Positions 1 to 48,309 of a stretch of DNA of 48,309 nt are shown here, one piece after another. The notes beneath the pieces were generated by a model. The model saw only the letters and a list, made by a program, of their open reading frames with translations, did no database searches and was not told the origin of the DNA. Numbering within the stretch: position 1 is the stretch's first letter; every line of letters begins with the position of its first letter. The stretch is taken from NCBI GenBank assembly GCA_021796545.1, contig JAKABX010000004.1, positions 1 through 48,309 on the forward strand, given 5' to 3'. The position numbers and the translations under genes were made by a program. The DNA is from Actinomycetes bacterium (GTDB lineage: Bacteria; Actinomycetota; Acidimicrobiia; Acidimicrobiales; Bog-793).

Positions 1-345
1 CGCGTCACCCAGGCGATCGGCCGTCGCGGCGAGGAGGAAGGGCCGCAGCCGCCCCGCGTACCGGCGTGCCGCCGCCCGCGCGAGGTCGAGCACCTCGGCG
101 GACGGCCCCGGAGCGAGCACCGCCGCGACCTCCCGCAGGGCGACGCCGGGAGCCGGCGCCGAAGGCTCGCCGACCACCCAGCCGCGCACCCGCCGGGCAC
201 CGAGCGGCACGCGCACCAGGGCGCCGAGACGGCAGGCGTGCGCGAGCGCCGGGGGGACGGCGTAGTCGAAGACCCGGTCGACCCCCGACACGTCGGGGAG
301 AACGGCGACGACGCGCGCCGCCGGCGCGCCGCTCTCTTTCGTCAG
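1..345 (-). CDS. priA: Primosomal protein N' (PriA helicase), N-terminal part, truncated by window edge
   Basis: Reverse-strand translation ...[52 protein letters not shown]... resembles the PriA 3'-DNA-binding domain; it directly follows metK as in many actinobacteria. Start uncertain (CTG at 345, or internal GTG near 300). Confidence 0.75.
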
Positions 346-1538
346 AGACCGAGCGCGCTGCGCAGGTCGTCGACCCGCGGCGTCGCCTCCCAGGAGAACT
401 CCTTCTCCGAGCGGCCGAAGTGGCCGTACGCGGCCGTTCGGCGGTAGATGGGGCGCCGGAGGTCGAGGTCGCGGATGATCGCGGCCGGCCGGAGGTCGAA
501 CAGCTCGCTGATGGCGGCCTCGATGCGCAGCGGGTCGACGGCCTCGGTCCCGAAGGTCTCCACCATCAGCGAGACCGGGTGGGCGACGCCGATCGCGTAA
601 GCGACCTGGAGCTCGCAGCGGCGCGCCGCCCCGGAGGCGACGACGTGCTTCGCGACCCAGCGGGCCGCATAGGCGGCCGAGCGGTCGACCTTGGAGGGGT
701 CCTTGCCGGAGAAGGCTCCGCCGCCGTGACGCGCCGCGCCGCCGTAGGTGTCCACGATGATCTTCCGCCCGGTGAGACCCGCGTCGGCGCGGGGTCCGCC
801 GAGCTCGAAGCGGCCGGTCGGGTTGACCAGCATCCGGAAGCCCTCGGTGTCGAGGTCGCGGGGCAGCAGGGGCCCGACGACGTGATCGACGAGGTCGGGC
901 TTGAGCAGGGTCTCGAGATCCAGCCCGGGCTGGTGCTGAGTGGAGATCAGGACCGTCTCGAGGCGGACGGGACGCCCGTTCTCGTAGCGGATCGAGACCT
1001 GGGTCTTGCCGTCGGGGCGCAGGTACGGCAGCACGTTCGCACGGCGCACCTCCGAGAGCCGCCGGGCGAGGCGATGCGCGAGCCAGATCGGCATCGGCAT
1101 GAGGTCGGGCGTCTCGTCGCACGCGTAGCCGAACATGATCCCTTGGTCACCCGCGCCCTGCTCGGAGAGCCGGTCGGCGTCGTGGGCCTCCTTGGCCCGC
1201 GTCTCGAGCGCGTGGGAGACGCCCTGGTCGATGTCGGGCGACTGCTCGCCGATCGAGACGATGACCCCGCAGGTGTGCCCGTCGAAACCGAACTCCTCGC
1301 GGTCATAGCCGACGTCGCAGACCGTGTCACGCACGATCCGGGGGATGTCGACGTAGCTCGAGGTCGTGATCTCGCCCGCGACCGCGACGAGTCCGGTGGT
1401 GAGCAGGGTCTCGCAGGCGACACGTCCGTCCGGGTCCGAGTCGAGAATGGCGTCGAGGACCGCGTCGGAGATCTGGTCCGCCATCTTGTCGGGGTGGCCC
1501 TCGGTGACCGACTCGGACGTGAAGGTGTAGCCGCTCAC
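342..1538 (-). CDS. metK: S-adenosylmethionine synthetase
   Basis: [29 protein letters not shown]...[15 protein letters not shown]...[25 protein letters not shown] start with upstream AAGGAGACGAG. Confidence 0.97.
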
Positions 1539-2815
1539 TGCTCGTCTCCTTGCTGGCCCGTCGGGGGGGAGCCGGCCGCCCGCAGGCGCACGACGGCGTC
1601 GAGCACAGCGGCGGCAATCGTACGCTTGGAACCGAGCGGCACGCGGGTGGGCTCGCCGGTGCGCCCGACGATCGTCACGGCGTTCGTCTCGCCGCCGAAG
1701 CCGGCTCCCGGCTCCCTGACGTCGTTCGCCACGACGAGGTCCGCGCCCTTTTCCTCGAGCTTCGCGCGGGCGGCCGCGACAAGCGCTGCGGGACCCGCCG
1801 CCGCCTCGGCGGCGAAGCCGACGAGGACCTGGCCGGGCCGGCGCCGGGCGCCGAGCGCAGCGAGGACGTCCTCGGTCGGTTCGAGCAGGAGGGGCGGGGG
1901 TCCGTCGCGCTTTTTCCACTTGCCCGGGATCGGCGCGGCGGGCCGAAAGTCCGCGACCGCCGCGGCCATGACGATGACGTCGGACTCGGGGGCCGCCGCG
2001 TGCACCGCCGATGCGAGCTGCGCTGCGGTCTCGACGCGGACGACCTCGACGCCGGCCGGCGCGTCGAGCTCCGCGGCGGTGACGAGGCGGACGCGCGCCC
2101 CGCGCGCCGCAGCCTCCTCGGCAAGGGCGTGGCCCTGTCGGCCCGACGAGCGGTTCGCGATCACCCGCACCGCGTCGAGCGGCTCGCGCGTCCCGCCGGC
2201 GGTGACGAGCACGCGCACGCCCTCAAGATCGCGGGCGCGCTCTCGCGGGCGCCGGAGCAGCGCCGCGGCGGCGGCGACGATGTCGGCGGGATCGGCGAGC
2301 CGCCCCGTCCCGGTGTCGCCGCCGGCGAGGCGGCCGGCGGCGGGTTCGACGACGGCGACGCCGCGCGCGACGAGGCGTGCGACGTTGTCCTGCACCGCGG
2401 GGTGCTCCCACATCTCGGTGTGCATCGCCGGGCAGATCAGCACCGGTGCCCGCGTCGCGAGCAGCGTGGCGACGAGGAGGTCGGCGGAGATTCCCGCCGC
2501 GTACTCCCCGATCAGACGTGCGGTCGCCGGCGCGACGACGACGAGGTCGGCGCGGCGGCCGAGGCGGGTGTGGGGGATCGGGTCGGGCCCCCCGAACAGC
2601 GCCGTCTGGACCGGCTCCGACGCGAGCGCCGAGAAGGTCGCGGCACCGACGAATTCGGTCGCCGCGCGGGTGAGCACGGGCACCACGTGGGCCCCGGCGT
2701 CGACGAGCCGCCGGCAGATCTCGACGGCCTTGTAGGCCGCGACCCCGCCGGTGACGCCGAGCACGACGCAGGCGCCGCGCAGCACAGCGCTGTCGGCGTC
2801 GCCGTCTGCGGGCAC
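1535..2815 (-). CDS. coaBC: Bifunctional phosphopantothenoylcysteine decarboxylase / phosphopantothenate-cysteine ligase
   Basis: [20 protein letters not shown]...[18 protein letters not shown]...[39 protein letters not shown]; start GTG inferred inside a longer ORF. Confidence 0.93.
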
Positions 2816-2837
2816 CGGTGCCCCGGAGGTCGGCCGG

Positions 2838-3194
2838 CTACTCGGTGCCGTCCTCGCCCGGCGCCGCCTCGTCGCCGTCCCCCGCGACGACGCCGAGCGC
2901 GATACCGGCATCGGGGTCGGACTCCTCGGCCGCCGCGTCCTCCTCGGGGTTCGCGAAGTGGGCCTGCACCTTGCCGGCCGCGATCTCCTCGAGTGCGATC
3001 GAGAGCGGCTTGCGGGCGATGGAGGCGACCTGGGGCGGCACGATGGCGCCGAGGCCTTCACCGAGCTGGTTGAAGTAGGAGTTGATCTGACGGGCGCGCT
3101 TTGAGGCCAGGGTGACGAGGGTGAACTTCGAGTCGACCTTGCCGAGGAGGTCCTCGATCGGCGGCTCGATCATCGTGCTACGGGGCTCTGCCAT
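2838..3194 (-). CDS. rpoZ: RNA polymerase omega subunit
   Basis: [47 protein letters not shown]; context gmk-rpoZ-coaBC. Confidence 0.9.
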
Positions 3195-3799
3195 CACCGG
3201 TCCTGGTCTCTCGTCTCGTCGGAGCTCGCCGCCCGCTCGACGGGCGCGCCAACCCGGGCCTCGCGGGCACGGGCGCGTTCGACTATAGCGGCGAGCTCGG
3301 TCACGGCCCGGTCGATGTCGTCGTTGATGACGACCGCGTCGGCAAAGGCGCGCCCCGCCTCGATCTCGCGCTGGCCGAGCTCGAGGCGCCGGCGGATGTG
3401 GTCCTCCCCGTCCCCGCGGCCGCGCAGGCGCAGTTCCTGCTCTTCGGCTGAGGGCGGCACGAGCAGCACGCAGAAGACGGTCGCGTCGCTGCGGGCGAGC
3501 ACCTGCCGGGCGCCCTGGACGTCGATCTCGAGCACGACGTCGTGTCGAGGCGGGGGCTCGGGGATCGGCGTCCCGTAGTACTCGCCGAGCACCGTCGCCC
3601 ACTCGAGGAAACCGCCCTCCTTGGCATGCCGGAGGAAGGTCTCCCGATCGACGAAGGTGTAGGCGTCCTCGGCCTCACCGGGGCGCCGGGGGCGCGTCGT
3701 CCACGAGCGCGAGAGCCACAGCGTGGGGTCGCGCTCGACAAGACGGCGGACGACGGTTCCCTTCCCGGTCCCACCGGGGCCGGAGAGGACGAAGATCAG
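3194..3799 (-). CDS. gmk: Guanylate kinase (apparent CTG start)
   Basis: Frame reads [78 protein letters not shown]...; the P-loop lies upstream of any in-frame ATG/GTG/TTG, so the ORF track misses the N-terminus. Confidence 0.9.
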
Positions 3800-4116
3800 G
3801 GCCGCTCGACCGCCTCGAGCAGCGCGTCGCGCTGCTTCGCGCCAAGGCCCTGGAGGCGGCGGGTCTCGCTGATTCCGACCTGGTCCATGAGGCGGCGCGC
3901 CTTCACCTTGCCGGTGCCGGGCAGCGACTCGAGCACGGAGAGGACCTTCATCTTCCCGACCGTCTCGTCGGTGTCGGCACGCTCGAGCAGGGACTTCAGG
4001 CTCGTGCGCCCCGTCTTCAGGTGGTCCTTAAGCTCGGCTCGCTCCTTACGCGCCTTGGCGGCCTTCTCGAGAGCGGCCTTGCGCTGTTCTGGGGTGAGGC
4101 TCGGAGGCTGGGGCAT
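3796..4116 (-). CDS. mihF: Actinobacterial integration host factor
   Basis: MPQPPSLTPEQRKAALEKAAKARKERAELKDHLKTGRTSLKSLLERADTDETVGKMKVLSVLESLPGTGKVKARRLMDQVGISETRRLQGLGAKQRDALL; canonical gene order before gmk. Confidence 0.93.
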   Translation of the reverse strand: MPQPPSLTPEQRKAALEKAAKARKERAELKDHLKTGRTSLKSLLERADTDETVGKMKVLSVLESLPGTGKVKARRLMDQVGISETRRLQGLGAKQRDALLEAVERP

Positions 4117-4124
4117 GAGCGGGA

Positions 4125-4130
4125 ACGATA
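4125..4130 (-). promoter_or_regulatory. Putative -10 box (TATCGT) 8 nt upstream of mihF ATG
   Basis: Matches TANNNT at a distance compatible with a leaderless transcript. Confidence 0.45.
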
Positions 4131-4331
4131 GCGCGACGGTCCCAGGGGGTAAATGACCGTCGCCCCACGTCACAGGCACCGCGAGGCCGTCCTCGGCGTC
4201 GTCGCCCTCAGGGCGGACGCGCCCGGCGCGCCGGTTCCGCACGCCCGCCGAGCCGCCGAGCGCAACGCGAACTCCCTGGTCATGGCCACCAGCACAGATC
4301 CGTCACAGCCTCTTCATCTTTGGGAGCGCGC

Positions 4332-4361
4332 TTCATTATTACGAACGGACTACGGTATCGT
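4332..4361 (+). promoter_or_regulatory. Putative promoter for the peptide transporter (TTCATT-N18-TATCGT)
   Basis: AT-rich patch TTCATTATTACGAACGGACTACGGTATCGT about 75 nt upstream of the dppA start in very GC-rich DNA. Confidence 0.35.
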
Positions 4362-4435
4362 CACCTGGACGAGCTCCCCGGGCTCGGAGGGGGTGCCGGT
4401 GTGCGAACGGCCGCCGGCAGAGAACAGGAGGCGCT

Positions 4436-6136
4436 ATGGCACTCATGAGCAGAGGCGGCCGGCTCCGCACGGGAGCGACGGTCGTCGCGGCGGTCGCCGC
4501 TGCCGCCGGAATGGCGGCAGGGGGGACGGCGGTCGCCGCCAGGACTCCGCACAGCACGCACTTCGCCAAGACGGGGTCGGTGACGGTCGCCCTCGACGAG
4601 ACCTTCCCCGGCTTCAACGTGCTCACCTCGACCGACAACAACTACGACCTCGCCCAGGTCATCAACGCGCTGTGGCCGTCGACCTTCATCACGACGAACA
4701 AGCTGACCGTCGTGCCCAACACGCAGCTGCTCGAGAGCGTCAAGCAGGTCAGCAAGAACCCGCAGACGATCGTCTACAACCTGAACCCGAAGGCGGTGTG
4801 GTCCGACGGCGTGCCGATCAACGCCACCGACTTCATCTACAACTGGCACGCCCAGAGCGGCTCCTCGAAGTGGAAGGACAAGGGCGGGAAGCCCTACGAC
4901 GACGCCTCGACCTCGGGCTACAACCAGATCGCGTCGGTGACGGGCAGCAACGGCGGCCACACCGTGACCGTCAAGTTCAAGACGCCCTTTGCCGACTGGA
5001 AGAGCCTGTTCAGCCCCATCGTCCCCGCGCACATCGCGCAGAAGGTCGGCTGGAACACCGGCTTCAACAACTGGCGAAACGTCATCTCGGGCGCGTGGTA
5101 CGAGATCTCGAAGTACAAGCAGAACCAGTTCCTCGTGCTGAAGCGGAACCCGAAGTACTACTCGACGCCCGCGAACATCCCGACGATCAACTTCAGCTGG
5201 GTCTCGACCGACGACTCCGAGCCGACGGGTCTGCAAAGCGGTGAGCTCGACGTCATCGCGCCCGCGTCGGTGTCCCAGTCGCTCGTGCTGCAGGCCAACC
5301 GCGTGAAGAACACGGACCACGCGGTGATCCCCGGTCTCGAGTTCGAGCACTTCGACTTCAACGAGGCGAACCCCTACCTCGCGAAGGTCCAGGTGCGCCA
5401 GGCCATCGCGTATGGCACCGACCGTGCACAGATGATCGCGGACACCGTCGGGTCGATGCTGAAGGGCACCAAGCCGCTCGGCAACCGCATGCTCATGCCG
5501 AACCAGCCCGGCTACGTCAACAACGGCAAGGCCTACGCGAACCCGAACCCCAACAAGGCCAAGGCACTGCTCGAGAGCCTCGGGTGGAAGATGGTCGGTG
5601 GCTACTTCGAGCCCAACTACGGGCCTGAGGCCGGTCAGCCGCTCACCTTCACGATCTCCTCGACGACCGGCAACCCGATCCGCCAGGAGACCGAGCAGCT
5701 CTTCCAGGCCCAGATGGCCCAGATCGGCATCAAGATCAACATCCAGAACTACGACGCGAGCACCCTGTTCGGGACGAACCTGCCGACCGGGCAGTACGAC
5801 ATCACCGAGTTCGCGTGGGTCCAGACGGCCTTCGTGTCCGGCAACGAGTCGATCTACTGCAGCTACACCCTCTCCCAGCTCTGCGGCGCCAACTGGGTGC
5901 ACTACGCCAACGCGACGGTGACCAAGCTCGTCATCGCCGGGGCGTCCGCGGTCAACCCGCAGGCCGAGATCAACGACTACAACCGGGCGGACGCCATCCT
6001 CTGGAAGGACATGGTCACCCTCCCGCTCTACCAGAAGCCGCAGTACTACGCGTGGACGAACAAGCTCGGCGGGATCCTGCCGAACGCGTCCAGCAGCGGC
6101 ATCACCTGGAACATCAACGACTGGTACCTCAAGTAG
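4436..6136 (+). CDS. Family 5 extracellular solute-binding protein (peptide/nickel type)
   Basis: Sec-like N-terminus, AVWSDGVPINATDFIYNWHAQSG, VRQAIAYGTDRAQMIADTV, C-terminal TLPLYQKPQYYAWTNKLGG; RBS AGGAGG; followed by Dpp/Opp permeases and ATPases. Confidence 0.92.
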   Translation: MALMSRGGRLRTGATVVAAVAAAAGMAAGGTAVAARTPHSTHFAKTGSVTVALDETFPGFNVLTSTDNNYDLAQVINALWPSTFITTNKLTVVPNTQLLESVKQVSKNPQTIVYNLNPKAVWSDGVPINATDFIYNWHAQSGSSKWKDKGGKPYDDASTSGYNQIASVTGSNGGHTVTVKFKTPFADWKSLFSPIVPAHIAQKVGWNTGFNNWRNVISGAWYEISKYKQNQFLVLKRNPKYYSTPANIPTINFSWVSTDDSEPTGLQSGELDVIAPASVSQSLVLQANRVKNTDHAVIPGLEFEHFDFNEANPYLAKVQVRQAIAYGTDRAQMIADTVGSMLKGTKPLGNRMLMPNQPGYVNNGKAYANPNPNKAKALLESLGWKMVGGYFEPNYGPEAGQPLTFTISSTTGNPIRQETEQLFQAQMAQIGIKINIQNYDASTLFGTNLPTGQYDITEFAWVQTAFVSGNESIYCSYTLSQLCGANWVHYANATVTKLVIAGASAVNPQAEINDYNRADAILWKDMVTLPLYQKPQYYAWTNKLGGILPNASSSGITWNINDWYLK

Positions 6137-6155
6137 CGGTCCCCACAAGGACCGC
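6136..6155 (+). terminator. Hairpin GCGGTCC-N6-GGACCGC at the dppA stop codon
   Basis: Perfect 7-bp inverted repeat starting at the last base of the stop codon; no U-tract. Confidence 0.5.
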
Positions 6156-6176
6156 GCCGGTCACGGCGTGAACCAC

Positions 6177-6203
6177 GGGGGGACGGGCACCGCCCGTCCC
6201 CCC
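6177..6203 (+). terminator. Strong hairpin GGGGGGACGGGC-ACC-GCCCGTCCCCCC between dppA and dppB
   Basis: Perfect 12-bp stem with 3-nt loop; no U-tract. Confidence 0.65.
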
Positions 6204-6233
6204 GACGTCACGCTTCGGTGCCCCACCGACTTG

Positions 6234-6239
6234 TAGAGT
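6234..6239 (+). promoter_or_regulatory. Putative -10 box (TAGAGT) 8 nt upstream of dppB GTG
   Basis: TANNNT placed for a leaderless transcript, just after the 12-bp hairpin. Confidence 0.4.
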
Positions 6240-6247
6240 CTTCTCCC

Positions 6248-7225
6248 GTGCTCTCCTACCTGCTCAGGCGCCTGGCGGCAAGCGTCGTCATCCTCCTGCT
6301 GTCGAGCATGATGGTCTTCCTCATGGTCGCGAAGTCCGGCGACCCGCTGGCGACCCTGCGGCTCAACCCGCACATCCCCAAGGCCGTGATCGCGGCGCGC
6401 TCCGCGCAGCTCCACCTCAACGACCCGCTCCCCAAGCGGTACTGGATCTGGATCTCCAACGCGATCCACGGCAACTTCGGGCTGACGATCGGCAACCAGC
6501 CCGTCGCCCCCCAGCTGTGGTCGCACATGGTCGTCACCTTGGAGATGGTCCTCATCGCGACGGCGATCGCGATCGTGCTGGCGATCACGATCGGCGTGCT
6601 CTCGGCGATCCGCCAGGGACGCACCTTCGACACCGGTGCGGCGTTCACCAACTACCTGTTCATCTCGATCCCGGTCTTCGTCCTCGGCTTGGTGCTGAAG
6701 GAGTTCGTGGCGATCCCGATCAACAGCGCGATCGGCCACACCGTGCTCTATACGATCGGCCAGCAGTCGCCGAACCTGTCCGGCGGCTTCTTCTCGCGCT
6801 TTGGCAACTACGCGGGGCACGCGGTGCTGCCGATCCTGACCCTCATCCTCGTCGTCTACCCGTCCTGGTCGATCTACCAGCGCTCGTCGATGCTCGAGGC
6901 GCTCGACAGCGACTACGTCCGCCTCGCACGCGCGAAGGGTCTGCGACCGAGCCGGGTGCTCATCCGCCACACGCTGCGCAACGCGCTGATCCCCGTCACG
7001 ACGGTCATCGCGCTGGACTTCGCCGCGATCCTCGGCGGCGCGATCCTCGTCGAGCAGGTCTTCTCCTGGCAGGGCATGGGGACGTGGTTCCTCGGCGGCA
7101 TCACCAACCTCGACGTCAACACGGTCCAGGCCTACCTGCTTGTGACCGCGTTCTTCATCGTGCTGTTCAACTTCATCGCCGACATCCTCTACGGCGTCTT
7201 GGACCCGAGGATCCGCTATGGCTGA
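6248..7225 (+). CDS. ABC transporter permease, DppB/OppB type
   Basis: VLSYLLRRLAASVVILLLSSMMVFLMV...DSDYVRLARAKGLRPSRVLIRHTLRNALIPVTT...GGAILVEQVFSWQGMG; GTG start preferred over the longer 6218 ORF start. Confidence 0.93.
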   Translation: MLSYLLRRLAASVVILLLSSMMVFLMVAKSGDPLATLRLNPHIPKAVIAARSAQLHLNDPLPKRYWIWISNAIHGNFGLTIGNQPVAPQLWSHMVVTLEMVLIATAIAIVLAITIGVLSAIRQGRTFDTGAAFTNYLFISIPVFVLGLVLKEFVAIPINSAIGHTVLYTIGQQSPNLSGGFFSRFGNYAGHAVLPILTLILVVYPSWSIYQRSSMLEALDSDYVRLARAKGLRPSRVLIRHTLRNALIPVTTVIALDFAAILGGAILVEQVFSWQGMGTWFLGGITNLDVNTVQAYLLVTAFFIVLFNFIADILYGVLDPRIRYG

Positions 7226-8264
7226 GCACGTCGACCTGCGCCCGGGCGGACGGACGCCCCCACAGGTTGGCTCGGACCGCGCGGGTACGCCCCCCCGGCG
7301 CAAGGCGCGGCGCGGGTGGGGCAAGCCGGGCAAGCTCCCCGTCGCGGGCGGCGAGAGCCGCCACCTCGGGGACGAGCACGGTCTCGCGGGCGACGCCCGC
7401 AAGCAGTGGCAGATCGTGCTGCGGCGCTTCGTCCACCAGCCCCGGGCGATGATCAGCCTCGGGGTGTTCGCGCTCCTCGGCGTCGGCTCGGTCGTCGCCG
7501 GGGCGCTGTGGAAGTACAGCTACACGACGCTCACCGACCAGATCGCCGCGCCCGGCCAGGGTGCGCCCTCCTGGGCACACCCCTTCGGGGTCGACCCGAT
7601 CGGCCACGACCTCTTCGCGCAGGTGATGCAGGGGACCAAGGAGGACATCCAGACCGCCCTGCTCGTGGCCGTCATCTCCACCGCGATCGGCACGACGATC
7701 GGCGCCCTCGCCGGCTACTTCCGCGGGATGGTCGACCCGGTCCTCATGCGCTTCACCGACCTCATCTTGTCGGTGCCCCTCCTCGCCATCCTCGCGGTTC
7801 TCGGCAACATCGCCGCCAAGCAGTCCGGGAGCTGGCTCTGGGTGGCGATCATCATCGGCGTCCTCGCCTGGACCTACGTCGCGCGCCTCGTGCGTGCGGA
7901 CTTCCTCTCGCTGCGCGAGCGCGACTTCGTCGAAGCCGCACGCGCGATCGGTGCCTCGAACCGGCGCATCATCGTGCGCCACCTGCTGCCGAACGCGCTC
8001 GGGCCGATCATCGTGAACGCGACGCTCACGGTCGCGAACGCGATCCTGCTCGAGTCGACGCTCTCCTACCTCGGCCTCGGCATCCAGCCCCCCCAGGTCT
8101 CCCTCGGCACCCTCGTCGCCTCCGGCCAGGGCGACGCGACGACCTTCTGGTGGCTCTTCGTCTTCCCCGCCGCCTTCATCGTCGTCATGATCCTCTGCGT
8201 CAACTTCATCGGCGACGGTCTGCGCGAGGCGTTCGACCCGCGCAAGACGCGGGTGCGCGCGTAG
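7218..8264 (+). CDS. ABC transporter permease, DppC/OppC type
   Basis: [50 protein letters not shown]...[36 protein letters not shown]. Confidence 0.93.
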
Positions 8265-9529
8265 TGGCGACGACCGCGTTCGACCAGGCGGGCGCGCCCG
8301 CGCGCGCCGGCGGGCCGCTGCTCGTCGTCGAGGACCTCGAGGTCGACTTCAAGACCGCGGAGGGAACCGTCCACGCGGTGCGCGGCGTGAGCCTTCGGCT
8401 CAACCCCGGCGAGGTGCTCGGCATCGTCGGCGAGTCGGGATCGGGCAAGTCCGTCACCGCGATGGCGACGATGGGTCTGCTGGCGCGCTCGGCGGTGACG
8501 CGGGGCTCGGTCCGTTACCGCAACGAGGAGCTCCTGCACCGCCGCGAGAAGCAGCTCATGCCCGTGCGGGGCAAGGCCATCTCGATGATCTTCCAGGACC
8601 CGATGACCTCGCTGAACCCGGTCTACTCGGTCGGCTGGCAGATCGCCGAGGCGATCCGCGCGCACCAGGACGTCTCCAAGGAGGAGGCGATGCGCCTCGC
8701 CATCGAGCTGCTGCGCAAGGTGGGCATCCCCAACCCCGAAGAGCGCGTCACGAGCTACCCGCACGAATTCTCCGGTGGCATGCGCCAGCGGGTCGTCATC
8801 GCGATCGCGATCGCGAACAACCCCGAGGTGATCCTCGCCGACGAGCCGACGACCGCGCTCGACGTCACCGTGCAGGCCCAGGTGCTCGAGACGCTGCGCA
8901 CCGCGCTCCAGGTGACCCACGCCGCCCTGCTCCTCATCACCCACGACCTCGGGGTCATCGCCGGGCTCGCGGACCGCGTCCTCGTCATGTACGCGGGGCG
9001 CGCCGTCGAGGTGGGCACGGTCGACGACATCTTCTACCGCCCCGCGATGCCCTACACGATCGGCCTGCTCGGCTCGCTGCCCCGGGTCGACACCGACGGG
9101 TCGGAGCTGCTGCGGCCGATCCCGGGCTCGCCCCCCTCGATGGTCGGCGAGATCGCCGGCTGTCCCTTCGCACCGCGCTGTCCCCGCGCGGTGGACATCT
9201 GCTGGGAGAGCGAGCCCGCGCTCGTGCCCGTCGGCGCGGCGGCGAGCCCCCACCTGTCGGCCTGCCACTTCGCCGAGGAGGTGATGCGCGCCGGCGAACC
9301 GCTGTTCGCGGCGACCTCGGCCGACACCGAGACCGGACCGGGACCCGAGCTCGACGTCGACACCGACGGCCACCGTCCCGAGCACGACATGCCCTCGCCC
9401 GAGCCCGGCTACGTGCTCGCCGAGGGCTTCGGGCGCGCCGGTCCCGGAGAGTACGAGATCCCCCTCATGGAGGAGGAGGCGCGCCCCGGCGAGGAGCCAG
9501 ATGCGTCCCGCCACCGGGAGGAGACGTGA
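8264..9529 (+). CDS. Peptide ABC transporter ATP-binding protein, DppD/OppD type
   Basis: [21 protein letters not shown] (Walker A), [40 protein letters not shown] start inferred; acidic C-terminal extension. Confidence 0.93.
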
Positions 9530-10572
9530 CGACCACGACGACCGCACCCGTCCCGCCGTCCGGCTCAGGCGCCGAGGCGGGGCCGATGCTCGCGGTCCGG
9601 GACCTCGTCAAGCACTTCCCCGTCCGTGGGGGCCGGATCTTCCGCCACACGGTCGGCGAGGTGCACGCGGTCTGCGGCCTCTCCTTCGAGATCTCGGCCG
9701 GCGAGACGCTCGGGCTCGTCGGCGAGTCGGGGTGCGGCAAGTCGACGACCGCCCGCTCGGTGCTCCAGCTGCACAAGCCGACCTCGGGCTCGGTCCGCTT
9801 CGACGGACGCGAGCTCACCGCGCTCTCCGCCCAGGAGATGCGCGAGATGCGCCGTCAGATCCAGGTCGTCTTCCAGGACCCCTACGCGTCGCTCGACCCC
9901 AAGGTCCCCATCGGCGAGACGATCGGCGAGCCGCTCAAGGTGCACGGCCTGTGGACCCGCACCGAGGGCCCCCGGCGCGTCGCCGAGGCGCTGCGCCAGG
10001 TCGGCCTCGCCCCCGGGCATGCCGGCCGCTACCCGAACGAGTTCTCCGGTGGACAGCGCCAGCGGATCGGCATCGCCCGTGCCCTCATCGTGGAGCCCAA
10101 GCTGCTCGTGCTCGACGAGCCCGTCTCCGCGCTCGACGTCTCGATCCAGGCGGGCGTCGTCAACCTCCTCGAGGAGCTCCAGGACCGCCTCGGGCTCGCC
10201 TACCTCTTCGTCGCCCACGACCTCTCGGTCGTCCGCCACATCTCCGACCGCGTCGCCGTGATGTACCTCGGCAAGATCGTCGAGACGGGCACGCGCGCCC
10301 AGATCTACAACAGCCCGGCACACCCCTACACCCAGGCGCTGCTCTCGGCCGTGCCCGTCCCCGATCCCCGCGCCGAGCGCGCCCGGCAGCGCATCGTGCT
10401 GCCCGGCGACGTCCCGAGCCCGGTCGACCCGCCGAGCGGCTGCCGTTTCCGCACGCGGTGCTGGAAAGCCCAGGAGATCTGCGCCCGCGAGGAGCCCAAG
10501 CTCTCGACCTTCGAGGAGACCGGGCACACCGTCGCGTGCCACTTCCCCTCGGCCGACCGCAAGGTCATCTGA
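9526..10572 (+). CDS. Peptide ABC transporter ATP-binding protein, DppF/OppF type
   Basis: [79 protein letters not shown]. Confidence 0.94.
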
Positions 10573-10594
10573 ACCGCCGGCGGCCGGGGCGCCC

Positions 10595-11305
10595 TCAGGC
10601 CCGGTCGCGCAGCGCCTCGGCGACCTGCGCGCACAGCGACGCGGCCGCCGCCTCGGGGTCGGGGGCCTGCAGCACGGCGCGCCCGCAGACGAGCAGGTCA
10701 GCGCCGGCCGCCAGGGCCTGGGCCGGGGTCGCGACGCGGGCCTGGTCGTGCGCGGGCGCGCCGGCGAGCCGGATGCCCGGGACGACGCTCAGCAGCCCGG
10801 GTGCCGCAGCCCTCACGACGGCGAGGTCGGGCGCTGCGCAGACGACGCCGGCACATCGCGCGGCCTCCGCAAGACGCGCCCGCTCGGTGAGCAGCGCGAC
10901 CGGCGCCTGTGCCTCGCTCGTGAGCACGGTGACCCCGAGAGCGCGCGGCGGCGCCACGCCGGCCTCGGCGGCGCCCGCGGCGAGACCTTCGACGCCCGCC
11001 CGCAGCATCGCGGCGCCCCCGGCGGTGTGCAGGGTCACCAGCGCGACACCCTCCCGGCCGATGACCCGGGCCGCCCGTTCGACGGTGGTCGGGATGTCGT
11101 GGAGCTTCAGGTCCGCGAAGAGCGCGAAGCCGGCAGCGCCGAGAACGGCGAAGGCCTGCGGCCCCGCGGCGGCGAACAGCTCGAGGCCGACCTTGACCGT
11201 CGCGAAGAACGGCGCCAGCGCCGTCGCCGCGGCCGTCGCGCGGCCCAGGTCGTCGTCGTCGAGCGCGAGCACGAGCCGGGCGCGCGCCTCCCCGAGCTCA
11301 CCCAC
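10595..11305 (-). CDS. pyrF: Orotidine-5'-phosphate decarboxylase
   Basis: LVLALDDDDLGRA...VKVGLELFAAAG...LFADLKLHDIPTTVERAARVIGREGVALVTLHTAGG...VVPGIR. Confidence 0.93.
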   Translation of the reverse strand: MGELGEARARLVLALDDDDLGRATAAATALAPFFATVKVGLELFAAAGPQAFAVLGAAGFALFADLKLHDIPTTVERAARVIGREGVALVTLHTAGGAAMLRAGVEGLAAGAAEAGVAPPRALGVTVLTSEAQAPVALLTERARLAEAARCAGVVCAAPDLAVVRAAAPGLLSVVPGIRLAGAPAHDQARVATPAQALAAGADLLVCGRAVLQAPDPEAAAASLCAQVAEALRDRA

Positions 11306-12244
11306 GGCCGTCCCCCGGCGCGCCGTGCGCGGCGGAGACGAGCTCCCGGACCGCGCTGACGCCGTGCGCGGCGCACCAGGAGACGAGCTCGTCACGGACG
11401 CGTAGCGCCGCACGGGGCTCCGCGAGGGTCGCCGTGCCGACCTGGACGGCGTCCGCACCGGCGAGGAGGAGCTCGACGGCGTCCTCGCCCGTCTCGACCC
11501 CGCCGACGCCCCAGATCCCCGCCCCGGGGTAGGCGGCGCGGCAGTCGTAGACGGCGCGCACGGCGAGCGCGTGGAGCGGGGCTCCCGAGACCCCGCCGCC
11601 GCCTGCACCGAGGGCGGGGCGGCGGGTTGCGAGGTCGATCGCCATGCCGGCCAGCGTGTTGAGAAGGACGAGGGACTCCGCACCGGCCTCGAGCGCGGCG
11701 CCGGCCACTGCGACGAGGGCGGGCGTGCCCGCCGAGAGCTTCACCGAAAGCGGCAGGCCGCAGACCGCCGCCGCCCCCACCGCCGCCGCGGTCGCCTCGG
11801 GTGAGTGGGCGAACATCGCGCCGCCCCGTTCGAGGTTGGGGCAGGAGACGTTGACCTCGACCCCGACGACGCAGTCGGGAAGCTCGCGCAGCAGCTCTCC
11901 GGCGCGGCCGAACTCGGCGACGCTGCGCCCCCAGATGCTCACGACGACGCGCGCCCCGCTGCGGACGAGCGCGTCGAGGTGCTCGCGGCGCCAGGCCAAG
12001 ATGCCCGGTCCCTGCAGCCCCACGCTGTTCAGCATCCCGGCCCGCAGCGGCCAGACCCGCGGTGCGGGGTTCCCGGGCCAGGGGTCGGCCGCGAGCGACT
12101 TCACGACGTGCGCGCCGAGGGCGCCGAGGTCCAGGTAGGCGGCGAGCTCGGCGCCGTGTCCGGCCGTGCCGGCCGCCGTCGCCACCGGAGTGGCCAGCTC
12201 GAGCGAGCCGACCCGCGTCGTGAGGTCGACGCCACCGCCCGGGC

Positions 12245-12248
<4 letters not shown>
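11298..12248 (-). CDS. pyrD: Dihydroorotate dehydrogenase
   Basis: [25 protein letters not shown]...[12 protein letters not shown]...[14 protein letters not shown]...[13 protein letters not shown]...[29 protein letters not shown]. Confidence 0.93.
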
Positions 12249-15597
<3,349 letters not shown>

Positions 15598-15598
<1 letters not shown>

Positions 15599-16722
15599 CA
15601 GCGGCCCGCCGCCGTGACGAAGGATTTGTCGCCGTCCATCAGCGCCGCGAACTGCGCGAAGAGGTAGCGGGAGTCGTGGGGGCCGGGCGAGGCCTCCGGG
15701 TGGTACTGCACTGAGAACGCCCGCAGCGACAGCGCTGCGAACCCCTCGACGACGCCGTCGTTCAGGTTGACGTGGGTCACCTGTGCCCCCTCGATGGTCC
15801 CCGACTCGACGGCATAGCCATGGTTCTCGCTCGTCACCTCGACGGCGCCGGTCGCGAGGCGCTTGACCGGGTGGTTCCCGCCGTGGTGGCCGAAGGGGAG
15901 CTTGTAGGTCCGCCCCCCGAGTGCCGCGGCGAGCAGCTGGTGGCCAAGGCAGATCCCGAAGATCGGCACCTCCCCGAGCAGGGCCCGGATCTCGGCGACC
16001 TCGGCGCTCAGGGCCGCGGGATCTCCCGGGCCGTTGGAGAGGAAGACACCGTCCGGACGGCGCGCGAGGACCTCGCTCGCGGGGGTGAGCGCCGGCACGA
16101 CCTCCACCGCTGCGAAGGGGGCGAGGCCCCGGAGGATGTCGCGCTTGATGCCGAAGTCGTACGCGACGACACGACGGGGGCCGCCGGGCACGAGGTAGGC
16201 CTCGGCGGTCGTGACGTCCCCGACGAGGTCGCGCCCGACCGTTCCCGGCTCGGCGCGGGCGGCCTGGTGCACGAGCGCCTCGTCCGCGACGCCGATCGCG
16301 CCGCACATCGCACCGGCGTCGCGCAGGTGCCGGGTCAGCCGCCTCGTGTCGACGCCCGCGATCCCCCCCAGACCGTGGCGCGCGAGGTAGGACTCGAGAT
16401 CCCCCCCCGACCGCCAGCTGCTCGGCTGCGCCACGAGGTCGCGCACGATCGCCGCACGCACCTGCGGGCCGGCGCTCTCCTCGTCCGCGGCGCTCACGCC
16501 GTAGCTGCCGATGTGGGGGTAGGTGAAGGCGACGATCTGGCCGGCGTAGGAGGGGTCGGTCAGTACCTCCTGGTAGCCGGCCATCACCGTGTTGAACACG
16601 ACCTCGCCGGTCGCGATCGTCCCCGGGCGCTCGGCGAGCGCGCCGAACGCCTCGCCGGTGAAGGCAGTGCCGTCCTCGAGGACGAGCAGCGCCTCGGGGC
16701 GGACCCGTGGCCGGTCGGTCAT
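15598..16722 (-). CDS. carA: Carbamoyl-phosphate synthase small subunit
   Basis: [16 protein letters not shown]...[37 protein letters not shown]...[33 protein letters not shown]. Confidence 0.96.
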
Positions 16723-18050
16723 CTCTGCGCCTCTCCTGCGATCACGACGGGCTCGCCGCCGACGAGTGTGTGGCGGACCGCGCCGGTGAGCTCCCGGCCG
16801 CCGAAGGGGGTGTTGCGGCTCCGGCTCGCCCCGCTGGCCGGGTCGAAGACGCCGTGCGCCGCCGGGTCAAAGACGCAGATGTGTGCCGGCGCGCCGGGGA
16901 CGAGGGGTCCGCCGTGCCCCGCGCCGGTGAGCCCGGCGAGGCGGGCGGGCTGCCACGACAAGAGCGCGAACAGCCTCATGACGTCGAGGTGGCCCGGCAC
17001 GACGAGCGCGCCGTAGGCGACCGCGAGCGCCGTCTCGAGGCCGATCATCCCCGGCGGCGCCTCCTCGAAGGGGCGGTCCTTGTCCTCGGGCGGGTGGGGC
17101 GCGTGGTCGGTCGCGACCGCGTCGATGGTCCCCTCGGCGCAGGCGGCGGCGAGGGCGGCGAGGTCCGCGGGCGTCCGCAGCGGGGGGTTCACCTTGTAGA
17201 CCGGGTCGTAGGTGGCGACCTCGGCGTCGGTGAGGCTCAGGTGGTGCGGGGTCACCTCGCCGCTCACCGGGAGCCCCTCGGCGCGCGCGGCGGCGAGCAG
17301 GCGGACCGAACCCGCGGTCGACAGGTGCAGGAAGTGCATCGGCGCGCCCGTCTCGCGCACCAGCGCGAGGTCCCGCGCGAGCATCACCTCCTCGGCGAGG
17401 GCGCTCTGGCCCGGGATGCCGAGCCGGCTCGACCAGGCGCCCTCGTGCATATGGCCGCCGGCCGCGAGGCGTTCGTCCTCGCAGTGCTCGGCGCAGACGA
17501 TCCCGAGATCGCGCCCGTACTCGAGCGCGCGGCGCAGGACGCTTGGGTCCTGCACCCCGCGCCCGTCGTCGGTGAAGAGCCGGACGCCGAGCGCAGACAT
17601 CTCCGCGAAGGGCGACAGGTGCTCGCCCCGGCGTCCGAGCGTGATCGTGCCGGCGACGGCGACCTCGACGCACGCGTCCCTCCCGAGGGCGAGCACGTCC
17701 CGCACCACGGCGGCCGAGTCGATCGCCGGTTCGGTGTTCGGCATCGCGACGACGGCGCTGTAGCCGCCCCGGGCCGCGGCGCGCGCGCCGGTCTCAACGG
17801 TCTCGGCCGGCTCGTTGCCCGGCTCCCGCAGGTGCGCGTGCAGGTCCACGAGCCCGGGCGCGACGTAGCACCCGCCGGCGTCGAGGCGCAGCGCCCCGGC
17901 GGGCGCGGCGAGCCCCGGGCCGAGCGCGGCGACGACCCCGTCCTCGACCAGGACGTCGGCGCGCTGCACGCCGCCGGGTCCGACGACGGTCCCGCCCTCG
18001 ACGAGCACCGCCGGGCGCGGGCGCGTGCCGGATGTCCGCGAGCTCGTCAC
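16719..18050 (-). CDS. pyrC: Dihydroorotase
   Basis: [49 protein letters not shown]...; [32 protein letters not shown] start inferred from 4-bp overlap with pyrB. Confidence 0.94.
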
Positions 18051-19027
18051 GGGGCCGCCGCCGCCGTCCGGGTTGCGGCCTGATCCGGGCCGTTCAGCAG
18101 GTGGAAGAGCACCGCCATGCGCACAGCGACGCCGTTTCGCACCTGGCGGGTCACGCGCGAGCGCGGCGAGGACGCGACCGCGTCGTCGATCTCGACGCCG
18201 CGGTTCATCGGCCCGGGGTGCAGCACCACGGCCGACTCGGGAAGGCGCCGGGCACGCCCCGCCGTGAGGCCGAAGCGCGCCGAGTACTCGCGCAGCGAAG
18301 GGAGCAGTCCGGTGCGCATGCGCTCCAGCTGGAGGCGCAACACGTAGACGACGTCGAGCTCGCCGAGCAGGGCGTCGAGGTCTGCGCCGGCACTCTTCAC
18401 CGGCCAGCCCTCGAGCGAGGGCGGCAGCAGCGTCGCCGGACCGACGAGGTGGATCTCGGCGCCGAGGGCGCTCAGCGCGAGCACATCGGAGCGCGCGACC
18501 CGGCTGTGGCGGACGTCCCCGACGATCGCGACGCGCAGGCCCTCGAGGTCGTCGGCAGCAGCCCCTGCGGCCGCGCGCGCCTCGCGCAGGGTGAAGCAGT
18601 CGAGCAACGCCTGGGTCGGATGCTCGTGCTGGCCGTCGCCGGCGTTGACGACGTGCGCGCTGACATAGGAGGCGACCCGGGCGGGTGCGCCGGCGGCCGC
18701 GTGGCGGACCACCATGACGTCGACGCCCATCGCGTCGAGCGTCTCGGCGGTGTCGCGCAGGGACTCGCCCTTGCTGAGCGACGAGCCCGCGGTGCCGAAG
18801 CTCATCGTGTCGGCCGAGAGCCGCTTGGCGGCGGTCTCGAACGACAGGCGCGTCCGCGTGGAGGCCTCGAAGAAGACCGTCGCGACCGTCCGGCCGCGCA
18901 GCGTCGGCACCTTGGGGATCGGGCGCTCGGCGATCTCGGCGAAGGAGTCCGCGAGGCGGAGGACCTCGACGATCCCCGCCCGGCCGAGGTCGGCGACCGA
19001 GAGCAGGTGGCGGGGCGCGCCGCTCAC
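18047..19027 (-). CDS. pyrB: Aspartate carbamoyltransferase catalytic subunit
   Basis: [23 protein letters not shown]...[27 protein letters not shown]...[13 protein letters not shown]. Confidence 0.96.
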
Positions 19028-19602
19028 GGGTCCCCCGCAGGCACGAGATCGCCGAGCGCGACGCCCTGCGCGCAGACCTCGACGACCTCGTCGCGGCGCG
19101 TCGGCAGGTTCTTGCCGACGAAGTCGGGGCGGATCGGCAGCTCCCGGTGGCCCCTGTCGACCAGCACCGCGAGCTGGACGGCGCGTGCCCGCCCGTAGTC
19201 GGCGAGCGCGTCGAGCGCCGCCCGCACCGTCCGGCCGGTGAACAGCACGTCGTCGACCAGGACGACGACGCGGTCGCGCAGATCAACGGGGATGTCCGTC
19301 GCCGCCTCGGGCTGCACCACGCGCAGCGCGAGGTCGTCGCGGTAGAGCGCGACATCGAGGACGCCGAGGGGGACGGCGCGTCCGTCGATCTCGCTCAGCA
19401 GCGCGGCCAGCCGCCGGGCAAGGGGGACGCCGCCGCTCTGGAGACCGACGACGACGAGCTGCGCGGTCCCGTGGTTGCGCTCGATGATCTCGTGCGCGAT
19501 GCGCACCAGCGCGCGGCGCAGGTCGTCGGCGTCCATGACGACGGAGCGGGAACGGAACATCCGCCCGTCCGCGCGCGCGCCGCGCCGCTCACCTGTCGCC
19601 AC
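19024..19602 (-). CDS. pyrR: Bifunctional pyr regulator / uracil phosphoribosyltransferase
   Basis: [23 protein letters not shown]...[17 protein letters not shown]...[23 protein letters not shown] (PRPP motif); first gene of the pyr operon. Confidence 0.94.
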
Positions 19603-19625
19603 CGGGACCCTCCGTCGTCCGTACG

Positions 19626-19639
19626 GGCCTCACGGGACC
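19626..19639 (-). promoter_or_regulatory. Putative PyrR-binding RNA loop in the pyr leader
   Basis: Minus strand GGTCCCGTGAGGCC compared with the Bacillus-type consensus ARUCCNGNGAGGYU (only first and last positions differ), inside ACGGG-TCCCGTGAGG-CCCGT. Confidence 0.7.
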
Positions 19640-19657
19640 CGTTTCACGTCCGGCGAC

Positions 19658-19663
19658 ACCTTA
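19658..19663 (-). promoter_or_regulatory. Putative -10 box (TAAGGT) for the pyr operon
   Basis: TANNNT about 19 nt upstream of the PyrR-like loop; would give a leader of about 50 nt. Confidence 0.35.
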
Positions 19664-19785
19664 CCGCCGACGCGCCCCAGGGGACACCGGCACCCCGGCG
19701 CACGGGCACGCTCGGCGCGGGTGGGACGCCGGGGACCCGCCGTGGCCCCGCACCCCGCGCCGGGCGCGGGCCCCCGGGTCCGCCC

Positions 19786-20259
19786 TCAGTCGCCGGCCGA
19801 CGCCGACGCGGCCGCGCTCACCTCGACGGCGCCTGCGCCCTTGGTGGTCCCGACCTCGATGCGGCGCGCCTTGGCGTGCTCGGCGACGGGGATCGCGACG
19901 TGCAGCACGCCGTCCTCGTAGCGCGCCTCGATCTTGGAGGTGTCGAGGTTCCGCCCGAGGAACAGCTGGCGCGAGAAGGACCCGAACAGCCTCTCGGAAG
20001 CGAGCGTCTCGACGTCACCGGACAGCTCGGGCGCCCGACGCTCGGCCTTCACGGTCAGCACGTTGTCCTCGACGGTGACCTCGACGTCCTCGGCGCGCAC
20101 GCCGGGCAGGTCGATCTGCACGAGGAACCGGTCGCCCTTGCGGTAGGCGTCGATCGGCATCGAGAGCGCGGACCCCATCGTGCTTCGCGCCGAGGGGCCC
20201 CACAGCTGCTGGAAAACGCGGTCGATGTCGCGGAACGGGTCGGTCCGGAGAAGTGCCAT
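19786..20259 (-). CDS. Hsp20/alpha-crystallin family small heat shock protein
   Basis: MALLRTDPFRDIDRVFQQLWG...DLPGVRAEDVEVTVEDNVLTVKAERR...FSRQLFLGRNLDTSKIEARYEDGVLHVAIPVAEHAKARRIEV. Confidence 0.95.
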   Translation of the reverse strand: MALLRTDPFRDIDRVFQQLWGPSARSTMGSALSMPIDAYRKGDRFLVQIDLPGVRAEDVEVTVEDNVLTVKAERRAPELSGDVETLASERLFGSFSRQLFLGRNLDTSKIEARYEDGVLHVAIPVAEHAKARRIEVGTTKGAGAVEVSAAASASAGD

Positions 20260-20341
20260 CAGGCCACCTCCTGTCCTGCGCCCGGGGATCGGCCCGGGCC
20301 CTTCCCTTTCGGTGGATCGAGCGTGCGGCTCACACACGAGA

Positions 20342-20368
20342 TTAGCACTCTCATAAGGAGAGTGCTAG
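20342..20368 (-). promoter_or_regulatory. CIRCE operator (HrcA site)
   Basis: TTAGCACTC-N9-GAGTGCTAG, one mismatch from the canonical TTAGCACTC-N9-GAGTGCTAA; upstream of hsp20. Confidence 0.92.
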
Positions 20369-21045
20369 CCGCCGGCGACGCCCCCCGCCTCGTCGAGCAG
20401 GTACGCCAGCGCCTCGAGCGCTCCGTCGACCTCCCGGTCCGGTGCGGGCAGGTGCCCGGGGAAGCGCCGGCCGCGGCGGACCCAGAGCGTCTCGAGCCCG
20501 GCGCCGTGGCCCCCGGCGACATCCGCCTCGGGCTGGTCACCCACCATCCAGCCCCGCCCGAGCTTTGACAGTGCCGTGCCGCAGCGCTCGGCGGCCGCGG
20601 CGAAGATCGCGCGGTCGGGCTTGGCCACCCCGAGGAGCTCGGAGATGCAGACCGCGTCGAAGCACCCCTCTAGCCCGGCGCGCACCAGCTTGTCGCACTG
20701 GCTCGGCGGGCCGTTGGTCACGAGCGCGACGCGAACGCCCGCCTCACGCAGGCGCGCGAGGCCGGAGGCGACCTCGGGCACGGGCGCGACGTGGCGCGGG
20801 TAGTCGATGCGGTAGGCGGCGACGAGCTCCTCGACGCCTTCTGCGAGCCCGAGACGCGCGCGCGCCGGTCCGAAGACCTCGGCGCGGGTCGCGAAACCGT
20901 CCCGGTCGAGCTCGACGAGCAGCTCGACGGCGGCCTGGTCGAGGCCGCGGCGTCCGGCGAACTCCCGCGCCCAGCTGAGGTAGGCCGCGCCGCGGTCGAT
21001 CAGGGTGTTGTCGAGGTCGAAGCAGGCGAGGCGCGCGCCGCCCAT
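20365..21045 (-). CDS. HAD family hydrolase
   Basis: LACFDLDNTLIDRGAAY...VALVTNGPPSQCDKLVRAGL...KPDRAIFAAAAERCG...WMVGDQPEADVAGGHGAGLETLWVRRG. Confidence 0.9.
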   Translation of the reverse strand: MGGARLACFDLDNTLIDRGAAYLSWAREFAGRRGLDQAAVELLVELDRDGFATRAEVFGPARARLGLAEGVEELVAAYRIDYPRHVAPVPEVASGLARLREAGVRVALVTNGPPSQCDKLVRAGLEGCFDAVCISELLGVAKPDRAIFAAAAERCGTALSKLGRGWMVGDQPEADVAGGHGAGLETLWVRRGRRFPGHLPAPDREVDGALEALAYLLDEAGGVAGG

Positions 21046-22157
21046 CAGCCGAGGTCGAGCGCCGCGCCCGTGTAGGTGATGGCGAGGGGCTCGATGACCA
21101 CCCGGCGCTCGCCCGCCTCGACGACGCCGGCGACGAGCGCGCGGTGGCCAAGGCGCGTGGCGATCGCGACCGTCTCCTCCCCGGCACCCGCGGCCACATA
21201 GCAGGCGAATCCCGCCCCCATGTTGAGCGTCGCGTAGGCCTCGGCGGGCTCGAGATCGGCGGCGCGGGCGAGGAAGTCGAGCACCTCGGGGACCTCGGGG
21301 AGGCGCTGGACGCGGTAGGTGAGCGCGCGGCGCGCGCGCTGGAGCTTGCGCCAGCCGTGGCCGGTGATGTGGCTCGCGTAGTGCAGCGGCACCCCCGCCG
21401 ACTGCAGGCCGGCGACCAGGCCCACGTAGCTGACGCTCGGGACCAAGAGCGCGTCGCCGAGCAGCGTGCCGCTCGGCAGGCGGTGCTCGAGGCGGTCGGG
21501 AAGGTGGCGGGCGACGCGGCGGGCGAGGGAGGCCCCGTTGGCGTGCAGCCCGCTCGAGGCGACGAGCACGATCTCGTCGCCCGGCTCGAGCGCGGAGCCG
21601 AGCAGGGGGGCGGCGCCCGGCGGAACGACGCCGAGCGCCGCACCCGCAAGGTCGACCTCGTTCGGGGCGACGAGCCCCGCGAGGGTCGGGGACTCCCCGC
21701 CCGCCCAGATCGCGCCGGCGTCCGCGCAGGCCTGCGCGAAGCCCTCCACGAGCGAGGCGTGGCGGCGCCCGTCGTACCACCCGGCTGCGCCGGTCGCGAA
21801 GTACGCGTTGACGAGCAGGGGCAGTGCGCCGACACAGACGAGGTCGTTGACGACCGCGGCGACCGTGTCGTAGCCGATGGCCGCGAAGCGGTCCGCGCCG
21901 GTCTGCTCCTCGAAGGCGCCGGCGAGCATGGACTTGGTCCCGAGGCACTCGAGCACGAAGCCGAAGCGCTGGGGGCCGACCTCGACCAGCTGGGCCGGCT
22001 CGCCCCGGGACTCCTCGACGAAGCGCGCACCCGCGACCAGTGCGGCCGAACCGGTCGCGCGCGCCGCCGCGAGCGCGGCGCGCTTTGCGGCGTCGAGCGT
22101 CGCGTAGTCGACGCCCGCGTCCCGGTAGGCGGCAGACTCCCCGCCCGGGGTGCTCAT
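21045..22157 (-). CDS. PurM-like (AIR synthase superfamily) protein, divergent
   Basis: SAAYRDAGVDYATLDAAKRAAL...IGYDTVAAVVNDLVCVGALPLLVNAYFATG...WAGGESPTLAGLV...EVDLAGAALGVV...GDEIVLVASSGLHANGASLARR. Confidence 0.85.
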   Translation of the reverse strand: MSTPGGESAAYRDAGVDYATLDAAKRAALAAARATGSAALVAGARFVEESRGEPAQLVEVGPQRFGFVLECLGTKSMLAGAFEEQTGADRFAAIGYDTVAAVVNDLVCVGALPLLVNAYFATGAAGWYDGRRHASLVEGFAQACADAGAIWAGGESPTLAGLVAPNEVDLAGAALGVVPPGAAPLLGSALEPGDEIVLVASSGLHANGASLARRVARHLPDRLEHRLPSGTLLGDALLVPSVSYVGLVAGLQSAGVPLHYASHITGHGWRKLQRARRALTYRVQRLPEVPEVLDFLARAADLEPAEAYATLNMGAGFACYVAAGAGEETVAIATRLGHRALVAGVVEAGERRVVIEPLAITYTGAALDLG

Positions 22158-22612
22158 GCGCCCCGCCGGGCCTCCGGCCGGCAAAGGGCCGCGATGCTCG
22201 AGAGGACCCCGTTCACGAAGCGCCCCGAGTCCTCGGTCGAGAACGCCTTTGCGAGTTCGACCGCCTCGTCGAGGATGACGGCGACGGGCACCTCGGACCG
22301 CTCGAGCAGCTCGTAGACCGCCAGGCGCAGCAGCTGGCGGTCGACCGCCGGCATCCGCTCCAGGCGCCAGCCGCTCGCCGCGTCGGCGATGAGGGCGTCG
22401 ATCTCCGACAGGCGCCGCCCGACGCCCGTGACGAGAGCGGCGGCGTAGCGGTCCGGCGCCACCGGCAGGTCGGCGAGGACCGCCGCCGGGCTCCGTCCCT
22501 TGACCTCGGCCTCATAGAGCAGGTCGAGCGCCCGCTCGCGCGCGCGGCGCCGGGCACCCGACGGCGCTTCGTCGCTCCCGGCCGGGGCGTCAGGCCCTCG
22601 TGAGGTACTCAC
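22154..22612 (-). CDS. nusB: Transcription antitermination factor NusB
   Basis: RARERALDLLYEAEVKG...LRLAVYELLERSEVPVAVILDEAVELAKAFSTEDSGRFVNGVLSSI. Confidence 0.94.
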   Translation of the reverse strand: MSTSRGPDAPAGSDEAPSGARRRARERALDLLYEAEVKGRSPAAVLADLPVAPDRYAAALVTGVGRRLSEIDALIADAASGWRLERMPAVDRQLLRLAVYELLERSEVPVAVILDEAVELAKAFSTEDSGRFVNGVLSSIAALCRPEARRGA

Positions 22613-23150
22613 CGGAACGGGTGTCGACCTTGATCCGGTCGCCCGGGTTGACGAAGAGGGGCACCTGGACGACGAGGCCGGTCTCCGTCGTCGCCGGCTT
22701 GCGGGCGCCCGAGACGCGGTCGCCCTGCAGCCCGGGCTCGGTCTCGGCGACGGTCAGCTCGACGGCCGCGGGCAGGTCGACGTCGACGACCTCGTTGCCG
22801 TACCACTGCAGGATCGCGGCGTCACCCTCCTTCAGGTAGGAGGGGGCCTGGCCGAGCGCGGCGCCGTCCACCGCGACCTGGTCGTAGGAGACGTTGTCCA
22901 TGAAGACGAAACGCTCGCCCTCGCGGTAGAGGAACTGCATCTCCTTCTTCTCGATCAGGGCCTGCTCGACCCGTTCGTCCGCTCGGAAGGTGCGCTCGAG
23001 CACGGCCTTCGTGCGCATGTTGCGCAGCTTGGTCCGCACGAAGGCCCCGCCCTTGCCGGGCTTGACGTGCTGGAACTCGATCACGGTGAACAGCCCTTCG
23101 GGAAGGTCGAGCGCCATGCCGTTCTTGAGGTCGTTGGTCGAGAGTGCCAT
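22590..23150 (-). CDS. efp: Translation elongation factor P
   Basis: MALSTNDLKNGMALDLPEGLFTVIEFQHVKPGKGGAFVRTKLRNMRTKAVLERTFRADERVEQALIEKKEMQFLYREG. Confidence 0.97.
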   Translation of the reverse strand: MALSTNDLKNGMALDLPEGLFTVIEFQHVKPGKGGAFVRTKLRNMRTKAVLERTFRADERVEQALIEKKEMQFLYREGERFVFMDNVSYDQVAVDGAALGQAPSYLKEGDAAILQWYGNEVVDVDLPAAVELTVAETEPGLQGDRVSGARKPATTETGLVVQVPLFVNPGDRIKVDTRSGEYLTRA

Positions 23151-24268
23151 CAGAGCGTGTAGTCCTTGGTCGACTTGGTGAGCAGGCGCGCGCCGCGGTC
23201 GGTCACGACCACGGTGTCCTCGATCCGGGCGCCGCCCCGGCCGGGCAGGTACACCCCGGGCTCGACGGTCACGACGCTGTCCGCGGGCAGGATATCAGCC
23301 GACTCCGCGGCGAGCCTCGGGGCCTCGTGGATTTCAAGGCCGACCCCGTGGCCCGTCGAGTGGGTGAACGCCTCGAGGTACCCCGCAGCCTCGAGCGACT
23401 CGCGACACGCCGCATCGACCGCCGCGGCGGCGGCGCCGGCGACGACCGCGCGCACCCCGGCGCGCTGGGCCGCGAGCACCGCCTCAACCACCGCATCGAG
23501 ACCGTCGGCCGGCTCGCCGACACAGAGGGTGCGCGTCATGTCGGAGTGGTAGCCGTCGACCGTGGCGCCGAAGTCGACGACGACGAGCTCGCCCCGGCCG
23601 ACAATCCGACCGCTCGGCCGGGCGTGCGGCAGGGCGGCGTTCGGCCCGGAGGCGACGATCGTCGCGAACGAGGGTGCCGACGCGCCGCGTCGCAGCATCT
23701 CGTGGTCGAGCTCGGCGGAGAAGGCCACCTCGCTGCAGCCGCTGAGAAGCATCTCCTTGGTCTGCGCGAGCGCCACGTCCGCGATCGCGCACGCCGCCTC
23801 GATGCGCGCGACCTCCCCCTCGTCCTTCACCATCCGCAGCGTCTCGACGAGCCCGGCCGTCGGCACGAGGACGATCCCCTCGAGGATGGACTGGAGTCGC
23901 CGGACCTCCGCCCAGCTCACCGCCGCGGCTTCGACGCCGAGGCGCCGCGCCGGACCGAGCCCGTGGCGCACCGCCTCCAGCTGGCTCGCCGCGAGCCCGA
24001 CATGGACCTCGGCGTCGACGCCCGCCGCCTCGAGTTCGAGGCGGGCCTGGTCGCGGTAACGGCCGTCGGTGCACAACAGCACGCCGGCTCCCCGCACGAG
24101 CAGCAGGGCCGCCGACCCGCTGAAGCCGGTCAGGTAGCGGATGTTCTCGAGACTGCTGACGAGCAGGGCGTCGCAGCCCGCCGGCTCGAGCGCGGCGACG
24201 AGGCGCGGGAGGCGGGCCGCCACCTCCATCGGTGGCAGGGAGTCGACAAGGGCCGGGGTGCCGGTCAT
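23150..24268 (-). CDS. M24 family Xaa-Pro aminopeptidase
   Basis: LLVSSLENIRYLTGFSGSAALLLV...VVVDFGATVDGYHSDMTRTLCVGEP...THSTGHGVGLEIHEAPRL...VVTVEPGVYLPGRGGARIEDTVVVTDRG. Confidence 0.94.
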   Translation of the reverse strand: MTGTPALVDSLPPMEVAARLPRLVAALEPAGCDALLVSSLENIRYLTGFSGSAALLLVRGAGVLLCTDGRYRDQARLELEAAGVDAEVHVGLAASQLEAVRHGLGPARRLGVEAAAVSWAEVRRLQSILEGIVLVPTAGLVETLRMVKDEGEVARIEAACAIADVALAQTKEMLLSGCSEVAFSAELDHEMLRRGASAPSFATIVASGPNAALPHARPSGRIVGRGELVVVDFGATVDGYHSDMTRTLCVGEPADGLDAVVEAVLAAQRAGVRAVVAGAAAAAVDAACRESLEAAGYLEAFTHSTGHGVGLEIHEAPRLAAESADILPADSVVTVEPGVYLPGRGGARIEDTVVVTDRGARLLTKSTKDYTL

Positions 24269-24274
24269 CTGTGC

Positions 24275-24280
24275 ACTGTA
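24275..24280 (-). promoter_or_regulatory. Putative -10 box (TACAGT) 6 nt upstream of the pepP-like ATG
   Basis: TANNNT placed for a leaderless transcript. Confidence 0.45.
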
Positions 24281-24302
24281 GGGACGCGGGCCACGGCGGC
24301 GC

Positions 24303-24755
24303 TCACGCGCGCCCGAGGAGGGCTGCGACCGCGTCGAGCGCGAGCAGGTAGCCGAGGCCGCCGAAGCCCGCGACGGTCCCGTCCGCGACCGGCGCCACGA
24401 CGCTCGTCTGGCGCCAGGGCTCACGCGCGGCGGGGTTGGAGAGGTGGAGTTCGACGACCGGCCCGGCGAAGGTCGCGAGCGCGTCGTGCAGCGCCCAGCC
24501 GTAGTGGGTGAGCGCACCGGCGTTGACCACGAGGGCCGCCGCACGGCCGCGCGCGCCGTGGACGGCCGCGACGAGGGCGGCCTCAGCGTCGGCCTGGAGG
24601 TGCTCGAGCGCCAACCCGTGCGCCGCGGCCCGCTCGCTCGCCCGACGGACATGGTCCTCCAGGCGCTCGGTGCCGTACACCTTCGGGTCCCGGTCGCCGA
24701 GCAGCTGGAGGTTCGGCCCCGACAGCAGGAGGACGACGGGCGGTCGTGCGCTCAT
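24303..24755 (-). CDS. aroQ: 3-dehydroquinate dehydratase, type II
   Basis: VLLLSGPNLQLLGDRDPKVYGTERLEDH...VVNAGALTHYGWALHDALATF...VELHLSNPAAREPWRQTSVVAPVADGTVAGFGGLGYLLAL. Confidence 0.93.
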   Translation of the reverse strand: MSARPPVVLLLSGPNLQLLGDRDPKVYGTERLEDHVRRASERAAAHGLALEHLQADAEAALVAAVHGARGRAAALVVNAGALTHYGWALHDALATFAGPVVELHLSNPAAREPWRQTSVVAPVADGTVAGFGGLGYLLALDAVAALLGRA

Positions 24756-26314
24756 GGGGCCTCCTTGCGCCAGGTCGCGAGGACCTCGGAGACGACCGCG
24801 GGATCCACGCCCGCGACGGGCTCGACGCCACGGGGGCCGTCCAGCACGAAGGTCAGGCCGGCCGTCGCCTTCTTGTCCCGCGCCATCGCCGCGACGAGCG
24901 CGTCGTCCTCGGCGGCGGCCGGCAGGGTGTCGGGCAGGCCGTAGCCGCGGACGACCTCGAGGTGGCGCGCGACGCGCTCGGGCCCGATGCGCCCGAGGCG
25001 CTCGGCGAGGCGGGCCGCGAAGACGAGGCCGATCGCGACCGCCTCCCCGTGGCGCAGGTCGAGCGCGCCGGGGTCGCCCTCGTCACCGGCGAGGCCGACG
25101 GCCTCGAGCGCGTGGGCGAGGGTGTGGCCGTAGTTGAGGCGGGCACGCGCGCCAGCCTCGCGCTCGTCCGCCGCGACGACGGCGGCCTTGGCGGCGACGC
25201 AGCGCGCGACCTGCTCGACGAGCGGGAGGTCGTCGAGATCCTCCACCCCCAAGAACGCGTACTTCGCCATCTCCCCGAGGCCGGAGCGCCACTCCCGCCC
25301 GGGGAGGCTCAAGAGGACATCGGTGTCGCAGAGCACGGCGCTCGGCTGCCAGAACGCTCCGACGAGGTTCTTTCCCTCGGGCAGGTTGATCCCGGTCTTG
25401 CCGCCGATGGCCGCGTCCACCTGCGCGAGCAGCGTCGTCGCCACGTGCACGACCCGAACGCCGCGGTGGTAGGTGGCCGCGGCGAAGCCGGCGACGTCGC
25501 TGACCATTCCGCCTCCGAGCGCGACGACGACGTCCGCGCGGGTGAGCCCTGCGGCGACGAAGCGTCGCCACAGCGCCTCGAGGGTCGCGACCGACTTCGC
25601 CCGCTCGCCGCGACCGATCTCAAGGCGCGTCGTCTCGAGCCCGGTCTCGACCGCGACGGGGATCCCCTCCTGGGTCACGAGGCAGCAGCGCCGGGCGCCC
25701 CGGGGCAGGACCTCGGCAAGGAGGCGGGCCGCGCCCGGACCGACGACCACGTCGTAGCCGCGCCCGGCGAGCCCGACGCGCACCCGGCGCTGGAGCGCCC
25801 CCACCGCGCGGAGCGCCGCCTGGTCGGCGCTCAGGCCGTCGACGTCGACGACGACGGTCGCCACCGCCGCATAGAGGGGGGCCCGCTCGGCGTCGAGGCG
25901 GGCGAGCGCCCCGGCGGGGTCGCCGGCGAGAAGCGGGCGGTCGCCCGCCGCCCCGAGGCGCGCGGCGAGGGTGTCGGTGTCGGCCCGGAGCCAGACGACG
26001 TCGCTCCCCTCGAAAAGTGCCCGGTTCGCCGGCGCGAGGACGGCACCGCCACCGGCCGCGACGACGCGGGGCGGCGAGGCCCCGAGCGCGTCGGCGAGGG
26101 CGTCGTGCTCCGCGGCGCGAAAGGCCTCCTCGCCGTGCCGGCGGAACAGCTCGGCGACGCTCATCCCCGACGTGCGCTCGACGGTCTCGTCGGTATCGAC
26201 GAAGCCCCGGCCGATCAGGGCCGCGAGCGCGCGCCCGGTGGAGGTCTTGCCGGCACCGGGCATGCCGACGAGCACGACGTGGCGCGGCGCGGGCCGTCCC
26301 GCCGGGCCGCTCAC
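24752..26314 (-). CDS. aroKB: Fused shikimate kinase / 3-dehydroquinate synthase
   Basis: N-term [35 protein letters not shown] (AroK P-loop); C-term [72 protein letters not shown] (AroB); one uninterrupted 520-aa ORF. Confidence 0.95.
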
Positions 26315-27507
26315 GCGGGCGTCGTCGACGCGCCGGGCGCCCGCGAAGGGGTCTCGTCGAGTGCGGCGAGGTACCCGGCGCGGTTGCGCTGCACCTCGGC
26401 GAGAGAGTCGCCACCGAACTTGCGCAGGGCCTCGCCGGCGAGGACGAGGGCCACCATCGTCTCGGCGACCACGCCCATCGCCGGCACCGCAGTGACGTCG
26501 GTGCGCTCCTTGAACGAGACCGTCTCTTGCTTGGTGACGACGTCGACGGTCTTCAGCACGGGGCGGTTCAACGTGGCGAGCGGCTTCATCGCGGCTCGGG
26601 CGACGACCAGCGCTCCGGTCGAGATGCCCCCTTCGACACCACCGGCGCGCGTCGTCTCCCGCACGTAGGTCCCGGCTGCGGCATCCCAGCCGACGGCGTC
26701 ATGGGCCTCCGAGCCGCGCAGGCCCGCGACGGCGAACGCGTCACCGATCTCGACCCCCTTGACGGCCTGGATGCTCATCAGCGCGCCGGCCAGCTGCGCA
26801 TCGAGCTTGCGGTCCCAGTGGACGTGGCTGCCGAGACCGACCGGGACGCCGTAGGCGAGGACCTCGGCGACGCCGCCGAGCGAGTCGCCAACCTTGGCCG
26901 CGGCCTTGATCTCGGCGACCATCTCCTCGGCTGCGACCGGGTCGAAGCAGCGCACCGGCGACTCGTCGACCGCCGGGAGGTCCCCGGGCTCCGGCCGGCG
27001 CCCGAGGGGGGCGCGCGCCGCGCCGAGCTGGATGACGTGACTCACGACCGCGACGCCAAGACGCGCGAGGAGCGCCTTGGCGAGCGCGCCGGCCGCGACG
27101 CGCGCCGCCGTCTCGCGTGCGGACGCGCGCTCGAGCACGTCGCGGGCGTCCGCGAAGCCGTACTTCTGCATCCCGGCGAGGTCGGCGTGTCCCGGCCGCG
27201 GCGTCGTGAGCTCCCTTTGCGGCAGCCCGGGTGCAGCGGACATCTCCTGCTCCCACTTCGGCCACTCGCTGTTCGCGATCTCGATCGCGACCGGCGAGCC
27301 GAGGGTGCGGCCGTGGCGCACGCCGCCGAGGAGGGTGACCTTGTCCTGTTCGAAGCGCATCCGCGGGCCGCGCCCGTAGCCGAGGCGGCGGCGCGCGAGC
27401 TCGAGGGCTACCTCCTCGACCGTGATCGGCAACCCGGCCGGAAGGCCCTCGACGACGACGACGAGGGCGGGACCGTGCGACTCGCCAGCGGTGAGGAAGC
27501 GGAGCAC
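26311..27507 (-). CDS. aroC: Chorismate synthase
   Basis: [28 protein letters not shown]...[43 protein letters not shown]...[16 protein letters not shown]. Confidence 0.96.
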
Positions 27508-27514
27508 GGGGCCG

Positions 27515-27520
27515 AATCTA
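27515..27520 (-). promoter_or_regulatory. Putative -10 box (TAGATT) 7 nt upstream of aroC GTG
   Basis: TANNNT placed for a leaderless transcript. Confidence 0.45.
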
Positions 27521-27548
27521 CCTGCCCGTCCGCGGGGCTCCCGCCCTC

Positions 27549-28196
27549 CTACTTCTTCGAGGCCTGGTAGTAGGGGTTGGAGCCCTGGGCGTGCGCGGTG
27601 ACGTCCACGATGCGGGAGATCTCGGGCACGGCCTCCTGGATCGCGACGGCGATGCCCTGGCTGAGGGTGACCTGCGCGAGTCCGCAGCCCTGGCACCCGC
27701 CCGACAGCATGACGTAGGCGACGGCCTCCTCGTCGATCCCGACCAGGTCTGCCCGCCCACCGTGGCGGGCGATCTGCGGGTTGACCTCGCTCTCGAGGAT
27801 CTCGAGCACGCGCGCCGCGAGCGGCCCCTCCAGCGAGCCGAAGCTGCCGGGCTCGGGCGCGCCCGGTGCGGTCGGCGGCGTGTTCGGGTTGAGGATGAGG
27901 AGGCCGTCGTCGCCCACGTCCAGCGTCGCCCCACCCATCTTCTCCGCCGTCCCCGCCGGGAAGACGACGGGGAGGCCACCGTGACGTTCCACGTGGTCAC
28001 GGGGCCCCGCGTCGGCCGCGGCCTCGAACCAGATGTCGTAGGTGTAGGCCCCGTTCTCGGCGCCGGAGACCTCGACGAAGAGCCCGAGGCCGTCGGGCGC
28101 CTGCTCGCCGGCGCGGGCCTCGAGGACGAGCTCGAGGGCTTCCTCGGTGATGTTGAGCAGCGCGGACCCAGGGGTGGGTGGTTCGGGGAGGTTCAC
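27549..28196 (-). CDS. Nfu/NifU-like Fe-S cluster biogenesis protein (A-type-like N-terminus plus NifU domain)
   Basis: [32 protein letters not shown]... then [64 protein letters not shown] (CxxC motif). Confidence 0.9.
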
Positions 28197-28202
28197 ACCG
28201 TC

Positions 28203-28208
28203 ATCGTA
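28203..28208 (-). promoter_or_regulatory. Putative -10 box (TACGAT) 6 nt upstream of the nfu-like GTG
   Basis: TANNNT placed for a leaderless transcript. Confidence 0.45.
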
Positions 28209-28262
28209 GGGCCGCGACGAGGCGCTCGGTCGGGGCGCGCCCGGGTTGTGCGACGGGCCGGC

Positions 28263-29537
28263 ATGATGGACGAGATGCCCCGGGTGCTGCTCGTCCTGCC
28301 GACCGCCACCTACCGCGCCGACGCCTTCCTTGCCGCCGCGCGCCGTCTCGGCGTCGAGGTGACGACCGCGTCGGACCAGGCGCAGGTGCTCGCGGACGTG
28401 ATGGGCGACCGCTTCGTGCGCGTGCCCCTCGAGGATCCCGACGCCGGTGCCGCGGCGATCGCGGCCCTGGACGGGCGCCGCGCCCTCGACGCCGTGGTCG
28501 CCGTCGACGACCAGGGCCTCCTCACCGCCGCGGCGGCCGCCGCGCGTCTCGGCCTCGCACACAACCCGCCCGACGCGCTCCGCGCCACGCGGGACAAGGC
28601 CGAGATGCGCACCCGTCTCGCCGCCGCCGAAGTCCCCCAGCCGGAGTTCACGGTCTGCACGGCCGACGACGGCGACGCGCTCGTTGCGGCGGTCGAGCGG
28701 GCCGCCCGGCGCCGGGGTGGCCCGGTCGTCGTCAAGCCCACGGGGCTGTCGGCAAGCCGGGGTGTGATCCGCGCCGACGCCCCCGACGGCGCGGGGCGGG
28801 CGGCACGGCGCATCGCAGCCCTGCTCGCCGGGATCGGCGAGCCGCTGCGCGTCGTCGTCGAGCGCTACGTCCCCGGCGACGAGGTCGCGCTCGAGGGCCT
28901 GCTCAGTGACGGGGTGCTCTCGACCCTCGCGGTCTTCGACAAGCCCGACCCCCTGGTCGGCCCCTTCTTCGAGGAGACGATCTACACGACGCCCTCGCTC
29001 CAGGCGCGCCCGGTGCTCGACGCCCTCGAGATCGCGGTCGCCCAGGCCGTTGCGGCGCTCGGGCTGCGCCACGGGCCCCTGCACGCCGAAGCGCGTCTCG
29101 AGAGGACGCCCGCCGGGGTCGTCCCGAGGATCCTCGAGGTCGCCGCGCGCACGATCGGCGGGCGGTGCGCCGCCGCGCTCAGCTTCGCCACGGGGACGAC
29201 CCTCGAGGAGGTCGTGCTCGCCCACGCGCTCGGGCGCGGCACGGACCTCCGGCCGTCGCCGGGGGCGAGCGGGGTGATGATGATCCCGATCCCGGCGACC
29301 GGTCGCCTCGTCGGCGTGGAGGGGCGCGAGCGCGCCGGAAAGGTCCCCCTCATCACGGGCCTCGAGATCACGGTCCCGCCGGGCGGCCGGGTCGTCGCGC
29401 TCCCCGAGGGGGACCGTTACCTCGGCTTCCTCTTCGCCCGTGGGCAGAGCCCCGGCGCCGTCGCCGACGCGCTGCGCGCGGCCCACGGGGAGCTCGAGAT
29501 CCACATCGACCCCGACCCTGGGCAGGGTGCACCGTGA
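28263..29537 (+). CDS. ATP-grasp domain protein (carboxylate-amine ligase type)
   Basis: MPRVLLVLPTATYRADAFLAAARRLGVEV...RATRDKAEMRTRLAAAEVPQPEF...GGPVVVKPTGLSASRGVIRAD...VVVERYVPGDEVALEGLLSDG...LHAEARLERTPAGVVPRILEVAARTIGG. Confidence 0.9.
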   Translation: MMDEMPRVLLVLPTATYRADAFLAAARRLGVEVTTASDQAQVLADVMGDRFVRVPLEDPDAGAAAIAALDGRRALDAVVAVDDQGLLTAAAAAARLGLAHNPPDALRATRDKAEMRTRLAAAEVPQPEFTVCTADDGDALVAAVERAARRRGGPVVVKPTGLSASRGVIRADAPDGAGRAARRIAALLAGIGEPLRVVVERYVPGDEVALEGLLSDGVLSTLAVFDKPDPLVGPFFEETIYTTPSLQARPVLDALEIAVAQAVAALGLRHGPLHAEARLERTPAGVVPRILEVAARTIGGRCAAALSFATGTTLEEVVLAHALGRGTDLRPSPGASGVMMIPIPATGRLVGVEGRERAGKVPLITGLEITVPPGGRVVALPEGDRYLGFLFARGQSPGAVADALRAAHGELEIHIDPDPGQGAP

Positions 29538-31003
29538 GCCGGATCCTCCTCTTGTCGACCTACGAGCTCGGCGCGCGCCCGCTCGGCTGCACGGTCCCCG
29601 CGGCCGCCCTCGCTGCCGACGGTCACGAGGTCCGTGCGCTCGACCTCTCCCTCGGGACTCTCGAGCCCCGCGCTCTCGAGGAGTCCGACGGCGTCGTGGT
29701 CTCGGTCCCGATGCACACCGCGTGGCGGCTCACCATGGGCGTCCTCGCGCAGATCCGCGGGTCGCGTCCCGACGTCCCGGTCTTCGTCCACGGTCTGTAC
29801 GCCGTGGCGACCGCCGACGCGGCCGGAGTGCTGCTCGGCCCCCGCGACGTCGTCGCGGCCGGCGAGGTGGGCCCGGCGCTGCGGCAGTGGGCGGCGGGGC
29901 TCGGCGAGGACCCCGGGGCCTCCCCGGCGGGTGGCCCCTCCCGCCTCGTGAGCCTCGGCCCGGCCCGGCGCGGTCCCCGGCCGCCCCAGCGGCGCGCCGG
30001 GCTCGCGGGGCTCGACGCGTACGCGCACCTGGTGCGCGGCGCAGAGGAGCGCCTCGTCGGCACGCTCGAGACCTCGACGGGCTGCAACCACACCTGCAGG
30101 CACTGCCCGGTTCCCGTCGTCTACGCGGGGCGCTCGCGCGCCGTCGCGCTCGAGACGACCCTCGCCGAGGCGGACGCGCTGATCGCCGAGGGTGCGCGTC
30201 ATCTCCACCTCGCCGACCCCGACTTCCTCAACCGCCCGACCCACGCGCGCGCGTTCGCCCGCGCGCTGCACGGCGCCCATCCCGAGGTGAGCTTCGACGC
30301 GACCGTGAAGGTGAGCCATTTGCTCCGCCACGCCGATCTTCTCGGGGAGCTCGCGCGCTGTGGACTCGTGCTCGTCACGACCGCCCTCGAGTCGACGAGC
30401 GGCACCGTCCTCGCACGCCTGCACAAGGGGCACACCGCCGCCGAGATGCGCGTCGCCCTCGAGCTGCTGCGTGCCCGGCGGATCGAGCCCCGCCCGTCGT
30501 TCCTCCCCTTCACCCCCTGGACAACGCGCAGGGACGTCACCGACCTGTTCGACTTCGTCGCCGAGGAGGACCTCGTCCACAACCTCGACGCGGTGCAGTA
30601 CGCGATCCGCCTGCTGCTGCCCCCGGGGTCGCTGCTGCTGGCCGACCCCGACCCGGTCCTCGCCGCCAGCCTCGCCGGCGAGGACCGCGCCAACGGCGGC
30701 ACCGCGTGGCGGGCGGCCGACCCGGCGCTCGACGCCTGCCAGGAGGCGCTCGCCGCCTGCGCCGAGCAGCTCGCGGACGCTGACGCCCGGGTCGCCTACG
30801 ACGCGCTCCGGGCCGTCGCGCACGAGCGCCTCGGTCTTGCCGACCAGGGGGCACCCCGGCCCCGTGCGAGCGGAGCGCCGCCGGGTCCCGAGCGCCCCCG
30901 GCTCAGCGAAGCCTGGTTCTGCTGTGCCGAGCCGACACGCGCCCAGCTCGCGGGCGTCGGGCGGGGACGCGGGTGCGAGGCCGGCGGGGCGGGCGTTGGC
31001 TAG
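29534..31003 (+). CDS. Radical SAM protein with C-terminal CCAEP motif (CUAEP/CCAEP-tail type)
   Basis: B12-binding-like N-terminus; TSTGCNHTCRHCPVPVVYAG (CxxxCxxC); LVTTALESTSGTVLARLHKGHTAAEM; tail SEAWFCCAEPTRAQLAG. Confidence 0.9.
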   Translation: MSRILLLSTYELGARPLGCTVPAAALAADGHEVRALDLSLGTLEPRALEESDGVVVSVPMHTAWRLTMGVLAQIRGSRPDVPVFVHGLYAVATADAAGVLLGPRDVVAAGEVGPALRQWAAGLGEDPGASPAGGPSRLVSLGPARRGPRPPQRRAGLAGLDAYAHLVRGAEERLVGTLETSTGCNHTCRHCPVPVVYAGRSRAVALETTLAEADALIAEGARHLHLADPDFLNRPTHARAFARALHGAHPEVSFDATVKVSHLLRHADLLGELARCGLVLVTTALESTSGTVLARLHKGHTAAEMRVALELLRARRIEPRPSFLPFTPWTTRRDVTDLFDFVAEEDLVHNLDAVQYAIRLLLPPGSLLLADPDPVLAASLAGEDRANGGTAWRAADPALDACQEALAACAEQLADADARVAYDALRAVAHERLGLADQGAPRPRASGAPPGPERPRLSEAWFCCAEPTRAQLAGVGRGRGCEAGGAGVG

Positions 31004-31781
31004 GACCCCCGAGGCCGGGGAGTGGGCGAGCTTCACCGACCCCGACGAGGACCGCACCTGGCTCGTCGACGTCGGCTTCCTGGCGAGCCCCTGGCACTGC
31101 ATCTACGGTGCGGGCTGCCAGGGCGTGCTGACCGCGCCCGCGCCCGAGCAGGCCGAGGGCTGCTGCAGCTACGGCGCCCACTTCACCGGCGCGCAGGACG
31201 AGGAGCGCGTGCGCCGCGCCGCCGCGACGCTGAGCGACGCCCAGTGGCAATTCCGCGGCCGCGCGGCCGCGCGCGGAGCGTTCGCGGGACGCGGCGGCGC
31301 CCGGACGACGCGCCTCGTCGAGAGCGCCTGCATCTTCCTCAACCGTCCGGGCTTTCCCGGCGGGCCAGGGTGCGCGCTGCACCGTGGCGCGCTCGAGGGC
31401 GGCGTCGCGCCGATGGCGTACAAGCCGGACGTCTGCTGGCAGCTGCCGCTGCGGCGTGAGGACTTCACCGATGCCCGGGGGCACGTCACCTCCGTGCTCG
31501 GCTCCTGGGAGCGCCGGCACTGGGGCCCCGGCGGCGAGGAGTTCGCCTGGTGGTGCACCGAGGACCCCGCCGCGTTCAGCGGCGCCGCACCGGTGTGGCG
31601 CGCGCTCGCGCCGGAACTGCGCGCGATGACGAGCCCCGCCCTCTACGACGCCATCGCCGCCTACTTAGACGAGCGCGCCGCCGTCCTGCTCCCCCACCCG
31701 ACGCTGCGCCGGCACGCGGCTCAGAGCGGGGAGGAGTCCTCGCGCTCCTGCTCGTCTTCCTCGAGCTCGTCCGCCTCGTAG
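30996..31781 (+). CDS. Cys-rich conserved hypothetical protein, possible metal binding
   Basis: WHCIYGAGCQGVLTAPAPEQAEGCCSYGAHF...ESACIFLNRPGFPGGPGCALHRGALEGG...YKPDVCWQLPLRREDF; TTG start overlapping the radical SAM stop (start uncertain). Confidence 0.75.
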   Translation: MARTPEAGEWASFTDPDEDRTWLVDVGFLASPWHCIYGAGCQGVLTAPAPEQAEGCCSYGAHFTGAQDEERVRRAAATLSDAQWQFRGRAAARGAFAGRGGARTTRLVESACIFLNRPGFPGGPGCALHRGALEGGVAPMAYKPDVCWQLPLRREDFTDARGHVTSVLGSWERRHWGPGGEEFAWWCTEDPAAFSGAAPVWRALAPELRAMTSPALYDAIAAYLDERAAVLLPHPTLRRHAAQSGEESSRSCSSSSSSSAS

Positions 31782-31942
31782 AGGCACCAGCTCGCGTGCT
31801 CGTCCTCGGGGTCGGCGCCGCACTCGGGACACGGCTCGGCCACGACCTCGACGGCGCGCTTCAGGCTCCGGGCCTCTTCGAAGCGCCGATGACGTCCCTT
31901 CTTCACGAGCCGCTCCCCACATGAGACAGGCGCGTCCACCAA
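31721..31942 (-). CDS. Small Cys-containing acidic hypothetical protein
   Basis: VDAPVSCGERLVKKGRHRRFEEARSLKRAVEVVAEPCPECGADPEDEHASWCLYEADELEEDEQEREDSSPL; CPEC...WC resembles a zinc ribbon; start TTG/GTG uncertain. Confidence 0.55.
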   Translation of the reverse strand: MVDAPVSCGERLVKKGRHRRFEEARSLKRAVEVVAEPCPECGADPEDEHASWCLYEADELEEDEQEREDSSPL

Positions 31943-32076
31943 ACGGGGCCCCGAAGGGGAGCCCGGGGCGCTGGTCGCAGAGATCGACCCGCGCGCGTCA
32001 CGGCGCCCTACTACCCGATCAGCATACCGCTCCCACCAGGTCCGGACCCCGCCGGCGCCCCGCCGGCGCGCGTGGC

Positions 32077-32082
32077 TAACCT
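32077..32082 (+). promoter_or_regulatory. Putative -10 box (TAACCT) 8 nt upstream of the small ORF at 32091
   Basis: TANNNT placed for a leaderless transcript. Confidence 0.4.
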
Positions 32083-32090
32083 GCTCGGCG

Positions 32091-32330
32091 ATGGCCGAGG
32101 TGACCTTCGACGTCGAGGCGATGGTCCGGCGCTTTCGCGACCGGGCCGCGGCCGTGCGCCGGCGCGGGCTCCCGCCGGTCGAAGGGCCCGAGCGGGCGAT
32201 GATCCGTGAGCAGATGGAGCTCGACTACATGGACTTCGCGATCCTCGGGGATGCGCAGGGTCACCTCGAGGACGGGGTGCTGACCCTGCAGGTCGACCTC
32301 CGCCCGCGCCCGGCGGACGACGCCGGCTAG
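32091..32330 (+). CDS. Small hypothetical protein (79 aa)
   Basis: MAEVTFDVEAMVRRFRDRAAAVRRRGLPPVEGPERAMIREQMELDYMDFAILGDAQGHLEDGVLTLQVDLRPRPADDAG; protein-like composition, leaderless promoter candidate. Confidence 0.65.
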   Translation: MAEVTFDVEAMVRRFRDRAAAVRRRGLPPVEGPERAMIREQMELDYMDFAILGDAQGHLEDGVLTLQVDLRPRPADDAG

Positions 32331-33571
32331 GTAGGCGGCCCGGCGCCCGGCGCGTTCGGGCCGGCAGGGCGGTACGAGCGCTCCTCAAGGACGAGGTTCC
32401 CGCTCTCGCCGACCGCGAGGGCGAGCTTGCCCTCCGCAAGCAGACGAAGCGGCTCGCCCACGAGCTCGTCGCGCCACGAGGTGGTGAGGCGGCCCTCGGG
32501 GCGCTCCTTGAAGAAGGCCGCGAGGTCCGCCCGGGTCGCGAGCAGCGAGGTGTCGATCCCGAGCTGGCGGGACCGCGACGCGACCCAGGCCGCCCCGAGC
32601 GAGGCGGCCGGGCGGGCAACGCTCTCGGCGGGCGGCCCGGGCGGGGGCCGCACGGCCTCGGGCGGGAGCGCGAGCCCCTCCGCGATGGCGTCGAGAAGCT
32701 CGCCCGCCGCGGGTCCGAGCCCCCGCACGTCGAGACCGCGGACCGCCTCGAGCTCGAGGCGGCTGCGCGGTGGACGGTGCGCGATCGAGACGAGCGCGAG
32801 GTCCGAGAGCACGTAGCGGGTCGGCACGTCGAGGCGCTGGGCGCGCCGCTCGCGCCAGGCGGCGACGGCCTGGGCGACCTGACGGTCCCGGCCCCGCAGC
32901 TGGCGCGCGTGCTTGAGTCGCCACCACGCCTCGTCCGGGGGGACCGGCCCACGAGGACGCGCGAGCACGGCGGCGCACTCCTCCTCCGCCCAGGCGAGGC
33001 GCCCGAGCGCGCCGAGCCGCTCGGCGAGGCGGTCACGCAGGGTGAGCAGGTAGGCGACGTCGCTCGCGGCGTAGGAGAGCTGGCGGTCGTCGAGAGGACG
33101 GCGCGTCCAGTCGGTCAGCTGATCGCCTTTCTCGAGGCGCCAGCCGAGCACGCGCTCGACGAGGGTGCCGAGCGACGGCGTCGACATACCGTCGAAGCCC
33201 GCGGCGAGCTGGGTGTCGAAAAGGCGCGCGGGCACCGCCCCGCAGGCGCGCTCCAGCACCTCGAGGTCCTGGTCGGCGGCGTGCAGCACCGCCAGTGCCG
33301 GGCCGGCCACCACCGCGACGAACCCGGCGACGTCGACGGCGAGCGGGTCGATGAGCGCGACCTGGTCGCCGTAGGCGACCTGGAGCAACGCGAGTCGCGG
33401 GTAGTAGGTGCGCTCGCGGTGGAACTCGGTGTCGAGCCCGTACTCCTCGACGCTCGCGAGCTCACCGACGACCTCGGCGAGGCCGGCTTCGTCGGTGACG
33501 AGGCGGTGGGCGACCGGCGGCGCCGGCGCGAGCGACGCCGCGCGCCGCGGCCCGGAGCGGGAGGCACGCAC
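32327..33571 (-). CDS. rnd: Ribonuclease D (DEDD exonuclease plus HRDC-like region)
   Basis: EYGLDTEFHRERTYYPRLALLQVAYGDQVALIDPLAVD...LHAADQDLEVLERACGAVPARLFDTQLAAGF...DRQLSYAASDVAYLLTL...WWRLKHARQLRGRDRQVAQAVAAWRE. Confidence 0.93.
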   Translation of the reverse strand: MRASRSGPRRAASLAPAPPVAHRLVTDEAGLAEVVGELASVEEYGLDTEFHRERTYYPRLALLQVAYGDQVALIDPLAVDVAGFVAVVAGPALAVLHAADQDLEVLERACGAVPARLFDTQLAAGFDGMSTPSLGTLVERVLGWRLEKGDQLTDWTRRPLDDRQLSYAASDVAYLLTLRDRLAERLGALGRLAWAEEECAAVLARPRGPVPPDEAWWRLKHARQLRGRDRQVAQAVAAWRERRAQRLDVPTRYVLSDLALVSIAHRPPRSRLELEAVRGLDVRGLGPAAGELLDAIAEGLALPPEAVRPPPGPPAESVARPAASLGAAWVASRSRQLGIDTSLLATRADLAAFFKERPEGRLTTSWRDELVGEPLRLLAEGKLALAVGESGNLVLEERSYRPAGPNAPGAGPPT

Positions 33572-33574
33572 TTT

Positions 33575-34123
33575 TCAGCCGCCGTAGCTCATACGGGTGT
33601 CCTCCATGCGCAGCACCGCGAGCGGCCCCTCGCCCTCCGGCGCGCCGGCATCGACGACCTCGCCCAGAAAGAGGCAGTGGCTGCCAAGGTCGTGCTCGGC
33701 GACGACCCGGCAGTCCAGCCACGCGAGGGCGGCCGCCGCAAGGGGCGCGCCGGTCACGGGTGCGTCCAGGTAGGCGACGCCGTTCAACGTGCGCGCCGGG
33801 CGGTCGTCGGCGGCGGGTTTCGCGAACCTTCGGGCCAGGGCGCGGTCCTCACGCGCGAGCAGTGAGACGCAGAAGACGCCGCCGTCGCGCACCAGCCCGG
33901 CGGTGTACGCGCCGGACTCGACGGCGGCCGCGACGAGCTTCGGGGCGGTCGCGACCTGGGTGACCCAGTTGCAGGTCATGAGGTTGCGGCGCTCCCCGGC
34001 GACGCTCCCGAGCAGGTAGATGCCCGCCGGCATCGACCACAGGACGCGTCGGCGCAGCCGGTCGTAGGACTCGGGGTCGGCACCTTCGGGGAAGGGACCG
34101 ACCGGCGCGCGGTGCGGTGGCAT
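33575..34123 (-). CDS. Flavin reductase family (FMN-binding split-barrel) protein
   Basis: RRVLWSMPAGIYLLGSVAGERRNLMTCNWVTQVATAPKLVAAAVESGAYTAGLVRDGGVFCVSLLA...LDCRVVAEHDLGSHCLFLGEVVDA. Confidence 0.88.
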   Translation of the reverse strand: MPPHRAPVGPFPEGADPESYDRLRRRVLWSMPAGIYLLGSVAGERRNLMTCNWVTQVATAPKLVAAAVESGAYTAGLVRDGGVFCVSLLAREDRALARRFAKPAADDRPARTLNGVAYLDAPVTGAPLAAAALAWLDCRVVAEHDLGSHCLFLGEVVDAGAPEGEGPLAVLRMEDTRMSYGG

Positions 34124-34135
34124 CTCCCGGGAAAG

Positions 34136-34579
34136 CTACCGCCCCAGAAGGCGCGCGATCCGCCGCTGCGCCGCGTCGAGGTCCCTCAGGCCCGCCGCCG
34201 CGTCCCGCTGCCAGCGGTTGAAGCCCGCTGTAGCAAAGCCGGTCGCGGCCGAGCACGCCTGCGCGCCGTTGAGCAGGTTCGAGTACGCGCTGTTCAGCGT
34301 GCGCGTCAGGGCGTGGTCGGGCGCGGGCAGCTCGCCGATGGCGCTCGCCGCGTCGCTGCCGAGGCCGTCACAGGCGGTCCGGGTCTCGAGCAGCTTGGCC
34401 CCGGCGATCCCGCGGCGGATCTCGGTGACGTCGGCGCGCAGGAGAGCGAGCGAAGAGCGGTAGCCGGACTGGTCCATCCAGCTCCTGAGCCCGGCCGCGG
34501 TGTCCGGTGTCGACGCGCACGCCGAGGTCGCGCACGCGAGCGCGACGCATGCACACAGCGCCACGAGCCGGGCAGTCAC
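34136..34579 (-). CDS. Putative secreted or lipoprotein of unknown function
   Basis: VTARLVALCACVALACATSACASTPDTAAGLRSWMDQSGYRSSLALLRADV...; hydrophobic N-terminus with Cys; 4-bp overlap with tyrS end. Confidence 0.7.
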   Translation of the reverse strand: MTARLVALCACVALACATSACASTPDTAAGLRSWMDQSGYRSSLALLRADVTEIRRGIAGAKLLETRTACDGLGSDAASAIGELPAPDHALTRTLNSAYSNLLNGAQACSAATGFATAGFNRWQRDAAAGLRDLDAAQRRIARLLGR

Positions 34580-35862
34580 CGGAAACGCAAGAGGTGCGGC
34601 TCGCGCCGTCCGCGCCGCAGCAGCACGTACCCGCCATCGAGCAGGTCCGCGCCGGTGAGGCGCGCCGCGATCGACGACACGCGCCGGTTGTTCACGTAGG
34701 CGCCGCCCTGCTCGATGGCCGAGCGGGCCTGGCTCTTGGACGCGCACAACCCGCTCGTGACGAGGACCTCGACGAGCTCGATGCCCTCCCCGCCGAGCGC
34801 ACCCGCCGGCAGGTCGCTGGCGGGCGCGCCGTCGAGGGCCATCTCGAGGGTCGCCGCGTCGAGGCCCGCGACGTCCTCGGTGTAGAGGGACTGCGCGGCG
34901 CGCTCGACCCGCGCCGTCTCGTCGGCGCCGTGCACGAGCGTCGTCACCTCGTGCGCGAGGCGCCGCTGGGCGCGCCGGCGCTCGGGAGCCTCGGCGGTCG
35001 CGGCGTCGAGCTCGAGGATCTCCTCGTGCTCGAGGAAGGTGAAGTAGCGGAGGTAGGCACCGACGACGGCATCCTCGCTGCGCCAGAGGAACTGGTAGAA
35101 GGCGAACGGACTCGTGCGCCGAGCGTCGAGCCACACGGCGCCGCCGACCGACTTGCCGAACTTGGTGCCGTCGGCCTTCAGCACGAGCGGGGAGGTCAGC
35201 GCGTACGCGGTCTCGCCGTGGATCCGGCGGATCAGTTCAACACCGGTAACGATGTTCCCCCACTGGTCGCTGCCCCCGAGCTGGAGGCGGCAGGCTTCGG
35301 TCTCGAACAGATGGAGGAAGTCCGCCCCCTGCAGAAGCATGTAGCTGAACTCGGTGAAGGAGATTCCCTGGTCCGGGCGCTCGAGGCGGGCGCGCACCGA
35401 CTCGCGGGCGACCATCTGGTTCACCGTCATGTGCTTGCCAATATCGCGCAGGAAGTCGACGAGGCGCACGGCGCCTAGCCAGTCGGCGTTGTTCACGACA
35501 AGGGCCCGCGACGCGCCAGCGGCGTCGGAGAAGTCGAGGAAGCGCTCGAGCTGGGGGCGGATCCCCGCGATGTTGGCGGCGATCTGCTCCGGGCTGAGCA
35601 GGTTGCGCTCCTCCGAGCGACCTCCGGGATCGCCGATGAAGCCGGTCGCCCCGCCGATCAGCGCGATCGGGCGGTGACCGGCGAGCTGGAGGCGACGGAG
35701 GTTGCACAAGGCGAGCAGGGAGCCAACGTGCAGGCTGTCGGCGGAGGGGTCGAAACCGATATAGGCGCTGAGATGCTCGGTGTCGAGCAGGGCGAGCAGC
35801 TTGTCATCTGAGCACTGGTGGACAAGCCCTCGGAAAGTGAGGTCCTCACTCAGGGTCGCCAT
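34576..35862 (-). CDS. tyrS: Tyrosyl-tRNA synthetase
   Basis: MATLSEDLTFRGLVHQCSDDKLLALLDTEHLSAYIGFDPSADSLHVGSLLAL...LLQGADFLHLFETEACRLQLGGSDQWGNIVTGVELIRR...KADGTKFGKSVGGAVWLD. Confidence 0.97.
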   Translation of the reverse strand: MATLSEDLTFRGLVHQCSDDKLLALLDTEHLSAYIGFDPSADSLHVGSLLALCNLRRLQLAGHRPIALIGGATGFIGDPGGRSEERNLLSPEQIAANIAGIRPQLERFLDFSDAAGASRALVVNNADWLGAVRLVDFLRDIGKHMTVNQMVARESVRARLERPDQGISFTEFSYMLLQGADFLHLFETEACRLQLGGSDQWGNIVTGVELIRRIHGETAYALTSPLVLKADGTKFGKSVGGAVWLDARRTSPFAFYQFLWRSEDAVVGAYLRYFTFLEHEEILELDAATAEAPERRRAQRRLAHEVTTLVHGADETARVERAAQSLYTEDVAGLDAATLEMALDGAPASDLPAGALGGEGIELVEVLVTSGLCASKSQARSAIEQGGAYVNNRRVSSIAARLTGADLLDGGYVLLRRGRREPHLLRFR

Positions 35863-35982
35863 TCTCAAAGCCTCCCACAATCCCCGGCGGCTCCCTTTCG
35901 CCCCACCGCCGCCAGCGTCGCCGGCGGACGCCCTGGCGTGGCGCGGCATCGGGCGAGACTCACCCGCAGAGCGGATGCGGCG

Positions 35983-36877
35983 ATGCCGGAGGCAGCGCAG
36001 TGGCGCGCATGGGGTCAGCGCCTGCAGGAGTGCCTCCACCTCGGCCTCGCCCCGGTCGCGATCAGCTTTGACGACGCGCCACCCCCGGTGTCGCGGCCTT
36101 CGACGCCCCGATGAGCGACCCGGCCCCCGACGGCCGACGCGGCCGCGTGCCGGCGGGCTGCGTGTTCTCGATGCGCGCGACGGCGCGCAGCTTCTCGACG
36201 CTGCCCGAGGACCACGGGAACTCCAGCGTCGGGAGCTACACCCACGGCCTCGCGAGCCTGGAGGAGGTGGCCGCGCACGAGGACGTGGCGGCGCTCCTCG
36301 AGAGCGGCCGGGTGACCCCCGATACCGTCGGGTCCATCCCCGCGCTCTCGCGGCGCCCGGGCGCGGTGACCCATGGCCTCCTCACCGAGCTCGCCGAAGG
36401 CTTCGAGCCCGGCGTCATCCTCCCGCGCGTGAACGGCCGGCAGCTGATGGTGCTCGCGGACGCGCTCCCTATCTCGCCATCGAGGGCAGGCCGCAGCGCC
36501 GCATCGTGGCCGTCGCCGCCGAGCACAACCGCCGCGCAGCGAGTGTCGGGCGCGCGCTCTCCCGCGCACGCACGGGGATGTGGCCGAACGAGATGACCTG
36601 CGCGCTCCCCGCACGCACGCTTTCGGGGTCCCTCGGCGCGATCGAGCCCGTGGCGGGGATCGACAGGTCCGTCGCGAGGTACGCCGCCGCCGACGCGCGG
36701 CGCTTCGCAGAGGCGTGCCGCCCGCGCCGCACGCGCCCGCACGGGCGCGCCGCACCACGTCTTGTGTCCCCCCCCGGCCCGCGCTCTCGCGGGCCACGCG
36801 AGGAGGCGGTCTCTCGGCCTCGGGTGCGCCGCAAACTTCGTGGGGAGCGGGCTGGGGCGATCGCAGCGGTGCCCTGA
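35983..36877 (+). pseudogene. DUF169-like protein interrupted by two frameshifts
   Basis: Homologous-looking pieces in three frames: MPEAAQWRAWGQRLQECLHLGLAPVAISFDDAPPP / VAAFDAPMSDPAPDGRRGRVPAGCVFSMRATARSFSTLPEDHGNSSVGSYTHG...RVNGRQLMVLADALP / YLAIEGRPQRRIVAVAAEHNRRAASVGRALSRARTGMWPNEMTCALPARTL. Confidence 0.75.
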
Positions 36878-37145
36878 CCTGGTCGGCGGCGCGCGCCGAG
36901 CGCAACGGCCGCGGCACCGCGAAGCGCCGCACACGCCCGCGTCCCGTCGATTCGGCGCGACGTCTCTGCCGGCGCGCGGCGCGCCGAGCCCGCCACCGCG
37001 CGCCAGCGCGGACGAGCGCCGCGGTCAGCCGCGAACGCGGATCCTGCGTGCCGGCACCTCGGACACGCAGACGGGACTCCGGAGCGGCCCGCCCGGCGCG
37101 CGCCGGCCCACGGTCGCGGCGCAGGCGAGCGGTTCTCGGCGATCC

Positions 37146-37173
37146 TTGACCGGCTCGCGCGGCGCCTGATAAG
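37146..37173 (+). promoter_or_regulatory. Putative sigma70-type promoter (TTGACC-N16-GATAAG) upstream of gntR
   Basis: TTGACCGGCTCGCGCGGCGCCTGATAAG. Confidence 0.5.
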
Positions 37174-37207
37174 AACCAGCGCCAATGTCGTCGATGGATG
37201 TCCAGAG

Positions 37208-37942
37208 ATGACTACTCGCCACCTCATCAGCAGGGACGAGCCGCGGCTGCTCTCGGTGCAGGTCGCCGAGGTCCTGCGCGAGCGGGTCCTGAGCGGTGAG
37301 CTCGCGCCCGGTGCGCGCCTCACCGCGGAGCCGGAGCTCGCGTCGGAGCTGGAGGTGAGCCGCGGCACGCTGCGCGCCGCGGTCCAGCGCCTCGTCGACG
37401 AGGGGATGCTCACGAGGCTGCACGGTCGCGGGACCTTCGTCGCAAGCGGCGGCGAAGAGCTGTCGCTCGCGCGCCTCGTGACGATCACCGACGTCTTCAT
37501 GGAGCTGAAACGGCCGTACCGCATCGACGTGCTCGCCCAGGAGGTCGTCCTGCCCAACGCGCACATCAGGCGCCTGCTGCGACTCGGTCGAACAGGACGG
37601 ATCCTTCGGGTGCGCCGGCGCTTCGTGGTCGACGACGAGGCACACGTCATCGTCGAGAACCGAGTGGCGGTGAGTGCCTGTCCGGGTCTGCAGGAGGTCG
37701 ACTTCAGGGTGAAGAGCCTCTTCGGCTCCCTCGACGAGCGCGGCGTCACCATCTCGTGGGGACGGCGCACCTTCGCGGCGATCGCCGATCCGGTGATTGC
37801 GGGCGAGCTCGGGGCGCCGCCGACGCAACCGCTTCTGCACATCGAACAGCTGTCCTACACGTCGGACTCGCGGCCGATCGAGCACTCCGACACCTGGGCA
37901 AGGGGGGATCGGCTCCGTCTGAGCACGGCGCTTCGGCGCTGA
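37208..37942 (+). CDS. GntR family (HutC/UTRA-type) transcriptional regulator
   Basis: LLSVQVAEVLRERVLSGELAPGARLTAEPELASELEVSRGTLRAAVQRLVDEGMLTRLHGRGTFVAS; UTRA-like C-terminus; heads the nucleoside transporter operon. Confidence 0.92.
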   Translation: MTTRHLISRDEPRLLSVQVAEVLRERVLSGELAPGARLTAEPELASELEVSRGTLRAAVQRLVDEGMLTRLHGRGTFVASGGEELSLARLVTITDVFMELKRPYRIDVLAQEVVLPNAHIRRLLRLGRTGRILRVRRRFVVDDEAHVIVENRVAVSACPGLQEVDFRVKSLFGSLDERGVTISWGRRTFAAIADPVIAGELGAPPTQPLLHIEQLSYTSDSRPIEHSDTWARGDRLRLSTALRR

Positions 37943-38005
37943 CGAGGGGGTAGGCGTCCAAGTGGGAGGCGCCACCGTGGTTTGTGCGCATTGAAAGGGG
38001 AATTC

Positions 38006-39080
38006 ATGAAGTTGTCGACGAACTCGGGTCGGGTGGTGCGCACCTCGCGCATCCTCGGGGGGGTACCTCGCCGCGAGCGCGATCGCGACCGCCGCGGCGT
38101 CCGCGCCCGCGTCGAGCGCGAGCGAGACAAGAGCCGGCGTGCGGCTCAGCGCGCACGTCGCGACGAAGTCCGTCACCTTCGTCTCCGACGTGGGCGGACT
38201 GAACGACCACGGATACAACGAGTTCACCTATCTCGGCGTCAAGGCGGGGGCAACCAAGGACCACATCGCCTGGCACGTCATCCAGACCCAGGACCCCTCG
38301 CAGTACGTCCAGAACATCACGACCGCGGCCCAGCAGAGCGGCCTCGTCATCTGCTCGGGATTCGCGATGGGCGATGCGCTGAAGACCGTGGCCGCGCGCT
38401 TCCCGAAGGTGCACTTCGTGATCCTCGACTACTCCTACGCGCCGCCCCTCAAGAACGTCCAGGCTGACGTCTTCGATGCGCAGCAGAGCTCCTACCTCGC
38501 CGGCGTCGTCGCGGCGGGTGTCAGCAAGACGCACACGGTCGGCTTCGTCGGCGGCGTGGATGAGTCCGTTCTTCAGGAGTTCCTCGCCGGCTACGAGGCC
38601 GGCGCCCTGGCGGAGAACCCGAAGACCCACATCAAGGTCGAGTGGACCGGCTCGTTCACCAACGAGCAGGCGGGCAAGGCGGCTGCGCAGGCGGAAATCG
38701 CCCAGGGCGCGGACGTCATCTACACCGCTGCGGGGGGATCGGGCATCGGCGGTATCGACGCCGCCGAGTCGGCCCACGTCTTCGCGATCGGTGTCGACGC
38801 CGACCAGAACTACCTTGCCCCGAAGACCGTCATCACGAGCGCGGTCAAGGAACTGGGCAAGGTGGCCGAGGACAACATCGCCGAGTACGTCCACAACAGC
38901 TGGAAGCCCGGGACCCAGGTGTACGACCTCGCGAACCAGGGCGTCGGCCTCGCGCCGTTCCACGGCTTGGCCAAGGCCGTTCCGGCCCAAGTTCGAAAGA
39001 AGCTGGCGGCGGTGGAGAAGGCGATCGCCTCGGGCAAGGTCGTGGTCCCGACCAAGCCCCGCTTCCCGAACGGGCACTGA
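38006..39080 (+). CDS. BMP/PnrA-type nucleoside ABC transporter substrate-binding protein (frameshift in signal peptide)
   Basis: Mature part SVTFVSDVGGLNDHGYNEFTYLGVKAGATKDH...GLVICSGFAMGDALKTVAARFPKVHFVILDYSY...SSYLAGVVAAGVSKTHTVGFVGGVDESVLQEFLAGYEAGA. RBS-ATG and first 19 codons are in another frame across a 7-G run. Confidence 0.9.
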
Positions 39081-39235
39081 GCCCTCCGCTGTCCTTCAAC
39101 GGCGCAGCGCCGGACGGGGCTGTCCTGGTGACCCAGGACCGTACGTGCGTTCGCGCACTCGCCGAGCAGTCGCGAGTGAGGCCGGCCGGGGCCCTTTGCC
39201 CCGGCCGGCTGTTGCCGCAGAGGAGGCGGCCGGGA

Positions 39236-40723
39236 ATGCGAGAGCTGCAGCTCATCGACATCGACAAGCGGTTCCCGCCCAACGTCCAGGCCTGCGCCGG
39301 GGTGTCGCTCACGATCCGCGCCGGAGAGGTGCTGGCCCTGCTGGGCGAGAACGGTGCGGGGAAGACGACGCTCATGCGAATCGCCTCCGGCGTCACGCGC
39401 CCGGACCGCGGCTTGATCCTGAGAGACGGCGAGCCCCTGACGCTCGGCAGCCCGCGTGATGCGATCGGCCACGGCATCGGCATGGTCCACCAACACTTCA
39501 TGCTCATCCCCCGGCTGTCGGTCGCCGAGAACGTGGTGCTCGGTTTCGAGGGCGAGGGACGCGTCCTCGATCGCGTGCGGCTCTCCCGCGAGGTCGAGCA
39601 CTTCTCGGAAAAAGTCGGTCTGCGCGTCGATGCGCGGCGACGCGTCGACGAGCTGGCGGTCGGCGAGCAGCAGCGGGTGGAGATCGTGCGCGCGCTCTAT
39701 CGGGGCGCGGAGGTTCTGATCCTCGACGAGCCGACCGCCGTCCTCACTCCCACCGAGACGGACGGGCTGTTCCGCGTCGTCCGAGAGATGGCCGCCGCGG
39801 GGAAGGCCGTCGTCTTCATCAGCCACAAGCTGCACGAGGTCAGTCAGATCGCCGACCGGGTGGTGATCCTTCGCAACGGTGAGGTCGTCGCGGAGCGTCC
39901 GCCGACGACGCCTCTCGGCGAGCTCGCCGCGCTGATGGTCGGCCGACCGGTGGAGGTGCCCTCGCGCTCGGAGGCCGTGGCCCGCGGCCAAGTCGCGCTC
40001 GAGCTGTCGGGCGCGTCCTCGAGCGGCGCGCCGGGACTGTCAGAGGTGAGCATGGTGGTCGGCGAGGGTGAGATCGTCGGGATCGCCGGCGTGGACGGCA
40101 ACGGCCAGGTCGCCCTCGAGGAGGTCCTTGCAGGGGTCCGGCCCCTCAGCTCCGGCACCCTCGCGCTCGGCGGCTCGCGCCTCGAGCGGGTCTCACCCGA
40201 GGCAATTCGCCGGCTCGGACTCGTCCGCATTCCGAGCGAGCGGCACCGCGACGGTGTCGTCGCGCCCGCGAGCGTCTGGGAGAACCTGCTGCTTTTCGAC
40301 CTGCACCGCCTCGGCTTCGCGCGTCACGGCGCGCTGCGCGTGCGTGCCGCGCGGCGCCGCGCGGAGCAACTCGTTGCGCAGTACGGCATCCGCTGCGGGA
40401 GCGTCGACCAGTCGGTCGGGGAGCTCTCCGGCGGCAATCAGCAGAAGGTCGTGATCGCGCGCGAGCTCGCGGCCGAGCCGTCGGTCGTCGTCGCCGCACA
40501 ACCGACACGGGGCCTCGACGTCGGTGCGACCGCCGGCGTGCACGAGTCCCTGCTCGATCACCGCGCGCGGGGAGGCGCTGTCGTGCTCATCTCGGCGGAC
40601 CTCGACGAGATCTGCCAACTCTCCGATCGCGTGTACGTGCTGTACGAGGGTCGGGTGACCGGCACCGCCGGACCCGACGAGCGCGAGCGCATCGGGCGTC
40701 TCATGGCCGGGGTGGCGGCGTGA
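39236..40723 (+). CDS. ABC transporter ATP-binding protein, tandem ATPase domains (nucleoside/sugar type)
   Basis: LQLIDIDKRFPPNVQACAGVSLTIRAGEVLALLGENGAGKTTLMRIASG...LAVGEQQRVEIVRALYRGAEVLILDEPTAVLTPTE...LSGGNQQKVVIARELAAEPSVVVAAQPTRGLDVGAT. Confidence 0.94.
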   Translation: MRELQLIDIDKRFPPNVQACAGVSLTIRAGEVLALLGENGAGKTTLMRIASGVTRPDRGLILRDGEPLTLGSPRDAIGHGIGMVHQHFMLIPRLSVAENVVLGFEGEGRVLDRVRLSREVEHFSEKVGLRVDARRRVDELAVGEQQRVEIVRALYRGAEVLILDEPTAVLTPTETDGLFRVVREMAAAGKAVVFISHKLHEVSQIADRVVILRNGEVVAERPPTTPLGELAALMVGRPVEVPSRSEAVARGQVALELSGASSSGAPGLSEVSMVVGEGEIVGIAGVDGNGQVALEEVLAGVRPLSSGTLALGGSRLERVSPEAIRRLGLVRIPSERHRDGVVAPASVWENLLLFDLHRLGFARHGALRVRAARRRAEQLVAQYGIRCGSVDQSVGELSGGNQQKVVIARELAAEPSVVVAAQPTRGLDVGATAGVHESLLDHRARGGAVVLISADLDEICQLSDRVYVLYEGRVTGTAGPDERERIGRLMAGVAA

Positions 40724-41901
40724 GCGTCGAGCCGGAAGCACACGTTCTCGGCGGCGAGAGCCAGGTCGCGCCGGGCGGGCTCTCGACGGGAGCGACGCCG
40801 ACGACCCGGGGCGAGCGACGGGCGCTGGTCGCGCTGGTGCGCCGCGGGGCCATCGGCACGGGAGGCACGCGCCTGGTCCAGAGCGCGATCGCCGTGGTCG
40901 TCGCGTTCGCCCTCGGGGCCGTCGCGCTCGCGGCGAACGGCATCAGCCCGTGGGCCGCCTACGCGGCGCTCGCCTCGGGCTCGCTCGGGGGCGCCCAGAG
41001 CCTGGCGAGCACAGCGGTGCAGACGGCACCCCTGCTCGTGGCGTCTCTCGCCGTCGGCATCTCGTTCCGCGCCGGGGTCTTCAACATCGGCGCGGGCGGC
41101 CAGCTCGGTGTCGGCGCGCTCTCCGCCGCCCTGGTCGGTGGCTATGTCCATCTCGGCTCAGGGATCGAGCTGGTCGCCATGGCCGCGGCGTCCCTGCTCG
41201 GGGGTGCGCTGTGGGCGGCGGTCCCCGGGCTCCTCAAGGCCTACACGGGCGCCAGCGAGGTCATCACCACCCTGATGCTCACCTATGTCGCCGCGAACCT
41301 CATCGACTACGCGGTCACGGGCCCGGCGAAGGCACCGGGGGCGATCAACCAGACGCCGCAGCTGTCGGGACCGGCGCTGTTGCCCACGCTCGTCGCGAAC
41401 ACCCAGCTGACCGCTGCGATCCTGGTCGGACTGGTACTCGTCCCCGTCGTCTGGCTCCTCCTGTTCCGCACCACCTACGGCTTCCGTTTGCGGATGGTCG
41501 GCCTCAACCCGGGCGCGGCAACGGCCGCCGGCTTCTCGGTCCGCCGGGTCGGTGTCTCGGTGCTCGCGCTGAGCGGGGCGTTGGCGGGACTGGCGGGCAT
41601 GCTCGAGGTTGCCGGCGTGCTCGGTTCGGTCCCGCAGAACATGTCTCTGCAGGTCGGATACACGGCGATCGTCGTCGCCCTGCTCGGCAACAACGCTCCG
41701 GCCGGCATCCTGCTCGCGAGCGCGTTCCTCGGCGCCCTCACGGCGGGGTCGACCACGATGCAGTCGGCCGTCGGGGTCTCCGGGCCTTTCGTGGTCTTCC
41801 TGGAGGGAATCATGATCGGCTCGGTGGTGGGGATGCCCGCGCTCGTGCGGGCATGGTCACGTCGACGCCGGGGCGCAGCACGGAAAGCGGGTGCCCGGTG
41901 A
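40720..41901 (+). CDS. ABC transporter permease (nucleoside uptake)
   Basis: ISFRAGVFNIGAGGQLGVGALSAALVG...LLKAYTGASEVITTLMLTYVAANLIDY...FRTTYGFRLRMVGLNPGAATAAGFSVRRV. Confidence 0.92.
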   Translation: MSVEPEAHVLGGESQVAPGGLSTGATPTTRGERRALVALVRRGAIGTGGTRLVQSAIAVVVAFALGAVALAANGISPWAAYAALASGSLGGAQSLASTAVQTAPLLVASLAVGISFRAGVFNIGAGGQLGVGALSAALVGGYVHLGSGIELVAMAAASLLGGALWAAVPGLLKAYTGASEVITTLMLTYVAANLIDYAVTGPAKAPGAINQTPQLSGPALLPTLVANTQLTAAILVGLVLVPVVWLLLFRTTYGFRLRMVGLNPGAATAAGFSVRRVGVSVLALSGALAGLAGMLEVAGVLGSVPQNMSLQVGYTAIVVALLGNNAPAGILLASAFLGALTAGSTTMQSAVGVSGPFVVFLEGIMIGSVVGMPALVRAWSRRRRGAARKAGAR

Positions 41902-42818
41902 GCGCCGAAGCCGTCGTCACGAGCGGAATCGCCACGACCCTCGAGCTCTCCACGCCCATCGTCTTCGGCGGACTGGGTGGCGTCCTCTCCGAGCGGTCGG
42001 GGGTCTTGAACATCGCCCTCGAGGGGATGCTCCTCATCGGGGCCTTCGGCTACTTCGCCGGCGCCGCGGCCACCGGAAGCGTGTTCGGCGGGCTCGCGGT
42101 CGCGGTCGCGTCGGCGACTGCAAGCGCGCTGTTGCTCGCGTGGCTGGCGGTCCACGCCGGCGCCGACCAGGTGATCGCCGGGATGGCGGTCAACCTCCTG
42201 GCATCGGGCCTCACCGACTTTCTGTATCAAGCCATCTACGGCTTCGCCGGGACGCCACCGGTGCCGGGGATGGGGGCCGTCGGCATCCCGCTGCTCGATC
42301 GCATCCCCGTGGTCGGTGCGTCGCTCTTCGAGCAGTCCCTGCTCACCTACGTCGCGTTCCTGGCGGTCCCCGCGGTGTCGTTCTGGCTCTTCCGGACCCG
42401 AGCAGGCCTGCACGTGCTCGCGGTGGGCGAGCGTCCCGAGGCCGCCGATGCAGCCGGGCTCGGCGTGTTCAAGATCCGGTACCTCGCGGTCCTGGCGAGC
42501 GGTGTCGCGTGCGGGCTCGGGGGAGCCTTCATCTTGACCCAGGTCAACAGCTTCTCCTCGGACATGACCGCCGGAGTCGGCTATATCGCGCTCGCGGCGG
42601 TGATCTTCGGCAACTGGCGACCCCGCGGCGTGCTGGTGGCCGCGCTCTTGTTCGGCGCGTTCGAGGCACTGCAGAGCATCCTGCAGAGCCTCGGACTCTC
42701 GGTGCCCTACGACCTCTTCCTCGCAGTTCCCTATCTCGTCACCATCGTCGCCGTCTCGGGCTTCGTCGGACGCGTGCGGGCGCCGCAGGCCGACGGCATC
42801 CCCTACGTGAGGAACTGA
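41898..42818 (+). CDS. ABC transporter permease (nucleoside uptake)
   Basis: TPIVFGGLGGVLSERSGVLNIALEGMLLIGAFGYFAGAAATGS...HAGADQVIAGMAVNLLASGLTDFLYQ...GVGYIALAAVIFGNWRPRGVLVAALLFGAFEALQ. Confidence 0.92.
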   Translation: MSAEAVVTSGIATTLELSTPIVFGGLGGVLSERSGVLNIALEGMLLIGAFGYFAGAAATGSVFGGLAVAVASATASALLLAWLAVHAGADQVIAGMAVNLLASGLTDFLYQAIYGFAGTPPVPGMGAVGIPLLDRIPVVGASLFEQSLLTYVAFLAVPAVSFWLFRTRAGLHVLAVGERPEAADAAGLGVFKIRYLAVLASGVACGLGGAFILTQVNSFSSDMTAGVGYIALAAVIFGNWRPRGVLVAALLFGAFEALQSILQSLGLSVPYDLFLAVPYLVTIVAVSGFVGRVRAPQADGIPYVRN

Positions 42819-42944
42819 GTTGCACGACCACCCCATCGCGGGCGGGTGCCGCGGATCCACCCGGCGCGCAAGACCGCCTGGCGGCCCGGCCCCCGCCGTC
42901 GGCGGCGTGGGGGCGGCGCGCGCCCGATGCGGGAGGAGGAGCCA

Positions 42945-43979
42945 ATGGCGGTCTGCGTGAAGGTCATCGGCAGCTACGGTGCCGGGCTCACCTACGGCCT
43001 CGGCCGCTTCCCGCGACCCGGCGAGACCCTTCTCGCCCGCTACCACCGCGTCGACCACGGCGGCAAGGGATCCAACCAGGCGATCGCCGCCGCGCGCCTC
43101 GGCGCGCAGGTGCGGCTGCGCACGGCGCTCGGGGACGACGCGTTCGGGGCCGGCGCGCGCCGCCTGTGGGAACAGGAAGGTGTCGAGGCAAGCGTCGTGA
43201 CCGTGCCCGGCCTGCCGACGATGACGGGCGCGATCCTCGTCGACCAGGACGGCGAGAACCGCATTGTCGTGGCGTCCGGCGCGCTCTCGGGGTTTCGGCC
43301 CGAGCATGTCGCAACCGAAGACGTCGCCGACGCCGAGGTCCTGCTCGTCCAGCTCGAGATCCCCCTCGAGACCGCCCTGCGTGCGCTCGAGCTCGGCGTC
43401 GCCCACGGGGTCCGCACCATTCTCAACCCCGCTCCCGCGCCGCAGGCCTCCCGAACTGAGGTCGCGGCGCTCCTCGACCTGGCCGACGTGCTGACGCCGA
43501 ACGTGAGCGAGGCGCGCGCGCTCCTCGGAGGCGGCGCCGGGCTCGACGCATCCGACCTCGCCCGCGCCCTGTCCGCAGACGGACAGCGTTCGGTCGTCCT
43601 CACCGCGGGTGCGCGGGGCGTCTACGCGGTCCAGCGCGGGCGCGCCGAGCACGTCCCGGCGGTCGAGGTCGCCGAGGTCGTCGACTCGACCGGCGCCGGG
43701 GATGCGTTCAGCGCCGCACTCGGCGTCGCGCTGGCAAAGGGCGCGGACCTCGTGGAGGCGTGCCGGTTCGCGGTGCGCGCTGCGGGCCACGCCGTCACCC
43801 GAGCCGGCGTCGTGCCCGCGCTCGCGTACCGGGCGGACCTCGATGCGCCCGGCACGCCTCCCGACGAGGAGCGGACCTCCCATGGCACCCGGAGCCAGGC
43901 CCACGCCGGCTCGAGCCCCTCCCCCGCGCATCTCGCGGGCAATCAGACAGCGATCGAGGACGAAGGGAGCCTTGCGTGA
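42945..43979 (+). CDS. PfkB family carbohydrate kinase (ribokinase-like)
   Basis: YHRVDHGGKGSNQAIAAARLGAQVRLRTALGDDAFG...MTGAILVDQDGENRIVVASGA...ILNPAPAP...VDSTGAGDAFSAALGVALA; GGGAGGAGG RBS before ATG 42945. Confidence 0.93.
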   Translation: MAVCVKVIGSYGAGLTYGLGRFPRPGETLLARYHRVDHGGKGSNQAIAAARLGAQVRLRTALGDDAFGAGARRLWEQEGVEASVVTVPGLPTMTGAILVDQDGENRIVVASGALSGFRPEHVATEDVADAEVLLVQLEIPLETALRALELGVAHGVRTILNPAPAPQASRTEVAALLDLADVLTPNVSEARALLGGGAGLDASDLARALSADGQRSVVLTAGARGVYAVQRGRAEHVPAVEVAEVVDSTGAGDAFSAALGVALAKGADLVEACRFAVRAAGHAVTRAGVVPALAYRADLDAPGTPPDEERTSHGTRSQAHAGSSPSPAHLAGNQTAIEDEGSLA

Positions 43980-44941
43980 GCCAAACGGGATCCGACGGCC
44001 GGCATCCGGTGGTGCTCGACACCGACACTGCGGCCGACGACTGCTTCGCGCTGCTCGCCTGCCTGCTGCACCCGGCGGCCGACCTGAAAGCGGTCACGGT
44101 CGTCGCGGGCAATGTCGGCTTCGAGCAACAGTTGCAGAACGCGCTCATCACGATCGAACAGAGCGGCCGCGGCGGTGAGGTGCCGGTCTACGCGGGCTGC
44201 ACCGAGTCCCTGTTGCGTGGGTGGACGTCGGCCGAATATGTGCACGGAGATGGCAAGGGGCGCCACCAGTGGCCCGTTCCGCGCCAGGAACCCGAACCCG
44301 AACACGCGGTCCACGCGCTCCTGCGCCTCGCGCAGGAGTACCGCGGTCGCCTGGACCTCGTGTGCATCGGGCCGCTCACCAACGTCGCCGCCGCGCTCGT
44401 GCTGGATCGCGACCTCCCCCGCAAGATCCGTTCCCTGTACGTGATGGGGGGATCCAACAACGGTCGTGGCAACATCACACCCGCGGCCGAGTACAACTTC
44501 TACGTCGACCCCGAGGCCGCTCGCGCCGTCCTGCGCGCCGGCTTCTCGCTAACCATCGTCGACTGGGTCCTGACCCTGCGCCAGGCCGTGTTCACCGCCG
44601 AACAGCTCGAGGAGATCTCTGCGCTCGACACGCGCCTGTCGCGCTTTTTCACCATCGTCAATGCGCCGACGCTCGAGTTCGACCGGAGCGTCGGCATCGA
44701 CGGGTCGACGCATCCGGACCTGCTCACCGCCCTCGCTCTCCTCGAACCGGGGATCGTCGCACGCACGGGGCGCTACTTCGTTGACGTCGAGACCACCGAC
44801 GGTGAGACGCGTGGCTACTCCGTCTTCGACTGGGGCGTGTTCGGCCGCGAGGCCAACGCCGACGTGGTCGAGGAGATCGACAAGAAGGCGTTCTACGGCA
44901 CTGTCCTCGACCTGTTGCGCACCGATTTCAAGGAGGCCTGA
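43976..44941 (+). CDS. Nucleoside hydrolase (IUNH family)
   Basis: VVLDTDTAADDCFALLACLLHPAADLKAVTVVAGNVGFEQQLQNAL...ICIGPLTN-type LVCIGPLTNVAAAL; VMGGSNNGRGNITPAAEYNFYVDPEAARAVL. Confidence 0.92.
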   Translation: MSQTGSDGRHPVVLDTDTAADDCFALLACLLHPAADLKAVTVVAGNVGFEQQLQNALITIEQSGRGGEVPVYAGCTESLLRGWTSAEYVHGDGKGRHQWPVPRQEPEPEHAVHALLRLAQEYRGRLDLVCIGPLTNVAAALVLDRDLPRKIRSLYVMGGSNNGRGNITPAAEYNFYVDPEAARAVLRAGFSLTIVDWVLTLRQAVFTAEQLEEISALDTRLSRFFTIVNAPTLEFDRSVGIDGSTHPDLLTALALLEPGIVARTGRYFVDVETTDGETRGYSVFDWGVFGREANADVVEEIDKKAFYGTVLDLLRTDFKEA

Positions 44942-45610
44942 GTGTCCGACGAGCTGGCCCGCCACATCCAGCACACGCTGATCGCCCCCGGAGTGAGCCG
45001 CGCCCAGCTGGAGCGCCATGTCGGCGAGTGCGTCGAACTGGGCTTCGACGCCGCGATGGTCGGTGCCTGCTGGGTGCGCGACGCCCGCGCGCTGATCGCC
45101 GGCGCGCCCGTGAAGGTCGCCACCGCCGTCGACTTTCCCTTCGGCTGCATGACCACCGCCGGACGCGTGGCGGAGATGCGCGCCGTCGTCGGCGACGGCG
45201 CCGACGAGGTGGACATCGGTGTCCAGATCGGCTGGCTGCGCTCGGGGGAGCTGCAGCGCTTCGCCGACGACCTGGCCGCGGTCGTGGAGGCCGCCGCCGG
45301 GATCCCCGTGAAGGTGATGCTCGAGCTGCCGCTTCTCGACGACGCGCAGCGCAAGGTGGCGGTCGAGACCTCCGTGGCCGCGGGGGCGCGCTTTGTGAAG
45401 AACGCCTCGTCGGGCGCGGTCGGGGTCGCGACACCGGAGGACATCGCCTGGCTGCGCTCCCAGGTCCCTGCGACCGTCGGCGTGAAAGCCTCGGGCGGCA
45501 TCAGCTCGGCCGAGCAGGCGAGCGCGCTCCTCGCTGCGGGAGCGGACCTGCTCGGGACCTCGACGGGGGTGCAGATCGTGCGCGGCGGCGCGAGCCGCCG
45601 GTCGTATTGA
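44942..45610 (+). CDS. deoC: Deoxyribose-phosphate aldolase family protein
   Basis: HTLIAPGVSRAQLERHVGECVELGFDAAMVGACWV...ADEVDIGVQIGWLRSGE...ARFVKNASSG...VGVKASGGISSAEQASALLAAGADLLGTSTG. Confidence 0.88.
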   Translation: MSDELARHIQHTLIAPGVSRAQLERHVGECVELGFDAAMVGACWVRDARALIAGAPVKVATAVDFPFGCMTTAGRVAEMRAVVGDGADEVDIGVQIGWLRSGELQRFADDLAAVVEAAAGIPVKVMLELPLLDDAQRKVAVETSVAAGARFVKNASSGAVGVATPEDIAWLRSQVPATVGVKASGGISSAEQASALLAAGADLLGTSTGVQIVRGGASRRSY

Positions 45611-45634
45611 ACCCGTCGCCACGGAGGCAAAGGT

Positions 45635-45659
45635 CATGCCGCCACGGCTTGGCGGCATG
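45635..45659 (+). promoter_or_regulatory. Perfect hairpin CATGCCGCCA-CGGCT-TGGCGGCATG between deoC and phyH
   Basis: 10-bp perfect inverted repeat, 5-nt loop, no U-tract. Confidence 0.75.
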
Positions 45660-45708
45660 GGAGCGACGGCGCCCGGGCGGATGGCGCGGAAAGGGGGGGA
45701 AGTAAAAG

Positions 45709-46536
45709 ATGCGGCACCGATTGACCGCCATGGAGATCGCGTCCTACCGGGAGAACGGCTTCGTCGTCCTCGACGGCATCTTCGACGAGGACGAGGTCCG
45801 CCGCTGGCGTGAGGCGCTCGACGTGGCGCTCGCCGCGCGCAGGTCGCGTCTTCCCCTCCACGAGAGGGAGTACGGGAGCTTCTTCCAGGACGTCGACGAC
45901 TACTACGACAAGGTCTTCACCCAGAAGATCAACCTCTGGATGACGAGCGATGCGGTGCGTGAGCTCGTGCTCGACGAGCGCCTGGGGGCGATGGCCGCGG
46001 AGCTGGCCCGAGTCGACGGGGTGCGCATCTGGCTCGACCAGGCCCTCGTGAAGGAGGCCTACGCGAACCCGACCGCGTTCCACATCGACGCGCCGTTCTG
46101 GTCGTTCCACTCCGATGAGGCGCTCACGTTCTGGATCGCGCTGAGCGACGCCACGCTGCAGAACGGCTGCCTTTGCTACATCCCCGGCTCACAGAAGCTG
46201 AAGCGCTTCGACAACGCCGAGATCGGCAAGGACCTCGGCTCGCTGTTCGACGTCTATCCCGAGTGGCGGGAGATCGAACCGGTTCCCTGCCCCGTCCGAG
46301 CCGGCGGTGTCGTCGTGCACAACGGCCTGACGGCGCACGGCGCGGGGGCGAACATGACGCCGAATCGGCGCTTCGCCATGACGATCGCGTACATGCCGGA
46401 CGGCAGCACGTTCAACGGCCAGCAGGACGTCCTGACAAGAGAGCAGGTCGAGGCGCTGTCGGTCGGTGACCCGCTGGACGACGACCGCCAGAACCCCCTG
46501 GTGTTCCCGCGACCCCGCGCCCGGCGCGGCAGCTGA
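45709..46536 (+). CDS. Phytanoyl-CoA dioxygenase (PhyH) family Fe(II)/2-oxoglutarate oxygenase
   Basis: IASYRENGFVVLDGIFDEDEVRRWREAL...TAFHIDAPFWSFHSDEALTFWIALSDATLQNGCLCYIPGSQKLKRF (HxD) ...VVVHNGLTAHGAGANMTPNRRFAMTIAYMPDG (distal His/Arg). Confidence 0.92.
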   Translation: MRHRLTAMEIASYRENGFVVLDGIFDEDEVRRWREALDVALAARRSRLPLHEREYGSFFQDVDDYYDKVFTQKINLWMTSDAVRELVLDERLGAMAAELARVDGVRIWLDQALVKEAYANPTAFHIDAPFWSFHSDEALTFWIALSDATLQNGCLCYIPGSQKLKRFDNAEIGKDLGSLFDVYPEWREIEPVPCPVRAGGVVVHNGLTAHGAGANMTPNRRFAMTIAYMPDGSTFNGQQDVLTREQVEALSVGDPLDDDRQNPLVFPRPRARRGS

Positions 46537-47214
46537 CCGGCGCGTCCTGTCCTGCCGCCGCGCCGCCCGCCGGGTCCGGCGACGGACTCCCGGCGCTGGC
46601 GCGCACGGTGTCCGGGCGGTTCGCTCCGGTCTCGATCGGCCCGTGTGACCGGCGCCCGCACGCGCTCGTCCGGGGCACCGGGCCGCCCGGGCGCGCGTTT
46701 GTGCCCGAGGCCCTGTCACGCGTGCCACCTCGTCTCGGCCCGTGTCTGCCGGCGAGGGGAGACGACCGCCGCGTCCGACGCGCGGCGAGCCCGTGTCGCT
46801 GGGTCCGTACGCCTTCGGCCCGCTTGACCAACCACCGTGTGCCCGCGCCGGGTCAAGGCGGCGTCGCACGCGGGGACCGGCGCTCCTCCCGTCACCGCGC
46901 GCACGGCCCCGGTGCACGCGGGACGAGGAGGGGCGCGCGCCAGTCGGGCAGGCCATGGCCCCCGGACGGCCGCGACCGGCCCCCGCAAGAAGCGCCGCAG
47001 CGGCCGGGCGCGCTGCCCACAGCTGCGCGGCCCCTCCGGCCCGTCCGAGACGATCGTTCGGCGCCGCGCGCCGCCTGGGGGGGTCCGGCACCGACGCGCT
47101 CCCCCACGCCGGGGTCCGTGCCGGCCGGCGCGCGCCGCGCAGGAGGACGACCCGGAAAGCGCCGGGCAACGCGTGCTCGGGTGTCGATGACCCCGGCGCC
47201 CGCGAGGGCCGCGT

Positions 47215-48309
47215 TCAGAAGAGCGCGTCGAGCGCGGCGACCGCCGCGGCTTCGAGCGCGCGGTGCGCGGCGAGGTTCGCCCTCCGCTCCGAAACCACGA
47301 CGGCGACGTCGAGGCCTCCGGGCTCGCGGGCGCAGAACGCGGCGAGCTCCTCGGGGCTCTCGACGACGACGCTGTCGTGGCCGCAGGCAGCCGCCAGCGC
47401 CGCGACGTCGACGCGCTGGGGGGTGGCGAAGACCCGCTCGAAGTCCGCGCGGGGAAGTCCCGCTGCGTAGGGCAGGAAGGAGAAGATCCCGCCGCCGCCG
47501 TTGTCGACGACGACGAGGCGTGCCGGGGGGACGAGCTCGGCCGCGCCGAAGACGAGCGCGGAGAGGTCGTGGAGGAACGCGAGGTCCCCGACGAGTCCCG
47601 TCGCCGCCGGCTCGCCCGCTGCATGGCAGGCCGCGGCCACGCCGACCACCGTGGAGGAGACGCCGTCGATCCCGTTCGCGCCCCGGTTCGCGAGCACCCG
47701 CGGCGCGCCGGCACGGGGACGCGCGAACCATTCGAGGTCGCGCACGGGCATCGACGACGACGCGAAGACCGTGGCAGCGGCGGGGAGCGCCGCGACCAGG
47801 GTCCGTGCGACCCCCGGCTCGCTCAGGTGCTTCTCGGCGGCGAAGACGGCGTCGAAGGCCTGCTGGGTCGCGGCCTCCGCCGCCGCCCATGCCGCTGCGT
47901 ACTCCCCGTCGCCGGGCCCGACGGACGGGGCGAGCGCCCCGGCGAGCGCACCAGGGTCCGCGCGCACCACGAGCGTTGCGCGTCGCTCGGGGTCCGCTGT
48001 GCGGCCGTGGGGGTCGACCAGCACCTGGGGGACCTCGGGTGCCAGCGCGTCGAGGAAGCCGGCGAGGGCCTTGGACGCCGGCGGGCTCCCGAGTCGGATG
48101 ACGAGGTCCGGAACCAGGGCGGCGCGGGCCGCGGCGCTGCGCAGCACGTGGTCCGCAGCGCCGACCACCGTCGCCCCCGGTGCGCCGGGATCCCGGGGCC
48201 AGCCCCGCCCGTCCTCGGCGAGGACGAGGCCCGCGGCGGCGGCGAGCTCCCGCCAGGGCTCCTTGGCACGCCGCCGCGGCGCCTGGGCACCTGCCAGGAC
48301 CAGGACGCG
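47215..48309 (-). CDS. menD: SEPHCHC synthase (MenD), C-terminal part, truncated by window edge
   Basis: TVFASSSMPVRDLEWFARPRAGAPRVLANRGANGIDGVSSTVVGVAAA...TGLVGDLAFLHDLSALVFGA...LVVVDNGGGGIFSFLPYAAGLPRADFERVFATP. Confidence 0.92.
   Translation of the reverse strand, partial: RVLVLAGAQAPRRRAKEPWRELAAAAGLVLAEDGRGWPRDPGAPGATVVGAADHVLRSAAARAALVPDLVIRLGSPPASKALAGFLDALAPEVPQVLVDPHGRTADPERRATLVVRADPGALAGALAPSVGPGDGEYAAAWAAAEAATQQAFDAVFAAEKHLSEPGVARTLVAALPAAATVFASSSMPVRDLEWFARPRAGAPRVLANRGANGIDGVSSTVVGVAAACHAAGEPAATGLVGDLAFLHDLSALVFGAAELVPPARLVVVDNGGGGIFSFLPYAAGLPRADFERVFATPQRVDVAALAAACGHDSVVVESPEELAAFCAREPGGLDVAVVVSERRANLAAHRALEAAAVAALDALF

Follow-up and report, generated by a model that had tools for sequence, protein, structure and literature searches.

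A widely conserved gene pair of an ATP-grasp ligase and a CCAEP-tailed radical SAM protein related to ArsL in an Acidimicrobiia genome

The radical SAM enzyme ArsL transfers a 3-amino-3-carboxypropyl (ACP) group to As(III) (PMC8552651), a reaction also described in a 2024 JACS study as cited in PMC12159101. The enzymes named as acting through an ACP radical are Dph2 and ArsL (PMC8552651). Among the ATP-grasp ligases, BL00235 makes Met-Gly, and its residue P85 sets its specificity (PMC6920838). Here we describe a locus that combines a relative of ArsL with a predicted ligase of the BL00235 type. It lies in a 48,309-nt stretch of contig JAKABX010000004.1 ("the window") from an Actinomycetes bacterium, the genome assembly of which is 1.78 Mb long and 68% complete. 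The nearest named relatives of this genome are metagenome-assembled genomes (MAGs) of Actinomycetes/Acidimicrobiia.

The features of the locus are collected in Table 1. The ATP-grasp and radical SAM ORFs overlap in the sequence GTGA at 29534-29537, and the radical SAM and Cys-rich ORFs overlap in TTGGCTAG at 30996-31003. Direct reading of the DNA confirmed the three ORFs, both overlaps, the CxxxCxxC motif and the CCAEP tail, all of which had been described in an earlier sequence-only reading. The order of ATP-grasp, radical SAM and Cys-rich genes is kept in about 20 relatives, with sequence identities of about 40-70% (lower for a few of the ligases). The three ORFs are thus genuine genes and not chance ORFs of this 75% G+C DNA. 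Searches of the window for tRNAs and for Rfam families gave no match. A shikimate kinase fused to a 3-dehydroquinate synthase (PF01202 and PF01761) is encoded on the minus strand at 24752-26314.

Table 1. Position and description of the features of the locus in the window.
Feature	Position	Strand	Start, length	Description
Nfu-type Fe-S carrier gene	27549-28196	-		Degenerate N-terminal domain and NifU C-terminal domain with CxxC
ATP-grasp ORF	28263-29537	+	424 aa	Predicted L-amino-acid ligase type, BL00235-like, with LAL_C2 domain
Radical SAM ORF	29534-31003	+	GTG start, 489 aa	CCAEP-tail; sister family of ArsL
CxxxCxxC, [4Fe-4S] cluster motif	30083-30106	+		Within GCNHTCRHCP; Cys conserved in relatives and in ArsL
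WFCCAEPT tail of the radical SAM protein	30914-30937	+		Second Cys is TGT at 30923-30925
Cys-rich ORF	30996-31781	+	TTG start, 261 aa	Remote DUF3109-like; judged a neighbour, not a member of the unit

The radical SAM protein matches PF04055 (E-value = 1.4e-12) and possesses both the CxxxCxxC motif and the radical SAM barrel. The three cysteines of the motif are invariant in 28 relatives and are also found in ArsL. Against the family NF040546 the protein exhibits a full-length match (profile positions 1-467) of 441.2 bits (E-value = 4e-132), which falls below the curated cut-off of 500 bits. This cut-off is passed by just 8 of the 32 positive relatives, so that the model seems to have been tuned on other lineages. 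The second-best family is ArsL (NF040542) with 183.5 bits, everything else scoring 38 bits or less. Similarly, a Thermomicrobium homologue scores 315 bits against ArsL and at most 58 bits against the families that follow. A tree of 118 proteins splits the NF040546 family from ArsL with a support of 100 and places the window protein among the family rows, together with members scoring above the cut-off. Apart from its score, the window protein differs from the NF040546 description in having Cys, not Sec, in the tail. The family with CUAEP or CCAEP ends that the sequence-only reading had named is thus the right one: by its full-length match, its tail and its nested position, the window protein belongs with NF040546, a named family without assigned function. 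A literature search for the CUAEP/CCAEP motif, in which the selenoprotein literature was incompletely covered, found no match. The AF2 model of the protein (pLDDT 91) matches the folds of AprD4, TsrM, MgmA, OxsB and MiaB. Since no ArsL structure is among these matches, the fold search cannot separate ACP from 5'-deoxyadenosyl chemistry.

The C-terminal tail is variable in one respect. The tail could be read in 124 proteins, and 30 of these exhibit an in-frame TGA at its second position (C-TGA-AEP). They come from at least seven phyla (Planctomycetota, Gemmatimonadota, Rokubacteria, Acidobacteriota, Nitrospinota, Chloroflexota and Actinomycetota), and the well-supported branches of the 118-protein tree force at least five changes between Sec and Cys. 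Where Sec and Cys replace each other at a conserved position, the thiol or selenol is usually catalytic or binds a metal. The repeated interchange within NF040546 points to a chemical role of the tail residue. In a joint alignment with ArsL, the CC/CU of the tail aligns with the CC of the RCCLKC end of ArsL and is among the 51 positions conserved across both families. On a plasmid of Thermomicrobium roseum (L163:7935-9371), the annotated radical SAM coding sequence (WP_012643191.1) ends at WFC, directly before the stop. The stop codon is TGA and the frame continues with AEP behind it, so that a selenocysteine codon seems to have been taken for the end of the annotated protein.

ArsL and the window family are sister families with common catalytic-domain residues and a common C-terminal CC, and in several ArsL loci an ATP-grasp gene is found nearby. 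They differ in the tail, RCCLKC in ArsL and WFC[CU]AEPT in the window family, the latter lacking the third tail Cys of ArsL. They also differ in the partners: the ATP-grasp of the ArsL loci belongs to a different subfamily, whereas the window family has an Nfu partner instead. Membership of the window protein in ArsL itself was rejected, given its WFCCAEPT tail in place of RCCLKC, a score far from the more than 450 bits needed, and the lack of arsM, arsQ or arsR genes recurring among 111 neighbouring ORFs. The ArsL loci with an ATP-grasp ligase gene of the other subfamily are located on plasmids of Alicyclobacillus, Priestia and Pantoea. ATP-grasp genes at L164:2433-3665, L166:2656-3879 and L167:7458-8774 stand beside plasmid-borne ArsL-type radical SAM genes with the RCCLKC tail. 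The best NCBIfam match of these plasmid ATP-grasps is PRK02186, followed by PRK07206, DdaF and BacD. Their position beside ArsL-type genes suggests peptide forms of arsinothricin-like compounds. By analogy, such plasmid loci can be regarded as an independent parallel to the ligase/radical SAM unit of the window.

The ATP-grasp protein matches PF13535 (ATP-grasp_4, E-value = 3.3e-18) and PF18603 (LAL_C2, E-value = 9.8e-13), both over the gathering scores. Its family profile aligns with BL00235 (PDB: 3vot) over nearly the whole length (E-value = 9.5e-66) and with BacD (E-value = 5.9e-33). The ATP-grasp core, the LAL_C2 domain and an E-x-(A/G)-x-R signature are common to the window ligase and these two enzymes. 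The window ligase has the E-x-A-x-R form, also seen in BacD, at the place where ordinary ATP-grasps have E-x-N-x-R. These sequence features make the protein an L-amino-acid ligase of the BL00235 type, predicted to form peptide bonds. At the specificity site, BL00235 has F-E-P where the window ligase family has a conserved Asp-Asp and no Pro. As the residues differ at this site, the substrate of the window ligase probably differs from that of BL00235.

The ligase and the radical SAM gene are inherited together. Out of 59 close relatives, 30 have both genes, 26 have neither and 3 have a single one (1 / 2); the corresponding figures for 296 Actinomycetota genomes are 20 with both, 269 with neither, 1 with the radical SAM only and 6 with the ligase only. 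The p-values (Fisher p = 2e-13 and p = 8e-25, respectively) are uncorrected for phylogeny. Concerning the exceptions among the close relatives, the radical SAM fragment runs off the contig end in G014, and the gene is located at a contig edge in G008 (ligase) and G012 (radical SAM). The sole radical-SAM-only genome of the larger set likewise has its gene at a contig edge, and two of the six ligase-only genomes, in which the radical SAM was undetected, are near complete. The two genes are unlinked in several genomes of the Actinomycetota set (G140, G228, G279 and G235). Since the co-occurrence holds even there, the association is more than shared synteny. Across phyla, the ligase lies beside the radical SAM in 40 of 56 well-flanked loci, defined by at least 4 kb on either side of the unit. 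The ATP-grasp and radical SAM genes are one two-gene biosynthetic unit, widely conserved. Many bacteria of soil and groundwater carry the pair, which probably makes a small amino-acid-like metabolite. The partnership with the ATP-grasp gene, proposed from the letters of the window, thus holds in both sets of genomes, and the proposal of an uncharacterised small-molecule pathway was judged right for this unit.

A third partner had been missed in the sequence-only reading. A gene for an Nfu-type protein is oriented divergently from the ATP-grasp gene, 66 bp from its start. The protein matches PF01106 (E-value = 6.9e-19) and its CxxC is invariant. Like NfuA it possesses a C-terminal NifU domain with this motif; it differs by its degenerate N-terminal domain and scores 83.6 bits (E-value = 1.5e-23) against the NfuA equivalog, below the cut-off of 269. 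Of the 56 well-flanked loci, 40, spread over several phyla, have an Nfu-type gene next to the ligase/radical SAM pair. This gene is divergent in loci of Actinomycetota and Chloroflexota; the order is radical SAM-Nfu-ligase in Rokubacteria and radical SAM-Nfu-DUF169-ATP-grasp in a planctomycete. Because the association repeats in different gene arrangements, a functional role of the Nfu-type protein is supported. On the scale of whole genomes the Nfu profile is found in 51 of 60 relatives (p = 0.07 against the radical SAM); its presence is not diagnostic there because paralogues exist elsewhere. NfuA/Nfu proteins serve LipA and MiaB, and NFU1 has reportedly been linked with lipoyl synthase. The Nfu-type protein is a consistent third partner of the ligase/radical SAM unit. 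DUF169 (PF02596) genes are located inside the operon in 17 of the 56 well-flanked loci, in several phyla (L099:12137-12850, L100:4021-4743 and others); the window has none.

Because the CUAEP family and ArsL are related by descent, the former most likely carries out ArsL-related chemistry, its tail holding the acceptor. Our leading hypothesis, drawn from these homologies and judged about as likely as not, is that the radical SAM protein acts as an ACP transferase like ArsL and forms a 2-amino-4-X-butanoate, from which the ligase then makes a dipeptide. The radical SAM protein would cleave SAM non-canonically, as its sister ArsL does, to yield the 3-amino-3-carboxypropyl radical. This radical would attach to a soft atom or a nucleophile that the C-terminal Cys-Cys or Cys-Sec tail keeps in place; the product would be a 2-amino-4-X-butanoate, i.e. 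a methionine-shaped amino acid. The BL00235-type ligase could join this amino acid to a second one in an ATP-dependent reaction, leading to a dipeptide or a capped product. By analogy with the service of NfuA to LipA and MiaB, the divergent Nfu-type protein may supply or repair the [4Fe-4S] cluster of the radical SAM protein. Methionine is itself a 2-amino-4-X-butanoate, and a methionine-shaped product fits the partner ligase because the BL00235 type uses Met. That ArsL is by far the nearest other family was counted for the ACP reading. The points against it are the missing third tail Cys of ArsL, the absence of arsinothricin-specific partners, the scarcity of exporter-like or resistance-like genes among the immediate neighbours, and the six ligase-only Actinomycetota genomes.

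Other readings were weighed against this hypothesis. The radical SAM protein might use the ordinary 5'-deoxyadenosyl radical on a small molecule or a protein, with the ATP-grasp acting before or after it; this would cover C-H functionalisation, dehydration or methylthiolation as in AprD4 or MiaB. We consider it possible but rather unlikely: none of the best solved-fold matches is an ACP transferase, and Nfu proteins are known to serve enzymes such as LipA and MiaB, but by sequence the protein stands far closer to ArsL than to those fold families, and a domain search of the protein gave no match to the MiaB N-terminal domain. An organoarsenical pathway, in which As(III) would be the acceptor and hydroxyarsinothricin or its peptide the product, appears improbable. 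As(III) is the acceptor of the sister family ArsL, a dithiol or selenothiol tail would suit it, and an ATP-grasp gene is also found in the ArsL loci of three plasmids. However, no arsenic gene family recurs among 111 neighbouring ORFs. Arsinothricin-type ArsM methyltransferases are nearly absent, with weak matches in 2 of 60 relatives and none in the window genome as far as assembled (68% complete). ArsN1-like acetyltransferases are found in 52 of the 60 relatives regardless of the radical SAM, none passing the cut-off.

The sequence-only reading had also counted the Cys-rich protein into a three-gene cassette; in such a pathway it might act as a substrate, metal donor or partner. Its gene is adjacent to the radical SAM gene, on the same strand and overlapping it, and is adjacent in about 20 close relatives as well. 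Yet the Cys-rich family is present in 58 of 60 relatives and does not track the radical SAM (Fisher p = 0.22), including 26 of the 28 relatives in which no radical SAM was detected. In nine genomes the Cys-rich gene is divergent from an adjacent Nfu-type gene, and in five of these no radical SAM was detected. Across phyla, a DUF3109-like gene occurs in only 6 of the 56 well-flanked loci. Membership in the pathway is thus highly improbable; the neighbourhood conservation that had been proposed as a check holds for the ATP-grasp and radical SAM genes and fails for the third gene. The Cys-rich gene is one of Acidimicrobiia in general and adjoins the unit by coincidence. As the ligase/radical SAM pair sits between the Nfu-type and Cys-rich genes in the window, their adjacency is explained by insertion of the pair into, or its loss from, an older Nfu/DUF3109 neighbourhood. 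PF11307 (DUF3109) is matched by 9 of 22 relatives of the Cys-rich protein (best E-value = 5.6e-6) and not by the window protein, the AF2 model of which, of moderate confidence, gave no fold match in the PDB. At three loci (L169, L170 and L171, of G016, G056 and G004) an Nfu-type/DUF3109-like pair is divergent, with the radical SAM absent or elsewhere in the genome; in two cases a shikimate-kinase-like or aldo/keto-reductase-like ORF was seen by eye between the two genes.

The tie to ArsL and the almost perfectly co-inherited amino-acid ligase give NF040546, so far a family without function, a concrete testable reaction. As ACP-radical enzymes are very few, a second and widespread ArsL-type family would extend ACP-radical chemistry well beyond arsenic antibiotics. 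A bolder form of the ACP hypothesis, which we regard as distinctly doubtful, is that this Sec/Cys-tailed family adds ACP to a non-arsenic acceptor held by the tail (e.g. selenium, sulfur, phosphorus or a metal) and that the dedicated ligase makes a dipeptide from the product. If true, bacteria of soil and groundwater would widely produce a metabolite that has so far escaped notice.

Some minor observations concern other loci of the family. In Chloroflexota and Acidimicrobiia, 13 loci (L046, L048, L051, L052, L054, L059, L061, L065, L069, and L066, L082, L089, L103) have a gene for a single-chain pyruvate dehydrogenase E1 next to the radical SAM gene. In most of the Chloroflexota loci of this kind, genes for LipB, LipA and E2 are lined up there as well. 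Pyruvate dehydrogenase or lipoate as a target of the chemistry would be confined to these two lineages, and the arrangement may reflect a shared Fe-S supply or operon history. In a MAG labelled Bifidobacterium breve (L057), the radical SAM protein is almost the same as in G075, a member of the window's class, so that the label or binning of this MAG is probably wrong. A locus labelled Acidobacteriota (L058) is likewise placed inside an Acidimicrobiia clade.
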